DNA of 64,000 nt from assembly GCA_004348925.1 (NCBI GenBank), contig RCMX01000006.1:553443-617442 (forward strand). Reading direction: 5' to 3'. Under the pieces are notes generated by a model. That model was not told the DNA's origin, searched no databases, and was given only the letters and a program-made list of their open reading frames with translations. Positions 1 to 64,000 of the stretch are shown piece after piece (within the stretch, counting starts at the first letter, position 1; the number at the start of each line of letters is the position of its first letter). The position numbers and the translations under genes were made by a program. Origin of the DNA: Actinomycetota bacterium (GTDB lineage: Bacteria > Actinomycetota > Coriobacteriia > Anaerosomatales > Anaerosomataceae).

Positions 1-159
1 ATGGCGCTTGCGGGCGCGACGTTCCCGATACCGCTCGACGAAGTGATCGTCGCGATGGGGCTTGTGGGCCGCAGTATGCCGCCGTCGCTAAGAGAGACCG
101 CCCGCGGCGGCCTCGCTCGCACCCCCACCGGCCAGGCGATCGCCGCGAGATTGGCGTGA
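1..159 (+). CDS. sdaAA: L-serine ammonia-lyase (dehydratase), alpha domain, C-terminal end
   Basis: Only the last 52 codons are inside the window; the gene begins upstream. The visible tail has a motif typical of the C-terminus of iron-sulfur L-serine dehydratase alpha chains: an IPLDEV segment, then [17 protein letters not shown] and TPTG before the stop. The enzyme deaminates L-serine to pyruvate and ammonia in the cytoplasm. The catalytic cysteines that hold the 4Fe-4S cluster would lie upstream and cannot be checked. Whether the protein is a separate alpha chain or the C-terminal part of a fused enzyme also cannot be seen. The next feature is the leader of the P-type ATPase gene. Confidence 0.8.
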
Positions 160-191
160 TGTTGCTCTGGCACTGAAGCACCGCTATCGGG

Positions 192-310
192 TATAGTCCC
201 GCCCGAAGGGGAGTAGCTGCCCGGCGTACGCCGGGAGGCAGGCCGTCATCACGGGCGAGTATCCGCCCCGGCCCTGGCACCGGGTTCGCTCGGCGTGCGA
301 GACCTTCAGG
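192..310 (+). promoter_or_regulatory. yybP-ykoY family (manganese) riboswitch and its -10 element
   Basis: A TATAGT hexamer (192-197) is a plausible -10. It is followed at 208-217 by GGGGAGTAGC, the signature 5' element of yybP-ykoY riboswitches. After internal hairpins (a GCCCGGCG/CGCCGGG arm near 219-235) comes the other conserved half, with CCTGGCACCGGG near 275-286 and GAGACCTTC at about 299-307. GAAGG (205-209) pairs with CCTTC (303-307) to close the element as the basal stem. Members of this family bind Mn2+ and control manganese exporters. The element lies directly before the P-type ATPase gene. I recognised it from motifs and pairing, not from a covariance search. Confidence 0.8.
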
Positions 311-346
311 AACAGTCCTATCGTGAACACTGTGCCTGGAGGAACG

Positions 347-3013
347 ATGTCTACACCTGCTCCGCTACCTGTCGTACCTGAACGATTCCAGCTCGAAGCG
401 CCCCACACCCTTGCTGCCGAGGACGTGCTTTCACGTCTTGGCACATCGGCAGACGGGCTTGACGAAACCGAGGCCACATCTCGCCTCGCCGAGATCGGTC
501 CCAACGCACTACCAGTGGCCGAGACCCGTTCGATTCCGGCGATGATCCTCGACCAGTTCAAAGACTTCCTGATCCTGTTGCTTCTCGGCGCTGCAGTGAT
601 CTCCGGGCTCCTCGGAGAAGTCGCCGACACGATCGCCATCCTGGTGATCGTCACGCTCAATGCGATCATCGGCGTCGTGCAGGAGTACCGGGCCGAACGC
701 GCCATGGAGGCGCTGCGCGAGATGGCGGGTGAGACCGCGACGGTCCGCCGTGCCGGCCGCGTGACGGAGATCGCTGCCACCGGGCTTACCGTCGGCGATA
801 TCGTGCTGCTGGAAGCGGGACGGGTGGTCCCGGCCGACCTGCGGCTCATCGACTCGGCGGGCCTGCGTGCCGCCGAGGCGGCGCTCACGGGAGAGTCGCT
901 CCCTGTGGAGAAGTCGACCGATGCCGTCGACGACCCGGCAGCCCCGGTCGGCGACCGTAGCGGCATGGCGCACAAGGGAACGCAGATCGTCTTCGGTCGT
1001 GGTGTCGGCGTTGTCACGGGTGTCGGACTCGCCACGGAGCTCGGCCGCATCGCCCATCTGCTCGGCTCGGCTGGCGACGTCAAGACGCCACTACAGAAGC
1101 GGTTGGCCCAGTTCGGGAAGGGCCTCGGTTTCGCTGCGATCGGGCTGTGCACCGTGGTGTTCCTCGTGGGTCTCATCCGTGGAGAAGACCCGCTCGTGAT
1201 GTTCCTCACGGCTGTGAGCCTTGCGGTGGCCGCCGTCCCCGAGGCGCTCCCCGCGGTCGCTACCATCTCGCTCGCCTTCGGCGCGCGCCGTTTGGTCAAG
1301 AACCACACGCTCGTCCGCAAGCTCCCGGCTGTCGAAACGCTTGGCTCGGTGACGTTCATCTGCACCGACAAGACGGGCACGCTCACGCTCAACGAGATGA
1401 CCGTCGAGCACGTCGCTACCGGTACCGCTCACATCGACGAGCTCCCATCGCTCTCCGTGGGCGCACAACCTGAGGGCTGGTCCTGGTTCGGGCGTGCGCT
1501 GGCGCTCTCCAACGACGTCGAGGGCGATGAGAACGCGCTCGTGGGCGATCCGACCGAGATCGCGTTCTGGCGCATCGCCGCGCAGCACGGCTACGTTCGC
1601 TCGGCGCTGGAATCCGAACTGCCCCGGGCGGCCGAGGTTCCGTTCGACTCGGACCGCAAACTCATGACCACTGCACACACGGTCCAGGGTGGTGGGTACG
1701 TCACCTTCACGAAGGGCGCGGCCGAGGCCGTCATGGAACGCGCCGTTGACGCGCTTGGCCCCGACGGGAAGAAGCACCCGCTCGACAAAGCCGCAGCCGA
1801 GGGACTCGTAGAGGGATGGTCGGCGCAGGGATTCCGCGTACTCGCCTTTGGCATGCGTCAACTGGATACGCTGCCCGAGGGTGACTACGACGCCCTGGAA
1901 CGCGACCTCACGATCATCGGGTACGTTGCACTCGTCGATCCGCCGAGACAGGAAGCGTCCGCTGCGGTTGCGGAATGCATCGGCGCCGGCATCGTCCCGG
2001 TGATGATCACCGGCGACCATCCCGCCACGGCGCTCGCCATCGCAAAGCGTCTGGGTATCGCGCACTCTGTGGATCAGATGATGACCGGCGCCGAGCTCGA
2101 AGCGCTCGACCTCGAGAGTTTCGAACGGCGCGTCGAGGATGTTCGCGTGTACGCCCGCGTGGCGCCGGAGCAGAAGCTCAAGATAGTCCGGGCTCTCCAG
2201 GACAAGGGCGAGTACGTCGCGATGACCGGCGACGGCGTGAATGACGCGCCTGCGCTCGCGCGGGCCGATATCGGCGTGGCCATGGGCATCACCGGCACCG
2301 ACGTCGCGAAGGAAGCCGCCGACATGGTGCTGCTGGACGACAACTTCTCATCGATCGTTGCCTCTGTCCGAGAAGGCCGCCGCATCTTCGACAACATCCG
2401 GAAGTTCATCAAGTACACGATGACGAGCAACTCCGGTGAGATCTGGACGATCCTGCTGGCGCCGCTCGTCGGACTCCCGGTGCCGCTGCTGCCGATTCAT
2501 ATCCTCTGGATCAACCTCGTCACCGACGGTCTGCCCGGACTCGCGCTCGCGAGCGAGCCTCATGAGAAGAACATCATGAAGCGCCCGCCTCGCGCGCCCA
2601 AAGAATCGATCTTCGCCGACGGGCTCGGTGTGCACCTTGTGTGGGTCGGCCTTCTGATGGGTGGCGCTTCGCTGTTCACACAGGCCTGGGCCCTTGAGAC
2701 CGGGCTCCACTGGCAGACAATGGTGTTCACCGTGCTGTGCTTCAGCCAGATGGGGCATGTACTGGCGGTGCGCTCCGACCGGCAATCGCTCTTCAGCCAG
2801 GGGCTCCGCTCGAACATGCCGATGCTCGGCGCGGTCGGCCTAACCGTCGTTCTTCAGCTTGCCACCATCTACGTGCCGTTCCTGCAGCCGATCTTCAAGA
2901 CCGAGGCTCTCGCGCCAGCCGAGTTGGCGGCCGCGCTCGCGATCTCCTCGGTCGTCTTCTTCGCGGTGGAAGCCGAGAAGTGGCGCAAGCGGCGCGTGGA
3001 GGCAGCTGCGTAG
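347..3013 (+). CDS. P2-type cation-transporting ATPase (Ca2+/Mn2+ exporter type)
   Basis: Integral-membrane pump that exports a divalent cation at the expense of ATP. Visible in order: N-terminal cation-ATPase domain, paired membrane helices (about residues 65-110), actuator-domain TGES loop, helix M4 with PEALP, the phosphorylation site DKTGTLT (Asp341), a nucleotide-binding domain, the TGDHP motif, the hinge GDGVND, and four to six C-terminal helices. The PEALP motif in M4 resembles PacL/SERCA-type Ca2+ pumps rather than heavy-metal (CPx) pumps. Start: ATG 347 is preceded by GGAGG (338-342); a GTG 24 bases upstream is possible but has no site. The 888-residue length fits the family. The manganese-type riboswitch upstream suggests Mn2+ as the physiological substrate, as for Lactococcus YoaB; that is inference. 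Confidence 0.9.
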
Positions 3014-3178
3014 CACCACCTCTTCGCGTGGCATCGGCGTCGAGGGCGACAGCATCTACCGCCCTCGACGCCCGCACGCACGAGCCCTACCCTGTAGACA
3101 GTGGCATGGTCGCTCAAGCGGCATGTCGGAGACGCCGATTATCTCTTTGGAGATACCGCTCATCGTGAGGAGACCGCC

Positions 3179-4705
3179 GTGACGCGGTCCGAGAGGAAAA
3201 TGGCACTGCTACCTGCGACCTTGCGCGCACGTCTCACTGTGACCATCGTGCTTTCAAGCGTGCTCATTTTCATCCTGGTGTACACCGTGACGCTGATCGC
3301 AGTCTCCGGTGAGGCGCGGCTCGACCCACAAGCATGGAGCCTCATGCGCTACGCCCTCCCACTGACGCTTGGCTTGATCTCGATGCTGCTGGGTCTCGGT
3401 GTCGGCCTCGCGCTCGGTCGACTCATGCGTCGCCCGATCGAGGGCTTCGTCGGGTACGTGCGTGACCAGGGTCAACTCGCGGTCGAAGGTCTCCCGTTCC
3501 AGGAGGAGCTCGCCATCGACCCTGAATTGCCGATCGAGTTCCTCGAACTCGGTCGGGTCATCGAAGGACTTCTCCGCCAGCTCCGGGAACGGCAAGCTGA
3601 ACTCGCCGAGGCAAGCGAGCAGGTTGTGGCGGCAGAGCAAGCGTTTCGGACCGTGGTCAATGACTCGTCCGAGGTCAAGCTGCTGGTGCACGCAGGCGTC
3701 GTCGATGTCGCGAACCCGGCCGCCGCGGCGTGTTTCGGCAAGCCGCTCGCACTTGTGCTCAAGCAGCCGATTGCGACGCTGCTTGCCGATATGAACATGA
3801 CCTCGGAGAACGGTGACGGGCTCGACGTGGATTCTCTCTTCGAGGCCGCGCTTGATCGCCCCACTCTCGTTCGTTGCGACTCCCCGGAGCATGATGAGCG
3901 GTGGATGAAGATCACCGTCTCGGAGAGCGCATCGCCCAACACATTCGTACTGACAGCGCGAAACGTCACCGACGAACACCGGCTCGAGGCGCTGCGTGCG
4001 GAGATCGTGTCGCTCGTGTCGCACGACCTGCGAGCGCCGCTCACCGTCATCTCAGGCTACCTCGAGCTGCTCTCGCGCCCGCTCGACGATGACGCCCGTG
4101 CGAAGGCGTACCAGGCCGCCAGCACCGCCGCCGAACGTATGGGCTCGCTCATCGGCCAGCTTATGGAGACGACGCGCGCCGAGCAGGTCTTCGCACCCGC
4201 CGTGTTCGAGAAGGTGCGTCTCGGCATGCTCGCCGAGGGTGTCGCAGAGGCGATGCGTCTCGGCAGCGGCCACGAGATCATCATCATGAAGCGGAAGAAG
4301 GCGGAGGTTCTCGGCGATCCGCTCCGACTGCAGCAGGCGGTTGAGAACCTGGTCGGAAATGCGATCAAGCACACGCCCGAGGGTACCGACGTCACGGTGA
4401 TCATCGATGCCAATCAGACGCACGGGATCCTGGTGGTCGAGGACTGCGGTCCCGGCGTACCCGATGATGCGCGTGAAAGCATCTTCGAGCGCTTCACACA
4501 GCTCAGGCGTCGGGCGGGCCGGGAAGGCCTCGGGCTCGGACTCTACATCGTGCGCGTGATCGCCGAGAGCCATGGGGGCTCTGTGCGGGCGGAGCGAGCT
4601 GACAGCGGTGGTGCGCGATTCGTCCTCGAGATCCCGCTCGCACCCCGTGCACGCAGGGTAGCGCACGACGGCGCACCTCAGGAGCCGGAGACTTCCAGCG
4701 CATAG
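3179..4705 (+). CDS. membrane sensor histidine kinase
   Basis: About 508 residues. Two transmembrane helices near the N-terminus flank a very short external loop. A HAMP-like linker, a PAS-like region (about residues 150-260) and a complete kinase core follow. The H-box is SHDLRAPL, the N-box is ENLVGNAIKHTPEG, the G1 box is EDCGPGVPDD and the G2 box is GLGLGLYI. It should autophosphorylate on His and pass phosphate to a response regulator. No regulator gene is adjacent, so it is an orphan kinase here. Start: GTG 3179 follows GTGAGGAG at about six bases; a GTG at 3101 in the same frame has no comparable site. Its 3' end overlaps the convergent ddl gene by 28 bases. The signal sensed is unknown. 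Confidence 0.88.
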   Translation: MTRSERKMALLPATLRARLTVTIVLSSVLIFILVYTVTLIAVSGEARLDPQAWSLMRYALPLTLGLISMLLGLGVGLALGRLMRRPIEGFVGYVRDQGQLAVEGLPFQEELAIDPELPIEFLELGRVIEGLLRQLRERQAELAEASEQVVAAEQAFRTVVNDSSEVKLLVHAGVVDVANPAAAACFGKPLALVLKQPIATLLADMNMTSENGDGLDVDSLFEAALDRPTLVRCDSPEHDERWMKITVSESASPNTFVLTARNVTDEHRLEALRAEIVSLVSHDLRAPLTVISGYLELLSRPLDDDARAKAYQAASTAAERMGSLIGQLMETTRAEQVFAPAVFEKVRLGMLAEGVAEAMRLGSGHEIIIMKRKKAEVLGDPLRLQQAVENLVGNAIKHTPEGTDVTVIIDANQTHGILVVEDCGPGVPDDARESIFERFTQLRRRAGREGLGLGLYIVRVIAESHGGSVRAERADSGGARFVLEIPLAPRARRVAHDGAPQEPETSSA

Positions 4706-5625
4706 GAGACAAGCATCGCGCAGAGTTCTGGGAATTCGATCCCCGCAGCGCGTGCCGAGTCCGGCAGCAAGCTCGTCGACGTCATCCCCGGAATCGTATT
4801 GACCTCCAGCAGGTACACCGTGTCGTCTGCTGTGACGATCGTGTCTGCCCGAGAAAGCCCGCGACAACCAAGCACCCTGTGCGCGGCCAGTGCCAACCGC
4901 TGACACTCCGCACGGGCCGCTTCGCTCACACGCGCCGGGATGATATGTCGGCTCATGCCGGGAACGTACTTGGACTCGTAGTCGTAGAATTCATTCTCGG
5001 GCACGATCTCAAGGGTGGGCAGCGCGAATGGCTCGTCCATGCCGAGCACCCCGACCGTCACCTCGACTCCCGGGACGAATCGCTCCACGAGCACCGACGT
5101 GTCGTGACGGAAGGCCTTCTCGATCGCGGCGGGAAGCTCCGAAGCGGTGTGGACGATCGTCATGCCCACCGAGGAGCCCTCGTTGGCGGGTTTCACGACG
5201 CTCTTGTCGCCGAGCGCCGCCGCGATGCCGTCGTGGTCGACCTTTTCGCCAGCTGTAAGCGCGACGTACTCGGGCGAACGCAGACCTGCTGCCGCGAAAA
5301 GATGCTTCGACATGACCTTGTCGATCGCAAGCGCGCTCGCCAACACGCCGGAGCCGATATACGGGATTCCGAGTATCTCAAGCAGCCCCTGCATCGTGCC
5401 GTCTTCGCCGAACCGCCCGTGCAAACAAATGAAGGCGACGTCGAAGCCACCGTCGCGGAGCGTGTCGAGGAACGCCGGGTCAGCGGTGTCGATCGGCTCG
5501 GCGATGGCGCCGCCCGCCCGCAGCGCGCCAATCACCTGCTCGCCGGTGTGCAGCGACACGTCCCGCTCGGCAGAAGTGCCGCCAAGCAAGACGGCGACCT
5601 TGCGGCCCGCGATGGAGGCGGCCAT
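4678..5625 (-). CDS. ddl: D-alanine--D-alanine ligase
   Basis: Cytoplasmic ATP-grasp enzyme that joins two D-alanines for peptidoglycan precursor synthesis. The 315-residue protein opens with KVAVLLGGTSAERDVSLHTG, the family N-terminus with its catalytic Glu. It carries LHGRFGEDG, IPYIGSGVLASALAIDK, the ATP-grasp stretch VVKPANEGSSVGM, the LLEVNTIPGMT metal-binding motif, and a final substrate segment. Start: ATG 5625 has AAAGGGGA just upstream; a TTG 18 bases earlier is less likely. It lies downstream of, and on the same strand as, the small membrane-protein gene at 5650-6219, about 24 bases away, so the two may be cotranscribed. It is convergent with the histidine kinase and overlaps it. 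Confidence 0.95.
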   Translation of the reverse strand: MAASIAGRKVAVLLGGTSAERDVSLHTGEQVIGALRAGGAIAEPIDTADPAFLDTLRDGGFDVAFICLHGRFGEDGTMQGLLEILGIPYIGSGVLASALAIDKVMSKHLFAAAGLRSPEYVALTAGEKVDHDGIAAALGDKSVVKPANEGSSVGMTIVHTASELPAAIEKAFRHDTSVLVERFVPGVEVTVGVLGMDEPFALPTLEIVPENEFYDYESKYVPGMSRHIIPARVSEAARAECQRLALAAHRVLGCRGLSRADTIVTADDTVYLLEVNTIPGMTSTSLLPDSARAAGIEFPELCAMLVSYALEVSGS

Positions 5626-5649
5626 GGTTCCCCTTTCGGTCAACAGCGC

Positions 5650-6219
5650 CTAGACGTGGAAGCCGGCGCGATAGAGATCGAGAACGTAGAGTGCGACGAG
5701 CCACAGGATCACACCGATGAACGTCGCACCCGCCGCGCGCAGAAGCGCAGAAGTCAGCAGGCCGGTGCGGTGCGCGGGCTCCGCCTTGCTCCGGGCAATC
5801 AGCCACACCACGAGCGCCAGGACGGGGCCGAGCGCCACCAGGACCACGCCGCCATAGACGCTGAGCGCATATTCGGGAGCCCAGAGAGCGCCTCCCGCCG
5901 CAGCGGGCGTGCGAAGCAACACGACCGTTGCCACAGCGAGCACGACCCACAGACCGAGATAGACCGAGAACGGCACCCAACTGACCGAGAACGGCACCCC
6001 TTCGGGCGTGGCCACAGGTACGGGCGTCTCCTCGGGTTCGGCTTGCTGTGCCGCGCTCTCGGGCTCCTCGGCTACCGGCACATCTCCGGCGGCATCCGGC
6101 TCCTCGGGCTCCTCGGCTACCGGCACATCTCCGGCGGCATCCGGCTCATCGACCATCGGGTGCTCTTCGGCTGCTTCCCCGGTCGGCGGTTCTTCCGTGT
6201 TCTGAAGCTCATCGCTCAC
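5650..6219 (-). CDS. hypothetical membrane protein with acidic repeat-bearing N-terminus
   Basis: 189 residues, function unknown. The first 75 residues are acidic and proline-rich and contain two tandem copies of the 15-residue unit EPDAAGDVPVAEEPE. Three hydrophobic helices then span roughly residues 82-103, 115-145 and 155-185. GTG 6219 is preceded by GAGGGAG. The low-complexity part is probably cytoplasmic and unstructured. The gene is immediately upstream of ddl, so a cell-envelope role is conceivable but not shown by any motif. The corresponding DNA repeat is almost perfect and therefore recent. Confidence 0.65.
   Translation of the reverse strand: MSDELQNTEEPPTGEAAEEHPMVDEPDAAGDVPVAEEPEEPDAAGDVPVAEEPESAAQQAEPEETPVPVATPEGVPFSVSWVPFSVYLGLWVVLAVATVVLLRTPAAAGGALWAPEYALSVYGGVVLVALGPVLALVVWLIARSKAEPAHRTGLLTSALLRAAGATFIGVILWLVALYVLDLYRAGFHV
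6061..6150. repeat. two tandem 45-bp repeats inside a gene
   Basis: Copies at 6061-6105 and 6106-6150 differ at a single base. Because 45 is a multiple of three, the repeat keeps the reading frame and doubles a 15-residue acidic segment of the membrane protein. Copy number could vary by slippage. Confidence 0.95.
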
Positions 6220-6330
6220 AAATGCTCCCTCGGCTGGCCCTCTGCGTCAGTCTAGAGGAGCGCGCACGGCGCGTAAAACCGATGTGACGGTGTTGTGCAT
6301 ATTCAATGCGGTTTAGTAGGGGGATAGGTC

Positions 6331-6358
6331 TTGTTGTGTTTGGTGGACATACTATAGA
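6331..6358 (+). promoter_or_regulatory. candidate promoter for the HtrA-type protease gene
   Basis: TTGTTG (6331-6336) and TATAGA (6353-6358) are separated by 16 bases, about 50 bases upstream of the protease start. The spacing and hexamers fit a housekeeping sigma factor. An extracytoplasmic-stress promoter cannot be excluded by eye. Confidence 0.5.
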
Positions 6359-6405
6359 CAGGCTGAAACTCGGCAGACCACATTGCCGCATACGGAAGGT
6401 ACGAC

Positions 6406-7668
6406 ATGGACAACGACACCACGATTCCAACACCGGAACCCACGGACGTCGAGCCCGGTTCCGTCACCGACGCACCGACGGTCGCCTCGCCAGCGCCGCA
6501 ACAGGCTCCCTACACCGCACCGGCCGTGGCGCCGGTCCCGGTGAAACCGCGATCACCGATGGCTGTGGTGGTTGCAGTCGCGATCGTGATCGCCCTGCTC
6601 TTCGGCGGCGCGGCCGGAATCGGCGGCGCATTTCTCGGATCGAAGCTCTTCAGGACCAGCCAACAGACTGTCAGGGTCGTGAACGGTGATACCGAGGAGT
6701 CGGTTGCCGCCGCGGCCGCGGCCGCACTGCCGAGCGTCGTCAACATCGACATCACCGGCACGGTGAGCGATGACGAGTCCCAGCTTCCAACCACACATCC
6801 CGACGTCCCGGTCGCCGGCAACGGCTCAGGCGTCGCGTTCCGGGAGACCGAGGACGGCGGTACCTACATCCTCACGAACGACCACGTCGCCGCCGAGGCG
6901 GAGACGCTAGTGGTGACCGACTCCACCGGCGAGCGCCATGACGCGACGCTCGTCGGCACCGATGCCGAGACCGACATCGCGGTGCTCAAGGTCGACGCGA
7001 AACTGCCGACCATCGCCACCGGCGACTCCGAGACGCTTGTCGTCGGGCAAGTGGTCGTGGCCATCGGGTCGCCTTTCGGTCTCCAGCACTCCGTCACCTC
7101 CGGAGTGATCTCGGCGATCCACCGCTCGCTTCCCGACTCCACCGGCTCGAGCACGAAGTATCCGCTCGTTGATGTCATCCAGACCGACGCCGCCATCAAC
7201 CCCGGCAACTCGGGCGGTGCGCTCGTCGACCGGAGCGGTGCCCTTATCGGAATCCCTTCGGCGATCTATTCGAACAGCGGTGCCAATGACGGAATCGGCT
7301 TCGCGATACCCGTCAAGGCCGTCCTTCGCGTCGCCGAAGCGCTGATCGAGACGGGGTCTGTCGAGCATCCGTTCCTCGGCATCTCGGGTCAATCGGTCAC
7401 GCCGGCGTTCGCCAAGACCGAGAAGCTCCCTGTGAACGAAGGCGCGTACGTAGCCGAGACGACCAAGGGCACCGAAGCCGAGAAGGCCGGGTTGCGCAAG
7501 GGAGACATCATCGTGAAGCTCGACTCGACGAAGATCCGTTCAATGGATGACCTCATCCTCGCCGTACGCCGCAAGACGGTAGGCGATACCGTCGTGCTTT
7601 CGCTGTATCGGGACGGCAAACTCATCGAGGTCGACATGAAGGTCGGCGTGAAGCCAGCAAACCTGTAG
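6406..7668 (+). CDS. HtrA/DegP-like membrane-anchored serine protease with PDZ domain
   Basis: 420 residues, an extracytoplasmic quality-control protease. A proline-rich cytoplasmic N-terminus (about 1-50) precedes one transmembrane helix (about 52-76). The trypsin-like domain has the catalytic triad His160 (TNDHV), Asp190 (TDIAVLK) and Ser269 (NPGNSGGAL). A C-terminal PDZ domain covers about residues 315-410 and contains AGLRKGDIIVKLD. This one-helix anchor with a single PDZ domain is the usual actinobacterial and Gram-positive HtrA layout. It appears monocistronic, with a promoter upstream and a hairpin terminator downstream. The family degrades or refolds misfolded exported proteins; no specific substrate can be read from the sequence. 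Confidence 0.93.
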   Translation: MDNDTTIPTPEPTDVEPGSVTDAPTVASPAPQQAPYTAPAVAPVPVKPRSPMAVVVAVAIVIALLFGGAAGIGGAFLGSKLFRTSQQTVRVVNGDTEESVAAAAAAALPSVVNIDITGTVSDDESQLPTTHPDVPVAGNGSGVAFRETEDGGTYILTNDHVAAEAETLVVTDSTGERHDATLVGTDAETDIAVLKVDAKLPTIATGDSETLVVGQVVVAIGSPFGLQHSVTSGVISAIHRSLPDSTGSSTKYPLVDVIQTDAAINPGNSGGALVDRSGALIGIPSAIYSNSGANDGIGFAIPVKAVLRVAEALIETGSVEHPFLGISGQSVTPAFAKTEKLPVNEGAYVAETTKGTEAEKAGLRKGDIIVKLDSTKIRSMDDLILAVRRKTVGDTVVLSLYRDGKLIEVDMKVGVKPANL

Positions 7669-7686
7669 GATCCCCGGCGACTCGAC

Positions 7687-7714
7687 GAACGGGGCACCCT
7701 GTGGTGTCCCGTTC
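7687..7714 (+). terminator. hairpin terminator after the HtrA gene
   Basis: GAACGGGGCACC (7687-7698) pairs with GGTGTCCCGTTC (7703-7714) around a four-base loop, with one G-U pair. The T-tract is poor (TTGCG), so termination may be weak. Confidence 0.6.
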
Positions 7715-7805
7715 TTGCGCTCCGTACATGTCCGAACCGCCAGCCGGGTAGAATATGCTTGCCGAGAACGTCGTGCGGCTTCATCCGTCCCCGAGAGGAG
7801 AACCA

Positions 7806-8306
7806 ATGGTTGAGACGTACCGCTGCAAAGGGTGTGGCTACTACCACGTCGGTCCTGCACCCGACGTCTGCCCTGTATGCGGCGCTCCGCAGTCCTTCTT
7901 CCTGCCGTACACCGGAGTCGGCGACCTTGCCGGCACAGCAACGTTGGAGAACCTCAAGGCTGCGTTCGCCGGAGAATCGCAGGCCAATCGTCGCTATACG
8001 CTCTTCGCACGGATCGCCCGGCTTGAGGGCAACGAAGAGGCGGCGGCGGCATTCGAACACGCAGCCGCCGAGGAGACCGCACACGCACTCGGACACCTCG
8101 CATACATGACCGCGTTCGGATCGACCCCGGAGAATCTCGAGGCAGCCGCCGAGGGTGAGAACTACGAAACGGTCGACATGTACCCCTCGTTCGCTGAAGC
8201 GGCCGAGGCCGAGGGATTCCCGGAGATCGCATTCTACTTCCGCTCGGTCGGTTCCTACGAGCGGAAGCATCGTGATGCATACAAGAAGGCGCTCGGCGAA
8301 GCGTAG
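7806..8306 (+). CDS. rubrerythrin with N-terminal rubredoxin-like domain
   Basis: 166 residues. The N-terminal iron knuckles have Cys7-x2-Cys10 and Cys22-x2-Cys25. A ferritin-like four-helix di-iron domain follows, with the Glu-rich helices ENLKAAFAGESQANRRY, AAAEETAHA and YERKHRDAYKKAL. Rubrerythrins reduce hydrogen peroxide in anaerobes and microaerophiles. The rubredoxin-like module is at the N-terminus, which is the reverse of the classic Desulfovibrio protein. ATG 7806 is preceded by GAGAGGAG; upstream in-frame codons lack a site. The stop codon directly abuts the GTG of rlmN, so the two genes are very likely cotranscribed and translationally coupled. Confidence 0.93.
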   Translation: MVETYRCKGCGYYHVGPAPDVCPVCGAPQSFFLPYTGVGDLAGTATLENLKAAFAGESQANRRYTLFARIARLEGNEEAAAAFEHAAAEETAHALGHLAYMTAFGSTPENLEAAAEGENYETVDMYPSFAEAAEAEGFPEIAFYFRSVGSYERKHRDAYKKALGEA

Positions 8307-9341
8307 GTGACCGGCGGCGCCACCGACATCAAGAGCCTGGACCTGCCTGGCATCGAGCGCGCGCTGGCGGCGCTCGGCCAGCCGCGCTTCCGCGTCCGGC
8401 AGCTCGTGCGTTGGCTCTACGCGCGAGGCGTTGCCGGATTCGATGAGATGACGGACCTGCCGGGGGCGCTCCGCTCGGAACTTGCCGAGCGGTTCACCCT
8501 CGGCCGGCTCTCCCTCTCGGCCAGAGAGGTCTCGGCAGACGGCACCAGGAAGTACCTGTGGGAGTTGCCGGACAAGACAACCGTTGAAAGCGTGGGCATT
8601 CCGTCAGGCGATCGCCTGACGGTGTGCTTCTCCACCCAGGCCGGGTGTGCGATGGGCTGCACGTTCTGCGCCACCGGACAGGACGGGTTGACACGAAGCC
8701 TACTGCCCGGCGAGATGGTCGATCAGGTGCTCGGGGCGGCCGCGGACATGAACGCCAGGGTTTCCAATGCGGTTGCGATGGGGCAAGGCGAGCCGTTCGC
8801 GAACTACGATGCCACGCTTGGAGCGCTGCGCTTCATGAACTCCCCTGACGGGCTTGAGATCGGCGCCCGGCACCTCACGGTCTCCACATGCGGTCTGCTT
8901 CCCGGAATCCGCCGTTTCTCGGCGGAGCCCGAGCAGTTCACGCTCGCGGTCTCGCTTCACTCGGCGGTTCAGAGCACGCGTGACGTGTTGATGCCCGGGG
9001 TCGCACGCTACCCGCTCGACCAGTTGCGGGAGGCGCTTGCGACGTACGGTGTCCGGACCGGACGGCGTCCGACGCTCGAGTTCGCACTCGTGGCGGGCTC
9101 AAACGACTCCGACTCGGAGCTCAAGGCGTTGATCGCGTTCTGCCGGGGCATGCTGTGCCACGTGAACCTGATCCCCGTGAACCCGGTGACCGGCTCGGAT
9201 GCACGTCGACCTGACGATGCGCGTGTACGTGCATTTGCGAGCGCGCTCACATCAGCCGGCATCGAGTGCACGATACGAACCGAACGTGGCGTCGATATCA
9301 GCGCTGCGTGCGGACAGCTCCGACAGCGGCACCGCGCCTAG
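8307..9341 (+). CDS. rlmN: 23S rRNA (adenine-2503-C2)-methyltransferase, radical SAM
   Basis: 344 residues. RlmN methylates A2503 of 23S rRNA and A37 of some tRNAs through a methyl-cysteine intermediate. The radical-SAM cluster motif is CAMGCTFCATG, with three cysteines spaced CxxxCxxC. The N-terminal RlmN fold (LGQPRFRVRQLVRWLY), the GQGEPF motif, the SLHS segment and NLIPVNP are all present, and a late cysteine near ISAACGQLR fits the methylated residue. The GTG start follows the rubrerythrin stop with no gap. The last 44 bases overlap the convergent addA gene, which leaves no room for a terminator between them. Confidence 0.95.
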   Translation: MTGGATDIKSLDLPGIERALAALGQPRFRVRQLVRWLYARGVAGFDEMTDLPGALRSELAERFTLGRLSLSAREVSADGTRKYLWELPDKTTVESVGIPSGDRLTVCFSTQAGCAMGCTFCATGQDGLTRSLLPGEMVDQVLGAAADMNARVSNAVAMGQGEPFANYDATLGALRFMNSPDGLEIGARHLTVSTCGLLPGIRRFSAEPEQFTLAVSLHSAVQSTRDVLMPGVARYPLDQLREALATYGVRTGRRPTLEFALVAGSNDSDSELKALIAFCRGMLCHVNLIPVNPVTGSDARRPDDARVRAFASALTSAGIECTIRTERGVDISAACGQLRQRHRA

Positions 9342-12300
9342 GATTCCTCGGGCATGTGCCCCCCAGAGCCGGGCAGTCCTCGCACACCCGCGCGCTGTAC
9401 TCCTCAAGCGGCATGAACTTCCCTTCCGAGATAGCCGAGACGATGAGGTTGAGTCGTGCCTCGATCCCTCCGGCGTCATCGGGCTTGAACTCGAAACGCG
9501 TTTCCCGGCACCCACGTTCGATCTCCACGAAACGAACCACGACGTGGCTGGCGCCGGCCCTGAGTACCGCAAGCGCGTAGCACTCGGCCTGTGAACGATA
9601 CCGCTCGACGGCCTCTTCGGCGGACAACTCGCCCGCACCCGTCTTGTAGTCGACGACGGTGGCCGTATCTCCTGTCCAGGCCAGCAGGTCGATGCTCCCC
9701 TGTAGCAGCGTGTTGTTCAGCGGCACAACGAACGGGCATTCTGCATGGACCCGCTCGGCTGCATCCACTGCGTGCGCGGTCATGCTGCCGAGATACCCTT
9801 CGACAGCCGCTTGCACGCGTCCGACGTGCGCTTCGTCGAGGCCATTCGCCCGTGCAATACGCGCAAGGCGATCGCGATCCGGGGCCTCACCGGCAGCGGC
9901 AAGCTGCAATGCCGCGTGAACCGCACTCCCGAAACCGAGCGGTCCCGCCGCGGCATGATCCTGGGGTGTCTTGAGCCGGGCGATTCGGGTCGCGTAGAAC
10001 TTGTACCGGCATTCCTCGTACACCGAGAGACCGGTGTACGAGACCGCGCTCGGCAGAGACGGCGGCATCACAGCCGCAGACGCCGACGCCTCCTCGGGCA
10101 AGGGGGCCGGCTCGACCGCGCCACCCGGTTCGCACTCCACCCCGTCGGGCGGCGGCACATTCACGACATGCACCGCCAACCGAGCGTCGGTCCCAAGCAG
10201 CACTTCGCTCTCAAGCTGCGACGCCGGTCGGGCGATTCCAGCCGCACGACGGAGACGATCGATGTCGCATCGCCCATCGGCCTCTTTCGAGAGGTCGACG
10301 CACGCGCTGAGGATGAGCGCTTCTCGGGCACGTGTACACGCAACATACAGGAGTCGGTCGGCCTCCGCCTGCTCCTCTGCAACCTCCACGTCCTTGAGTA
10401 CGGTGAACGCCGCACTCTCGACCGACTTGCCGTCAGCGAAGAGCGCCCGGGGGACCTTCACGGCCAGCAGTGGTTCCTGTGAACGGCCGATGAGCACGTC
10501 GCCACAGCTGGCGTCTCCACCCGACGCCAGGTCCCCAACGACCACCACGGGGAACTCGAGCCCCTTCGCGGCATGCACGCTCATGATCCTGACGGCGTCG
10601 ACCCCCTCGCCGGTGAGCGTCGCCTGCTTCTCGGGCGAGAGGTCTCGATGTATCGCGATATGTCGCAGGAACCCGCCGAGGTCGCCGGAAGCACGCTGTT
10701 CGTACTCCTCTGCGATCCGCCCAAGCTTGAGTACGTTCGCCCAGGCACGGGGCCCCCCCGCCCCCGTGGCGAACAACACGAGGTCATAATCGAGCAGTTC
10801 GCATGCCTCGTGGATCAGCTCCGAGATGCTGCGCTTCCCGCGATTGCCGCGGAGCGTCTCGATGATCGACGCGAGCCGATTCACGGCCGCGAGGTCGTGT
10901 GGAGACACCTCAAGGGCATCTGCTCGACCCAGCGCATCCCAGAGACACTTCTCGCGGGTCGCGGTGGCCAAACGGTACAACGTGAAGTCCTCAAGTGCTG
11001 CCATGCGTCCGGCAAACACCTTCATGAGCGCCTCATCGTTTCGTGGGTTGTCGATGACCGACAGAAGCGAGATAACCTCTTCGACCTCGGTGCGATCGAA
11101 GTAGGTGCCGCCCGACGCCACGTAGACGTCGAACCCTTCGTCGACGAGCGCGGCTTCGATCCCTTCCGAGCGTCCCTTCATCGCCCGGAGCAATACGACC
11201 ATGTCGCCTTGTGGCACGCCCGCCGCACGCAATGCGGCCAACCTGCGGGCGATGGACGTCGCCTCCATGGCGCGCTTGGCCTCCGCATTCGCACCCTGGG
11301 CGTCCGTCAACAGGACCTGAGCCCTTAGTTCGTTCAACGGCCAGTCGTACGGCTTGCTCTCGTCGCGCATCGCCCCCAGCCGCACGAAGTCATCACCGAA
11401 GAAGGTGGCGGTAGTGAACAGCTGGTTGATCGCTGCTATCACATCTCGATGAGACCGGTAGTTCGACTTGAGGACGTTCACCGACGATGCCTGCTCGGCG
11501 AGCGACCGGAAGACGCTCACGTCTGCGTGGCGAAAGCGGTAGATGGATTGCTTGTCATCGCCGACTGTAAGAAGGTCATCTGCAGCGAGGGACCTCGCTA
11601 TGCGCAGCTGCAGCGCGTTAGTGTCCTGGAACTCATCGATCATGACCAGACGGAACGCCTCGCGGTATCGGGCGGCGATGGCGGGTTGGGCCTCAAGAAG
11701 TGCCGCGGTCTTGAGCTGGAGGTCTTCGAAATCGAGCACCCCACGCTCGGTCTTGACGGCTTCAAAGGTTGCATCAAACGCCTCGAGCACGCGCACCAGA
11801 GCCCGCTCGTATGGCGCAGCGACGATCTGGGCGGCCCCGGCGCTGACCACACCCACCAGCTGCCTGGCGGCATCCGCTAACTCCTTCACCTCCTGTGAGC
11901 CACGCTTGTGGAACATTGAACCCGTGAGGACCTGAAGGGTTTCTCGGGCCGCAGTCGGCCTCTCTGTGGTCCCGAGCAGCACGTCGAGAGCGTCCGCACA
12001 TGCTCGCGCCGATGTCATCGCGGCGGCCACCGTCTGCGTCGAGCCTAGTTCCGCATACTGGCGTACCAGGCTCTCGAACTCCGAGCGCCACTCGAGCAGC
12101 TCCCGATCAGACGGAGCCTCCGCGATGCGTACCTCGGAAATGGCACGCCCCATCGAACGCAGAGCGCCATGGGCTCGGGACACGATCGAGGCGACGCGCG
12201 CAGCCCCGAAGTCGATGACGAGTCGCTCAACGGACTTGTCGGATTCCATGAGCGCGCGCGCGGCCATTTCGAAGGCTTCTTGTTCCAAAATGCCCGCTTC

Positions 12301-12672
12301 GACCTGCGTCGCCACAGAGAATCGCGGATCGAGACCGGCTTCGAACGCATGCCGACGCAGAATCCGAGCGCACATCTTGTGAATGGTCGAGACCCAGGCC
12401 TGGTCGACCTTCCTGGCCTCGGCATCACGTCCCTCGGCCAGCAGCGCGCCGCGCACTCGCTCGGCGATCTCTCCCGCGGCCTTGTCGGTGAATGTCACCG
12501 CCAGTACGTCGGTCGCCGAACAGGGACCGAGCTCGATCTCTCCGAGAACCGCTGCCACAAATCGGGCAACCAGCACACGCGTCTTACCTGAACCGGCTGC
12601 AGCCGCGACGAAGAGGTCGCCCGCCGCCGAATGCACGACCGCGTCTTGCTCGGGGGCCAACTGCATTCTCAT
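9298..12672 (-). CDS. addA: ATP-dependent helicase/nuclease subunit A (AddA-type)
   Basis: 1,124 residues, UvrD-superfamily 3'-5' helicase with a RecB-family nuclease. Visible in order: Walker A AAAGSGKT, MIDEFQDTN (Walker B), GDDKQSIYRFR (motif III), SVHAAKGLEFPVVVVGD (motif V), YVACTRAREAL (motif VI), and a C-terminal nuclease with GSIDLLAW, VVDYKTG and the QAECYAL helix. With AddB it forms the end-resecting complex that starts recombinational repair and degrades foreign DNA ends. Four cysteines frame the nuclease (YEECRYKFY and CEDCPALGGTC), which suggests a 4Fe-4S staple. ATG 12672 overlaps the addB stop as ATGA, so translation is coupled. The 3' end overlaps rlmN. Confidence 0.93.
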   Translation of the reverse strand: MRMQLAPEQDAVVHSAAGDLFVAAAAGSGKTRVLVARFVAAVLGEIELGPCSATDVLAVTFTDKAAGEIAERVRGALLAEGRDAEARKVDQAWVSTIHKMCARILRRHAFEAGLDPRFSVATQVEAGILEQEAFEMAARALMESDKSVERLVIDFGAARVASIVSRAHGALRSMGRAISEVRIAEAPSDRELLEWRSEFESLVRQYAELGSTQTVAAAMTSARACADALDVLLGTTERPTAARETLQVLTGSMFHKRGSQEVKELADAARQLVGVVSAGAAQIVAAPYERALVRVLEAFDATFEAVKTERGVLDFEDLQLKTAALLEAQPAIAARYREAFRLVMIDEFQDTNALQLRIARSLAADDLLTVGDDKQSIYRFRHADVSVFRSLAEQASSVNVLKSNYRSHRDVIAAINQLFTTATFFGDDFVRLGAMRDESKPYDWPLNELRAQVLLTDAQGANAEAKRAMEATSIARRLAALRAAGVPQGDMVVLLRAMKGRSEGIEAALVDEGFDVYVASGGTYFDRTEVEEVISLLSVIDNPRNDEALMKVFAGRMAALEDFTLYRLATATREKCLWDALGRADALEVSPHDLAAVNRLASIIETLRGNRGKRSISELIHEACELLDYDLVLFATGAGGPRAWANVLKLGRIAEEYEQRASGDLGGFLRHIAIHRDLSPEKQATLTGEGVDAVRIMSVHAAKGLEFPVVVVGDLASGGDASCGDVLIGRSQEPLLAVKVPRALFADGKSVESAAFTVLKDVEVAEEQAEADRLLYVACTRAREALILSACVDLSKEADGRCDIDRLRRAAGIARPASQLESEVLLGTDARLAVHVVNVPPPDGVECEPGGAVEPAPLPEEASASAAVMPPSLPSAVSYTGLSVYEECRYKFYATRIARLKTPQDHAAAGPLGFGSAVHAALQLAAAGEAPDRDRLARIARANGLDEAHVGRVQAAVEGYLGSMTAHAVDAAERVHAECPFVVPLNNTLLQGSIDLLAWTGDTATVVDYKTGAGELSAEEAVERYRSQAECYALAVLRAGASHVVVRFVEIERGCRETRFEFKPDDAGGIEARLNLIVSAISEGKFMPLEEYSARVCEDCPALGGTCPRNPRRGAAVGAVRTQR

Positions 12673-15569
12673 CGGACACCACCCCGGCAGACAGTTGCGG
12701 CCCCACAGAACGTGCACGCGCTCTTCTCGCGTGGGTGAGCGGTGATGATTCCTGCGCGCATGCCCTCGACTGCCTGCTCGGCCAGTGAGACCGCCGTACT
12801 GATGACCTGATCGAATCCTTCGACATCGCACACGTCATTGCCGAAAAGCCCCTGGGTTCCCGCCATCACGGGCGCAAGGAAGCCCCTGTCGCCTCCGTAG
12901 TGCATGCTCCGATACAGGCCTCCCAGAAGCGGCTTCTGGAGAGCCTCTGCTGCCACAAGCCCGTACAGCGGTAGTTGAACGAGTCCCTTCGACGCGAGGT
13001 CCGTTCTCTTGGCGACGGTCGAACCGCTCTTGTAGTCGATGATGATGATCCCGGCGTCCGAAGCGTCGACGCGGTCGATTCTTCCCTTGAGGAAGAAACT
13101 CCCAACCTTCACGCTCGGTTGATCGTTCTTCGTGTGGAACCTCAGCTCATGAGCAATAGGCTCGAAACCGGGCAGGAACACGGCGTCGCGCTCGACGATC
13201 CTCCTGCTGCCGACTTTCGCCGCATGCAGCATCTCCTCGTCGTGAAGCGACGCTGGCGTCGGACCCGAAGCGAGCACCTCTGATGCGATCACTTCGTGCT
13301 GCTCAAGCGCATGTTCGAGATTGCCCGAGGACACCCTCCCCTGCCCGAGTTCCTCCCTACGCTCGTAGAAGCGCTGCAGAATCTCGTGGGCGAGACTCCC
13401 CTTTTGCAGCACATCTATCTCCGCCTCCAGTGGATCCGGCCTGAGCCTGCGCTCATAGAACCAGCCGAATGGACACGCCAGGTACCTTTCGATGTCGCTT
13501 GCCGAGAACGTATCGACTTCAGCAAGCTCAGCGGCGAGCTGCTCGCTCACACAGCCCCTGCGGCTCTGGGCCCTGTACGTGGCATAGCGCGTTCGGGGAT
13601 TCGACGTGTCGCCTGCGAGCGCCGCGGCCCGCAGGAGCCGACGCTCGGCGATCGGTGCGTCTTCCGACTCCGCCAGGTCGCTCAGTTCAAGGTGCCTCAC
13701 GGGGAGTCTGCCGCTATACGGCTCCCCGGTCACCGGGTCACGGTACAGGTCGAGGAACTCCTCCCACAGAGAGGATGCGCGCACGGGCTGTCCGTCATCG
13801 TCACAAACCATCCGGCTCAAGATAAGCCTCTCGCGCGCGCCTGTGACGATCTGATAGAAGAGAAGCCGCTCGTCATCTGCATCGATCCTGGGCGCAGCAT
13901 CGATGCCGGCAGCCAGCAGCTCGGCAGCCAACAGCGGCGAGCTCAGGGCGTCATCGGCAGGAACGGCAGGGAACTCCCCCGCGTTCAAACCACCAAGGAT
14001 CACGACGGGGAACCGTCGGGAGCGCGCCCGTTCGGCGCTCATCACGTGAACGTGATCGCCCCCTGTCTCGGGCGGGGCCACCGTCACGCGAGCGTTCTTG
14101 AGCGCCTCGGCCACTTCTCGCGCGCCCCAGGACCCGCTCCCAAGCGCCGCTATCTCCTCGATCGCGGCCATCACCGTCGACTGCGCAGCAGCGTCGACCA
14201 ATCCCTGCGCGTCGAAAACGGCAACGGGCCCGTGGGCTGATCGCAGCATGTCGGCCACCAGCCAGCGCCAGCCCTCGATCGAGCGACCGTCGACCGGAGC
14301 TGCTGCGAGCCTTTCTGCGCGCTCAAGCAGTACGCGAGTATGACCACCGGCGCCCTTGACCGCCTCGAGCACCTGCCGCCCATGGCCGATGCGCCGCCGT
14401 CGCAGTGATTCGTCGGCAGCGTCGACCGCCGCAGGGTCAGCCCATGCATATCCGCTCCGCAGGAAGCCTGTGAGCTCTGCTCGGTCCTGACCTCCATTGA
14501 AGTAGCCGAGCAGAAGCAGCAATGCCCTGCCGAGCCCCGTCGATGCAACGCAGACACGAACATCGAATTCTGCTGGCACGCCTGCTTCGCGGAATGCGGC
14601 GGACAGACGCGCATGGTGCCGCTCAGGGTTCCGGAAGACAACTGCGATATCACGATATGGCTTTCCAGATATTACCATTTCTTGGATCTCTCTGGTGATT
14701 CGCGCCGCCTCTCCCGCCGTGCCGGCTGCCTCGGACAACGAGACGGCGCCGGTGGGTTCCGGATGTTTGATTTCGCCGATTCCGCCGAAGAGCCCCTCGG
14801 CGACAGCGCGGAGCTCGACGTTCTCCCCTGATGACCCTGCAACGTGTATATGCTTCGCGCCGTCGATCGCTTCGAGTTCCGCCACGTCTGCGCTCGCAGC
14901 ATATGTCGCCGGATGCCCATCGACCCATGTCTGGGCCACACGGACATCACATCCAAGCTGGGACGCGCGAATGATGAAGTGTTTCTGAGCAGGCGTGAAA
15001 CTGGCGAAGCGGTTGATAGCCAGGAGCTGCGGGAGGTCGTCGCGAGTCACAGCCTCGGTGAGCAGCCGATGCGCCTCCGCAGATTCGACGAGATCGCCCT
15101 CCCGGAGAATGCCGGCGTAGGCGTCGACGAGTTCAAGTATCTCGCGCGCAGCGTCGTTTGTGGCCCCTTTGGCACGCGCTCCGTCAAGCGCAAGCGACTC
15201 CCCTGCCCTCTGGACAAGCGATTCCAGAAGGCGTGCGAAACCGGGACGCGCCGCTGACCGGGCCAGAACACGAAGGCGCACCCGGGACAACGCTTCGCCT
15301 ACTGCAAGCACGCGTTGAGTCGACTGTGCGATCATCCGGCCGTCGCCGAGAAGCCCCCAGAGTGCGCTGAGATAGCGATCGAATTGCGCGATGGTGACGC
15401 CAAGGGCAGAGCCCTCCTGCGCGAATTCCTGCTCGGCCCGTAAGACCTCGGGGCCAGAGGGCAACAGCAGCGCCGAGTCCAACCCCTGGACGACGGCAGC
15501 GCGAACCGCCGCGTGCAGAATGCCTGTCTTCCCCGCATTGGCAGCGCCTGTGACGATCGTCAGTCCCAC
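12669..15569 (-). CDS. addB: ATP-dependent nuclease subunit B (AddB-type)
   Basis: 966 residues, the inactivated-helicase partner of AddA with its own nuclease domain. It begins with a P-loop (GAANAGKTG), has degenerate helicase motifs in the centre, and ends with a PD-(D/E)XK nuclease. The nuclease carries FSASDIERYLACPFGWFYERRL, GRIDRVDASD, IIIIDYKSGS and LPLYGLVAAEAL. The four iron-sulfur cysteines typical of AddB are present: one in YLACP and three in CTFCGAATVC at the C-terminus. GTG 15569 has GGAGGGAG nine bases upstream. It lies downstream of the parAB cluster on the same strand and overlaps addA by four bases. Confidence 0.9.
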   Translation of the reverse strand: MGLTIVTGAANAGKTGILHAAVRAAVVQGLDSALLLPSGPEVLRAEQEFAQEGSALGVTIAQFDRYLSALWGLLGDGRMIAQSTQRVLAVGEALSRVRLRVLARSAARPGFARLLESLVQRAGESLALDGARAKGATNDAAREILELVDAYAGILREGDLVESAEAHRLLTEAVTRDDLPQLLAINRFASFTPAQKHFIIRASQLGCDVRVAQTWVDGHPATYAASADVAELEAIDGAKHIHVAGSSGENVELRAVAEGLFGGIGEIKHPEPTGAVSLSEAAGTAGEAARITREIQEMVISGKPYRDIAVVFRNPERHHARLSAAFREAGVPAEFDVRVCVASTGLGRALLLLLGYFNGGQDRAELTGFLRSGYAWADPAAVDAADESLRRRRIGHGRQVLEAVKGAGGHTRVLLERAERLAAAPVDGRSIEGWRWLVADMLRSAHGPVAVFDAQGLVDAAAQSTVMAAIEEIAALGSGSWGAREVAEALKNARVTVAPPETGGDHVHVMSAERARSRRFPVVILGGLNAGEFPAVPADDALSSPLLAAELLAAGIDAAPRIDADDERLLFYQIVTGARERLILSRMVCDDDGQPVRASSLWEEFLDLYRDPVTGEPYSGRLPVRHLELSDLAESEDAPIAERRLLRAAALAGDTSNPRTRYATYRAQSRRGCVSEQLAAELAEVDTFSASDIERYLACPFGWFYERRLRPDPLEAEIDVLQKGSLAHEILQRFYERREELGQGRVSSGNLEHALEQHEVIASEVLASGPTPASLHDEEMLHAAKVGSRRIVERDAVFLPGFEPIAHELRFHTKNDQPSVKVGSFFLKGRIDRVDASDAGIIIIDYKSGSTVAKRTDLASKGLVQLPLYGLVAAEALQKPLLGGLYRSMHYGGDRGFLAPVMAGTQGLFGNDVCDVEGFDQVISTAVSLAEQAVEGMRAGIITAHPREKSACTFCGAATVCRGGVR

Positions 15570-15618
15570 CTACTGCTCCCTCCGGTTGCCGAAAGAAGCG
15601 TAGCATGGGGCTCTGACG

Positions 15619-15924
15619 TCAGGGCATCATCACTGTTCGCGAGTACTTGCGCACCCCTTCGCGCAACTCCCGCACCTTGCGCCAGGCCACCTCTTCTTCA
15701 CGACCAAGGTAGTGGTCCATCCGGGATCCAACGAGCTCGGCCGCACGCTCCGCTCTGTCGGCAACCGCTCTCGCTGTGTCGGCCACCCGCAGAGCTTCAT
15801 TCGCCAGCCGACGACGGGTCCGAGAGCCGCTGTCGGGTGCGAACAGCAGCCCGACGACGATCCCCCCAACAGCTCCGGCGATAAGTCCAATGGCAAAATA
15901 TTCCATTCTGTGACTTCTACGCAT
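15619..15924 (-). CDS. YtxH-like small membrane protein
   Basis: About 101 residues. A glycine-rich transmembrane helix near the N-terminus (IGLIAGAVGGIVVGLLFAP) is followed by a charged helical tail, the pattern of YtxH-family proteins, whose function is poorly defined. The start is uncertain. ATG 15924 overlaps the parB stop and has a weak AAGGTGG site; ATG 15906 (MEYFAIG) gives a protein six residues shorter and more typical of the family. Its position just after parB suggests that it is the last gene of the jag-rsmG-parAB strand run before addBA. No role in segregation can be claimed from the sequence. Confidence 0.7.
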   Translation of the reverse strand: MRRSHRMEYFAIGLIAGAVGGIVVGLLFAPDSGSRTRRRLANEALRVADTARAVADRAERAAELVGSRMDHYLGREEEVAWRKVRELREGVRKYSRTVMMP

Positions 15925-16792
15925 CAGATTCACCACCTTCTGGCGCTGCGCTCTCTGTAAGCACGCGCATGATGCGTTCCAGATCGGCCTCGTCCACGAA
16001 ATCGATCTCGATCTTACCCTTCTTGGTTGTCTGCCGGACTCTGACGTTGGTGGCAAGCAACCGTCGTAGCTTCCGCGCGATGACTTTGTATGACTTCGGT
16101 GAGATCGGACGCGGTGTGCGTTCGCCCTGACCGGCGGCCATAAGTCTGGCAACGTTCTCGGCTTCCCTGACTGATAGCCCTTCCTCGACGATCTTGCGAG
16201 CGAGACGAATCCGCTGCGTCTCGTCGGGTACGGCCAGCACTGCCCGGGCATGGCCGGCTGTCAGCTTATTGTCGTACATGAGGTCCTGGACCTCCTCAGG
16301 CAAGTCCAGCAGCCTGAGAGAGTTGGTAACGCCTGAGCGTGACTTGGAGACCCGATCGGCTAGTTCGGCCTGCGTCATCGAGTACTCGTCTATCAGGCGC
16401 TTGAATCCACGAGCTTCTTCGATTGCGTTCAGGTCCTGGCGTTGGAGGTTCTCGATCAGCGCCAGGGCCAGGGATTCCGTTTCGGTTGATGCCATTACGC
16501 GAACGGGCACCTTTGTGAGACCGGCGACGCGTGATGCCCGCCAACGGCGTTCACCTGCGATTATCTGATACCCCTCTGCGTGAGGTCGCACGATAATCGG
16601 CTGCAGAACCCCCACCTTCGCGATCGAGTCTGCGAGCTCATCGATCCCGTCCTCATCCATGGCGGTACGCGGCTGATTCGGGTTCGGAGAAATGAGTTCG
16701 ATGGGGAGTTCCCGGGGTTCACCGCCGACGAATTCCTGCCCGGCGCCCGGGATCAATGCTGAGAGCCCTCGCCCAAGTCCACGCTTAGCCAC
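15917..16792 (-). CDS. parB: chromosome-partitioning protein ParB (CTPase, parS-binding)
   Basis: 291 residues. It has the N-terminal PNPNQPR motif, the CTP-binding GERRWRA box, a central helix-turn-helix domain (TQAELADRVSKSRSGVTNSLRLL) and a basic C-terminal dimerisation region. ParB loads at parS, slides as a CTP-dependent clamp, recruits SMC and stimulates ParA. Two parS sites lie about 1.6 kb away on the same transcription unit. GTG 16792 overlaps the parA stop by eight bases, so the pair is translationally coupled. The overall length and order fit chromosomal Spo0J/ParB. Confidence 0.96.
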   Translation of the reverse strand: MAKRGLGRGLSALIPGAGQEFVGGEPRELPIELISPNPNQPRTAMDEDGIDELADSIAKVGVLQPIIVRPHAEGYQIIAGERRWRASRVAGLTKVPVRVMASTETESLALALIENLQRQDLNAIEEARGFKRLIDEYSMTQAELADRVSKSRSGVTNSLRLLDLPEEVQDLMYDNKLTAGHARAVLAVPDETQRIRLARKIVEEGLSVREAENVARLMAAGQGERTPRPISPKSYKVIARKLRRLLATNVRVRQTTKKGKIEIDFVDEADLERIMRVLTESAAPEGGESDA

Positions 16793-17597
16793 GGCTGATC
16801 ACTTCCTTCGCTAGGCTCCGGTACGCTTCAGCTCCGCGCCCGTGCGGGTCGAAGAGCGTGATGGGCTGCCCGAAGCTTGGAGCCTCCGACAGTCTGACAC
16901 TGCGCGGAATAACCGTTTCAAAGACAGTTTCGTCAAAGAAGTCTTTCACTTCTTCCACTACTTGCTGAGAGAGCCTTGTTCTACCGTCGAACATGGTCAT
17001 CAACACCCCGAACACTTCGAGACCGGGGTTCAGGTGCGTCTTCACCAGCTTGAAGCTCTCAAGCAGTTTTGAGAGGCCCTCGAGAGCGTAGTACTCGCAC
17101 TGAACCGGGATTATGACGCCATTGGCCGCCGACAGCGCGTTCACTGTCAGCAACCCTAATGATGGGGGGCAGTCGATGATGACGAAGTCGAAGTCGTCGA
17201 TCACGGGGGCGAGAACGCCTTTGAGCTTCGTCTCGCGACTGAACGCCGAGACGAGCTCGATTTCTGCACCAGCAAGTTGGATTGTCGCGGGCACAACGAA
17301 GACATTCTCGACTTCAACGGGCTCAATGAGCTCAGCCATCGGCGTGTCGCCAAGAAGGGCGTTGTACACACACTCCTCGCGCTGGTTCTTATCCAAACCG
17401 TAGCCCGACGTCGCGTTACCTTGTGGGTCCAGGTCCACCAGAAGCACCTTGCGCCCGGCGTCTCCCAGTGCTGCCGTCAGATTCACGGCGGTTGTGCTCT
17501 TTCCGACGCCGCCCTTCTGGTTGACGATAGCCAATACTCGCGTCGGATGAGATCCATCACCTCGACCATGTAATCCGGACACAGGTGTATCGGACAC
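16785..17597 (-). CDS. parA: chromosome-partitioning ATPase ParA/Soj
   Basis: 270 residues. Deviant Walker A KGGVGKSTT, the switch motif LVDLDPQGNATSG and FVIIDCPPSLGLLT identify a ParA/MinD-family ATPase that binds DNA nonspecifically and moves ParB-parS complexes. I chose GTG 17597 because GGAGGAGG sits about six bases upstream; an ATG further upstream adds 18 residues not typical of the family. The gene overlaps parB and lies about 60 bases downstream of rsmG. A role in origin segregation and DnaA control is expected from homologues. Confidence 0.96.
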   Translation of the reverse strand: MSDTPVSGLHGRGDGSHPTRVLAIVNQKGGVGKSTTAVNLTAALGDAGRKVLLVDLDPQGNATSGYGLDKNQREECVYNALLGDTPMAELIEPVEVENVFVVPATIQLAGAEIELVSAFSRETKLKGVLAPVIDDFDFVIIDCPPSLGLLTVNALSAANGVIIPVQCEYYALEGLSKLLESFKLVKTHLNPGLEVFGVLMTMFDGRTRLSQQVVEEVKDFFDETVFETVIPRSVRLSEAPSFGQPITLFDPHGRGAEAYRSLAKEVISRG

Positions 17598-17660
17598 GAC
17601 GCCTCCTCCCAAATGAATACCCGTGGGCAGTATAGGCGAACAACTCGTCAATAGGAATGC

Positions 17661-18365
17661 CTATGCGAGCGGGTGGCGCTGGGCCATACCGTTTCGGCGC
17701 GGCAGCGATACTCTTGGACTACTGACTCTCTCATAGCTGATGATGGTGCGTCTCTCTCCCTCGCTCAACTCGAACTCATCGAGACCCGAGCGCCTCATCC
17801 CGCAGATCTTCGCCGCCTGGTCCCCCCGCATGAGCTCGCTGGCATCGAGTGGACCCTTCATCGCGATCAGACGACCGTGCTTCATAAGGAGGGGCTCCGC
17901 AAGCTCCACGAGAGCCGGAAGGCTCGAGAGGGCCCTCGCGACCACACAGGCAAAGGACTGTGGTCGTTCGCGGCCTACATCCTCTGCGCGCTCACCCAGC
18001 ACCTGGACCTCCAGGCCAAGTTCTTTCGAGGTTCGTGTCAGAAACGCCGCCTTCTTCTTGACAGACTCGATGAGCGTTACCGGGCGACCCGTGAGAATGT
18101 GCAGCACGATCCCAGGGTAACCGGCGCCAGATCCGATGTCGGCGAGTGGACCCGCATATAGGCCATCGAACGCTCGTATCGCTGCGGCGGAGTCAGCGAT
18201 ATGCAGCCGGAGCACGTCCGCTCTTTCTGTCACACGTGTCAGATTCATACGAGTGTTCTCATCAAGCACAGCATCGGCATGCCGTGCGATTAGCGTCAGA
18301 CCGCCGATGGGGCACGCGACGCCCACCAGAGCCAACGCCTTCTCGACATCTGCTGGATCAATCAT
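17661..18365 (-). CDS. rsmG: 16S rRNA (guanine-527-N7)-methyltransferase
   Basis: 234 residues, a SAM-dependent Rossmann methyltransferase (GidB). The SAM-binding loop is LADIGSGAGYPGIVL, followed by the conserved LIESVKKKAAFL and VVARALSSLPALVELAEPLL. The start is uncertain: ATG 18365 (MIDPADVEKAL) fits family length but lacks a strong ribosome-binding site. Reading further upstream would translate the two parS sites into a repeated FHVKH peptide, which is clearly artefactual. The gene sits between jag and parA, its classical place near oriC. Confidence 0.93.
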   Translation of the reverse strand: MIDPADVEKALALVGVACPIGGLTLIARHADAVLDENTRMNLTRVTERADVLRLHIADSAAAIRAFDGLYAGPLADIGSGAGYPGIVLHILTGRPVTLIESVKKKAAFLTRTSKELGLEVQVLGERAEDVGRERPQSFACVVARALSSLPALVELAEPLLMKHGRLIAMKGPLDASELMRGDQAAKICGMRRSGLDEFELSEGERRTIISYERVSSPRVSLPRRNGMAQRHPLA

Positions 18366-18378
18366 GGCCAAGTCGTAA

Positions 18379-18394
18379 TGTTTCACGTGAAACC
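18379..18394. other. parS site (one base from consensus)
   Basis: TGTTTCACGTGAAACC matches the consensus TGTTTCACGTGAAACA in 15 of 16 positions. It lies 13 bases upstream of the rsmG start. It is expected to load ParB. Confidence 0.92.
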
Positions 18395-18426
18395 TCCGCG
18401 TCCTCCCAGGACCCAATGGCATCCGA

Positions 18427-18442
18427 TGTTTCACGTGAAACA
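18427..18442. other. parS site (perfect)
   Basis: TGTTTCACGTGAAACA is the perfect 16-bp palindromic ParB loading site. It lies 32 bases from the second parS copy, in the leader of rsmG and about 3-6 kb from oriC, the usual distance. Confidence 0.97.
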
Positions 18443-18516
18443 TCTGGATGAGCCGTCAATTGCCTGAAAGTCACGAGCCGTGGGTTCTTGGCAGTGCATG
18501 GGTTGATGGTAGCAGA

Positions 18517-18538
18517 AAGGGCGCCCGTGGGCGCCCTT
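18517..18538 (-). terminator. hairpin between jag and rsmG
   Basis: AAGGGCGCCC and GGGCGCCCTT form a 10-bp inverted repeat with a two-base centre. On the minus strand it follows the jag stop by 27 bases and is followed by TCTGCT. It could separate the ribosomal/RNase P/YidC transcripts from rsmG-parAB. Confidence 0.55.
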
Positions 18539-18565
18539 CGGAAAGCATTGTACTTGGCCAGCCTG

Positions 18566-19309
18566 CTACTTAGGGTGCACAACCACCTGACGAAATGGCT
18601 CTTCTCCCTGGCTCGCAGTAGTAATGCGACGGTCGTTGCGAAGAACCATGTGGATCACCTTGCGCTCGAAGCTCGTCATCGGCCTGAGCTCGACCGGTCG
18701 ACCTTGTCGCGCAACACGGTCTGCAGCCCGACGCGCGATCTCCTCAAGCTTGATCCGGCGACGGTATCGATATCCCGACACATCGACAACGATCGGAAAG
18801 CGCCGTTCGATGCGCCGGTTAGTAATCGCTGAGACAAGAATCTGCAGAGCATCGAGTGTCCGACCGTGTCGTCCTATGAGGATCCCAAGATCGTCACCGA
18901 CAATGTCCATGATGATCTCGTTCTCGTCGCCCTCGTACTCCTCAATCTCGGACTCAATGCCAAGTGGACCGAGGATGCTGTTGATGACCGCAACCGCTTC
19001 GTCCGCTATCGCATCGAGTTCCTCATCGCTCAGGTCGGAAGGGGAGGCCTCGTCATAGCCTGCGTGGTTCGCTGGGCCCTCGTCCTCGAGACCCTCGTCG
19101 TCAGCCTCATCCTCCTCAGCACCCGGCGCCACGTACCCGGCTTTGATCCAGACTCGAACTTTCGCAGCCTTCTCGGCACCGAACAAGCCTTTGCCTCCGC
19201 CTTCAAGCACCTCGTACTCTACGGCATCCTGTTGAACGCCCATCTCCTCGAGCGCTGCGTCAAGAGCTTCCGGGACTGACGGCCCTTCGACGATGGTTTC
19301 CTTAATCAT
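18566..19309 (-). CDS. khpB: KhpB/Jag RNA-binding protein (Jag_N-KH-R3H)
   Basis: 247 residues. The N-terminal Jag domain has an EALDAALEEMGV start and KGLFG motif (residues 1-52). An acidic linker (about 60-105) is rich in Asp/Glu. A KH-II domain with GRHGRTLDALQ covers about 140-175, and an R3H domain with ERKVIHMVLRNDRRI ends the protein. Homologues bind RNA with KhpA and affect cell elongation and division in Gram-positive bacteria. It starts directly after the yidC stop, the standard yidC-jag pair, so the two are cotranscribed. A hairpin follows it. Confidence 0.94.
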   Translation of the reverse strand: MIKETIVEGPSVPEALDAALEEMGVQQDAVEYEVLEGGGKGLFGAEKAAKVRVWIKAGYVAPGAEEDEADDEGLEDEGPANHAGYDEASPSDLSDEELDAIADEAVAVINSILGPLGIESEIEEYEGDENEIIMDIVGDDLGILIGRHGRTLDALQILVSAITNRRIERRFPIVVDVSGYRYRRRIKLEEIARRAADRVARQGRPVELRPMTSFERKVIHMVLRNDRRITTASQGEEPFRQVVVHPK

Positions 19310-20053
19310 CTATTCCGCTCCCTCTTTACGGGCGTACGCTTTCTGGAGTAGCCACTGCTGACCGATCTGAAGAACGCTGGATGTAACCCAGTAGACCAAG
19401 ACCCCGGCGGGGGAGACCCAGCCAAACCACAGCATCATGAGTGACATATACACGGCGATGTTGCGCTGGGACTTGTCAGTCCCTGGCTGCATGAGCTGTG
19501 GAACCAGAATACTGAGCCCGAACATCACAACGAGAATCGCGTACGGCAGTGCGGCCACGATCCCGCCGGATTCGAACATCTTCTGAGGGGTGCTGGTAAG
19601 GTCTGGAAGAATTATCCAGAAGCGCTTGGCCACAACGGCCTCTGCGGCCGGCAAAGCCGCTATGTGAGCAAGCAGAAGTCCCGGCACAAGGGTCTTCTTG
19701 CCGTCGATCTTCTTGCTGACGGAACCCAGCACGCGGAACAGCGCAAAGAAGATCGGCATCTGGAGGATCAACGGGAGACACCCGCCGAGCGGGTTGACCT
19801 TATTCTCCTGGTAGAACTTGAGCGTCTCTTCCTGGAGCTTCTCCTTGTTGTTCTTGTACTTCTCCTGCAGCTCCTTGATCTTGGGTTGGATTCGCTGAAG
19901 TTCATAGGTTGATTTCGTCTGCTTCATGGTCAGGGGCAGAAGAACCACCCGGATCGCCACTGTCAGCAGCACGATCGCGAAACCATAGTCATGCACATAC
20001 GAGTAGAAGAAGCTCAGTACCTCGAATAGGAACTTCTCGATCGGTTCGAGCAC
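19310..20053 (-). CDS. yidC: membrane protein insertase YidC/OxaI
   Basis: 247 residues, the short form without the large periplasmic domain of Proteobacteria. It has a helix near the N-terminus, the conserved GFAIVLLTVAIRVVLLPL helix carrying the groove arginine, a charged coiled-coil hairpin (TYELQRIQPKIKELQEKY), NPLGGCLPLILQMPIFFALF, and three further helices. It inserts membrane proteins alone or with SecYEG. GTG 20053 is preceded by GGAGG at nine bases. There is no obvious lipobox. Its place in rpmH-rnpA-yidD-yidC-jag is canonical. Confidence 0.95.
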   Translation of the reverse strand: MLEPIEKFLFEVLSFFYSYVHDYGFAIVLLTVAIRVVLLPLTMKQTKSTYELQRIQPKIKELQEKYKNNKEKLQEETLKFYQENKVNPLGGCLPLILQMPIFFALFRVLGSVSKKIDGKKTLVPGLLLAHIAALPAAEAVVAKRFWIILPDLTSTPQKMFESGGIVAALPYAILVVMFGLSILVPQLMQPGTDKSQRNIAVYMSLMMLWFGWVSPAGVLVYWVTSSVLQIGQQWLLQKAYARKEGAE

Positions 20054-20220
20054 GGGGGATTACCTCCTTGGTAAGGCACGGGGCCCAAGAATCCTCGGTT
20101 CTTCTCCGCTCCGGTGGGTCCGGGGGTCCACGCTGTTTTCACTCTTCTATCTACCACACGCAAAGCAATAAGAGAAACGTGACTCGCCGTGCGGTCGCAC
20201 AACCTCTCCAGACGGCCCAC

Positions 20221-20439
20221 CTACGGAACAGGATCGCAGCCGCCAGGATTCCAGGGGTGACACCTTCCGATTCGCTTCAGAGCCAGCCAGCCACCCCGAA
20301 GCACACCGTGGCGTTCAATGGCGGTGACGGCATACGTTGAGCAGGTCGGTGTAAACCGGCACGTTGGCGGCAGTAGGGGAGAAATCAGGCGCTGGTACGC
20401 CTTGATCGGAGCCGTCACGATGCGTCTGATCAGAGTCAT
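20221..20439 (-). CDS. yidD: membrane-protein insertion efficiency factor YidD
   Basis: 72 residues. The sequence has the family signature [31 protein letters not shown] followed (in separate stretches) by [10 protein letters not shown]. The cysteines in CRFTPTCS and [11 protein letters not shown] are all present. The family assists YidC-dependent insertion and is associated with the inner face of the membrane. ATG 20439 overlaps the rnpA stop as ATGA. A 167-base gap, with no recognisable gene or hairpin, separates it from yidC. Confidence 0.95.
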
Positions 20440-20774
20440 TTCGCACCTCGAACTCGCGCAAGCGCGTCTCGAAGGTCCTGATCGACCCGCTGTGGTGGCG
20501 CAGTTGCGAGCCCGGGCCTGGCAACAAGAGCAACATCCAGTCCAGGCCACGGGCCGCCGACACGGCGATACGCCGCACGCAACACCCGTTTACATCTGTT
20601 GCGCAAGACCGCATTCCCGAGCTTCTTGCCTGCAACAAAAAGCACGCGCCCCCCTGGGAGGTCGCGTGCTTCTGGTGTTGGAAGACCCAAGACGAGGACG
20701 AGCCTGCTTGTACCCCGCCGGCCTTCTTTGAAGAGACGATCGATGTCGGCCGAAGCCTTGATCGTGTTCATCAT
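20436..20774 (-). CDS. rnpA: ribonuclease P protein component
   Basis: 112 residues. Contains the RNR signature of the family, [21 protein letters not shown], seen here as [14 protein letters not shown], which binds the RNase P RNA. The protein is basic, as expected for the cofactor that helps mature tRNA 5' ends. It lies 30 bases downstream of rpmH and overlaps yidD by four bases. ATG 20774 is chosen; there is a second ATG right after it and the ribosome-binding site is weak. Confidence 0.94.
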
Positions 20775-20804
20775 GTCCCGTGCCCGTGAGGGCCGGAACC
20801 GTTA

Positions 20805-20948
20805 CTACGCGGCGCTCGGCGTGAGGACGTGACGTCCCTTGCGACGGCGTGCGGCGATGACTGCCCGGCCGCCTCGTGTTGCCATGCGTGAGCGGAAACC
20901 GTGCGTCTTCGCACGCTTCCGGTTATTCGGCTGGTATGTGCGCTTCAT
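20805..20948 (-). CDS. rpmH: 50S ribosomal protein L34
   Basis: 47 residues. Translation gives [20 protein letters not shown], the nearly invariant start of L34, followed by [19 protein letters not shown] and a short tail. ATG 20948 has GGAGGATCCC directly upstream. It is the first gene of the minus-strand cluster that leaves oriC and is driven by the strong promoter at 21001-21030. Confidence 0.98.
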
Positions 20949-21000
20949 GGGATCCTCCGTTCGGGGCGTCCGAGAACACACCCGGACGATAAGCCTGGTG

Positions 21001-21030
21001 ATTATACTGACACCCCACTGCGGGTGTCAA
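21001..21030 (-). promoter_or_regulatory. rpmH operon promoter with embedded inverted repeat
   Basis: On the minus strand TTGACA (21030-21025) and TATAAT (21006-21001) are perfect hexamers separated by 18 bases, about 50 bases before rpmH. An 8-bp perfect inverted repeat, TGACACCC-CACTGC-GGGTGTCA (21008-21029), fills the spacer and covers most of the -35, where a bound protein would block RNA polymerase. Confidence 0.85.
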
Positions 21031-21117
21031 TGAAGTCTGCGCCAGGTTAGGCCGTTGCGAGTTTCCGCAGCCGATCCCTCACTTTCCTTGTTGCGGTCGA
21101 CAAAATACTCAGGAAAT

Positions 21118-21126
21118 TGTGGATAG
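21118..21126 (-). other. DnaA box, near-consensus
   Basis: TGTGGATAG; one mismatch to the perfect box TGTGGATAA (TTATCCACA on the other strand). It abuts a weaker variant, TGTGGAAAA, at 21127-21135. Confidence 0.75.
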
Positions 21127-21159
21127 TGTGGAAAACCCAGGATTCACGACTGTCGAACC

Positions 21160-21168
21160 TGTGGATAA
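21160..21168 (-). other. DnaA box, perfect
   Basis: TGTGGATAA, the exact complement of the consensus TTATCCACA. It is the only perfect copy seen in the rpmH-dnaA interval. Confidence 0.9.
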
Positions 21169-21502
21169 CCCTCCAGCGCTCGTTGTTCACCGACTACCCC
21201 TCTGTTAGAATCGGCGCTGTTTCCACAGGCCGCGCATTATGGAAGTTCACCTTGAAAATGACCTGGTAGAGGCCTATTGGTGGCCTTTGGCTAATCTTGG
21301 TATACGGACATGTGTTCGGTTTTCCACAACTTCTTTCACGTATGTGTCTTCCGTTGATGACACTGTCCACAGAATCCACTGGAAGGAAGCGATCCGCACT
21401 GTCTCTGGAAGGGTTCCAAGACGCCGAATAGCCGTCAACCTGGGCTTCTAGTGGATTCAGGCGAGTGATCGACGCGAGATTCTCCACAGATGTGGAAAGT
21501 CT

Positions 21503-21511
21503 TGTGGACAA
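21503..21511 (-). other. DnaA box, TTGTCCACA type
   Basis: TGTGGACAA, complement of TTGTCCACA, a form common in high-GC actinobacterial origins. It is close to two weaker boxes at 21480-21499. Confidence 0.75.
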
Positions 21512-21570
21512 CTCGCAAAGCAGCAGGTAGATGGGTTTCAGGGGATGTGGCTACAGTTTCGGTGGAGTGT

Positions 21571-21579
21571 TGTGGATAC
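21571..21579 (-). other. DnaA box, near-consensus
   Basis: TGTGGATAC; one mismatch to the consensus. It lies about 80 bases before the GHKL-ATPase gene start. Confidence 0.7.
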
Positions 21580-21659
21580 GGCTTCTAGCTGCACGTTAAT
21601 GATGAAGGTAGCGCTGGTGTTGTGTTGATAAGTCTGTGGAGCGAGAGGGGGGGACCGGA

Positions 21660-22502
21660 ATGAAGTCGTTCTTCGATGGCAATGTGTCTGTGACGAACAG
21701 TGGTCCCCCGGAGGCCATCGGGCCAGTGGAACGCAGGCTTTCCGAGACGCCTTCCCTTGCTCCAACGGACAGGGCATCAGCTGCCCGGGTAGCGATCTAT
21801 GATTCTCTCACCGCTTCGCCCCGTGTGGAGGATGTGACCGGCGCGGACGCTCGCGCGTTTGTCGAAGCACTCTCTTCTCGCGCGTACCAACTTTCCCATG
21901 AGTGTGGTGGATCGCTCCCGTATATGGTCATCCGTGAGGTCGTTGAGAATCTGATTCACGCCCACTTCGCGGAGGTGGTCGTCACCATCTTAGATAACGG
22001 GAACACCATTCGGTTCGCGGACCAAGGGCCGGGTATTCCTGACAAGGAGCGAGTATTCGTTCCGGGCTTCTCGACCGCGACACACGAAATGAAGACAGTC
22101 ATCAAAGGTGTCGGTTCCGGGCTTCCTGTGGCTCGCGAGTGTCTTACCTTCTCGAGCGGCACGATCACAATCGAGGACAACCTCGGCCGAGGTTGCGTCG
22201 TGACGATTCACGTCGATCCGGATCCTGTGGTCTGCGATGACCCAGCCGATACACCCCGGGTCCATGCAAGCACACATGCCCCTCGTTTGACATTGCGCCA
22301 AAAACAGGTGCTCTCTTTGGTGCTCGAGATGGGCTCAGTGGGACCATCCGTGGTCTCCAAGGAGCTTGGTGTTGGTCTCTCTACCGCATACCGGGACCTT
22401 GCGTCCCTTGAGGATTGTGGATTGATCATCTCCGATGAGAACGGCAAGCGGGTTCTTGCTCCTTTGGGGGCCGACTCGCTTGATTCGCTCTTCAACAACT
22501 GA
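21660..22502 (+). CDS. GHKL ATPase fused to a winged-helix DNA-binding domain, origin-linked
   Basis: 280 residues, function not known to me. Residues about 60-190 form a histidine-kinase-type ATP-binding fold: an N-box region [12 protein letters not shown], a G1 box DQGPGIPD, a lid region and a G2 box [12 protein letters not shown]. There is no phosphoacceptor histidine domain. Residues about 218-275 form a winged helix: [19 protein letters not shown], then [25 protein letters not shown]. The protein could therefore sense ATP or a partner kinase-style and bind DNA. It sits between the DnaA boxes and dnaA, 14 bases upstream of dnaA, so it is probably cotranscribed with it. ATG 21660 is preceded by a long G-run Shine-Dalgarno. 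Candidate roles (dnaA or origin regulator, anti-sigma-like factor) are inference. Confidence 0.8.
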
Positions 22503-22516
22503 TCCGGGGGACAGAC

Positions 22517-23899
22517 GTGCAAGATGTGCAAGAACTATGGGATGAAACTCTTGCGGTAGTTCGCAACGAGCTGAACACACCCACGTTCAAGACGTGGTTC
22601 GAGAACACCTCACCGCTTGGGGTTGTCGATGAGACGCTAATCATCGCCGTCCAGAACGAATTCGCCAGGGATTGGCTTGAGTCACGTTACTCCGGGCTTC
22701 TCTCTTCGGCACTGGCTCAGGTTCTTGGTCACCCGATGAGCGTCGCTTTCGAGGTGCCCGCAGATGGAGCGTCTACAACTGCAGCGGCGAGCGCTCCTGT
22801 GGAACCTTTGGGGATGCCGGATCTGGAAGAGGTAGAACAGAAACGCGTCAAAGAGGCGACGGATGGAGAATTCAACCCGAAGTACACCTTCGACTCCTTC
22901 GTGATGGGTACGTCGAACCAGTTCGCCTACCATGCAGCTCTTGCTGTCGCTGAGACTCCAGGCGGAGCATATAACCCTCTCTTCATCTACGGCGGCGTAG
23001 GACTCGGGAAGACGCACCTGTTGCAGTCGATCGGTCACTACGTGAAGACGAGTTTTCCTCACATGCGCGTGAAGTATGTATCAACCGAACAGTTTACAAA
23101 CGACTTCATCAACTCGATCGGCAACCGCGATAAGAGCCGTATCGAAGGATTCCGGCGCCAGTATCGGACGAACGACGTCCTACTCGTGGATGATATTCAG
23201 TTCCTTGCCGGAAAAGAGGGCACCCAGGAGGAGTTCTTCCACACGTTCAACACCCTTCAGCAGGCCGGCAAGCAGATCGTTCTGTCATCCGATCGCCCAC
23301 CAAAAGACATCGGAAGCATCGAGGATAGGTTGCGCAGCCGGTTCGAGATGGGGCTCATAACCGATATCCAACCACCGGAGCTTGAGACCCGTATAGCGAT
23401 TCTCAGGCGCAAGGTGGAGGCGGAGAATCTCACGGTTCCGCCAGATGTACTCACCTTCATCGCTGATCGAATCTCATCAAACATCAGAGAGCTTGAAGGT
23501 GCGCTGATCCGTATCGTGGCTTTCAGTTCGCTCACCAGGCACGTAATCGATACGGACCTCGCTCGGAGCGTCTTGAAAGACATCTTCCCAGAGCGATCAA
23601 TCAAGCCGATCGCCATCAACACGATTCAACAAGAGGTGTGCAAGTTCTACAGCATCAGTAAGAACGACCTCGTTGGAAACAAGCGATCTCAAGCCATCGT
23701 GTATCCCCGACAAGTGGCCATGTATCTCGCGCGCGAACTAACAGATATGTCCTTGCCGAGAATCGGAGCAGAATTCGGTGGTCGGGACCACACGACTGTG
23801 ATGCATGCAACCGCCAAGATCACGAAGCTCCTTAATGCTCAGCGTGAAGTGTTCACTCAGGTCCAAACACTCACTAACCTAGTCAAACAACGGAACTAA
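22517..23899 (+). CDS. dnaA: chromosomal replication initiator DnaA
   Basis: 460 residues. Domain I (about 1-85) starts with [13 protein letters not shown] and contains [10 protein letters not shown] short linker (domain II) is followed by the AAA+ domain III with Walker [10 protein letters not shown], Walker [15 protein letters not shown], and sensor motifs. Domain IV ends with the DNA-binding signature [12 protein letters not shown]. DnaA opens oriC and loads the helicase; it also acts as a transcription factor. The GTG start at 22517 follows GGGGGACAG. DnaA-box clusters lie on both sides (20.9-21.7 kb and 23.9-24.1 kb). Confidence 0.98.
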
Positions 23900-24117
23900 C
23901 AACTCTGTGGAGAACATGGGGGTAAGGTGGGGAAGACCGGGATTACCTGTTGAGAATACTGATAGCCTGTTGAAAGTGTGGATGGAGGAAGCAGTTCATA
24001 CACACGCCAACCCACAATAGACACACCGTGAACCACCTCGTGTTTCAGTAGATATCAACACCATCAACAGGCCCTACTACTATTACTGCTAGTTGATTAT
24101 CTAAGAAAGGAATCGGA
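23900..24117. other. oriC: oriC part II: dnaA-dnaN intergenic unwinding region
   Basis: 218 bases. It contains box-like sequences TGTGGAGAA (23906-23914) and TGTGGATGG (23977-23985). It also has two copies of CCTGTTGA (near 23946 and 23966), the reverse form TCAACAGG just before a GC step at about 24064-24071, a trinucleotide-periodic DnaA-trio element (24074-24092), and then AT-rich sequence up to dnaN. This is the arrangement of the Bacillus subtilis basal unwinding system: boxes, GC patch, trios, AT-rich DNA. Confidence 0.75.
24074..24092. other. DnaA-trio element
   Basis: CTACTACTATTACTGCTAG on the plus strand. Read on the other strand it is TAG-CAG-TAA-TAG-TAG-TAG, the three-base repeat to which DnaA filaments bind as single-stranded DNA. 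It follows a GGCC step and box-like TCAACAGG sequences and precedes AT-rich DNA. The third trio (CAG) is off-consensus. Confidence 0.7.
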
Positions 24118-25215
24118 ATGAAGGTCTCTATCGCTCGAACAGAGTTGTTGGACGCTCTCTCGATCGCGTCAAAAGGACTCTCCTCAAGAACCACCCTTCC
24201 GATCCTCTCAGGCATCCTCTTCTCAGCACAGAATGATGAGCTTCGGTTGAACTCCACCGACCTTGAGATATCCATAAAGACAAGTTCGAAGGCCCGTGTT
24301 GAAGAAGCCGGCAATGCGGTCATCCCCGGCAAATTGATCACTGACATCGTCCGGAATCTTCCGGAATCGGCAGTCACCATCGAAACAACCCAGAACGGTG
24401 CCACCATCTCATGCGCACAATCATCGTTCGTTGTGAGAACGCTCTCCGCCGATGACTTCCCGAAGTTCCCGGATGTGACACCGGGAGAGATGGTCTCCTT
24501 GCCGACCGGAGTGTTTTCTGAAGTGGTGCACCAGGTATCGAGGGCAGTCAGTAGGGATGAAACCAGACCGATTCTGACAGGGGTGCTGGTAGTTGTAGAT
24601 GAAGGAACGCTCCGTATGGCTGCAACCGATTCATACCGGTTGTGTGTACGAGAAGTCCCTGTCGATGGTGTTCTTGGTTCACTCGAAGCAGTGGTCCCTG
24701 GCCGCGCTATCGAAGATGTCGCCCGACTTGGAGCCTCCGCCGAGGCGATCAAGATAGGGGTTTCCGAGAACCAGGTAGTTTTCGCATTCAATCAAACCAC
24801 GTTCGTGAGCCGCAGGATCGAAGGGACATTCCCGAATCACAAACAACTCATTCCAAAGGAGTTCGTCACACGATTGACTATCGGGCGACAAGATCTGCTT
24901 GAGGCAGTGAAGAGAGTCTCTCTCATGGCACAACACAGCGCTCCTTTGAGAATGAAAGTAAGTACCACAGATAGGATTCTCACCATCTCCGCGCAAACAC
25001 AGGATGTCGGCGAAGCAACTGAAGATCTTGAGATCGACACACAGGGAGAAGACGTTGAGATCGCTTTCAATCACGCCTATCTGACGGATGGCATTTCGGT
25101 CGCCGACGGGGACAAGGTCGCGATCGAGATCGTGAGCCCCTTAAAGCCCGGCGTGATGAAGCACCCTGAGGGACAGGACTTCATCTATCTCCTTATGCCT
25201 GTTCGTCTCGGCTGA
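24118..25215 (+). CDS. dnaN: DNA polymerase III beta subunit (sliding clamp)
   Basis: 365 residues. Three clamp domains are recognisable. It opens with the typical MKVSIARTELLDALSIASKGL and contains PILSGILF and VPGRAIEDVARL, and it ends in YLLMPVRLG, which resembles the conserved clamp terminus with its MPxR motif. The dimeric ring tethers DNA polymerase III to DNA and recruits repair proteins. AAAGGA precedes ATG 24118. It follows the origin element and lies 10 bases upstream of recF, with which it is probably cotranscribed. Confidence 0.97.
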   Translation: MKVSIARTELLDALSIASKGLSSRTTLPILSGILFSAQNDELRLNSTDLEISIKTSSKARVEEAGNAVIPGKLITDIVRNLPESAVTIETTQNGATISCAQSSFVVRTLSADDFPKFPDVTPGEMVSLPTGVFSEVVHQVSRAVSRDETRPILTGVLVVVDEGTLRMAATDSYRLCVREVPVDGVLGSLEAVVPGRAIEDVARLGASAEAIKIGVSENQVVFAFNQTTFVSRRIEGTFPNHKQLIPKEFVTRLTIGRQDLLEAVKRVSLMAQHSAPLRMKVSTTDRILTISAQTQDVGEATEDLEIDTQGEDVEIAFNHAYLTDGISVADGDKVAIEIVSPLKPGVMKHPEGQDFIYLLMPVRLG

Positions 25216-25225
25216 GTCGGCGGGC

Positions 25226-26329
25226 GTGTACGTCAAGTCACTGCACCTTACGACGTTCCGGAACTACAGCGACCGGGAGATTCAACCATCTCCCGGTCTT
25301 ACTGTCCTCGTCGGTCCAAACGCGACAGGGAAGACGAATGTCATCGAGGCGCTACAGATTGTCACCTCGGGTCGTTCGTTCAGACGACCGAAATGGAATG
25401 AAGTGGTGCAGTGGGGGGCAGACCACGCAACGCTCGCAGCGGAGATCTCGGGCGAAGGATCCGATGTCCGTGTTGAGATAGTGATGCGTTCTGACTCGTC
25501 GCGGCTGTTTCGCGTCAATGGAAGCGTGAAGCGGAAGGTGTCAGACGCAACCGGTATCCTTCCCTGTGTCGTATTCACGCCGGACGATTTAGACCTTGCA
25601 AAAGGACCGGCCGAGACACGGCGTTCCGAGGTCGACGACCTTGGAGAGCAACTGTCAAAGACATACGGCGCGGTACGCAGGGACTACTCTCGAGTGGTCA
25701 GGCACAGAAACATCCTCCTACGTGAGTGGCAAGCGTCGGACAATGACCTTGAGCCATGGGATGTTCAAGTAGCCTCCCTCGGCAGTCGGCTCCTTGTGCA
25801 CAGAAGAAGGCTCCTTCGTCGGATAGCCGAGCATGCGACTGCCGCGTATAAGGACCTCTCGCAGGGCGAGGGTCTCAGTGTCCGTTACACCGACCGATGC
25901 GGGCTCCACACATCCTCTCTAGATGATGTGATAGAGGCGGATGAGGCCGAGAAGGCGATTCTGGCGTCACTGGAATCTCGGAGAAACGACGAAAGAACAC
26001 GCCGGGTGACACTCGTAGGCCCCCACCGAGACGAGATCGTATTCCTACTCGACGGGAACGACGCGCGATCGTACGCGTCACAGGGCCAACAACGAACGAT
26101 CGCACTTGCCTGGAAGCTGGCTGAAGTCCACGTCGTCGACGACGTGGTACACAAGAAACCGATCCTGTTACTCGATGACGTGATGTCGGAATTGGACGAA
26201 TCCCGGCGTCGTGCCCTCACGGGACTGGTACAACAGAACGTCCAGACGTTCGTCTCAACGACCGATGTAGCACATTTCGACTCCAATCTGATGAACGAAG
26301 CGCTGATCATCGAATCTAAGGAGCGCTAG
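25226..26329 (+). CDS. recF: DNA replication and repair protein RecF
   Basis: 367 residues, an SMC-like ATPase that loads RecA at gaps. It begins with LHLTTFRNYSDREI, has Walker A GPNATGKTN, and carries the RecF signature region around LAKGPAETRRSEVDDLGEQL. It ends with the ABC-type signature YASQGQQRT and Walker B ILLLDDVMSELDESRR. The start is GTG 25226, 10 bases after dnaN, with a poor ribosome-binding site, which suggests coupling to dnaN. The next gene (DUF721) begins four bases after its stop. Confidence 0.96.
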   Translation: MYVKSLHLTTFRNYSDREIQPSPGLTVLVGPNATGKTNVIEALQIVTSGRSFRRPKWNEVVQWGADHATLAAEISGEGSDVRVEIVMRSDSSRLFRVNGSVKRKVSDATGILPCVVFTPDDLDLAKGPAETRRSEVDDLGEQLSKTYGAVRRDYSRVVRHRNILLREWQASDNDLEPWDVQVASLGSRLLVHRRRLLRRIAEHATAAYKDLSQGEGLSVRYTDRCGLHTSSLDDVIEADEAEKAILASLESRRNDERTRRVTLVGPHRDEIVFLLDGNDARSYASQGQQRTIALAWKLAEVHVVDDVVHKKPILLLDDVMSELDESRRRALTGLVQQNVQTFVSTTDVAHFDSNLMNEALIIESKER

Positions 26330-26333
26330 TCGT

Positions 26334-26894
26334 ATGAGACGCCGTAAGCTCGACAGCATCGGAGACATCACCGATGCCGTCATTAGGCGGGCGGACCCCA
26401 AGAAACGCCGGTACGCGGCCAGAGTGGCATTGGTATGGGAACAGATAGCCGGCCCTGAAGTAGCCCAGCACACCGTCGCGGCCTCAGTTCGCGAAGGTGA
26501 GTTCGTGGTGAGTGTCGATTCCGCCGCCTGGGCGCATCAGCTTGACCTCATGAAGGACCGCTATCTGGCAAGTATTCGTTCAGAGATAGGTGAGGGTGTG
26601 GTCAAGACCATACGATTCACTGTCTCGAAGCAGGTCGAACGATCACGCTCGATTGAACATGAGGCAGCAAAGGTCTCAGAGTTCTATCAGCAAGAAGCCA
26701 CACCATCGATCCCCCTCAGTGAGAGTGAGCGACTACAAGCCGAGTACATCGCGGACGCCGTGAAAGATAACCACCTACGAGAGGCGGCTCTCAGGGTGAT
26801 GATCAAGGATCTTGAGTGGAAAAAGGGTGTTCGTGCCAACAGCGAGCCGCACGCGCCTTCTGATGGCGCGACAGGGGACAATTCGAGCCTCTAA
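26334..26894 (+). CDS. DUF721 protein, DciA-like (candidate helicase loader)
   Basis: 186 residues. The N-terminal half is a DUF721/DciA domain: VALVWEQIAGPEVAQHTVAAS is followed by a strand-rich part with SAAWAHQLDLMKDRYL. The C-terminal half is a charged helical extension. DciA proteins are the ancestral loaders of the DnaB helicase in bacteria without DnaC/DnaI, and the recF-DUF721-gyrB order is typical of Actinomycetota. It starts four bases after recF, so it is in the dnaN-recF unit. The loader role here is by family, not shown. Confidence 0.82.
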   Translation: MRRRKLDSIGDITDAVIRRADPKKRRYAARVALVWEQIAGPEVAQHTVAASVREGEFVVSVDSAAWAHQLDLMKDRYLASIRSEIGEGVVKTIRFTVSKQVERSRSIEHEAAKVSEFYQQEATPSIPLSESERLQAEYIADAVKDNHLREAALRVMIKDLEWKKGVRANSEPHAPSDGATGDNSSL

Positions 26895-26906
26895 CACTAC
26901 ACGTTG

Positions 26907-26915
26907 TGGTAAAAT
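26907..26915 (+). promoter_or_regulatory. candidate extended -10 promoter for gyrB
   Basis: TGG followed by TAAAAT (26910-26915) forms an extended -10 element about 75 bases upstream of gyrB. No good -35 hexamer is present. Supercoiling-sensitive control would fit the gene but cannot be read from this. Confidence 0.4.
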
Positions 26916-26971
26916 CGAAGGGTAGCGTCAACATGTCGTGGTTGATGCATTTCCAGTCGTTACGCCAATAG

Positions 26972-28903
<1,932 letters not shown>

Positions 28904-28932
28904 AGGCGTAGACAGACGAAGGATGGGTCGCG

Positions 28933-29457
28933 TTGGACGAACGCGATAGACGACACAAGCGGGAGTTCGAACCGCCCCCATGGGAGCAGGAGGCGTTCGA
29001 GCGGTTCGAGATGGACAGGCGTGAGCGTGAGGAAGAGATTCGGCTGGAAGCCGCGCTGGCAGCTCTGAAGACCGCACCAGCGGAGCCCGATCAAGCGGCG
29101 GAATCCAGGAGCGACGATGCGGTACCGGAGCTGGCGATCACCGACGAAGAGGCGGTGGTCGGAGAAGAACCGGAGCGGGAGGCAGGTGCTCTTCGCGCAG
29201 CGGAGCTCGAGGCGATGCTCCTAGGTTTGCGGCATGAAGAACCACCGGTTGCCAAGAACTACACGACGATCGCCAATGTCGTGAGCGCACTGCTGGTAAC
29301 GAGCGGTCTAGGGTTCGTGATCTGGGCAGCAACGCTCTTTGCAAGAGTAGGAACCAAGCAGGGCCCAACGCCCACTCTAGCGTCACTGTTGTTGATGGTC
29401 TGGGGCTTCCTGCTCATGGGAGGCGCCGCGCTCTTGTTTCGCAAGTACAACCTGTAG
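28933..29457 (+). CDS. hypothetical two-helix membrane protein between gyrB and gyrA
   Basis: 174 residues, no family recognised. Residues 1-105 are highly charged and helical (many Glu and Arg, coiled-coil-like). Two hydrophobic helices follow (about 112-137 and 147-168), ending in a short basic tail (FRKYNL). TTG 28933 is preceded by AAGGATGGG; the start codon is rare and therefore somewhat uncertain. The gene lies 29 bases after gyrB and 26 before gyrA, so it is almost certainly part of the gyrase operon. Its function is unknown. Confidence 0.7.
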   Translation: MDERDRRHKREFEPPPWEQEAFERFEMDRREREEEIRLEAALAALKTAPAEPDQAAESRSDDAVPELAITDEEAVVGEEPEREAGALRAAELEAMLLGLRHEEPPVAKNYTTIANVVSALLVTSGLGFVIWAATLFARVGTKQGPTPTLASLLLMVWGFLLMGGAALLFRKYNL

Positions 29458-29483
29458 GTAGCCACGTACGAGGAGACTGAGAA

Positions 29484-32054
29484 GTGACTGATCCGATCGC
29501 GGGCGAGGGGACGATCCTCCCGATCGACATAGAGCAGGAGCTGCGAAGCTCCTTCCTTGAGTACTCGATGAGCGTCATCGTCGCCCGGGCGCTTCCTGAC
29601 GTACGCGACGGGCTCAAGCCGGTACATCGGCGCATTCTCTACGCGATGAACGAGTCAGGATTGACGCCGAACCGCGCGTACAAGAAGTCAGCGTGGACCG
29701 TCGGTGAAGTCATCGGTAAGTATCACCCGCATGGTGACTCGGCTGTGTATGACACCATGGTCCGCATGGCCCAGGACTTCGCCATGCGCGTACCTCTAGT
29801 GGACGGGCACGGCAACTTTGGCTCGATTGACGGTGACTCCGCCGCCGCAATGCGCTACACCGAGTCCCGGTTGCACCGAATGGCGATGGAGCTGCTTCGA
29901 GACATCGATAGCGAGACGGTCGACTTCGGACCGAACTACGACGAGTCGCTCCAGGAGCCGCTCGTGCTGCCCAGCCGGTATCCGAACCTGCTCGTGAACG
30001 GCAGCGCCGGCATCGCGGTCGGCATGGCGACCAACATACCCCCACACAACCTTGGCGAAGTCATCGACGCGACGATCATGTTGATCGACAACCCGGATGC
30101 GGATATCGACGAGTTCCTGGCGGTCATGCCCGGACCGGACTTCCCGACCGGCGGCGTCATCATGGGTCGCGAAGGCATCAAAGACGCATACATGACCGGT
30201 CGCGGGTCAATCAAGATTCGCGGTAAGGCGCATATCGAACAGACATCGACCGGCAAGATGCGGATCATCGTGAACGAGATCCCGTATGCCGTGAACAAGA
30301 GCAAGCTCGTGTCGAAGATCGCAGAACTTGTGCGCGAGAAGAAACTCACCGAGATATCCGACCTGCGCGATGAGTCAGACCGTAAAGGCATGCGTGTCGT
30401 CATCGAGCTCAAAGGAAGTGCTATCCCGCAGGTCGTGCTCAACAAACTCTACAAGCACACCACGCTGGAGACTGGTTTCGGTGTGAACATGCTTGCGCTT
30501 GTCGACGGTGTGCCGAAGACACTGAACCTCAAGCAGATGCTCTTCCACTACATCGAGCACCAGAAGGAAGTCATCATCCGGCGTACGCAGTACGACCTGC
30601 GTAAAGCACAGGATCGCGCCCATATCCTCGAGGGTCTCATGATCGCCCTCGACAATATCGATGAAGTCATCAAGATCATCCGCGCGAGCCAGGATGATAC
30701 CGAAGCAAAGGCGCGCCTCATCGAGCGGTTCGGCCTCACCGAGGTCCAGACCGACGCGATTCTTGAGATGCGTCTGCGCAGGCTGACCGGCCTTGAGCGG
30801 CACAAGATCGAAGCGGAGTTGACCGAGCTTCGCGAGAAGATCGCGTGGTATCTCAAAGTGCTGGCGGATATCAACCTCGTCCTCCAGATCGTCAAAGACG
30901 AGATGACCGAGATCAAAGACAAGTATGCAGATAAGCGCCGCACGGAGATCATGAACGCCGCCCGCGATCTTGACGTCGAGGACCTCATCGCCGAGGAAGA
31001 CATGGTCGTGACGATCACGAAGGCCGGATACGTGAAGCGTCTGCCTGTCGCTACGTATCGCCAGCAGAAGCGCGGCGGCAAGGGCGTTGCCGGCGTGAAC
31101 CTGAAAGAGAACGACTTCGTGGAGCAGCTCTTCATCTCCTCGACGCACGACTACGTGCTCTTCTTCAGCACCAAGGGCAAGGTGTACCGCCTCAAAGTCC
31201 ACGAGCTGCCGGTCGGTTCCCGGCATGCGCGCGGTACGGCCGTTGTGAACCTGCTGCCCTTCGAGCAGACGGAGCGAATCGCGGCCGTCATCACCACCCG
31301 CGAATTCGGCGAAGAGGACTTCTTGTTGTTCGCGACCCGAAACGGCCTCGTGAAGAAGACCGCGCTCAACGCGTACGACCGTTCACGCCGAGACGGTATC
31401 ATCGCGATCAATCTCCGGGACAACGATGAGCTGATCGCGGTTCGCCGCGTTCACTCCGGCGAGCACGCCGTGATGGTCTCGGCAGACGGCAAGGCGATCG
31501 TGTTCGACGAGAGCGACGCGCGCCCGATGGGTCGCGACACGACCGGCGTCCGCGGCATGAACGTCCGCGGCGACGACCATGTCCTTGGGATGGAGATCGC
31601 TCCCGACGGCAGCGAGCTCTTCGTGGTCACCGAGCGCGGCTACGGCAAGCGCACGCCCATCGGCGAGTATCCGGTGCAGAATCGCGGCGGTATGGGCGTG
31701 AAGACGATCCAGGTCACCGGGAAGAAGGGTCGCCTCGCTGGCATGAAAGTCGTCATGCCGGGTCACGAGCTGATGCTCATCTCGGAAGAAGGCGTCGTGA
31801 TCAGGGTGAACGCCGAGGATATCAGCAGACTCGGGCGTTCGACACAGGGCGTGAAAGTCATGAATGTCGCCGAGACGGACCGCGTCTCTGCGATCGCACG
31901 GGTCGTGGCCAAGAAGAAGAAGCGCGCTATACCTGAAGGCCAGGGCGTTCTCGTCGAGGATGAGACGCTTGCGGCGACACGTATGCCCGGCATGACGGAC
32001 CGCGACGCGGAGGCCGAAGAGCTCGTAGGCGAAGACTTCGACGAAGACGAGTAG
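29484..32054 (+). CDS. gyrA: DNA gyrase subunit A
   Basis: 856 residues. The breakage-reunion domain has the catalytic tyrosine Tyr125 (RYTESRL). The quinolone region [10 protein letters not shown] keeps the sensitive-type Ser86 and Asp90. The C-terminal beta-pinwheel carries the GyrA-box-like QQKRGGKG, which marks it as a gyrase rather than topoisomerase IV. GTG 29484 is preceded by GAGGAG. An acidic tail closes the protein. A strong inverted repeat follows the gene. Confidence 0.98.
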
Positions 32055-32088
32055 CGCCACAGAGGAAGTATTCACACAAAATGCCGAT

Positions 32089-32116
32089 GACGCGCTCCGC
32101 ATATGCGGGGCGCGTC
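32089..32116 (+). terminator. inverted repeat after gyrA
   Basis: GACGCGCTCCGCAT and ATGCGGGGCGCGTC form a 14-bp arm pair with one G-U and no spacer. This is a likely terminator or cruciform 35 bases after gyrA. No T-tract follows. Confidence 0.55.
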
Positions 32117-32179
32117 ACGCTATGATGATGGCAGCTTGATTCTTGATTCATTGAGACCGCGTCTTCTGAAGGCAACTCC

Positions 32180-33457
32180 ATGTCGCTCGATCTCCTCAAG
32201 CGCCTCGTACGCCCCTTCCTGCCGCGCGATTATCGCGCGGCAGCGCGTTCGTTCACGCCTGACGCGTGGCGGTATCTGGCTGTTGCGGCGCTACAGAACG
32301 TCGGCTTCGGGGTGCTCGGCACGGTCTTCGCGATCTACCTCAAGGACGCCGGGCTTTCCGAGGCGGTCGTCGGAGACGTCGAGGGGGCGCTGGCTATCGG
32401 CAGCGCGATCACCTGCCTTGCGCTGCCACCACTCGTCGCTCGCGTCGGGTACCGCAGACTGATCATCATCGCCGCGCTCGCGCTCGGCGTCTCCCGGCTC
32501 GGGCAGGCTTTCGTGCCGGGCGCGGTCGGCATCGTCGTTCTCGGGCTGCTCTACGGGGTAGGCGAGGGCTCGATGCAGACGATCGGGACCGCCTTCCTTG
32601 CCGAGCACGCTCCGGCCCGCGCCCGCACATACCTCTTCACCGTCGACTTCACGCTTCGCGTTGGCGCGATGTTCGTGGGTGCGCTGATCGGCGGTTTTCT
32701 GCCTGACATCCTTGGGTCGGCAGGAGTCGGGGAGCTCGCAGCGTTGCGCGCGACGATCTCTGCCGGTGCCCTCCTGATGGCGGGGTCGCTGCTACCTGCC
32801 CGTCTGATCCAGCATTCACGGCCCGTCGGCAAACCGGTCTCGTACCGAGAATCCATCCGTGCGTTCACCTCATGGGGGCGCCTCGGCAGGCTGCTCGTGC
32901 CCGAGACGCTTATCAGTTTCGGGGCCGGCCTGTCCATGCCGTTCGTGGCGCTCTTCCTGAAGCACCGGCTGGGCGCAACCGTCGATCAGGTGGGGATGAT
33001 CCAAGCGGCGAGCTCGATAGGCATGGCATTCGCGGCGTTCGGTGCGCCGCTGCTCGCCCGGCGTCTCGGCCTTGTGGGAACGGTCGTCACGACCGAGTTG
33101 CTGTCACTCCCGTTCCTCGTACTGGTGCCGCTCTCCACCGGGCTTCCCACCGCAGCCGCGCTCCTGCTCGTCCGAGGCGTCCTCATGAACATGTCCTGGC
33201 CGGTGTACAACCAGCTTGCGACCGAAGGGGTCCCGACGGCCGACCGACCGCTCGTGGTAGGGTGGGTGCGCTTCGGCTGGAGCATAGCCTGGTTCGGTGG
33301 GAGCGTCCTCGGCGGTCGGTTGATGGCCCTCTCGTACACGCTGCCCTGGTACCTCACCGCTGGCTTCTACGGAGCCGGCGCGATCTCCACGTTCATCCTG
33401 CTCAGGGGTGTTCATGCCGAGGCGACACGACCCACGGTGGTAGAATCGCGGCCATGA
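32180..33457 (+). CDS. major facilitator superfamily transporter
   Basis: 425 residues with about twelve hydrophobic helices and a central hydrophilic loop (RLIQHSRPVGKPVSYRESIRAF), the MFS layout. The short loop after helix 2 (PPLVARVGYRRL) fits the family motif A, weakly. The substrate cannot be inferred; drug or metabolite efflux is typical of this shape. ATG 32180 follows GAAGG. The stop codon overlaps an ATG of the HAD phosphatase frame as ATGA, so the two genes are probably one unit. Confidence 0.82.
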   Translation: MSLDLLKRLVRPFLPRDYRAAARSFTPDAWRYLAVAALQNVGFGVLGTVFAIYLKDAGLSEAVVGDVEGALAIGSAITCLALPPLVARVGYRRLIIIAALALGVSRLGQAFVPGAVGIVVLGLLYGVGEGSMQTIGTAFLAEHAPARARTYLFTVDFTLRVGAMFVGALIGGFLPDILGSAGVGELAALRATISAGALLMAGSLLPARLIQHSRPVGKPVSYRESIRAFTSWGRLGRLLVPETLISFGAGLSMPFVALFLKHRLGATVDQVGMIQAASSIGMAFAAFGAPLLARRLGLVGTVVTTELLSLPFLVLVPLSTGLPTAAALLLVRGVLMNMSWPVYNQLATEGVPTADRPLVVGWVRFGWSIAWFGGSVLGGRLMALSYTLPWYLTAGFYGAGAISTFILLRGVHAEATRPTVVESRP

Positions 33458-33471
33458 CGAAGAAGGAATGT

Positions 33472-34140
33472 ATGGAATCCACAGACAGGATGAGCGCGCT
33501 GCGCGCCGTGCTCTTCGATTTCGACGGCACTATCGCGAATACCATTCCGCATATCCTGGCGTCGTTTCGGCACGCCACCGCCGAAGTCCTGGGCGAGGCG
33601 CTGCCGGACGCGGTTCTGATGCACAACGTGGGCATACCGCTCGCGCAGCAGATGCTTGAGCTCTCCGATGGGAACCAGGCGGTCGCTGACAGGCTGCTCG
33701 CGTCGTACCGGACGTTCAACCATGCGACCCACGATGACATGGCGACGCTCTACCCGGGATCACGCGAGGTCCTCTCGGCGCTGCAGGCGCACAGGATGCC
33801 GATGGGTGTGGTGACGTCAAAAGGCACGCCGATGGCGAACCGGGGGATCGACCTGTTCGATCTGCGTGGATTCTTCGACGTGGTGGTCACCGCCGATGAC
33901 GTACCGCTTCACAAGCCGGACCCGTACCCCGTCGTGCATGCCGCCGGTTTGCTGGGGATTCCGGTGGAGGTAACCGCGTACGTGGGTGACAGTCCGCACG
34001 ATATGGAGTCCGCGCGCCGTGCGGGCGCGGTGGCGATCGCCGCATCGTGGGGTGTCTCGAACCGGGAGCGGCTACTCGCTGCAGGCGCCGAGTATGTGCT
34101 TGCCGATATCCGGGAGCTTCCGACGCTGATCTTCGGCTGA
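33472..34140 (+). CDS. HAD-superfamily hydrolase, PpaX/phosphoglycolate phosphatase-like
   Basis: 222 residues, subfamily IA. The nucleophile motif is LFDFDGTIANT, motif II is VVTSKG, the lysine motif is HKPDPYPV, and motif IV is YVGDSPHDMESA. Candidate substrates are small phosphates such as phosphoglycolate or pyrophosphate. I chose ATG 33472 because AGAAGGA precedes it. ATG 33454, which overlaps the transporter stop as ATGA, would add six residues and has no ribosome-binding site but could be coupled. Confidence 0.85.
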   Translation: MESTDRMSALRAVLFDFDGTIANTIPHILASFRHATAEVLGEALPDAVLMHNVGIPLAQQMLELSDGNQAVADRLLASYRTFNHATHDDMATLYPGSREVLSALQAHRMPMGVVTSKGTPMANRGIDLFDLRGFFDVVVTADDVPLHKPDPYPVVHAAGLLGIPVEVTAYVGDSPHDMESARRAGAVAIAASWGVSNRERLLAAGAEYVLADIRELPTLIFG

Positions 34141-34200
34141 GCCGCCAGCAGTGTCGTGGCGTCGTGCGAACCCCCGATAGGGTACAGTTTGAAGGATGGA

Positions 34201-34214
34201 AGAAGACGTCTTCT
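34201..34214. promoter_or_regulatory. 14-bp perfect palindrome, candidate operator
   Basis: AGAAGACGTCTTCT reads identically on both strands. It lies 16 bases before the GTG of the exporter operon, directly upstream of its ribosome-binding site. A repressor bound here would block transcription of the three-gene exporter. Confidence 0.45.
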
Positions 34215-34230
34215 GCCGAGGAGGAGTCAC

Positions 34231-35730
34231 GTGTCTAAAGGCAAAGTGATAGCAGCTGTCGTCGGGCTGGTGGTGATTGGTGGAATCGTGGCAGCGGTCA
34301 TTCTTGGGCGCGGCGCGAACGCACCTGAGGTGACCGTCGAGCAGGCAACACAGTCGTCGCTGGCGGTCACCGTGAGCGCTTCGGGCAAGACCGAAGCCGA
34401 CAACAAAGGAGACCTCTATCCGCCGACTGCCGGGACACTTGCCAGCATCGAAGTCACCGACGGGCAGGCCGTCAAAGCGGGCGACATCATCGCAGTGATG
34501 GATACAGCGCCCCTGGAACTGCAGGTCGCTCAGGCGCAGGCGGCATATGAAGGCGCATTGGCGCAGTCGGACAGCATCTCGCAAACTGCGCCCTCCTCGG
34601 CCGATAAGGCTGCGGCTTCAGCATCCGTCTCCGCAGCGTACGGTGCGTACAAGGCAGCGAACGACCGGTACAATGCGCTTCTGCGCGCGACGCCCGATCC
34701 GACAGCGATCGCTCAGGCAGAGGCAGCGGTCGCTACCGCTAAGGCGACCTACGACACCGCGCAGGCCGCATACGACAGCTACAAGACAACCGTCTACGAT
34801 CCCGCGCCGCTCCCTCGCGACGCATCGATGGAGACCGCGCTCGCGGTGCTCTCGCTTGCTCGCGACCAGGCATATGCGAACTACGTGTCGGCGCAGCAGA
34901 CGCTTGCCGCACTGTTGTCCGGTCAGGACGTAAGCTCGGCGGTCGCGGCCGCGAAGTCCGCACGGGATCAAGCCTGGGCCGCGTATCAGGGCGCTCTCGC
35001 GCAGCAGGCGAAGCTTGCCTCGGCCAACACGAACGCGGCGAAGTCGTCGGCCAACGCCGCCGTGCAGGCAGCGCGCGACGCGCTGGACTATGCGATCTCG
35101 AATCTGGACAAGGCCACGATGCGTGCGCCGCACGACGGTACCGTGGTCTTCAACGGGGCGGGTGCGTCCCTGCCAGGACTTGGATCCGGCGGGGCAGGGA
35201 AGCCCACCGTCGGGTCGGCGGTCTCACCAGCCACAGCACCGTTCAGCATCGTGTACTTCGACAAGCTCGTATTCAACGCGCAGGTGGATGAAGCAGACAT
35301 CGCCGCCGTGAAGGCCGGTCTCAAGGCGATTGTCACACTTGACGCGCTCCCGACAGAAACGTTCGAGTCGACCGTGGAGCGCATCGACAAGACCTCGGTC
35401 GTCACGCCAACCGGCGGGACCGCGTTCTCGGTGATCATCCGTCTCGCCGACACGGGTGACAGGGTGTTGCTCGGCATGAACGGGAGCGCCGACATCGAGA
35501 TCGAGTCGGTCGCCGGTGCACTCACCGTGCCCGTGGAGGCCGTGCTCGACGAGGCCGGCAAGAGCTACGTCTTCATCGCCGAGAACGGCAAGGCCAAGCG
35601 AGTCGAAGTCACCACCGGTCGGCTAACCGACACGCGTGCCGAGATCCTCTCGGGCATCTCCGAGGGGGCGAACGTCATCGTGAGCGGAATCGGCGACCTC
35701 AAAGACGGCGCCGCGATAAGGGTGAAGTAA
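34231..35730 (+). CDS. HlyD/MacA-family membrane-fusion (adaptor) protein
   Basis: 499 residues. An N-terminal membrane helix (GKVIAAVVGLVVIGGIVAAVIL) is followed by a split biotinyl-lipoyl domain (TAGTLASIEVTDGQAVKAGDIIAVMD). A very long alanine- and glutamine-rich coiled-coil hairpin covers about residues 85-295. The second half of the lipoyl domain (ATMRAPHDGTVVF), a beta-barrel and a membrane-proximal domain end the protein. It couples the following ABC transporter to substrate capture outside the membrane. GTG 34231 has GAGGAGGAG upstream. It is four bases from the ATPase gene, so the three genes form a MacAB-like operon. Confidence 0.88.
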   Translation: MSKGKVIAAVVGLVVIGGIVAAVILGRGANAPEVTVEQATQSSLAVTVSASGKTEADNKGDLYPPTAGTLASIEVTDGQAVKAGDIIAVMDTAPLELQVAQAQAAYEGALAQSDSISQTAPSSADKAAASASVSAAYGAYKAANDRYNALLRATPDPTAIAQAEAAVATAKATYDTAQAAYDSYKTTVYDPAPLPRDASMETALAVLSLARDQAYANYVSAQQTLAALLSGQDVSSAVAAAKSARDQAWAAYQGALAQQAKLASANTNAAKSSANAAVQAARDALDYAISNLDKATMRAPHDGTVVFNGAGASLPGLGSGGAGKPTVGSAVSPATAPFSIVYFDKLVFNAQVDEADIAAVKAGLKAIVTLDALPTETFESTVERIDKTSVVTPTGGTAFSVIIRLADTGDRVLLGMNGSADIEIESVAGALTVPVEAVLDEAGKSYVFIAENGKAKRVEVTTGRLTDTRAEILSGISEGANVIVSGIGDLKDGAAIRVK

Positions 35731-35733
35731 CAC

Positions 35734-36501
35734 GTGCCCGAGGCCACCGGAGCTGCGTCGCGCATCGTTCTTGAGACGCGCGACGTCGGAAAGCAATACA
35801 AGCTCGACGGAGTCGAAGTCAACGCGCTCCGTGGTGTGAGCATCGCGATCCGCTCGGGTGAGATGGTCTCCATCATGGGGCCATCCGGTTCAGGCAAGTC
35901 GACACTCATGCATATCGTCGGCCTGCTGGATCGGCCGACGACCGGCCAGGTCATCCTCGAGGGTGACGATATCTCGAACCTGTCGCCGAATCAGCTCGCC
36001 GAACTACGCAACAGGTACATCGGCTTCGTCTTCCAGTCGTTCAACCTGCTTGCGCGCACGTCTGCGCAGGCGAATGTCGAGCTGCCGCTTGTGTACGCGG
36101 GTGTCAGCGGTGCGGACCGGGCCCGTCGGGCCACCGATGCGCTCGAGCGGGTGGGTCTCGGAAACCGAATGGGGCACTTCAGCAGCCAACTCTCAGGCGG
36201 CCAGCAGCAACGCGTGGCCATCGCCCGCGCCCTCGTGAACAACCCCAGCATCGTGCTTGCCGACGAACCGACCGGCAACCTCGACTCACGGTCCGGCATC
36301 GAGGTCATGGCGATGTTGCAGGAACTGAACGCGCAGGGCATCACCGTGGTGCTCGTCACCCACGATGACCGGATCGCCCGTCATGCCGAGCGGGTCATCC
36401 GGGTCTTCGACGGTCGTGTGCAAGCCGAGGAGATCGTCGGGAATCGCGTCCTCGCGGCGCAGGAACTCGCGTCGCTCCCTGCCGGGGAGGTGGCAGGGTG
36501 A
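35734..36501 (+). CDS. ABC transporter ATP-binding protein (MacB/LolD type)
   Basis: 255 residues. Walker A GPSGSGKST, Q-loop FQSFNLL, signature LSGGQQQRVAIARAL, Walker B VLADEPTGNLD and the H-loop THD are all present. The LADEPTGNLD form and the RNRYIGFVFQ stretch place it with the MacB/LolD/FtsE family, which power mechanotransmission-type exporters. GTG 35734 lies four bases after the adaptor gene, and its end overlaps the permease start as GTGA. The first 10-12 residues may not be translated if a downstream start is used. Confidence 0.92.
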   Translation: MPEATGAASRIVLETRDVGKQYKLDGVEVNALRGVSIAIRSGEMVSIMGPSGSGKSTLMHIVGLLDRPTTGQVILEGDDISNLSPNQLAELRNRYIGFVFQSFNLLARTSAQANVELPLVYAGVSGADRARRATDALERVGLGNRMGHFSSQLSGGQQQRVAIARALVNNPSIVLADEPTGNLDSRSGIEVMAMLQELNAQGITVVLVTHDDRIARHAERVIRVFDGRVQAEEIVGNRVLAAQELASLPAGEVAG

Positions 36502-37691
36502 ATCTCGCGGAGAGCTTCCGCATCGCGCTTCGCGCGCTCAATGCGAACAAGGCCCGGAGCATCCTCACGATGCTCGGCGTGGTCATCGGGGTCGCCGCCG
36601 TCATCCTGCTGGTGGGCATCGGAACAGGCGTACAAGACGAGATCACCGGGCAGGTCGAAGGCCTCGGCAGCAACCTGCTCTTCATCGTGCCCGGACAGTA
36701 CGGCGGCAGCATGGGCGGCGATCAGGCGCCGCCATCCAGGCGGTTCACGATCGAGGATTCCGATCTGCTTGCCCGGCGCGTTCCCGGCGTGGACGCGGTC
36801 GTGCCGGTGCTGCAGGCGGGGTCGACGATCAAGCGTGGCAACAGGTCGGTGCGGGTCGTGGTCGCCGCCGCGAACGAGCAGGGCGGCGAGGTGTTCAGCG
36901 GGACGCTTGAGGGCGGACGCGGGTATCGGAAGAGCGAAGTGCAGGCGGCCGCCAGGGTTGTCGCCATCGGCTCCACCGTGCGTGAGACGCTTTTCCCTGG
37001 CCAGGATCCTGTCGGCAAGGTCGTGACGCTTGAAGGACAGCGGTTCACGGTCGTCGGCTACTACGAGTCGATGGGTGGAGGCCTGGCGGGTGACCAGGAC
37101 AGCCAGGTCTACATCCCGATAACGACGGCGCAGCGTGTGTTCAACCTCAACTACATCAACACCATCGTCGTGAAGGCCACAGATCCGGCGCGCATCGAAG
37201 TGGTGAAGGCCGATCTTCGTCGTGTGCTCACACCACGCTACGGCGAGGAGTTCACGGTCTTCACGCAGGAGCAGACACTAGGGCTGCTCTCGGACTTGCT
37301 CGGAACGCTGACGTACATGCTTGCCGGCATTGCGGGGATCTCGCTGTTGGTCGGAGGCATCGGCATCATGAACATCATGCTTGTGAGCGTGTCGGAGCGC
37401 ACCCGGGAGATCGGCATCCGCAAGGCGGTCGGGGCAAGAACGTACGACATCCTGTCGCAATTCGTGATCGAAGCGGTGGGATTGTCCGTACTCGGCGGCA
37501 TCATCGGCATCTCGATCGGCTGGGGCGGGGCCGTCCTGATGGCCAAGTTCACGCCAGTCCCCACGAACGTGACGCCTTGGGCGGTGGCGACGGCGTTCTT
37601 CTTCGCGGCCGGCGTGGGTGTGTTCTTCGGAGTGTACCCGGCTTGGAAGGCGAGTCAGCTCGATCCGATCGTGGCGTTGAGGTACGAGTAG
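36498..37691 (+). CDS. MacB-like ABC transporter permease (FtsX fold)
   Basis: 397 residues. One N-terminal helix (about 16-40, with NKARSILTMLGVVIGVAAV) is followed by a large extracytoplasmic domain (about 45-265). Three C-terminal helices then carry the FtsX-type motif SERTREIGIRKAVGA. These proteins move substrates such as peptides, lipids or antibiotics out by mechanotransmission with an adaptor like the one upstream. The start overlaps the ATPase gene stop. The stop codons of this gene and of the convergent next gene lie in a short TAGCG/CGCTA hairpin. Confidence 0.92.
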   Translation: MNLAESFRIALRALNANKARSILTMLGVVIGVAAVILLVGIGTGVQDEITGQVEGLGSNLLFIVPGQYGGSMGGDQAPPSRRFTIEDSDLLARRVPGVDAVVPVLQAGSTIKRGNRSVRVVVAAANEQGGEVFSGTLEGGRGYRKSEVQAAARVVAIGSTVRETLFPGQDPVGKVVTLEGQRFTVVGYYESMGGGLAGDQDSQVYIPITTAQRVFNLNYINTIVVKATDPARIEVVKADLRRVLTPRYGEEFTVFTQEQTLGLLSDLLGTLTYMLAGIAGISLLVGGIGIMNIMLVSVSERTREIGIRKAVGARTYDILSQFVIEAVGLSVLGGIIGISIGWGGAVLMAKFTPVPTNVTPWAVATAFFFAAGVGVFFGVYPAWKASQLDPIVALRYE

Positions 37692-37700
37692 CGGCAATCG

Positions 37701-38198
37701 CTAGCCGGTGAAGTCGCTGGGGTCGACGTGGTCCAGGAACTCGCGGAACCGCTCGACTTCCTCCTCGGCGTCGTCGACGGCCTGAACGGTGACGGCCGCG
37801 GCCTCCCACACGTCCTCCGCAACGAAGATGCCGCATGGGACGCGAATCGCAAGGGCCACGGCGTCTGACGGGCGTGCATCGATGGCGAGCATGCGCTCCT
37901 CGCCCCGGACGATAATGGCGGCGAAGTACGTGCCGCTATCCAGGCGGGTGACTTCGACGCGAAGCACCACATAGCCGAGCTGGTCGATCAGCTCGCGCAG
38001 CAGGTCATGCGTCATTGGGCGGGGAAGGTCGATCCCCTGTAGCCCGAGCATGATCGCTGAGGCCTCCGGTTGACCGATCCAGATCGGAAGCAGCCGTGCG
38101 TCTTCACCCTCGACTTCGTGCTCGAGCGGCTTGAGAAGCAGGACTGGCTGACCCGACGCAGCATCGGCATTGACGCTCGCTATGCGGACCTCGATCAT
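37701..38198 (-). CDS. bifunctional nuclease family protein (DUF151)
   Basis: 165 residues. The family core is visible: LPIWIGQPEASAIMLGLQG, then RPMTHDLLRELI, an AIIVRGEERMLAIDARPSDAVALAIR stretch (seen here in parts) and an acidic C-terminus. Members bind nucleic acid and have been reported as DNase/RNase in plants and in Thermotoga-type bacteria; the bacterial role is unsettled. ATG 38198 has GGAGGATCG immediately upstream. It is convergent with the exporter operon and stands alone. Confidence 0.85.
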   Translation of the reverse strand: MIEVRIASVNADAASGQPVLLLKPLEHEVEGEDARLLPIWIGQPEASAIMLGLQGIDLPRPMTHDLLRELIDQLGYVVLRVEVTRLDSGTYFAAIIVRGEERMLAIDARPSDAVALAIRVPCGIFVAEDVWEAAAVTVQAVDDAEEEVERFREFLDHVDPSDFTG

Positions 38199-38315
38199 CG
38201 ATCCTCCGATCACCTACAGTCATTACCCTACCACGACGATCACACCGTCTCAGCTGCGCATGGGGAGCAGGAGTAATCGACCGGCCAGACACCGGGAGCA
38301 ACCTCGGCGTTTCGC

Positions 38316-38345
38316 TTGACGCTCTCGCGCGGCCTGGGCTATGGT
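38316..38345 (+). promoter_or_regulatory. promoter of tRNA-Ile
   Basis: TTGACG (38316-38321) and TATGGT (38340-38345) with an 18-base spacer, about 20 bases before the tRNA. A GC-rich stretch follows the -10, as in stable-RNA promoters. Confidence 0.75.
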
Positions 38346-38366
38346 ATCGAAGCTGTTTCCTGGCGC

Positions 38367-38443
38367 GGGCCCGTAGCTCAGTTGGTTAGAGCGCACGGCT
38401 GATAACCGTGAGGTCGATGGTTCGAATCCATCCGGGCCCACCA
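38367..38443 (+). tRNA. tRNA-Ile (GAT anticodon)
   Basis: A 77-base cloverleaf. The acceptor stem GGGCCCG pairs with CGGGCCC. It has a D-arm with AGCTCAGTTGGTTAGAGC, an anticodon loop CTGATAA with anticodon GAT, a T-arm with GGTTCGAATCC, discriminator A and an encoded CCA end. It is a single gene, not followed by tRNA-Ala or rRNA. Confidence 0.97.
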
Positions 38444-38454
38444 CACGAACACCG

Positions 38455-38482
38455 AACCGGACGGGATCTCCCGTCCGGTTTT
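38455..38482 (+). terminator. intrinsic terminator after tRNA-Ile
   Basis: AACCGGACGGG (38455-38465) and CCCGTCCGGTT (38470-38480) form an 11-bp perfect stem with an ATCT loop. The run of T is short (TTTT across the stem base). Confidence 0.8.
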
Positions 38483-38616
38483 GCGTTGGCCGAGAGGCGA
38501 CTCGCTCCCGAGCCGGAAAGGGTACGATACTCACAGCACCCTCCCGGCCGATGACACCGCTGATGAGGGTCTGATTCTCGGCATGCATGTGTGGTTTGCG
38601 CAGCGGGAGCGGGCAG

Positions 38617-41600
38617 ATGCGAATCGATCAGGTCATCACGGGCGCTACCCTCGATCGGCTTCTTGGGGCACTGCTGCTCATCGGCCTCGACGGTGCGGTG
38701 CTCGACGCAAACGACGCGGCACTCGCATTCTACGGGTACTCTCGAGCGGAGATCCTGTCACTCACCATTCGCGACGTTCAATCGCCGCAGGACCGGGATT
38801 CGATCTCTCATCAGATGCACGAGGCGCGAACCAACGGCATCGTCTTCCGCACCGAGCACCTCCGCAAAGACGGTAGCGCCGTCCCGGTCGAGGTTCACTC
38901 CGCCCTCGTGCATGGCACCGAAGGCGATGCGCTGTTGAGCGCGATCCGCGACATGACCAAATCGGATCTGGCCGAGAAGGCGCTCAACGAGAGCGAGCGG
39001 AGCCAGAAGCTTCTGTTCGACGGAATGGGGGAGGGGTTCGCGGTTCACGAGATCGTCGTCGACGCAGAGGGCCGACCGTGTGACTACCGGTTCTTGCAGG
39101 TGAACCCCGCATTCGAGAAGCTCACAGGACTCAAGGCGACCGACATTCTCGGCAAGACAGTGCTCGAGGTGCTCCCGGGTACGGAACCGGCGTGGATCGA
39201 GCGGTATGGAAGGGTGGCCCTCACAGGCGAGTCGGCGCAGTTTGAAGACTACTCCTCTGCTCTCGACCGCTACTTTGAAGTACGAGCGTATGCTCCCGAG
39301 CCCGGACGATTCGCGGTGATGTTCGGCGACGTCGCCGAGCGCAAGCAGACGCTTGCGGCACTCGAGAAGAGCGAGGCGTCGCTGCGCAAGGCCCAGCGCT
39401 TTGCTCGCATCGGTAGCTGGACGTGGGACATCAAGGCGAATCGACTCGAGTGGTCCGATGAGATGTTCCGTCTCTTCGGTATAGAGAAGGCGACCTTCAC
39501 GGGCGCGCTCGAAGACGTTATCGCCCGTGCGATACATCCTGACGACCGCCCCGCCGTTGAAGCGTCAAACGCCTCGGTCATGAACGAGGGCGTACCGGTT
39601 CCGCTTGAGTATCGCATCTTGTGGCCGGATGGGACCGAGCACGTCGTGTGGGCCGAGGCTGGGGAGCTGGTTCGTGATGAGGACGGTGCGCCGTGGAAGC
39701 TGAGCGGTACCGTGCAAGATATCACGGAGCGAAAGCAAAGCGAGGAACGGCTGAAAGAGAACGAGCAGCGCCTCCGCGCCATCCTGGAAGCGTCGACAGA
39801 CGGCTTCTGGCTGGTGGACAACGAAGGTAACATCCTCGCGGTCAACGAGGCGTACAGTCGCATGAGCGGCTATACCGAGGCTGAGCTCTTGACGATGCGC
39901 GTCAGTGACGTGGATGCTCTCGAGGGGGTTGCGGAGGCCGAGGAACACATCCGCAAGATCAGGGAACAAGGATCCGACCATTTCGAGACCCGGCACCGTC
40001 GAAAAGACGGCACGATCTTCGATGTCGAGATCAATGTCGTGCATCAACCGATGGGAGACGGCCGGCAGGTAGCCTTCATGCGGGATGTCACGGAGAGTAA
40101 AAGGGCGGCAGAGGCACTCAAGGCGAGCGAGGACAAGTTCAAGTACCTCTTCGAGCATTCGATGGTCGCCAAGTCCCTGACCAGCCCGACCGGTGTGGTC
40201 AACGTCAATGATGCGTTCTGTGATCTTCTGGGATATACGCGGGCAGAGCTCGGTGATCGTGCGACGTGGCAACAACTCACCCACCCCGACGATATCCCGG
40301 GTACCGAACGTATCGTCGCTGCGCTGCTGGCCGGGAAGATGCCGTCTGCCCGCTTCACAAAGCGCTACATCCACAAAGACGGCCGCGTCATCTGGGCCGA
40401 CGTGAGCACGTCCCTTCGCAGGGATGCCGCAGGGGTGCCCGAGTACTTCATGACCACCATCCTCGACATCACCGAACGCAAGAACGCCGAGGATGAGCTT
40501 CGCGCAAGCGAGCGGTGGCTCAGCGAGTCGCAAAGAGTCGCGCATCTCGGGCACTACATCTTCGACATCCAGGCAGACCACTGGAGTGGCTCCCCCGCGC
40601 TCTATGAGGTGCTTGGCGCAACCAACGAGGACCGGGACACATACGAAGGGTGGCTCGGCCTCATGCACCCCGACGACCGGCAGGTGCTGCGAGCGCATTT
40701 CGAGGACGAGGTGCTCGCGGGTGGCGCCACATTCGACCTGGAGTATCGAATCATCAGGCCTGTGGATGGCGAAGAACGTTGGGTCCATGGACTTGGGTCT
40801 GTGGAGTACGACGCCGACGGCAGACCGCTCGCACTCTTCGGGATCATCCAGGACGTCACCGAGCGCCGCCTCGCCGAGAACGCGGTCGCGGCGCTCAACA
40901 TCGAACTCGAGCAGCGCGTGCAGGATCGAACTGAGGAGCTTGCTGCGACGAACGAGGAACTCATCGCCACGAACACCAGCCTGCAAGAGACCAATGCGAT
41001 CCTTGAGGAGGCGACCCGCGCGAAGAGTGACTTTCTGGCGTCGATGAGTCACGAGCTGCGCACGCCCCTCAATTCGATCATCGGGTTCTCCGACATCCTT
41101 CTAAAGGGCATGGCAGGGGAGCTCAACGAGGAGCAAGGCCGGCAGATCGGGATGATCCACAACTCCGGGCGACACCTTCTCGGCCTTGTGAACGAGGTGC
41201 TCGATCTGGCGAAGATCGAGTCGGGCCGCCAGAAGCCGACAGTCCGCCGCGTCGATATCATCGGAGTCGTTCGCCAGATGTTCGACTCTGTGAGGCCTAT
41301 GGCCGACGAGAAGGGGCTTGCGATGGTGTGTGATTGTCCGGACGCGATACCCAAGATCGCGACGGATGGATCTCAAGTCGGGCAGATCGTCCTGAACCTC
41401 ATCAGCAACGCCGTGAAGTTCACCGAACGCGGCGAGGTGAGCGTACAGGTCTCCGAGGAGACCGCCGGCGTCGCCATCTCCGTGAAGGATTCGGGGCGGG
41501 GGATTCCGGCCGACGAACTCGAGCGGGTGTTCGATGACTTCTACCAGGTGATGTCGGAGGGTGGCCTGAAGAGCGACGGCACCGGCCTGGGCCTTGCGGT

Positions 41601-41694
41601 ATGCAGGCGGCTTGCTACCGCGCTTGGGGCGACCATCGAGGTAGAGAGCGAGCTCGGGAGCGGCTCGACGTTCACGCTGCACTTGCCGCGATAG
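38617..41694 (+). CDS. multi-PAS hybrid-length sensor histidine kinase, soluble
   Basis: About 1,025 residues with six successive PAS or PAS/PAC units. Their ends are marked by repeated D(I/V)(T/A)ER(K/R) linkers near AIRDMTK, VAERKQ, ITERKQ, VTESKR, ITERKN and VTERRL. A coiled coil (RVQDRTEELAATNEELI), the H-box MSHELRTPLNSI, the N-box NLISNAVKFTERG, DSGRGIP and GTGLGLAVC follow. No transmembrane helix was seen, so the signal is probably cytoplasmic (redox, light, ligand). There is no receiver domain and no adjacent response regulator. ATG 38617 has GGGAG upstream; an ATG at 38587 would add ten residues. Phosphorelay partner unknown. Confidence 0.9.
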   Translation: MRIDQVITGATLDRLLGALLLIGLDGAVLDANDAALAFYGYSRAEILSLTIRDVQSPQDRDSISHQMHEARTNGIVFRTEHLRKDGSAVPVEVHSALVHGTEGDALLSAIRDMTKSDLAEKALNESERSQKLLFDGMGEGFAVHEIVVDAEGRPCDYRFLQVNPAFEKLTGLKATDILGKTVLEVLPGTEPAWIERYGRVALTGESAQFEDYSSALDRYFEVRAYAPEPGRFAVMFGDVAERKQTLAALEKSEASLRKAQRFARIGSWTWDIKANRLEWSDEMFRLFGIEKATFTGALEDVIARAIHPDDRPAVEASNASVMNEGVPVPLEYRILWPDGTEHVVWAEAGELVRDEDGAPWKLSGTVQDITERKQSEERLKENEQRLRAILEASTDGFWLVDNEGNILAVNEAYSRMSGYTEAELLTMRVSDVDALEGVAEAEEHIRKIREQGSDHFETRHRRKDGTIFDVEINVVHQPMGDGRQVAFMRDVTESKRAAEALKASEDKFKYLFEHSMVAKSLTSPTGVVNVNDAFCDLLGYTRAELGDRATWQQLTHPDDIPGTERIVAALLAGKMPSARFTKRYIHKDGRVIWADVSTSLRRDAAGVPEYFMTTILDITERKNAEDELRASERWLSESQRVAHLGHYIFDIQADHWSGSPALYEVLGATNEDRDTYEGWLGLMHPDDRQVLRAHFEDEVLAGGATFDLEYRIIRPVDGEERWVHGLGSVEYDADGRPLALFGIIQDVTERRLAENAVAALNIELEQRVQDRTEELAATNEELIATNTSLQETNAILEEATRAKSDFLASMSHELRTPLNSIIGFSDILLKGMAGELNEEQGRQIGMIHNSGRHLLGLVNEVLDLAKIESGRQKPTVRRVDIIGVVRQMFDSVRPMADEKGLAMVCDCPDAIPKIATDGSQVGQIVLNLISNAVKFTERGEVSVQVSEETAGVAISVKDSGRGIPADELERVFDDFYQVMSEGGLKSDGTGLGLAVCRRLATALGATIEVESELGSGSTFTLHLPR

Positions 41695-41703
41695 CGCGGG
41701 TGC

Positions 41704-42213
41704 CTACTGCATCGGAACCTGTTGCCACCGGAAGGTGCCGGTTCGTTTCAGCCATACCTGCTTGGTGAGGTCCACGATCACGAACGCGGTCGCCTTGGGT
41801 TGCTTCAGGTCGTACTGCTGGATCTTGACGACGTGCCAACCGGCCGCCTGCTGCGAAACGCCCGCCCCGAAGGTGTGCTCGATGATGACACGTCCGTCAA
41901 CGGGTACCGGGTAGGTGTTCTCATTCGCCTCGGTCAGCACCAGGGTCGATCCGGAAACGAGCCACTCCCGGCTGCCTTCTGCGGCGACCCACGTCAGCCC
42001 CGGCGCATAGCCCTCGATGTAGACCGTTGCCGGGTCCTTCAGGGCGACGCGTGAGGGAACCAGCCAGTCGCCCCGCACGAAGAAGACGTCGATGAGCGGA
42101 AAGCCCGAGCCGGTGGTCCCCACGGCGGCGCGCATCCCGACGAAGGCCAGGACAAGCAGAACAGCAAGCACCGCGAGCGTCTTAAGAAGGTTCGCCAGCC
42201 ATTTGAGACGCAT
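41704..42213 (-). CDS. hypothetical exported or membrane-anchored protein
   Basis: 169 residues, no family recognised. One hydrophobic helix near the N-terminus (LLKTLAVLAVLLVLAFVGM) looks like a signal anchor. The rest is beta-rich and extracytoplasmic, with TWVAAEGSREWLVSGSTLVL and an isolated WHVVKIQQYDLKQPKAT segment. ATG 42213 has AGGAG upstream; the longer frame to 42309 has no site. The gene is convergent with the PAS kinase (nine bases between stops) and downstream of the ABC exporter operon, with a hairpin between. Confidence 0.6.
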   Translation of the reverse strand: MRLKWLANLLKTLAVLAVLLVLAFVGMRAAVGTTGSGFPLIDVFFVRGDWLVPSRVALKDPATVYIEGYAPGLTWVAAEGSREWLVSGSTLVLTEANENTYPVPVDGRVIIEHTFGAGVSQQAAGWHVVKIQQYDLKQPKATAFVIVDLTKQVWLKRTGTFRWQQVPMQ

Positions 42214-42292
42214 GCTGCCACTCCTGAGAACGCCGTCCACGTCTTCTGACGATAGAACCTGAACGGGAGGCACGTCAATCATACTGAACTGC

Positions 42293-42320
42293 GAAGGCCC
42301 GCCGTTCATGGCGGGCCTTC
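42293..42320 (-). terminator. terminator of the ABC exporter operon
   Basis: GAAGGCCCGCC and GGCGGGCCTTC pair perfectly over 11 bases around a six-base loop, 22 bases after the last small gene. The T-tract is poor. Confidence 0.6.
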
Positions 42321-42342
42321 GGTCGTTCAGACGCCCCCGGGA

Positions 42343-42477
42343 CTACTCGTCCTCGAGCGCCCGCTCCGCGTCCTTCTTCGCTTTCATCGAAGCCTGGATC
42401 TTGCCCCAGACCTTGAGCTTCAGGTAGCCGATACCCACGACTGCGACTGAGATCAGGACCCACCAATACCACTCCAC
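42343..42477 (-). CDS. 44-residue membrane peptide encoded at the end of an ABC operon
   Basis: The small frame starts at GTG 42477 with a strong GAGGAGG site and ends with TAG. Its translation starts MEWYWWVLISVAVVGIGYLK and continues with a charged, Lys/Glu-rich helical tail ending in LEDE. It therefore has one aromatic-rich transmembrane helix and a cytoplasmic amphipathic tail. It begins 18 bases after the permease stop and precedes the operon terminator. Its function is unknown; a small accessory subunit of the transporter is a reasonable guess. Confidence 0.7.
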   Translation of the reverse strand: MEWYWWVLISVAVVGIGYLKLKVWGKIQASMKAKKDAERALEDE

Positions 42478-42495
42478 TGCGATTCCTCCTCGGGA

Positions 42496-43560
42496 CTACT
42501 CGGCAACGAGCTTGCGCTGCATACGGCGCGACAAGGCGCCGATGACCGGAACCAAAGCGATGGCGATCGCAAGAGACACTGCGAGATCCACCCAGATAGC
42601 ATCAAGTCCCTTGCCCAGGACAGCCACCTGCCAGATCGGGTCGATCGCCCAAAACGTCGGGAAGAGCTTCGCGATCCACTGCGGCCACTCTGGGAAGAGA
42701 TAGAACGCCACAGGTGCGAACAGGAAGATGCCGCTGCCTTTGACGAGCGTGAACATGGAAGCACTATCCTTGGCCGCAGTCCCGATCACGATGCCCAACA
42801 CCGCCGAGAATGCCGACGCCCACAGGATGACCAAGACCAGCACAAGGGGCTGTCCGCCGAGCGCTTTGTTCAGGAACAGCGTCATGAACGCCATCACGAA
42901 CGCCAGGATCGTCCCGAGGAGCCCCTTCGCCACGAGTACCTCGCTTGCTTTCACCGGCGAGACCAGCAGCGCCGAGAGGGTCCCGTTCTCCTTCTCTTCG
43001 ACGAGGCTCGACGATGGCACGAACGCGCCCGCGATGAACAGGGCGTACATCATGATCACGGGCACAAGTCTCACGGATATCGGAAGACCTTCATTGCCGA
43101 AGTTCTCGATGCGAACGTCCACGGGGGGCGCCGTTCCCTCGACCTGGCGTACAAGGTCGAGCGTCGTCACGCTGAGGATGATGCGGTTTGAGGAGAGACT
43201 CTCACCCCCGATGTAGAGTTCGAGGAGCGGCTTCTCGCCCGAGCGGACCGCATCATCGAACCCTTTGGGCAGTATGAGACCAGCATCGAAATCGTTTGCC
43301 CGGACCTGATCTTTGAGCGCGTCGGGATTGTCGAGGACGGTGAGCTCGATGCCGTCCATCTTCTCGAGAGAGGCCGTTATCTCGGAGGCTCCCTGGTCGA
43401 CGACGGCCATTCTCGGCTTTGCGGCGAAGAGCGACCCGAACGCGACCTGCAGGATCAGCGTGAGCGCGAAGGGGAGAATGATCGCCCACAGGAAGATGGG
43501 AGAACGAGGTCCCAGAGCCAGGTCCTTTCGGAGTACTTTGAACATCCGTGTGAGACTCAT
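42496..43560 (-). CDS. ABC-2 type transporter permease (second subunit)
   Basis: 354 residues. An N-terminal helix is followed by a large extracytoplasmic domain (about 45-170) and five hydrophobic helices, with the conserved VPSSSLVEEKENGTLSALLV motif before them. This is the ABC-2 exporter topology. ATG 43560 overlaps the stop of the first permease gene as ATGA. The four-gene operon (regulator, ATPase, two permeases) resembles NatAB/YhaQP-type or drug exporters; no substrate can be deduced. Confidence 0.85.
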   Translation of the reverse strand: MSLTRMFKVLRKDLALGPRSPIFLWAIILPFALTLILQVAFGSLFAAKPRMAVVDQGASEITASLEKMDGIELTVLDNPDALKDQVRANDFDAGLILPKGFDDAVRSGEKPLLELYIGGESLSSNRIILSVTTLDLVRQVEGTAPPVDVRIENFGNEGLPISVRLVPVIMMYALFIAGAFVPSSSLVEEKENGTLSALLVSPVKASEVLVAKGLLGTILAFVMAFMTLFLNKALGGQPLVLVLVILWASAFSAVLGIVIGTAAKDSASMFTLVKGSGIFLFAPVAFYLFPEWPQWIAKLFPTFWAIDPIWQVAVLGKGLDAIWVDLAVSLAIAIALVPVIGALSRRMQRKLVAE

Positions 43561-44750
43561 AGGGACTCCACCTTCCGCTTGAGCGTGAACAAGCCAGCCA
43601 GGTAGATGACGATCACCCAGGCGGTCGCCGCAAGCAGGCTCTGCCACACGTCGGTCCAACCGAGGCCGTATGCGGTGATGCCGGTCAGCACCTGTGTCAT
43701 GCCATAGGTGGGCAAGAAGCGAATCCATGCGCTCGCAGTGCCGGGCAGCAAGATCGCGAACGCGGGGATCATAAGCGGCACGAGGAACAGCACCCCGTAG
43801 AAAAGCGTGCCGATGAAGTCCTTACCAGCCGAGCCGATGATCATCGCCACGCCTGTGAACATGACCGATCCGATAAGCATCGTGAGCAGGAGCAGCCACC
43901 AATTCGCCTGTGTGAAGGCGCCGATCGCGATCAACACGATCATCGCCTGTGACATGGCGAGCATAGTCCCGTAGATCGTCTTGGCCATCAGGAAGTCGCC
44001 GGCGCGCGCGGGCGTCACCAGCACGGCCTTGACCGTTCGGTTCATGACTTCGCTTGAGACAAGCGACGCCATCGACAGCACCTCGACCATGAGCACGAAG
44101 AGCGCGAGCATGGGCCGCATCTTCTCTCTGAGCGACACCTGGTCGCCCGCGCGGTCGGTGCCAAGGATGATGTTCTCCTGAGACGGCTCGGTCACAGGCA
44201 CGGCGTCACCCGCGATGGCGTACGCGATCTCTCGCACGAAGCTCTTCATCGCGCCCTGTATCTCGGACGGAACGCCGGCGTCTGAGTACACCGTCACCGT
44301 CGTCCGTTCCTTCGCTGCAGTCTTCTCCAGGAAGCCCGCGGGGAACCCGATGCCGATGGTGACATCGACGCGCTTCGCGTCCTTCGGTTTCTCATCACCG
44401 GCAGCTTTGTCGCGCAGGAATGTCTGCGAGCCGTCTTCTGACTGCCAGTATTCGAGATCGCCCGCAATGACCTTCCTGAGCTCCTCTTCCGAGGCGAACT
44501 GAACCAATCGCAAACCTTCTGAAGCGTTCGCGCCTTCCTGGTACTGGTCGAAGAGCGCGTCCATTCCCGTCTGATGAACACCGAGGGTCAACGTCTCGTT
44601 CACCGTCTTCGGGGCGATCCAGAAGAAGGTGATGAACAGCACCAATCCGAGAATCGACAGAAACAGATAGAGCGTGTCGCGAGAGAACTCCACGAGGTCC
44701 TTCTTGACGATCGCGGAGACTATCGCCGCACGGGAGACGGAGCGGCTCAT
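43557..44750 (-). CDS. ABC-2 type transporter permease (first subunit)
   Basis: 397 residues. A first helix (LYLFLSILGLVLFITFFWI) leads to a long extracytoplasmic region (about 50-220) and about five helices at the C-terminus. The stretch LSMASLVSSEVMNRTVKAVLVTPAR is the equivalent of the ABC-2 'EKE-GT' motif. The large loop is unlike plain drug exporters and close to NatB/YhaP-type sodium or stress exporters. The start ATG 44750 overlaps the ATPase gene stop as ATGA. Confidence 0.85.
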   Translation of the reverse strand: MSRSVSRAAIVSAIVKKDLVEFSRDTLYLFLSILGLVLFITFFWIAPKTVNETLTLGVHQTGMDALFDQYQEGANASEGLRLVQFASEEELRKVIAGDLEYWQSEDGSQTFLRDKAAGDEKPKDAKRVDVTIGIGFPAGFLEKTAAKERTTVTVYSDAGVPSEIQGAMKSFVREIAYAIAGDAVPVTEPSQENIILGTDRAGDQVSLREKMRPMLALFVLMVEVLSMASLVSSEVMNRTVKAVLVTPARAGDFLMAKTIYGTMLAMSQAMIVLIAIGAFTQANWWLLLLTMLIGSVMFTGVAMIIGSAGKDFIGTLFYGVLFLVPLMIPAFAILLPGTASAWIRFLPTYGMTQVLTGITAYGLGWTDVWQSLLAATAWVIVIYLAGLFTLKRKVESL

Positions 44751-45610
44751 CCCACCAGCCCCCTACCCGTCATCTGGATGAAGATGTCTTCGAGCGTGGC
44801 CTCCTCGGTATGGATCGTGAGCACGTCGCCCGAGCCGACGACCTCCTTGAGCCGGTCGCCCGAGTCCGGCCGGTCGAGTGCGACGATCTCTTCTCGCACA
44901 CCGGAGCCATCGCGCATGCGAACCTTCACTGAACGCTTGCCGAACTTGAGCTTCAGGTTCTCCGGCGTGTCGATCGCCACGATGACGCCGTCGTTGATGA
45001 ATGCGACGCGGTCCGAGAGTTCGTCTGCCTCGAACATGTCGTGGGTGGTCAGCAACACGGCGGCCCCACGGGCGGCCTCTTCCTTGATCGTGGTCCGAAT
45101 CGATGCCGAGGTCACCGGGTCGAGCCCGTCGGTGGGCTCATCGAGGAACAGAACATCCGGCTTGTTGATGAAGGCCCGGGAGATCATCATTCGCTGGCGC
45201 ATGCCCTTGGAGTACGTCTTCACACGGTCTTTGGCGCGGTCGGCGAGGCCTACGCGTCGCAGGATCTCGATGGAGTCGGGATCCTTGATGCCGTAGAGCG
45301 ACGCGTAGAAGTCGAGGTTCTCCTTTGCGGACATGGAGAGGTAGAGGTTCTTCTCCTCGAAGCAGACACCGATTCTCGCCTGGATCGCGGGATCATCGAG
45401 CGTGATATCGGCTCCAAGAATCTGGGCCACACCGCTCTTCGGCGCGACCTGACCGGTCAGCATCTTGATGGTGGTCGACTTCCCTGCACCGTTGGGACCG
45501 AGAAAGCCGAGAATCTCGCCGGGTTGAACCTCGAAGGAGATGCCCTTCACGGCCAGCAAGTCACCGTACGAGTACGTGATGTCCTCGACTTTGATGGCGG
45601 CTTCCGTCAT
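44747..45610 (-). CDS. ABC transporter ATP-binding protein
   Basis: 287 residues. Walker A GPNGAGKST, Q-loop FEEKNLY, signature-like YSKGMRQRMMISRAF, Walker B VLFLDEPTDGLD and the H-loop TTHD are visible. The YSKGMRQR form of the signature is usual for ABC-2 exporters (DrrA/NatA-like). The C-terminal 60 residues are an extra regulatory region. ATG 45610 is preceded by GAGAGAGG and overlaps the regulator stop as ATGA. Confidence 0.93.
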   Translation of the reverse strand: MTEAAIKVEDITYSYGDLLAVKGISFEVQPGEILGFLGPNGAGKSTTIKMLTGQVAPKSGVAQILGADITLDDPAIQARIGVCFEEKNLYLSMSAKENLDFYASLYGIKDPDSIEILRRVGLADRAKDRVKTYSKGMRQRMMISRAFINKPDVLFLDEPTDGLDPVTSASIRTTIKEEAARGAAVLLTTHDMFEADELSDRVAFINDGVIVAIDTPENLKLKFGKRSVKVRMRDGSGVREEIVALDRPDSGDRLKEVVGSGDVLTIHTEEATLEDIFIQMTGRGLVG

Positions 45611-46074
45611 GACATACCTCTCTCTCTCCAGTGCTTCATCAACGTTTGGCATTCCTGCTCGAAGAACGAGTAGACGTCGTACATCTCCTGGAGGCGCACT
45701 CGCGCCGTGTCGGTCTCGGCCATTGCGAGTGCTTCGCGTGCGGTGTTGGTGACCGCAGTCATGGCCTCGAACTTCTTCGCCAGGAGCGGGCCCCATATGC
45801 CCTTGAGCAGGCGGAAGTGTGCTTCCCGCGAGTTACGGACCCGGTATCGTTCTACGAGCCCCATCGCAAGCAACAACTGAGTCGAGGTGCTTACGGAGGC
45901 TTTGCTGATCTCGAGCTTCTCGACGAGCTGGCTTGTTGAGAGACCCTCGCCCTCGGCGAGCATCAGCGCGGCGTAGATCCGGGCCGAGAGATGCGGGAAG
46001 CCGAGGGTCTCCATCATGACCGTCATCCGATCGAAGAGCGCCGAGCGTTTCTTTGTCTGTTCAGCGTCTGGCAT
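45607..46074 (-). CDS. GbsR/MarR-like transcriptional regulator of the ABC operon
   Basis: 155 residues. A winged helix occupies about residues 20-95, with LSARIYAALMLAEGEGLSTS, then QLVEKLEISKASVSTSTQLL as the recognition helix region. The C-terminal helices fit the dimerisation part of the GbsR type. It is the first gene of the exporter operon and overlaps the ATPase gene, so it probably controls its own operon through the inverted repeat in the promoter just upstream. The ligand is unknown. Confidence 0.82.
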   Translation of the reverse strand: MPDAEQTKKRSALFDRMTVMMETLGFPHLSARIYAALMLAEGEGLSTSQLVEKLEISKASVSTSTQLLLAMGLVERYRVRNSREAHFRLLKGIWGPLLAKKFEAMTAVTNTAREALAMAETDTARVRLQEMYDVYSFFEQECQTLMKHWRERGMS

Positions 46075-46107
46075 GAGGCCTCCTGCTAAGAGTGTTCAAT
46101 GCTTTCC

Positions 46108-46144
46108 CAACGTTCAGTATGTTCTAAACGTTGTGCGATTGCAA
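46108..46144 (-). promoter_or_regulatory. promoter and operator of the ABC exporter operon
   Basis: On the minus strand TTGCAA (46144-46139) and CATACT (46121-46116) are separated by 17 bases. The inverted repeat CAACGTT (46108-46114)/AACGTTG (46127-46133), spaced by 12 bases, straddles the -10 and start point. This is the right place for repression by the encoded regulator. Confidence 0.65.
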
Positions 46145-46158
46145 GACAGTGGTACCTG

Positions 46159-46215
46159 TTGACAGGGGCCCGATGTCGTACTATACATAGCTAGGTACTG
46201 TGTAACGTACAGTAC
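46159..46215 (+). promoter_or_regulatory. padR promoter and operator
   Basis: TTGACA (46159-46164) and TATACA (46182-46187), spacing 17, form a strong promoter. Immediately downstream GTACTGT (46195-46201)/ACAGTAC (46209-46215) is a 7-bp inverted repeat. It has the GTAC core and spacing seen in PadR operators and overlaps the transcription start, so PadR probably represses its own gene pair. Confidence 0.75.
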
Positions 46216-46236
46216 TTCACACGAATCGAGGCTGTC

Positions 46237-46575
46237 ATGGGCGGGGATTTCGAGAGCTACTCGGCACAACTGAGGAAGGGCGTCGTGCAGCTTCTCGTGT
46301 TGCAGGTGCTGAGCGCGGAACCGCTGTACGGGTACGCGCTCGTGAAGCGCCTCGAGGAGCTGGGGGAGTTCGTGGCGGGCGAGGGAACCGTGTATCCGGT
46401 GCTACGGCGCCTTGAGGCAGACGGGCTGCTCTCGGCGGTGTGGGTGAACGACGTGCCCGGCAACCCGCGGAAGTACTACGCGGTGACCGACTCGGGAGCA
46501 TCGTTTCTCTCGCGGACGCTGGAAGAGTGGGACCGGATCGTGGCAGCGGTGCATGGGCTCAGGGAAGCCGGATAG
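46237..46575 (+). CDS. PadR-family transcriptional regulator
   Basis: 112 residues. It is a short PadR (subfamily 2) winged helix: VQLLVLQVLSAEPLYGYAL, then VAGEGTVYPVLRRLEADGLL and KYYAVTDSG, with a C-terminal dimer helix (FLSRTLEEWDRIVAAV). ATG 46237 has GAGG upstream. It overlaps the operator described above and is followed 26 bases on by a HAAS/DUF1700 membrane gene, the typical partner of PadR proteins. Confidence 0.93.
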   Translation: MGGDFESYSAQLRKGVVQLLVLQVLSAEPLYGYALVKRLEELGEFVAGEGTVYPVLRRLEADGLLSAVWVNDVPGNPRKYYAVTDSGASFLSRTLEEWDRIVAAVHGLREAG

Positions 46576-46600
46576 TCACGGCCAACCGGATGGGGGAACG

Positions 46601-47704
46601 ATGGTCACCTTCGATATCGACACGTATCTTGCAGCACTGCGCCGGGGCCTGCGGGGACTGCCCCGGCCGGACGTCGATGCTATCGTCGCGGAGACGCAGT
46701 CGCACCTGCGGGACACCATGGCGGACGGCGCTTCCTTCGAGGCCGCCATCGGGGAGTTCGGCCCGGCCGACGCGGTTGCGGCCGAGGTCATCGAGGGGCG
46801 CATCCGGCCCGAGGGAGGGGAGCCGCTACCCCGTCCCGGTCGCCGCCGCCGCTTCTCGGCATGGTTGGCGGACACGGTCATCGGCTGGGGGCCGCTCGCG
46901 ATCAACCCGGTGTGGATGTCGCTCATCGGGTGGGTGCAGCTCTTCGTGATGATGAACGCCGAGGAGCGAGCAGCGATGGAGGCCATCGCCGGTGCGGACA
47001 TGTACTCGGCGCTGTTCTCGCCCTTCATGCTGGCGACCGCGGTAGCGTCACTTGCCTGGGGTCTCTTCTACTGGCTCTGGGCGCGGCGCGGCAGGAGTTC
47101 CAGCGTCGGCATGAGGATGGCGGGCATCTCGCGCGTCGTCGGGACGTCGGGCGTCGAGATCGTCGACACCGCGTCGGTCGCGGTCACAGAGCCGGCTCGA
47201 ATCGTCGCGCGAGCGAAGTGGTATCTCGCTGCGCCGACGGCGCTGTTCGGCGCGATCGTGGCGCTGGTCGTCGCCTACTACGGTGTCATGGCAGTAGGAT
47301 CGTTCTTCCAGCCGTTCAACCGACTGCTCGGCGAACAAGCGACGGCTGCGGAACTCGAGGGCGCCCGCGACACCTACGCAGCCTTCTACGACGCTGTGGT
47401 CGCGGGCGATGTCGCCACCGCCAAAGCCTACGCCACCGAGACCGCAGCGGCCGAGGTGGACGAATTCGTCGCCGGTCGCCAAGCGGATGGCGTGACGGCT
47501 TGGGCGTTCGGACCGGCACTGCCGCCCAACGAGTGGGTCATCGTCGAGACCCTTGGCACAGGGGCCGACGCGAAGACGCGAGAGGTCTTCGTGACGGTGG
47601 AGCGCACGCAGGACACCGGCGACCCCGCGAAGACGATCGTCCGTTACCGGATCAGCTTCTTCACCGACGACGCGATGAGCGAGTCGCGTCCCGGTAATCA
47701 GTGA
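46601..47704 (+). CDS. HAAS/DUF1700-type membrane protein, PadR partner
   Basis: 367 residues. The N-terminal 65 residues (TYLAALRRGLRGLPRPDVDA) resemble the HAAS domain that is genetically linked to PadR. Several transmembrane helices follow (about 85-105, 120-160 and 205-235), with an RDD-like stretch (WARRGRSSSVGMRMAGISRVV). A C-terminal soluble domain of about 120 residues (ARDTYAAFYDAVVAGDVATA) resembles NTF2-like folds. It probably sits in the membrane with the tail outside. ATG 46601 follows GGGGGA. The function is unknown; sensing or membrane homeostasis is suggested by the linkage. Confidence 0.7.
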   Translation: MVTFDIDTYLAALRRGLRGLPRPDVDAIVAETQSHLRDTMADGASFEAAIGEFGPADAVAAEVIEGRIRPEGGEPLPRPGRRRRFSAWLADTVIGWGPLAINPVWMSLIGWVQLFVMMNAEERAAMEAIAGADMYSALFSPFMLATAVASLAWGLFYWLWARRGRSSSVGMRMAGISRVVGTSGVEIVDTASVAVTEPARIVARAKWYLAAPTALFGAIVALVVAYYGVMAVGSFFQPFNRLLGEQATAAELEGARDTYAAFYDAVVAGDVATAKAYATETAAAEVDEFVAGRQADGVTAWAFGPALPPNEWVIVETLGTGADAKTREVFVTVERTQDTGDPAKTIVRYRISFFTDDAMSESRPGNQ

Positions 47705-47707
47705 CGC

Positions 47708-48856
47708 TCAGTACCGCAACAGCGCCACCGCAGCGGCATCTCTCGGCATGTGTGCTGCCGGAAGAGGGAACACGCTTCCGCCGGCGAGAATGGTGCGAAG
47801 GGCCGCAAGATCGAGCAGGTCTTCGTCGGTGGGCTGTTGCAGCGTGTGAAGCTCAACGCTGTCAGCGGCCTCATCGACCGTGCCCCACAGCGTCGCCTCG
47901 TTGCTGATGAAGAGCGCCTCGACGCGTCCGTGGATCGCCGCGAGTACGAACGTCTCAGGATCCGATGTCGCCCGCGGTGTCGCCCAGAGGGCGTCTATGC
48001 GCTCGGCAGCCTGTCGCTGTTCGGCCGAGAACGCCTCGGCGGCGATCGCGGCGGACTGTTCGTGAAGCGCTTCATCACCGAGTGAATCAGGGCTACCCAC
48101 GATCGCCTGCGTATACAGCGCGGGATAGGAATTGACCTCGCGGTACAGCGGCAGCACGTAATCGACGCCGGCAAGAATGAGCGGCGCGCCGTCCTTCACC
48201 TGTTCGACGAGCGCACGGTCGATCTCCCGGAAGTAGCGCATGATCTCATCTTTAGGATCGGGTTCGCCCGACCCGTGGAACACCGGCGAGCGACGTCCGC
48301 CCGAGGTGCCGTTGGTCGCGCTATGGTACTGCAACGAGCGCTTCTCGAAATCGTCCCAACGAAGCGCCTCGGCGAGGCTGGAGGGAGCGTCGCCCAGATC
48401 GATCTCGGTGAGACCGGTCACCGAGCCGCGCAACAAGCGCGCTCGCTTCTGCGACAGCGCGAGCAGGTAGAAGTGCCGGTCGCTGCCAAGGAGCGCGAGC
48501 AGCGGACGCAAGTGATAACGGGAGCCGACGACCACGGTTTCGGGCGGAGCCTCCGGAAGGCGGAAGACGCGCACCCCGCCATCAGCGAAGATCGCCAGGC
48601 CCGCCTCGGCGCGGAGCCAGAACGGGCGGTCGTCGGAGAGTCGACGAACCGGGTCGAGCACCGCTTCGACTTCGGCAGGACGAAGGCCCATCTCGGCCAA
48701 TTGCGCCGAGGCGGACTTGAGCAGGTTCTTGAGACGCCCGACGTTCTCCAGTTGACTATCGGGTCCGAAGGGCTGGGTCTGCATGTAGATTGACACGAGC
48801 GGGCCGTCGGTGTGCCCGGAGAGTTCCTTGAGGTCGGGAAGTGACAGTACGTCCAT
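47708..48856 (-). CDS. baeRF-like protein (bacterial relative of eRF1)
   Basis: 382 residues. The N-terminus GPLVSIYMQTQPFG and the central FYLLALSQKRARLLRGSVTGLTEI stretches resemble bacterial archaeo-eukaryotic release-factor-like (baeRF) families. The C-terminal half also looks like the eRF1 C-domain fold, with ALFISNEATLWG. The role of the family is unclear; ribosome hibernation or rescue has been proposed. ATG 48856 has AAGGGA upstream. It follows a broken PEBP gene on the same strand and is convergent with the HAAS gene. Confidence 0.55.
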   Translation of the reverse strand: MDVLSLPDLKELSGHTDGPLVSIYMQTQPFGPDSQLENVGRLKNLLKSASAQLAEMGLRPAEVEAVLDPVRRLSDDRPFWLRAEAGLAIFADGGVRVFRLPEAPPETVVVGSRYHLRPLLALLGSDRHFYLLALSQKRARLLRGSVTGLTEIDLGDAPSSLAEALRWDDFEKRSLQYHSATNGTSGGRRSPVFHGSGEPDPKDEIMRYFREIDRALVEQVKDGAPLILAGVDYVLPLYREVNSYPALYTQAIVGSPDSLGDEALHEQSAAIAAEAFSAEQRQAAERIDALWATPRATSDPETFVLAAIHGRVEALFISNEATLWGTVDEAADSVELHTLQQPTDEDLLDLAALRTILAGGSVFPLPAAHMPRDAAAVALLRY

Positions 48857-48887
48857 GAGAGGTCCCTTCTGCCGGGGGATCGGGGCT

Positions 48888-49202
48888 TCAGCGTCCGAAG
48901 ACACCGGTGACGGAGCCTGGTGCGAGCGCGTGTCTGGTGACGACGATGGAGCGGGTTCCCTCGGGCGGTGTCGGTGTGCTCCGAGCGATCTGCGGGGAGA
49001 CGTTCGAGCCGCCCTTGACTCCCTTGGCGCAGAACTTCGCTGGTATTCTGCCGCCGTCAACAAATGCGGTCGAAGTGACGGTGAGCATCCCGGGCAGTCC
49101 TCCATCCGGAGCGGTGATGACCGTCGGGGCGCCGGGGGCGGCCGATCTCATACAACCGGAGGGAGCTATACCAACGAGCGCAAGCAAACAGGCCAGACAC
49201 AT
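48888..49202 (-). pseudogene. truncated PEBP (YbhB/RKIP-like) lipoprotein
   Basis: The frame starts with a signal peptide and lipobox (LLALVGIAPSGC). It then has the PEBP start LTVTSTAFVDGGRIPAKF, NVSPQI and PPEGTRSIVV, but it stops where the conserved DPDAP and histidine ligand motifs should be. The rest of the roughly 150-residue PEBP fold is missing. The next gene begins 32 bases after the stop, so the tail has been deleted. ATG 49202 is the best start but has no good ribosome-binding site. Confidence 0.6.
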
Positions 49203-49385
49203 GAGCCAGTTGCGGTGACCTGTCGAACCCCGCCCCCTTGTGTGGCGCCACGACACAGAGTACATACCCACTCGGTGAGAAGTCGGATGCGTGACACTGA
49301 CGCCCGGCGGTCGCACTTGGCGCGGCGCGTGCAACGTGGCACTCTGGGTAGACCCCGACCGCACCCGATCGCCGAGGAGTACGTG

Positions 49386-51569
49386 ATGCGCCGCGCCTTG
49401 AACGCCACGATCGCTGCGCTCGTGACGACCGTGTTGCTGCTCGGGGCTGTTGCGCCGACGGCCGCGCGACCGGAGGTGCAGGTTCCGACTCGCTCGCGCG
49501 CGACTGGCGTGATCGTACGGTGGACCGACGGCTCCTCGGCTCCGGTGAAGGCGGCGCTTGCCCGACGAGGGCTGCGGGTTCAGCGTACGATGTACGGCGA
49601 TCGTGGGGTGGTCGTCTCGGTCCCGGACGGCACCGACGTCGAGGTGTTGCGAGCATCGCTCGCGACGGTGCCCGGTGTTCGGGTCGCTGCCGAGGATAGC
49701 CAGGTCATCCGTCCGCTGTGGACACCGGATGATCCGCGTTATGCCGCGCAGTGGGCGTACTCCCGCATCCAGGGCGAAGCAGCGTGGGACATTGAGCGCG
49801 GCGAATCGTTCGTGACGGTCGGCGTGATCGATACGGGCGCGGACCTCTTGCACCCGGAGCTGACTCCGGCGCTTGATCTCGCGCGTGACTACGACTTCGT
49901 CTCGAACGATAACGAAGCGAACGACCTCAACGGCCACGGGACACACGTCTCGGGGATCATCGCCGCGGCGAGCAACAATGCGACGGGCGTCGCAGGCACG
50001 GCGCCCGGTGTGAAGATCGTCCCGATCAAAGTCATAGGGAGATCGACCGGTTCGAACGCTGACTTCATCGACGGACTGTACTACGCAGCCGATCTTGGCG
50101 TTGATGTCGTCAATATCAGCCTGGGCGCGACTGCAGCCGAGATCGGTGCAAGCGGACGAGCGCTGATGCAGGAGGCAGTGGACTACGCGCACGCCCGGGG
50201 TGTGGTGATCGTGAGCGCGGCCGGCAACGAGGGGCGCAACGACATCTACTACCCCGCGGCATGCGACCACGTGATCTGCGTGGGAGCGACGGATGCCGCC
50301 GACGTCCTGGCGACGTACTCGAACTACGGGAGCCAGATGGACATTGCGGCGCCGGGCGGGGTTGCCGGAACCAACGGGATCCTGTCCACGTACGCGTACG
50401 CGGGCGCTCACACGTACACATACCTGTTCGGCACCTCCATGGCTGCACCGTTCGTGACCGGCGCGGTGGCGTTGATGCGCTCCCACGCCCCGGGAGCGAC
50501 TGCGGCTGAGATCGAGAGCGCGCTGCTTTCCTCGGCGAAGGATCTGGGCGAGCCGGGGTGGGACCTCAGATACGGAAACGGGCTGCTCCAGCTACGCGAT
50601 GCGCTGGAAACGATCGTGCCTCCGCCCGCGCCGAGCGTCACGCGGGTTCAGGGTGTCGACCGGTACGCCACTGCGATCGCGCAGTCGAATGCCGGCTTCG
50701 CCAGCGGGACGGTGACGACGACGGTGGTGGCGAGCGGTGAGGGTTTTCCGGATGCGCTCACGGGTGCATCGCTGGCGGGCGCCTACGGAAGCCCGCTGTT
50801 GCTCACCCGGCGCACGTCCCTTCCGGTCGGGTTCCTCGCCGAACTCGTGCGCCTGGGCGCAACAAAGGTCGTGCTTGTGGGAGGAACCGCGGCCATCGAT
50901 CCGGCGATCGTCCGGCAGCTATCCGCCACCGGTCTTGAGGTCCAGCGGATCGCCGGTCGCGACCGGTATGACACAGCGGCCGCAGTAGCATCCGAGTTGG
51001 CTGTCGTGACGGGGCAGACGACGATCCCCCGGGCGTTCCTTGCGCGAGGCGACCTGTACGCTGATGCGCTTGCGGTCTCGCCGATCGCCGCCGGGAACGG
51101 CGTTCCGGTGCTGCTGACCCGGCCGTCGACGCTACCATCGGCGACGTCGATCGCACTTGCAAGCCTCGATACGACCGAGGTGGTCGTCACGGGTAGCACG
51201 GCGGCGATCGCCACATCGGTCGCCTCGGCGGTTGACGCGATGCCGGGCGTTTCGATCGTGCGGTGGGCCGGCGGCGATCGATACGAGACCGCAGCGCAGG
51301 TGGCGCGCGAGAGCATCGCACACGGGTGGGCGACGAGCGACTACTTCGGAGTCGCCACCGGGAACAACTTCCCGGACGCGCTTGGTGGCGGCGCGCTCGC
51401 CGCACGCTACGGTGGGGTCGTCTTGCTGACGAAGCCGACGAGCCTGTCGCCTGCCGCGCGCTCGGTGATCTCGGACCTGGGATACGACACCGTTCCCGTC
51501 GCGATCTACGGAAGTACGGGCGTCGTCTCCAGTTCGGTCGAGGGCGAGCTGCGGCGCATCAGATACTGA
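49386..51569 (+). CDS. secreted subtilisin-like (S8) protease with three cell-wall-binding-2 repeats
   Basis: 727 residues. A signal peptide (about 1-27) is followed by an inhibitor-I9-like pro-region (about 35-110). The S8 catalytic domain has Asp in VIDTGADLLHPE, His in NGHGTHVSGI and Ser in FGTSMAAPF (about 130-405). A proline linker and three CWB2 repeats follow, each starting with a RxxGxDRYxTA motif (VQGVDRYATAI, IAGRDRYDTAA, WAGGDRYETAA). CWB2 modules hold proteins to wall polymers in Clostridia and Coriobacteria. ATG 49386 follows GAGGAG. It is divergent from the baeRF/PEBP pair and convergent with the oxidoreductase gene. Likely a surface housekeeping or nutrient protease. Confidence 0.92.
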   Translation: MRRALNATIAALVTTVLLLGAVAPTAARPEVQVPTRSRATGVIVRWTDGSSAPVKAALARRGLRVQRTMYGDRGVVVSVPDGTDVEVLRASLATVPGVRVAAEDSQVIRPLWTPDDPRYAAQWAYSRIQGEAAWDIERGESFVTVGVIDTGADLLHPELTPALDLARDYDFVSNDNEANDLNGHGTHVSGIIAAASNNATGVAGTAPGVKIVPIKVIGRSTGSNADFIDGLYYAADLGVDVVNISLGATAAEIGASGRALMQEAVDYAHARGVVIVSAAGNEGRNDIYYPAACDHVICVGATDAADVLATYSNYGSQMDIAAPGGVAGTNGILSTYAYAGAHTYTYLFGTSMAAPFVTGAVALMRSHAPGATAAEIESALLSSAKDLGEPGWDLRYGNGLLQLRDALETIVPPPAPSVTRVQGVDRYATAIAQSNAGFASGTVTTTVVASGEGFPDALTGASLAGAYGSPLLLTRRTSLPVGFLAELVRLGATKVVLVGGTAAIDPAIVRQLSATGLEVQRIAGRDRYDTAAAVASELAVVTGQTTIPRAFLARGDLYADALAVSPIAAGNGVPVLLTRPSTLPSATSIALASLDTTEVVVTGSTAAIATSVASAVDAMPGVSIVRWAGGDRYETAAQVARESIAHGWATSDYFGVATGNNFPDALGGGALAARYGGVVLLTKPTSLSPAARSVISDLGYDTVPVAIYGSTGVVSSSVEGELRRIRY

Positions 51570-51575
51570 CGTACG

Positions 51576-52523
51576 TCAGCCCCGGATCGCCGCTTCAACC
51601 GCGAACGCGAGCTCGACCGCTCTGAGGCCGTCCCGGCCGGTCACGGTTGGTGTGCCCGAGGTGCGAATCGCGTCGATGACATCGCGGAGCTCGGCCGCGA
51701 GCGGTTCGCCGCTTCTGTCGACGTAGGGGATTTCCACGACGCTTGCCTGCCGGTAGATCGGCGGCTCCGTCTTCTCGAACTCCACAGTCGTCTGGCGACG
51801 CATGCTCAGGTCCTGGCGGATCGAGTCGGCGACGAGGTAGCGGTCAGGTTCCGAAACCGCGATGCGCCGAACCTTGTCCTGCGTGGCGCGCGATGTCTCC
51901 AGCGACGCAATGCGGCCATTGGCGAACTCGAGCACTGCCGCCGCCACATCGACGCTCTCCGAGAAGACCTTCGCGCCGGAGGCCTGGACGCGCACGGGCG
52001 TGCCGCCGCAGATCCAGCAGGCGAGGTCGAGGTCGTGCACCATGAGGTCGAAGACGACGCTGTCGCGGATACGAGGCGTGTAAGGAGACAGGCGCTCGAA
52101 TTGCACGAGGCGGGGGTCGGTGGCCATCTGAGCGAGCATCCGCACCGCGGGGTTGAAGCGCTCAACGTGGCCGACCGCGAGCAGCACGCCTGCCTTCTCG
52201 GCAGCTTCAACGATGCGGGTGGCATCTGCGGGCGTCTCGGCAAGCGGTTTCTCGATGAGGAGGTTCGCGCCGCGCTCGATGAGCGTGCAGGCAAGGTCGG
52301 CGTGCATTTGCGTCGGGGTGGCGATCACCGCGAAGTCGATCTCGGGAAGCTCGTCGACCGAGGAGAAGTGGCGCGCCGCGTCGATCGGCAGCGACGAGGT
52401 CGCCGGATCGATGCCGGGATCCACGACGCCGACGAGTTCGACGTCTTCGAACCGCTCCAGGATGCGTACGTGATGACGCCCCATATTGCCTGCGCCGATG
52501 ACCGCCGCCCGAATCAGTGCCAC
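51576..52523 (-). CDS. Gfo/Idh/MocA-family oxidoreductase
   Basis: 315 residues. The NAD(P)-binding N-terminus is AAVIGAGNMGRHHVRIL. Family motifs EKPLAETPADA and HVERFNPAVR follow, and the substrate domain has FDLMVHDLDLACW with the catalytic histidine. Such enzymes oxidise sugars, UDP-sugars or inositol. GTG 52523 is chosen because AGAGGAG precedes it; ATGs further upstream also exist. No sugar-nucleotide genes are adjacent. It is separated by 60 bases from the stop of the giant glucan-synthase-like gene upstream and probably belongs to its transcription unit. Confidence 0.85.
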   Translation of the reverse strand: MALIRAAVIGAGNMGRHHVRILERFEDVELVGVVDPGIDPATSSLPIDAARHFSSVDELPEIDFAVIATPTQMHADLACTLIERGANLLIEKPLAETPADATRIVEAAEKAGVLLAVGHVERFNPAVRMLAQMATDPRLVQFERLSPYTPRIRDSVVFDLMVHDLDLACWICGGTPVRVQASGAKVFSESVDVAAAVLEFANGRIASLETSRATQDKVRRIAVSEPDRYLVADSIRQDLSMRRQTTVEFEKTEPPIYRQASVVEIPYVDRSGEPLAAELRDVIDAIRTSGTPTVTGRDGLRAVELAFAVEAAIRG

Positions 52524-52583
52524 TGCGACTCCTCTCATGTACATGTCGCCTACCAGGGTACCATCACGGGAGGCCTGCGACCG

Positions 52584-55500
52584 TCACCCGCCGAGCATAT
52601 CGACGTGCACCGCATAGGTGCCGGATTCGGCGCCGAGCGGAACGCGCAGATCGTCGCGAGCGACGCCATCGACGGTGACGCTCTTGACGCCCCGGTTCAC
52701 ACCGCGCGGATTGTCGAAGGCGATCTCGTAGGTCGCGTCGCCGTCCCGGAACGTGACCGCCCATGACGTCCACGCCTTCGGGACACACGGATCGAGACGG
52801 AGGTAGCGCTGTCCGTGCTCGGCCTCCAGATACAGGCCGAGGATGTTCTGGACTGCGACGCGGTAGTACCAGCTTGCCGAGCCGGTATACCACGTCCAGC
52901 CGCCGCGGCCGACGTACGGTTCGACCGCGTAGACATCGGCGGCGATCACGTACGGTTCAACCCGGTAGCGCTCGGCGGCCGTGCGGTCGAGCGCGTGGTT
53001 GACCGGGTTGATGAGGTCGAGCAAGGCGACCGCCTCATCGCCATCACCCATGAGCGCGTATGCCAGGGCGACCCAGATGGCGGCATGCGTGTACTGTCCG
53101 CCGTTCTCGCGCACGCCGGGGACGTACCCCTTGATGTAACCCGGGTCATGTCGCATGTGATCGAACGGTGGTGTGAGCAGCGCCACCAGGCCATCGTCCC
53201 AGCGGACGAGCTTCTCTTCCACGCTCTGGAGCGCCCGTTGAGCCCGCGTCGCGCTTCCGCTGCCCGAGATCATCGCCCAGGCCTGCGCGATCGCATCGAT
53301 GCGGCACTCATCGGCAGCGCTCGTGCCGAGCGGCGTGCCATCGTCGAAGAAGGCGCGCCGGTACCAGGCGCCGTCCCACGCTTCGCGTTCCACCGCGGCT
53401 ATGAGCGCGGCGGCGTGTTCGCGCATGCCCGCGGCAGCCGCGACATCACCGCGCTTCTCGGCAAGAGGGGCGAACGAGCGTAGGACGACGTCGAGGAACC
53501 ACGCCATCCAGACGCTCTCACCGGCCCCGCCGATACCGACGCGGTTCATGCCGTCGTTCCAGTCGCCGCCGCCCATCAGCGGGAGGTCATGCGTGCCGGT
53601 CGCCATCGAGACCTCGATGGCGGCGCGGCAGTGCTCGTAGACGCTGCCGAGCTGGAGCGATGGTTGCACCTGCAGGTAGAGGTCTTCGCGATCATCCGGC
53701 ACGGGCGGGCCCTCGAGGTACGGCACCTCCACGTCCAGCACCGATGTGTCGCCGGTCGCACTGATGTACTCGGCAGTCACGAAGGGCAGCCATAGACGGT
53801 CATCGGCGAAGCGCGTGCGCACGCCGCGACCCGAGATCGGTTGCCACCAGTGCAGCACATCTCCCTCCGGGAACTGGTGCCGGGCCGCCTCGATGATGTG
53901 CTCGCGCACGAGATCCGGGCGAGAGTACAACAGCGCGAGACAGTCCTGCAGCTGGTCCCGGAAGCCGAATGCACCGCTCGACTGGTAGGTTGCCGTTCGG
54001 CCCCAGAAGCGGCAGGCGAGCGCCTCGTACAGCGCGGCGCCATTCACCATGCGGTCGAGCTCCGGATCGGGCGTGGTCGCCTCGACCGCGCCCAGCGTGC
54101 GGCTCCAGCGCTCACGAACCTCGGCGAGCTCAGCCTCCACCGCACCCGGCCGCCGCAACCGCTCGATGAGCGCGTGCGCATCGTCTACCGTCTCGGTCTG
54201 GCCGAGGAAGTACGTGACTGCGACGCTCTCGTCCGGCTCGAGGACGAGCTTGCGCATGAGCGCGCCGCAGTTGTCGAGGAAGCGACCGGTTGCGCCACCG
54301 AGCGTGCGGCGGTGCATCGCAGCCGGATCGCGCGGGTCGCCGTTGCGTCCAAGAAACTCGGTGCGGCTTGCTGTGAACGAGTCGAGCGCGCAGTCGCAGG
54401 CGAGGAACGCGGGTCGTCCGGGGAAGTCGGCGTTGAAGTAGTTGTGCGCCATGAGCGCGCGCGTTGCGTCGTCCCACCATGTCACGACCTGCTGCTGGGC
54501 CTTGCTGCGCGAATCACCAAGGGCCCACTCCACGAAGTGCGTCACCGAGAGACTCCGGCGCCGCCCTGAGACGTTCGTGAGCGTGACCTTCACGATGCGC
54601 ACCGGGTCCTCCGCTGCGACGAACCAGTCGATCTCGTGGCGAACGCCATGGCAGGTGTGCTCGAAGCGGGTGTACCCGCGCCCGTGGCGGATGACGTGCG
54701 GCGCTTCGTCGCGTATCGGCAGGAGGGTGGGGCTCCAGAACTTGCCGCTCTCCTCATCCCGGATGTAGAACGCCTCGCCGGTCCCATCGCTGACGGGGTC
54801 GTTGTTCCAGGTGGTGATGCGGTTTTCATGACTGTTCTCGGCCCAAGTGCAGCCGATACCCGCCTCCGAGATGAGCGCACCGAAGCCGGGATTCGCCACC
54901 ACGTTCACCCAGGGAGCCGGCGTCGCATCGCCGCCCTGCAGGACGATGACGTACTCATCTGTCTCTGGATCGAAGCCGCCGAAGCCGTTGTCGTGCACGA
55001 GCGTCGGTCGTACGAACGGCGGGTCGGGCTCACCTCGCACCGGTGCGACAGGGACGAGCATGTCCGGTTCGACTTCGTGGATAGCGCGAAGGTTGAGGTG
55101 CAGGCCGATCGGACCACCATCGCCGGTGAGCACGGCGCGCGCGACGCTGTCGAGGAGGTTGCGGACGTCGCCCGGAACCTGGTCGGCGACGCGCAGGTGC
55201 ACGCCACCGGGTCGGTCGTGCAGCTGCAGTGCGTGGCCGGTGCGCAGCAGCATGCGCAGTCGACCGTCGAGCTCCGAGGCGTATGCGCTCGGCTTCGTGT
55301 TGAGGATGACGAGATCGCATTCGAAGCCTTTGGAGCGCCAGTATTGATGGGCAAGCATCGCCTGACGCACCAGCGGCGTCTCCTCAAGGCGCTCGATCTT
55401 CACGAGGAGGATCGGGTAGTCGCCCGAGATGCCGATAGACCACAGGCCGGAGATCGGGAGCCGGTTCTCGACCTTCGTGAGCACTTTGAGTCGTGAACGC

Positions 55501-58500
55501 GGGTCGGTAAGCAGCAGGCGCGAAGCAAGCCGCTGGAAGACCACGGCCTCCTCGGGCGAGATGCCGAGGTCGCGCAGCTCGATCTGGCTGGTGGACCACG
55601 CGAGGTCGAGGGCGCGCTGGGCCGCGCGGATGTCGCGGTACCGCTCGGCGAGCGCGATGGCGCCCTCGCGCGTCTCGGCCACACCGGTGGTGAACGCAAG
55701 GTGCGCGGTCTCGCCCGGGCCGAGCTCGAGCGTCTGCCGGATCGAGCAGATGGGGTCGAGCACGGCGCCGACGGTGCCGGTCAGGCGACCATCGCCCCAT
55801 ATGGCGCGGGCATCGCCCGGCGTGTGCAACCTGCCGAGGAACGCCTCCCGACCGGTCTCGTGGCTCCAGTTGCACCGATCGTCCAGATCGCACGCCAGGA
55901 CGTGCATACCCCACGGACGGTCCTCGTGTGCCGAGCGCGGTCTGCGCGAGAACAGCAGCGCATTCAGATCATCGACCGCCTCGGTCTCCACGAACAGGTT
56001 GCTGAACGCTTTGTGGGCGTGGTCGGACTCGCCCTGCGCAAGCGTCACCTCGAAGTACGACGTGACCTCGAGGTGGAGCGTCGTCCGTCGCCGGTTGGTG
56101 ACGGTGATGCGTCGCACCTCCGCATCGTCTTCGGGTGAGACGACGACCTCGGTGTGTGCTTCGACGCCGTGGTCGATGCGGTGGTACTCGGCCTTGTCCG
56201 CCGAGAACGTGACGTGATACTCGTCCGGCTCGGCAAGCGATGGCTGATACGCCGCCGACCAGACCGTACCGCTCTCGACGTCCTTCAGGTAGAAGAACTG
56301 TCCCCAGCAGTCTCGCGTCACGTCTTCGCGGTAGCGCGTGACGGTGTAGTCGCGCCACCGGCTGTAGCCTCCGCCACCGTTGGTGACCATCACCGAGTAT
56401 GACCCGTTCGAAAGGAAGTGCGTGGCGGGCACCGGCGTGCCGGCGAGCGGGTACGAGCGGTGAACCGGGGCAGCGATCTCACGCACGGAGCGCACGAACC
56501 GCACCTCTTCGACATGCGGCTGCGCAAGCTGGGTGCGTCTCGGTACGCGCTCTTGCAGCAGCAGTTCGGAGGCGCGGATGACCGGGTCGGCATGGAACCG
56601 CTCCTGCATCCGGTCGTGCGTGAGCATGTTGCCGAGCGCTACAAGGCTCATGCCCTGGTGGTGCGCCATGTATGCCTTCACGATCGCGCGCTCTTTCCCT
56701 GCGGGCACGCGTCCCGGCGTGTAGTCGACGGCTTCGAAGTAACCGTAGCGTCCCTCGGCGCCCTGCACCGTCAGCCGCTCCAGGTTGTCGAGAGCGAGGC
56801 GAGGCGCGATCTGCAGCGCCAGCACGGTCGCATACGGTGCGACGACGATGTCGTCCGACAGCCCGCGCTTAAGGCCGAGGCCCGGCACGCCGAACGCCTG
56901 GTACTGGTACGTGAGATCGACGTCTTTCGCGTTGAACGCGCTTTCCGAGACGCCCCACGGCACACCACGCTGCTTGCCGTATTGCACCTGGCGCTTCACG
57001 ACGTTCTTGTACGTCTGGTCGAGCAGCGTGCCCGGCCAGTCGCGCATCACGAGCAGCGGCATGAGATACTCGAACATGCTTGCGCTCCAGGAGACGAGCG
57101 CCCGACCGCCCTCGGTCCTGGTGAGCGGCCTGCCGAGACGGAACCAGTGCTCCTGGGGCACATCGCCCTTCGCGATCGCGAGATAGCTCGCCAGGCGGCA
57201 TTCGCTAGCGAGCATGTCGTAGAAGGAGTTGTCGAGACGTCCCTCCGCGGTGTTGAAGCCGATGGAGAACACCATGCGACTCTCGTCGAAGAGCATCGCG
57301 AAGTCCGTGCGCTCCCACATCTCGCGCGCCATCTCTGTCGAGAGCCGCAACTCGGAGAGCAACTCCGAGGCGGTCGTGCGCCGGGCCCGGATCCCGTCCG
57401 CAAGCCTCGTCGCCCACGCTTCAGCGGCGTCATCCAATCCGCCGTTCTCGTCGAGGCACGCGAGCACGCCGCTCAAGCCCTCGGCAAGGCCGACAAGGCT
57501 CGGCGTGTGCCGCGTGATCGGTGCGATCGCCGCCGCGCGCTCACCCGACTCGAACGCTTCCGGGATACTGCCGAGCATGTGCGCCCAGGGCGCGTACTCG
57601 TCGATGTCCGAGAGGTGCTCATGCAGGCAGTCACGCACGGCTTCGATGGCAGCGCCGACGATCTCGAGCGAGGCGGGGGTGCCGCGTAGCGAAGCGGCGC
57701 GCGACGGCAGGCTTTCGGTGACAACGGCGAGGCCAGCCAGCAGCTGCCGCCATTCATGGAGATCCGAAGGGGGACGGTCGAGCCGGATCCGGCGCAGCAA
57801 CTCCTCGAGAGAGGTGCGAAGCTCGGTCACCATCCCGGCGGGGCCGATCGCGTCGCGCTGGCCGAGCAGCTCCTCGAGGGCCAACAGCACCGTATCGGCA
57901 AGGCCGTCGAGCACCTGCGCGTCGACGAGCGGCCTCTCGGCGATCTCGGTCAACCCGACTCGCAGCACCACGAGGTGCCCGGCCAGATTGCCGCTGTCCA
58001 CCGTGGAGACGTAGTTCGGCCGAAGCGGCTGCAGCGTCGTCGTGTCGTACCAGTTGTAGTAGTGCCCGCGATAGCGCTCCATCCCGGCCATCGTCGTCAG
58101 CGTCTGCATCGTGCGGTTCACAAGGCCGCGCACGCTCACGTATCCCAGGTCGTACGCCGAGAGCGCCGAGATGAGCTGAAGCCCGATGTTGGTGGGGGAG
58201 GTCCGGTGCGCGACCACGCCCTTCGGGTCTTCCTGGAAGTTGTCCGGGGCGAGCCAGTGGTCCTCGGCGGTCACGAACGTCTCGAAGAATCGCCACGTCT
58301 TGCGAGCCACACGGCGCATGGCGATGACGTCTGCCGACGTGAGGACAGGAGGCTCGTGCGGCGTGGGCATACTCACGCGCCACGCGATGAGCGGCGCTGC
58401 TGCCCACAGCAGCACAAGCGGCGCTGCGGAGACGAGCGACACGGGATCGAGCACTGCAGCCGGGAGCACGATCGCGGCAAGTGCTGCCTCGCCCGTCCAC

Positions 58501-61334
58501 ATCCGCCGCAGGAAGCCGGCGGAGGTCGAGCCCAGGCGGCGCTCGGTCTCGGCCGCGGTCTCCCACTCAAGCATGTTCCTGTGGGAGAGCGTCATCCGCC
58601 ACACAGCGCGGACGATCGCATCGAGCATGATGACCGCCTGGTGCGGAAGCACCGCGAGGTTGAGCAGCGCACGGGCCGAGTCACGCCAGAAGTCGCTTAC
58701 GATCGAGTGCGTGTCACCGCGCACATCGGCGCCGCGCGGGCGGAAGAGCAGCGAATCCGCGATGCTGAAGTACACCGGGAAGAAGACGATCGCCAGCACC
58801 GCGGCCAGCCACACCCAATCGCGGCCCGGGAGCGCGACCCAACCGACGCCCGCGAAGAGCATCATCGTCGGTGCGAGCAGACTCCGCCGCAGGTTGTCGA
58901 TGATCTTCCACCGGTGCAACGCCGAGAGGGGATTGCGCTCCCGGCCGTTCGCGGTCGGCACCGTCAGGCCAAGCCACGGCAGGGTCTGCCAGTCGCCGCG
59001 CACCCAGCGGTGGAGGCGCGCCACGTGACTGACGTAGCTCGCGGGCTGGTCGTCCAGAACCTCGATGTCGCTCGCAAGCGCTGTTCGCAGGAAGCTACCT
59101 TCAAGCAAGTCGTGGCTGAGCAGCGTGTTCTCGGGGAAGCGGTCCTCGAGCACGGCATTCATAACGTCGACCTCGAAGATGCCCTTGCCGGTGAACGAAC
59201 CCTCGCCGAAGACGTCCTGGTACGTATCCGAGACGGCACCGGCGTACGGGTCGACACCCGTCACTCCCGAGTAGAGCCAGGCGAAGGGCGAGCGCTCGGC
59301 GCCTTCGAGCGACATGCCCACTCTCGGCTGTACGAGCCCGTAGCCGCGCATGACTTTGCGGCGCGCATCATCGAGTTGCGCGCGATTGAGCGGGTGAGCG
59401 ATCGTGGAGATCAGCTTGCGCGCGCCATCCCTCGGCAGGACGGTGTCAGCGTCGAGCGTGATCACGAAGGTGATGGTCGGCAGCACCGACTCGTCGCCAT
59501 CGGTGACCGAGAAGCTCGTGTCGGACGCGCCGCGAAGCAGTTGCGTGAACTCGTGCAGCGCGCCACGCTTCCGCTCCCAGCCCATCCAGACGCCGTCCGC
59601 TTCGTTGAAGCGCCGACCGCGGACGAAGAGGTGGAACGGGTGCGAACCGTTCTCGCCGTACGTCTCGTTGAGCGTTTCGATGCCGTGGCGGGCTGCCTCG
59701 ATGATGGCCGCATCACCGGGCAGGTGCTCCTCGGCAGCGCCCTTGAGATCGCCGAGCAACCCGAAATGCACGTTCTCGTCCCGGTTCGCAAGGTACGCGA
59801 GCTCGAGGTTGTCGATGATGGCCTGCGTACCACCCGGCGAGGTGAGGAGCGCGGGGATGACCACCATCGTTCTGTGCGCGTAGGCAACCGGCTTCAGGTA
59901 GTCGAGCTTCGGGAGCGTCCGTGCCGGCCACACCGTCGAAGCGATGCGATTGACGACGTTCACCGAGAGATCCGAAAGCGGGATGATCGACAACAAGACG
60001 AGCGCGATCGTCCAACCGGGGCCCACACCACGCCCGATGACGTAGGCGGCCATCCCGGTCACAAGCAGCCAGGTGAACGATCCCAGCAGCCCCCAGAAGA
60101 TGACGCCTTTGCTGGCGAGCGGTCCACGGTAGGCGAGCTCGCGCAGGCGCGGGCGGTAGTCGAGACTTCGCTCGAGCGCATAGCGACCGCGACTGATGAG
60201 GTAGTAGCCGACGTGTCCGCCCACGGGGTCGGCGGCGTCTTTCCGCAGCGCTTCAAGCGCATGGCCGAGAACCGCCTCGGCGACCTCGATCTCCGCATGC
60301 GGGCACCGTGAGGCTATCTCCTCCACGGCGTGCCGGTAGCGGTCACGTGACACGAAATCCATCCGCGGGTACACGCCCGAGGGGTCTTCCCGGAGGACGT
60401 GCTCAGTGAGCGAACAGTCCTCGAAGAAATCCCGCCACTCGAGCGCGCCGAGGAAACGGATGCTTGTGATCGCGTTTGCGACGGAGACCTGGTCGGCCGC
60501 CTGGGCCTGGTGCTCCGCAAGCGTCAGCTGCTCGAAGGTGTCGGTCCTGCGGGCGATCGCCGCTTCGAGCCAGGCGACCGCCGGCTCGACCGAGGGGTCC
60601 TGGTCCTGCAGTCGTCCCGACAACCTGATCAGGAACGTGGGATTCGCGCTCGACTTCGCGCGCGCCATCGAGTCGACGATAGCGCTGACGTCACCGTCGG
60701 CCTTCTGCGCGGCCTCAAGGATACGATTTGCCCAGGCGTCTGCCTCCACACTCGCCTCATGTGACGAAAGGACGCGCAGCGCCAGCCGACGCAGGTTCTC
60801 GACCAGGCATACCCTGAGCATGATCGGGACGGCCCAGACTTCGCCGATAGTGAGCGGTGAGACGTCCTGGAACGCCATGATGAACCGCTCGAGATGTTCC
60901 CGATCGAGCCGGGCGTCTGTGGCGGCCACGAGCAGTGCGACGGCTTCGAACACCCGGGGATAGTCCTTGTACTCACCGTTGAGCAGCCGGGGCAGCTCGG
61001 CGCCGTAGTCGCCGGGAAGATCGTCCCTGACGGTGTGGATCTGCTCCTCTATGAGGTAGAAGTTGTCGAGCAGCCACTCCGCGGACACCGAGACAGGAGT
61101 CTGGTCGCGCACCGCGAGGGCAAGGCTCGTGTAGACGCGGCCAAGCGACTCCTCGGCTCGCTCGACCATGGGCAGCAGCGGCGTCGCCCGCAGCGTCTCC
61201 GCCGACGTCCACGGTTGGGCCCCCGCCAGCTCGCGGGCAGCGTCAGCGAGTCGCTCGGTGCTCAGCAGCTCTGCGCGAAGAGGATCGTCGCCGGAGGGAA
61301 TAGTCCAGCGTTGAGGCGAGTCAGCCTGTGCCAT
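52584..61334 (-). CDS. giant NdvB-like cyclic beta-1,2-glucan synthase
   Basis: About 2,916 residues, one of the largest genes of the region. In order: an N-terminal helical region; membrane helices at about 413-470; a GT84-like glycosyltransferase domain with ITLDADTVLPRDGA (about 500-760); two more membrane clusters (about 828-865 and 948-983); and a glucoamylase-like domain around residues 1415-1505 (FEYLMPLLVMRDWPGTLL, ESAFNAKDVDLTYQYQ). Two carbohydrate-binding supersandwich regions follow, and a GH94-type domain near residue 2590 has GGGDWNDGMN. NdvB makes cyclic beta-1,2-glucan from UDP-glucose and trims it by phosphorolysis. No separate exporter (NdvA) is visible. Start ATG 61334 is uncertain. 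Confidence 0.9.
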   Translation of the reverse strand: MAQADSPQRWTIPSGDDPLRAELLSTERLADAARELAGAQPWTSAETLRATPLLPMVERAEESLGRVYTSLALAVRDQTPVSVSAEWLLDNFYLIEEQIHTVRDDLPGDYGAELPRLLNGEYKDYPRVFEAVALLVAATDARLDREHLERFIMAFQDVSPLTIGEVWAVPIMLRVCLVENLRRLALRVLSSHEASVEADAWANRILEAAQKADGDVSAIVDSMARAKSSANPTFLIRLSGRLQDQDPSVEPAVAWLEAAIARRTDTFEQLTLAEHQAQAADQVSVANAITSIRFLGALEWRDFFEDCSLTEHVLREDPSGVYPRMDFVSRDRYRHAVEEIASRCPHAEIEVAEAVLGHALEALRKDAADPVGGHVGYYLISRGRYALERSLDYRPRLRELAYRGPLASKGVIFWGLLGSFTWLLVTGMAAYVIGRGVGPGWTIALVLLSIIPLSDLSVNVVNRIASTVWPARTLPKLDYLKPVAYAHRTMVVIPALLTSPGGTQAIIDNLELAYLANRDENVHFGLLGDLKGAAEEHLPGDAAIIEAARHGIETLNETYGENGSHPFHLFVRGRRFNEADGVWMGWERKRGALHEFTQLLRGASDTSFSVTDGDESVLPTITFVITLDADTVLPRDGARKLISTIAHPLNRAQLDDARRKVMRGYGLVQPRVGMSLEGAERSPFAWLYSGVTGVDPYAGAVSDTYQDVFGEGSFTGKGIFEVDVMNAVLEDRFPENTLLSHDLLEGSFLRTALASDIEVLDDQPASYVSHVARLHRWVRGDWQTLPWLGLTVPTANGRERNPLSALHRWKIIDNLRRSLLAPTMMLFAGVGWVALPGRDWVWLAAVLAIVFFPVYFSIADSLLFRPRGADVRGDTHSIVSDFWRDSARALLNLAVLPHQAVIMLDAIVRAVWRMTLSHRNMLEWETAAETERRLGSTSAGFLRRMWTGEAALAAIVLPAAVLDPVSLVSAAPLVLLWAAAPLIAWRVSMPTPHEPPVLTSADVIAMRRVARKTWRFFETFVTAEDHWLAPDNFQEDPKGVVAHRTSPTNIGLQLISALSAYDLGYVSVRGLVNRTMQTLTTMAGMERYRGHYYNWYDTTTLQPLRPNYVSTVDSGNLAGHLVVLRVGLTEIAERPLVDAQVLDGLADTVLLALEELLGQRDAIGPAGMVTELRTSLEELLRRIRLDRPPSDLHEWRQLLAGLAVVTESLPSRAASLRGTPASLEIVGAAIEAVRDCLHEHLSDIDEYAPWAHMLGSIPEAFESGERAAAIAPITRHTPSLVGLAEGLSGVLACLDENGGLDDAAEAWATRLADGIRARRTTASELLSELRLSTEMAREMWERTDFAMLFDESRMVFSIGFNTAEGRLDNSFYDMLASECRLASYLAIAKGDVPQEHWFRLGRPLTRTEGGRALVSWSASMFEYLMPLLVMRDWPGTLLDQTYKNVVKRQVQYGKQRGVPWGVSESAFNAKDVDLTYQYQAFGVPGLGLKRGLSDDIVVAPYATVLALQIAPRLALDNLERLTVQGAEGRYGYFEAVDYTPGRVPAGKERAIVKAYMAHHQGMSLVALGNMLTHDRMQERFHADPVIRASELLLQERVPRRTQLAQPHVEEVRFVRSVREIAAPVHRSYPLAGTPVPATHFLSNGSYSVMVTNGGGGYSRWRDYTVTRYREDVTRDCWGQFFYLKDVESGTVWSAAYQPSLAEPDEYHVTFSADKAEYHRIDHGVEAHTEVVVSPEDDAEVRRITVTNRRRTTLHLEVTSYFEVTLAQGESDHAHKAFSNLFVETEAVDDLNALLFSRRPRSAHEDRPWGMHVLACDLDDRCNWSHETGREAFLGRLHTPGDARAIWGDGRLTGTVGAVLDPICSIRQTLELGPGETAHLAFTTGVAETREGAIALAERYRDIRAAQRALDLAWSTSQIELRDLGISPEEAVVFQRLASRLLLTDPRSRLKVLTKVENRLPISGLWSIGISGDYPILLVKIERLEETPLVRQAMLAHQYWRSKGFECDLVILNTKPSAYASELDGRLRMLLRTGHALQLHDRPGGVHLRVADQVPGDVRNLLDSVARAVLTGDGGPIGLHLNLRAIHEVEPDMLVPVAPVRGEPDPPFVRPTLVHDNGFGGFDPETDEYVIVLQGGDATPAPWVNVVANPGFGALISEAGIGCTWAENSHENRITTWNNDPVSDGTGEAFYIRDEESGKFWSPTLLPIRDEAPHVIRHGRGYTRFEHTCHGVRHEIDWFVAAEDPVRIVKVTLTNVSGRRRSLSVTHFVEWALGDSRSKAQQQVVTWWDDATRALMAHNYFNADFPGRPAFLACDCALDSFTASRTEFLGRNGDPRDPAAMHRRTLGGATGRFLDNCGALMRKLVLEPDESVAVTYFLGQTETVDDAHALIERLRRPGAVEAELAEVRERWSRTLGAVEATTPDPELDRMVNGAALYEALACRFWGRTATYQSSGAFGFRDQLQDCLALLYSRPDLVREHIIEAARHQFPEGDVLHWWQPISGRGVRTRFADDRLWLPFVTAEYISATGDTSVLDVEVPYLEGPPVPDDREDLYLQVQPSLQLGSVYEHCRAAIEVSMATGTHDLPLMGGGDWNDGMNRVGIGGAGESVWMAWFLDVVLRSFAPLAEKRGDVAAAAGMREHAAALIAAVEREAWDGAWYRRAFFDDGTPLGTSAADECRIDAIAQAWAMISGSGSATRAQRALQSVEEKLVRWDDGLVALLTPPFDHMRHDPGYIKGYVPGVRENGGQYTHAAIWVALAYALMGDGDEAVALLDLINPVNHALDRTAAERYRVEPYVIAADVYAVEPYVGRGGWTWYTGSASWYYRVAVQNILGLYLEAEHGQRYLRLDPCVPKAWTSWAVTFRDGDATYEIAFDNPRGVNRGVKSVTVDGVARDDLRVPLGAESGTYAVHVDMLGG

Positions 61335-61453
61335 GTCCACGCTCTCAGTTCGACGTCCGGCCCCCGCCTGGCGCGTCGCAGCGGGTGGGGCCCCCAAAGA
61401 ACCATTGTGCCACGAAACCGCAGAGCCGAAGCCCTCTTCTCACGGCACGAACC

Positions 61454-61482
61454 TTGCTGGATGATACCTATCAGGGTATATC
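61454..61482 (+). promoter_or_regulatory. promoter of the selenoprotein gene
   Basis: TTGCTG (61454-61459) and TATATC (61477-61482), spacing 17, lie 22 bases upstream of the GTG start. A small ATACC/GGTAT inverted repeat overlaps the spacer and -10. Confidence 0.6.
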
Positions 61483-61503
61483 TGCACCTTCGAGGAGGTA
61501 CAT

Positions 61504-62238
61504 GTGCGACTCATGAATCGAGGCCGACCCCGCGGTCTGCGCATCATCGGCGCGCTCATTGCGCTCGTCGCTATCGTGGCCGTGCTTGGCCTGACCGGTT
61601 GCAGTGGCGGGCTTCCCGCTGCCGGCAACGTGCAGAACAAGGCCGCCAGGACCCTGCAAGACAAAGGCGTCCGAATCATCGACGTGCGTACCGCGACGGA
61701 GTTCGAAGCCGGGCATATTCCGGATGCCGAGAACGTCCCGCTCGATCAGCTGAGTGCGGCAATGGGCTCGTGGGACAAGACCGAGCCGATTCTCGTCTAC
61801 TGCGCTACAGGTTCGCGGTCGGCGGAAGCGATGCAGGTGCTCGTCTCGGCGGGATTCACCACCGTGTACAACCTGCAGAACGGTATCGTCGCCTGGGACG
61901 GCGATGTAACGGCGGGTCCGGGTGGGACCGTCGCTGGTTCGCTTGCGCCGTCGGCAAGCGGCCTGCCGGTGCTCTACGAGTTCTACACCGATTGGTGACC
62001 CGCGTGCCAGAAGATGAAGCCCGTGGTCGACGGGCTCAAGAAGGAGTACGAGGGCAAGGTCGAATTCAAGCTTTACAACGTCGAGAAGGATGCCGAGGGC
62101 GCGGCTCTCGCCAACAAGCTTGGCGCACAGTTCGTTCCGACGTTTGAGTTCGTGAACGCTGACGGCAGCATCAACAAGGAGATCGTGGGCGAGGTCAGCG
62201 AGGCGCAGTTGCGCCAGCAGCTGGACGCTCTTAAGTAG
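61504..62238 (+). CDS. rhodanese-thioredoxin selenolipoprotein (UGA read as selenocysteine)
   Basis: 244 residues if the in-frame TGA at 61996-61998 is read as selenocysteine 165. An N-terminal lipoprotein signal (LVAIVAVLGLTGC, lipid Cys33) is followed by a rhodanese domain (about 45-145) with active-site loop YCATGSRS. A thioredoxin-fold domain (about 155-244) starts YEFYTDW, then Sec165-Pro-Ala-Cys168 and QKMKPVVDGLKKEYEGK. Sec165 takes the place of the first cysteine of the CxxC motif, giving UxxC. The frame continues after the TGA without any shift for 80 codons with clear thioredoxin similarity (VPTFEFVNADG). GTG 61504 has GAGGAGG upstream. The product would sit on the outer face of the cytoplasmic membrane, where it could reduce disulfides or handle sulfane sulfur. 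Confidence 0.9.
62018..62036 (+). promoter_or_regulatory. bacterial SECIS hairpin
   Basis: AGCCCGT (62018-62024) and ACGGGCT (62030-62036) form a 7-bp perfect stem with the apical loop GGTCG. The loop starts 27 bases after the last base of the TGA, inside the usual window. Its GGU resembles the GGUCU loop of E. coli fdhF mRNA that SelB recognises. Confidence 0.82.
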
Positions 62239-62263
62239 CACGCTTCGTACATGAGCTATGCCG

Positions 62264-62293
62264 CCGCCGGTGAGAGCATCTTCTCATCGGCGG
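62264..62293 (+). terminator. hairpin after the selenoprotein gene
   Basis: CCGCCGGTGAGA (62264-62275) pairs with TCTCATCGGCGG (62282-62293) with one G-U pair and a six-base loop, 25 bases after the stop. No T-tract. Confidence 0.6.
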
Positions 62294-62683
62294 TCGTGTC
62301 GGTGTGAGCGGGGCGCAACACAGGGGTATACCAGAGTAGTGAGGAGATGCATCCCATCTCCAGCAACCGATGTATGCATCGGAGGTGACGCCGGTCTGAG
62401 AGCGACAGAACCCCAGTTTCAGCCGGGGTGGCAGAGGAAGATTCCCGCTTAGCTGTTGTATAGGTTCAGTTCGTGATCGTGTCAGGCCGTCGGGAGACGG
62501 TACCTCGTAAGTCAACTGTACGTATTCGAAGGGGCACGGCCGAACGGGACATCGGGCATAAGCCTCTGGAATTTCCGGGAGTGCGGCCGAGGGGGACCAC
62601 TCACTTGGCCAAGTATCTCCCTAGGATGGCCCTGTGGAGGGGCGACTCGGGCGGTGCGAAGGCCTCCCCGGCTACCGAGACAC

Positions 62684-62715
62684 ACAAGGGCGGATGCACG
62701 TGCATCTGCCCTTGT
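62684..62715. repeat. 32-bp near-perfect palindrome
   Basis: ACAAGGGCGGATGCAC and GTGCATCTGCCCTTGT are complementary over 16 bases with one G-U pair and no spacer. In RNA it is a very stable hairpin (attenuator-like, no T-tract); in DNA it could be a protein-binding site. Confidence 0.85.
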
Positions 62716-62786
62716 TGCGGTAATATCTGCGCGTGCGCGAGCGTTGCGCAGGAGGCATACTAGAGTCAGCTTCCGGCAAGGAGGGT

Positions 62787-62800
62787 GGCACGCGGGTGCC
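62787..62800 (+). promoter_or_regulatory. hairpin between Shine-Dalgarno and start codon of the sensor gene
   Basis: GGCAC and GTGCC pair around a GCGG loop. AAGGAGG (62779-62785) lies 16 bases before ATG 62802; folding of this hairpin would bring it to normal spacing. The alternative is the GTG at 62796. Confidence 0.35.
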
Positions 62801-62801
62801 C

Positions 62802-64000
62802 ATGAAGGATCACATGAGACGCATCCGGCGCCTGAGCCTCGGGCTCTACGCCCTCCTCTGCGTGGTCATTGTCGTCATCGGCGTCGTTACGTATCGAGGC
62901 TTCCGGGAGACCATCCGCACCGAGGCGAGCGAACAACTTGTCGCAATCGCCGAGCTCAAAGTCACCGAGATCGCCGCGTGGCGCCTCGAGAGACTCGAGG
63001 ACGGACGACTGCTCCAACGCACGCCGGGCTTTGGGGCGACTGCAACGGAGGTCCTTCGCGGCGAGGACGGTGCTTCGCGTGAGCGATTGCTTGCGTGGCT
63101 CGCACAGGTGCAGGAAGCGCACCACTACGCCCAGGTATCGCTGATCGACGCTGCGGGAAATCGCGTCGTGTCACTGCCCGCAGCAAGTCGCGTAGTCGAC
63201 GCGGGCTTGCGTGAAGAAGCACAGCGTGTCATGGCGTCCGGCGAGGTGGGTATCGCTGATTTTCATCGCGACGATACTCCCGAACGCCAGGTCCATCTCT
63301 CAATCGTGGTCCCCGTGATCGATGCAGCGACCGGCGACCCTGTCGGGGTGGTGGCGCTCAAGATCGACCCGACGGTGTTCCTGTACCCGTACATCAGCCA
63401 GTGGCCCGGTTCCTCCCCCTCGGCCGAGACCCTCCTTGTTGAGCGGAGCGGCAACGACGTGGTGTTCCTGAATGACCTGCGCTTCCAGAAGGACGCCGCG
63501 CTCAATACGAGGATCCCACTGACATCCACGAACGTCCCTGCCGTACAGATCGCACTCGGCAACGAGCTGGTCATGGATGGTGTCGATTACCGTGGCGTGC
63601 AGACGGTCGCGGCCACACGCAAGGTGCCTGACTCCCCCTGGGGGGTCGTTGCGCGCATCGATGCGGCCGAGGTATATGCCCCCGTCCGGGCCCGTCTGAG
63701 TGAAACCGTCGTGCTCATGCTTTCGGCCATGCTCGTCGGCCTTGTCGGGATGCTCGGAACCCTTCGGATGCAGGAACTGCAGCTCAAACGGGATGAGATG
63801 CGCGCCGAGGCCGAGCGCGCGTGGCTGGCATCGGCGATCGACCGCGGCTTGAACGAGACGTATGTCTTCGACGCCGAGACGTTGCGGTTCGAGTATGCCA
63901 ATCTCGGCGCTCTCAGAAACCTCGGCTACTCGGCCGACGAACTGTGCGCGCTGACACCGCTCGACCTGAAGCCGGAGCTGACGCCTGCAGCGTTCGAGGC
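62802..64000 (+). CDS. membrane sensor with extracytoplasmic Cache-like domain and PAS (partial)
   Basis: The gene runs off the right edge; 399 codons are visible. A helix at about residues 12-30 (GLYALLCVVIVVIGVVTY) precedes an extracytoplasmic domain of about 260 residues with ASEQLVAIAELKVTEIAAW, ARVSLIDAAG-like (AQVSLIDAAGNRVV) and LSIVVPVIDAATGDPVGVVA stretches, a Cache-type fold. A second helix (about 293-315) and the start of a PAS domain (AWLASAIDRGLNETYVFDAE) follow. The C-terminal output (kinase or GGDEF) is outside the window. The start is ATG 62802, with GTG 62796 and ATG 62814 possible. Confidence 0.8.
   Translation, partial: MKDHMRRIRRLSLGLYALLCVVIVVIGVVTYRGFRETIRTEASEQLVAIAELKVTEIAAWRLERLEDGRLLQRTPGFGATATEVLRGEDGASRERLLAWLAQVQEAHHYAQVSLIDAAGNRVVSLPAASRVVDAGLREEAQRVMASGEVGIADFHRDDTPERQVHLSIVVPVIDAATGDPVGVVALKIDPTVFLYPYISQWPGSSPSAETLLVERSGNDVVFLNDLRFQKDAALNTRIPLTSTNVPAVQIALGNELVMDGVDYRGVQTVAATRKVPDSPWGVVARIDAAEVYAPVRARLSETVVLMLSAMLVGLVGMLGTLRMQELQLKRDEMRAEAERAWLASAIDRGLNETYVFDAETLRFEYANLGALRNLGYSADELCALTPLDLKPELTPAAFE

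Follow-up and report, generated by a model that had tools for sequence, protein, structure and literature searches.

A GHKL ATPase–winged-helix gene linked to dnaA across Actinomycetota, a candidate regulator of dnaA or oriC

In bacteria, dnaA is the master gene for replicating the chromosome, and its control, like that of oriC, is understood well for just a handful of model species. Soj, YabA, SirA, SeqA, Hda, MtrA and AdpA would share with the protein described here a role in acting on DnaA, dnaA or oriC, and none of them is known to be a GHKL protein. A likeness of another kind, in domain order, comes from the solved structure 3lmm (DIP2311), which we take to be a protein of the COG2865 type with AlbA_2, GHKL-like and winged-helix (wHTH) parts.

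We analysed 64,000 nucleotides of an Actinomycetota genome (the window), in which a gene joining a GHKL ATPase domain to a wHTH stands directly upstream of dnaA. Nothing on such a gene was found in the open-access literature (most subscription journals and all preprints lie outside this scope), nor is it described in passages of PMC4255298. With moderate confidence, we read the protein as a dedicated DNA-binding regulator of dnaA/oriC that shares an operon with dnaA and whose hold on DNA would be set by the ATP state of its GHKL domain.

A GHKL domain joined to a winged helix

The GHKL-wHTH gene (21660..22502, forward strand) starts with ATG, encodes 280 residues and has orthologues at dnaA; an in-frame GTG lies upstream of the ATG (21660), at 21636. 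Its stop precedes the GTG of dnaA (22517..23899, forward strand) by 14 nt, and judging from this gap the two genes are probably co-transcribed in the same operon. Against the gene of one relative (L038), dN is 0.092 and dS is 1.16; the open-reading frame is a real gene under purifying selection and is also conserved across the phylum. In Pfam, residues 88-187 match HATPase_c (PF02518, E=1.9e-13) and residues 212-265 match a TrmB-type wHTH (E=3.5e-6), both exceeding the curated cut-offs, and no DHp/phosphoacceptor histidine domain is matched at E<=1, which bears out the first-pass annotation's description of a kinase-type ATP-binding fold, lacking a phosphoacceptor domain, joined to a winged helix. 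The GHKL domain (Bergerat fold), N-terminal beta hairpin included, is encoded at 21774..22229 on the forward strand, with N-box E93/N97, G1 box D121-x-G-x-G125 and G2 box G150-x-G-x-G154, and the C-terminal, MarR/CggR-like winged helix (residues about 212-280) at 22293..22499 on the same strand; upstream of the CA domain, predicted models place a weakly ordered tail and a short hairpin-helix. Across an alignment of 22 hand-chosen, diverse family members, HATPase_c was matched by all 22 and an IclR-type HTH model by 17. Some class families (L049, L050, L052, L053, L057) carry a Pro/Gln/Tyr/Ala-rich linker of ~100-250 residues between the two domains.

In PADLOC and PHROGs, matches are limited to either the wHTH or the HATPase part. 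We rejected a mobile-element origin, as searches of plasmids and phages at 1e-5 gave no match; a single weak match to a fragment of a viral contig (32% over 65 residues) was disregarded as evidence of this kind. An N-terminal aromatic peptide, considered as a partner motif, was dropped when two loose patterns fitted only 43 of 103 sequences.

The ATP pocket looks intact, and the protein would be expected to bind ATP: N97, H100, D121, G123, G125, G150, G152 and G154 are identical in all 103 distinct sequences, a set picked with the family profile and so mildly biased towards conservation. Loss of ATP-binding residues in most homologues, which the first-pass annotation had named as evidence against its reading, is therefore not what the family exhibits. 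The recognition-helix region is less conserved, with R245 present in 91 of 103. The glutamate E93, which precedes N97 by four residues, is retained in 102 of 103; an E-to-N spacing of four is that of the general base in GyrB, MutL, SpoIIAB and PDK, and the protein may therefore turn over ATP or act as a kinase. This spacing, the tight pairing with dnaA itself and the presence of BCKDK and SpoIIAB among the structural matches (below) would also fit an action on DnaA protein rather than on dnaA transcription, with DnaA modified or sequestered by a GHKL kinase or nucleotide-gated binder that the wHTH only tethers near the origin; GHKL residues alone, however, cannot separate a kinase from an ATPase or a binder, DnaA is a putative substrate, and we regard this alternative as unlikely.

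In fold comparison with a model of the whole protein (pLDDT only 65.6), the wHTH filled the match list, and for this reason we modelled the GHKL part by itself and searched with that model (mean pLDDT 84; 63 to 70 in the other four models of the run). Its closest solved structure is 3lmm (Z 14.3, 148 of 152 residues, 2.9 Å), followed at Z about 10 by SpoIIAB, histidine kinases and BCKDK. When the sequence profile was compared with the PDB, 3lmm was absent from the best 60 matches, which include sporulation kinase B, CheA and MutL. The wHTH model aligns with MarR and CggR domains at Z about 12 (1.4-2.4 Å over 70-75 residues). SpoIIAB 1l0o is the second-best structure for the GHKL part (Z 10.4, 127 aligned, 3.4 Å) and one of the 22 family members matches HATPase_c_2 (E 0.0086), as might be expected of an anti-sigma or partner-switch kinase of the SpoIIAB-RsbW kind controlling a sigma factor. 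We consider such a role very unlikely: the CA domains of histidine kinases score equally well, PF02518 is matched by all 22 members, and no sigma or anti-anti-sigma gene occurs among the window open-reading frames read around dnaA (related loci were searched for GHKL, dnaA, dnaN, recF and rnpA only).

Linkage to dnaA and distribution

The linkage to dnaA is phylum-deep and survives rearrangement. In all 30 of the best class matches (L001, L009-L037), the gene is preceded by a divergent rnpA and followed by dnaA on its own strand. Among 80 further class genomes, chosen from about 120 listed, the gene is directly upstream of dnaA on the same strand in 77 (73 pairs on one contig and 4 split by the start of a circular record); in two of the other three it is flipped but adjacent to dnaA, and in one the two genes are on separate contigs. 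Loci L063-L108 come from within the class and beyond it, and dnaA is next wherever the available DNA is long enough; in L084, L094 and L102 the sequence stops at a record or contig end. The synteny search proposed with the first-pass annotation thus returned GHKL-wHTH genes beside dnaA in class and phylum alike, and homologues stay at dnaA, instead of spreading away from it as would have counted against a role there.

In several genera the GHKL gene and dnaA have been inverted together with respect to dnaN-recF. We picked 37 genomes, mostly from one family, to look for this inversion, and 29 gave coordinates for all three genes: dnaN is opposite to dnaA in 18 of the 29, and the GHKL-wHTH gene lies on the dnaA strand in all 18. 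Loci L145, L149-L151 and L164 show the pair inverted relative to both dnaN-recF and rnpA, with the usual dnaA-dnaN order broken. Two loci, L161 (4566-8314) and L162 (5471-8359), have the GHKL gene alone flipped and divergent from dnaA, with 1-2 DnaA-box-like sites in the gap between them; divergent placement of this sort is common for local regulators. Protein distances of GHKL-wHTH and DnaA correlate over 77 loci (r 0.71, permutation maximum 0.24), as would be expected for joint descent.

At E<=1e-6, 347 of 396 class genomes match the protein. Six of these matches are weak (G141, G188, G300, G342, G349 and G384; E 1.5e-9 to 3.1e-7), and of the two inspected, the frame in L061 reads as an ordinary sensor kinase and L062 has no family-profile match; all six were counted as negatives, giving 341 positives and 55 negatives, and all 55 were searched for dnaA (22 + 33). 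No dnaA match was obtained in 42 of the 55 assemblies, which are uninformative, many of them rated >90% complete, and it seems that such assemblies often lack the origin region. In three more (G093, G143, G384), dnaA lies at the edge of a contig or close to it, and in the remaining ten (G059, G129, G008, G011, G020, G137, G029, G161, G226, G329) rnpA and dnaA are present and the GHKL-wHTH gene is absent. A draw of 396 genomes across the phylum gave 157 matches at 1e-12, spanning 21 families outside the class, too wide a reach for the lineage-specific system that had been suggested. Among 20 listed non-matching phylum genomes dnaA was found in 19, and the gene is absent at all 15 of these 19 dnaA loci that were examined. 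Because the ten class genomes and these phylum loci have dnaA without it, the gene is dispensable on evolutionary scales. An exact-peptide scan across all species gave eight loci, all labelled actinobacteria; it registers exact peptides only and does not imply absence elsewhere.

The control region and a proposed mechanism

Eight DnaA-box-like sites (<=1 mismatch) cluster at 21118..21631, and the cluster is conserved in relatives. Counted at <=1 mismatch to TTATCCACA, there are eight sites in 20970-21659 (shuffles: mean 0.12, maximum 2), none in the GHKL-wHTH gene, none in the gap plus dnaA and one in dnaA-dnaN. GC skew passes from negative to positive near 20-21 kb, and rnpA lies, divergent, beyond the box-bearing upstream stretch. 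The cluster is likely the origin and/or the dnaA control region. The gene had been placed between the DnaA boxes and dnaA, 14 bases upstream of the latter, and this is correct; it had also been called embedded in oriC, which is right in that it stands between cluster and dnaA, but the gene itself has no box at this threshold. In family f40 (L093, L095), 17-18 DnaA-box-like sites occur in the dnaA-dnaN gap, against 0-6 in the other loci counted, and the main box cluster there seems to lie downstream of dnaA. Further along the window, downstream of recF, the open-reading frame at 26334-26894 presumably encodes a protein resembling the DUF721/DciA type.

Within the upstream region, a promoter-like TTGTTC-17-TAGAAT (21183..21211, forward strand), conserved in relatives and absent from the consensus-scan list, is followed by a conserved ACCTTGAAAA-N3-CCTGGTA element (21249..21268, forward strand), which in relatives lies 45-47 nt after TAGAAT. 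This arrangement, TTGTT-17-TAGAATCGGC and then, at the near-fixed 45-47 nt, ACCTTGAAAA-N3-CCTG, recurs at most order-level dnaA loci (window 21183-21268), and the ACCTTGAAAA element at that spacing is almost confined to the order. We searched for operators as conserved k-mers in the upstream regions of 30 loci, which yielded the rpmH-side promoter (a perfect TTGACA-18-TATAAT on the minus strand), the TAGAATC promoter and the CCTTGAAAA element. This third candidate was rejected as an operator, its spacing being almost order-only: promoter and ACCTTGAAAA element are also present in L114 (3288-3412) and L135 (4801-4925), and because both of these loci lack the GHKL-wHTH gene, the conserved element is no evidence of an operator. 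This footprint and k-mer search of the upstream regions found no operator that tracks the gene. The promoter and ACCTTGAAAA arrangement is possibly a leader or origin element. Hairpins seen by eye 5' of the element had suggested a structured leader RNA, which was rejected when RNAalifold gave no consensus pair in 23 sequences; Rfam had no match near the ACCTTGAAAA element and two chance-level matches elsewhere.

With no operator found at dnaA, the protein might be a transcription regulator of other genes that is merely located in the dnaA operon, and distant genes are indeed often controlled by MarR/TrmB-like wHTH domains. However, rearrangement breaks the linkage to rnpA and dnaN but leaves that to dnaA in place, and among the loci examined we saw no homologue at a distance from dnaA; we judge this explanation distinctly unlikely. 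A regulator of dnaA/oriC itself, the reading we prefer, is favoured by the family-wide presence of both domains, the dnaA linkage, the inversion as a unit, the adjacency kept in L161 and L162, the invariant ATP-site residues, the distances that track DnaA and the MarR/CggR-like wHTH; we count against it the lack of an operator, the genomes without the gene and the less conserved recognition helix. Under this preferred reading, the winged helix would bind DNA, its most likely target being the control region, rich in DnaA boxes, that immediately precedes the GHKL-wHTH gene, and the GHKL domain would bind ATP, with opening or closing of its lid and a change in dimer state. The nucleotide state may then set whether and how the protein holds DNA or meets DnaA, and dnaA expression or origin firing could follow that state or a partner; any effect on replication, in either direction, is putative. 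A bolder version, which we advance only tentatively, is an ancient Actinomycetota replication switch: at the origin, the GHKL protein would either respond to ATP/ADP or clamp DNA as an ATP-driven dimer, and would gate DnaA directly; it would be a new mechanistic class of initiation regulator, lost or replaced elsewhere in the phylum.

Persisting beside dnaA across the depth of the phylum, despite rearrangement of the block, the gene points to an overlooked regulator in a group that includes Coriobacteriia. GHKL-wHTH also offers a testable handle on how the start of replication may be tied to energy state.

Comparison with known systems

The first-pass annotation had set the architecture apart from known initiation regulators, and here one correction applies, since the order of the modules has a precedent: SLFN_AlbA_2/HATPase_c_4/wHTH proteins carry a GHKL-like domain and then a wHTH, as the window protein does, and a collinear profile match to proteins of this type runs through both domains (probability 78.7, E 1.7e-5). 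Relatives' proteins of that kind match SLFN_AlbA_2 (PF04326) and HATPase_c_4 (PF13749), whereas the window protein matches neither at E<=1, for which reason we do not file it as a member; PF13749 has no match in the window's own genome at 1e-5. The window family, in contrast, keeps the canonical DxGxG and GxGxG motifs and is single copy at dnaA. With the CA domain of sensor histidine kinases the protein shares HATPase_c sequence and fold, but it has a wHTH in place of a phosphoacceptor or sensor domain. The SpoIIAB/RsbW anti-sigma kinases resemble it in GHKL fold (Z 10.4, a value that histidine kinases share), unlike it in that the window protein has a wHTH and sits at dnaA. MarR, TrmB and CggR regulators share the wHTH fold with recognition helix and wing, and where they have a ligand part the window protein has a GHKL domain; it is unusual for a GHKL ATPase and a DNA-binding domain of the one-component kind to be combined in this way.

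Follow-up and report, generated by a model that had tools for sequence, protein, structure and literature searches.

The window, a stretch of 64,000 nucleotides from an Anaerosomataceae genome (contig RCMX01000006.1), encodes a protein, predicted to be exported, in which a rhodanese domain is followed by a thioredoxin domain whose first active-site cysteine is replaced by an in-frame TGA. Comparison with homologues across the order Anaerosomatales indicates that this protein is almost certainly a selenoprotein, produced by recoding of the UGA with a bacterial SECIS element.

The gene begins with a GTG codon lying 5 nt downstream of an AGGAGG motif, and the TGA of codon 165 is the only in-frame stop within it (Table 1). 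The initial annotation had placed this TGA, within a single frame, on the first cysteine of a thioredoxin active site (U165-P-A-C168), followed by an open thioredoxin-like frame and a SECIS-type hairpin, and all of these proposals are borne out by the comparisons described below. The rhodanese domain, a putative sulfurtransferase, scores 73.9 bits against PF00581 (gathering score 22.2), and the same family matches all 50 fused members scanned. The thioredoxin domain scores 52.9 bits against PF00085 (gathering score 23.5). These are the only domains detected in the protein, there being no fused FAD/CoA disulfide reductase domain.

Table 1. Coordinates of the rhodanese-selenothioredoxin gene, its functional sites and neighbouring features in the window.
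Feature	Position	Strand	Remarks
AGGAGG motif	61493..61498	+	
Rhodanese-selenothioredoxin CDS	61504..62238	+	244 aa including Sec165; GTG start, TAG stop
Signal peptide and lipobox LTGC	61504..61602	+	From sequence; predicted lipidated Cys33 at 61600-61602
Rhodanese domain	61639..61899	+	Residues 46-132; PF00581, 1.6e-20
Catalytic Cys100	61801..61803	+	Within C100-A-T-G-S-R (CATGSR)
Thioredoxin domain	61966..62226	+	Residues 155-241; PF00085, 4.1e-14
UGA codon, Sec165	61996..61998	+	51/51 full-length homologues have TGA here, as do the aligned stand-alone relatives
Resolving Cys168 of UxxC	62005..62007	+	Invariant
SECIS hairpin	62018..62036	+	Stem 62018-62024/62030-62036, loop GGUCG 62025-62029; compensatory stem changes
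cis-Pro212 of thioredoxin domain	62137..62139	+	Invariant among homologues
Candidate structured RNA, core	62541..62679	+	Conserved 5' part from about 62420; followed by a hairpin at 62686-62713
GH94/glucoamylase-domain protein	52584..61397	-	2937 aa, cyclic-glucan-synthase-like; divergent from the selenoprotein gene
dCache_1-domain sensor protein	62802..64000	+	Start of the gene, just past the RNA; truncated at the end of the window

Evidence for selenocysteine insertion

Just over 50 high-scoring rhodanese-plus-thioredoxin matches were obtained in 69 genomes of the order, each with a single in-frame TGA. From 49 of these genomes we translated 51 full-length fused homologues, which share 39-89% identity with the window protein. 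All 51 carry the TGA at the same codon, the UxxC motif and the cis-proline, continue for 78-81 residues past the TGA and end at the same stop position, and a homologue that terminates at the TGA, with no conserved frame behind it, was not seen among them. In the codons past the TGA, 14 synonymous and 3 nonsynonymous differences separate the window gene from that of locus L019, and close relatives differ mostly at third positions.

The SECIS hairpin, with the consensus GCCYRU-GGUCG-ACRGGC, lies 23-40 nt past the U of the UGA and covaries strongly across 60 sequences. Since its single-sequence folding energy is unremarkable (z = -1.07), we relied on comparison across sequences. The proposed partners pair in 95% of cells, against 23-48% when one side of the stem is slid by 1-3 nt, and none of 2000 column shuffles reached the observed level (the shuffle mean is as high as 87% because several columns hardly vary). 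The pair 26-36 occurs as UA, CG and GC, and the pair 27-35 as GC, CG, AU and UA, with the compensatory changes accompanying amino-acid changes (D-R, D-G, E-G, E-R). Furthermore, the loop has GU at its second and third places in all 60 sequences.

Absence of the sel genes, which the initial annotation had named as grounds for dropping the selenoprotein reading, was not observed: tRNA-Sec (67.8 bits), selA, selB and selD are all present in the same genome, in one cluster at C6:176-187 kb. The selD gene (L016, C6:176275-177189) itself contains an in-frame TGA, so the selenophosphate synthetase, too, probably contains Sec.

Across the order, selA was detected in 54 of 69 genomes. Among the genomes with a TGA gene, 48 possess selA and 11 have no detectable copy; a further genome with a TGA gene, G037, stands outside this count and likewise lacks selA. 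Most of these 11 assemblies are incomplete, the exceptions being G025 (98% complete) and G005 (96%); both carry TGA/SECIS genes, and in both no selA, no selB above the cut-off and no tRNA-Sec was found. With the sel genes clustered together in G000, a single assembly gap could remove all of them, and it is likely that the cluster is missing from these assemblies rather than from the organisms. In G029 and G068, neither selA nor a full-length TGA homologue was seen. The 11 gene-bearing genomes without detected selA are what could be held in favour of a pseudogene or a sequencing error, with the TGA as a true stop. The comparison of homologues refutes this explanation, to which we assign a negligible probability: the TGA and the frame behind it persist over a wide range of identity, the SECIS covaries, and the machinery is encoded in the genome.

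Distribution, anchoring and loss of the rhodanese domain

About three quarters of the species in the Anaerosomatales, an order of actinobacteria that respire sulfur and iron, keep the fusion, and the domain order is the same across most of its families. In a class-wide search of 298 genomes, matches at 1e-25 were confined to this order, and in a phylum-wide search of 396 genomes only lone rhodanese domains were found outside it at 1e-20. A search of genome contigs yielded two close relatives and otherwise single-domain matches, mostly to the rhodanese domains of persulfide dioxygenase-like or CoA-disulfide-reductase-like proteins.

The lipid anchor suggested in the initial annotation is supported for the window protein by its lipobox; it does not stand as a general feature, since only about 10 of the 51 homologues have a lipobox, the others possessing an N-terminal hydrophobic transmembrane helix that looks uncleaved. 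Membrane anchoring would seem to be general, and lipidation not. The catalytic Cys of the rhodanese domain is kept in 50 of the 51 fused homologues, the sole exception being L029, which has Tyr in its place (an assembly error is possible). The surrounding DVR, G, R, S frame is invariant. As far as sequences indicate, the fused form with an active-looking rhodanese has undergone no Sec-to-Cys substitution among at least 51 members. A Cys-type counterpart, to which the initial annotation had looked for an alignment, does exist in the order as the rhodanese-thioredoxin lipoprotein L154 (G041:C56), but its rhodanese site is dead: this paralogue combines a rhodanese fold that has no catalytic Cys with a normal CxxC thioredoxin. 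A second paralogous lipoprotein, L153 (G038:C170), likewise has a rhodanese fold without the catalytic Cys, and its thioredoxin-like part is devoid of the CxxC motif. Hence, the rhodanese Cys is kept where the thioredoxin carries Sec and is gone in fused proteins without Sec, although the latter are two counter-examples only; this co-occurrence points to joint use of the two sites.

Stand-alone Sec-thioredoxins, often lipoproteins, also occur, and no constant redox partner was seen at their loci. In a tree of the thioredoxin domain they are nested inside the fused forms, with at least five changes forced by well-supported branches; the fusion therefore appears to be the ancestral state, from which the rhodanese was lost repeatedly, the tree being built on few columns and weak in branch detail. 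Indeed, the rhodanese is absent at the same locus in L088 and L103, which are recognised by the RNA that they share downstream. L096 (G012:C23) would seem to be a further fusion of this Sec module: a single frame there joins an acidic N-terminal part of different build to the Sec-thioredoxin domain behind it.

The element downstream of the fusion gene is a candidate for a new, unreported structured noncoding RNA specific to the order. Its alignment of 38 sequences gives 29 predicted pairs, 14 of them with changes on both sides. A covariance model located a single copy in 58 of the order's 69 genomes and matched none of the class genomes outside it (398 searched in all), and in 50 of the 58 the element lies 157-345 nt 3' of a Sec-thioredoxin gene on the same strand. 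It has no match in Rfam. Searches of Rfam with the window (at gathering scores) and with the locus (permissively) returned tRNA-Ile and chance matches only; an IRES_Bip match at the locus (E 0.003) was rejected as far below the gathering score. On the other side, about 40 of the 51 homologous loci have the sequence of the giant GH94 protein upstream.

Predicted structure and relation to known systems

An AlphaFold2 model of the window protein, built from 50 homologues, has a mean pLDDT of 87.8 and a pTM of 0.60; both domains are mostly above 90, the linker is at about 70-78, and the N-terminal helix spans residues 12-27. The modelled rhodanese domain matches 3tp9, in which a beta-lactamase fold and a rhodanese are joined (Z 18.2), CoADR-RHD (16.6), a persulfide dioxygenase-rhodanese (16.5), GlpE (16.0), TSTD1 (15.6) and Npsr (15.0). 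Among the matches listed, its nearest counterparts in fold are rhodanese domains that form part of sulfane-sulfur or persulfide enzyme fusions. The thioredoxin part resembles thioredoxins with Z of about 14, and no known structure that pairs the two domains is among the matches listed. The linker is flexible, as the pTM indicates, which makes contact between the two catalytic sites no more than putative.

Both Sec-thioredoxins and Sec-rhodaneses are known, each on its own; the fusion of a rhodanese to a Sec-thioredoxin in one chain has apparently not been described before, and the literature searched agrees with the initial annotation that no function has been described for it. Indeed, the portion of the 2026 inventory available to us (PMC13188914) covers rhodanese forms 1-5, including TsoB, and a UxxC thioredoxin, and contains no rhodanese fused to a Sec-thioredoxin. 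The window protein shares with the characterised Sec-thioredoxins (PF00085) the thioredoxin fold and Sec in place of the first active-site Cys; those entries, as given in PMC13188914 and PMC9312934, consist of the thioredoxin domain alone, whereas this protein is predicted to be exported and anchored, is fused to an active-looking rhodanese and has Sec in every fused homologue. The rhodanese-related selenoproteins (forms 1-5; NF041203, 'LYCAU') share the rhodanese fold and the presence of Sec, but they carry it in or near the rhodanese site, whereas here the rhodanese Cys is kept and Sec lies in the thioredoxin. Accordingly, the window protein scores 39.7 bits against NF041203 (cut-off 115), and its rhodanese site reads CAT, not CxU. 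TsoB (NF045694), a selenoprotein resembling a rhodanese/DsbD fusion, also joins a rhodanese to a DsbD-like redox part; it differs in its length (profile of about 570 aa) and in its reported motif UxxxxU with two Sec, and its model reaches 38.7 bits, against a cut-off of 805, over the rhodanese stretch only. No NCBIfam model among the matches listed reaches its cut-off.

The NADH-dependent persulfide reductase Npsr and CoADR-RHD likewise fuse a single-domain rhodanese of very similar fold to a disulfide-type reductase. Their reductase is a flavoenzyme working with CoA and here it is an extracytoplasmic Sec-thioredoxin; Npsr resembles the window protein in working principle only. BpPRF (5ve3-5ve5), a persulfide dioxygenase-rhodanese, has the same class of rhodanese fold and a persulfide-handling partner, but this partner is oxidative and iron-dependent.

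Possible functions of the fusion

Our leading proposal, which we hold tentatively and at slightly less than an even chance, is that this exported, membrane-anchored chain is an extracytoplasmic sulfane-sulfur (persulfide) reductase. Its putative mechanism is modelled on Npsr, whose fused reductase produces H2S from sulfur first accepted by the Cys of its C-terminal rhodanese (PMC7969121). With thiosulfate, polysulfide or a thiol persulfide as donor, Cys100 would accept a sulfane sulfur to give Cys-SSH, which the tethered selenolate of Sec165 would attack; Cys168 would resolve, with release of H2S, and the Se-S bond that is left would be re-reduced by a CcdA/DsbD-type electron carrier in the membrane. 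The genome has three DsbD/CcdA-type matches, one of them beside an extracytoplasmic-type Cys-thioredoxin. The proposal is also favoured by a member of the order that respires sulfur and thiosulfate (PMC9686372); the gene's presence in G008, considered below, and the Tyr of L029 speak against it. The idea put forward in the initial annotation, that the rhodanese Cys hands sulfane sulfur on to the selenol, is plausible, and reduction with release of H2S is chemically a likelier outcome than mere sulfur transfer. The conserved rhodanese Cys and the fold likeness to rhodanese-persulfide enzyme fusions favour this idea; the stand-alone Sec-thioredoxins, having arisen several times from the fused form, weaken it. 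No conserved sulfur-metabolism gene was seen beside the fusion gene in the homologous loci examined, where neighbour clustering was swamped by spurious frames from the high-GC upstream gene.

Since the Sec-thioredoxin persists without the rhodanese, it is nearly as likely as a persulfide reductase that the domains work separately, with the Sec-thioredoxin acting as a general extracytoplasmic reductant of disulfides (or of methionine sulfoxide or peroxiredoxin) and the rhodanese as a sulfur carrier or persulfide sensor on the same anchor. The repeated loss of the rhodanese implies that the thioredoxin part works without it and, occurring also at the same locus, argues against obligate coupling; the dead rhodanese fold retained in L153 and L154 is likewise in keeping with separate roles. 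Such roles are harder to reconcile with the near-universal rhodanese Cys and invariant frame of the fused Sec proteins, or with a domain order that is constant across most families.

The extracytoplasmic anchoring, together with the respiration of sulfur and thiosulfate with H2 or formate by a cultivated member of the order (PMC9686372), might suggest that the fusion is a terminal reductase, main or accessory, in thiosulfate/sulfur respiration. This is unlikely: most of the order has the gene irrespective of the electron acceptor used, no connection with a quinone or cytochrome was seen, and thiosulfate reduction has been assigned to a molybdoenzyme (PMC9686372). Moreover, the gene is carried by G008, by inference Parvivirga hydrogeniphila, an Fe(III) reducer that reduces neither sulfur nor thiosulfate (PMC9686372), which speaks against a respiratory role if that identification holds. 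Defence or housekeeping against reactive sulfur would fit the fusion better than such a role.

Sulfur donation is common among rhodaneses, and those of MoeB/MoeZ and MnmH are among the closest NCBIfam models listed. The fusion could, then, be an extracytoplasmic sulfurtransferase for another acceptor (a cofactor, a metal site or a selenium species), with Sec just tuning the redox state of the rhodanese. We consider this highly improbable, as the likeness to MoeB/MoeZ and MnmH is limited to the domain and lies far under every cut-off, and tRNA or cofactor sulfuration is ill suited to an exported location.

Returning to the persulfide reductase, it is possible, though doubtful at this stage, that the order-wide trait is a dedicated extracytoplasmic, selenium-dependent sulfane-sulfur reductase of subsurface actinobacteria, in which the rhodanese captures the sulfur and the tethered selenolate strips it as H2S. 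To our knowledge, no other enzyme uses Sec on a rhodanese persulfide within a single chain, and this one would be the first. The selenoproteome gains a fusion of which a single order has at least 51 members, represented neither in the NCBIfam models checked nor in the accessible portion of the published inventory, and annotation ending at the UGA would lose its catalytic half. As members of the order seem to be in culture, coupling of the two sites is testable; if the sites are coupled, the fusion would reveal what advantage selenium brings to sulfane-sulfur chemistry.
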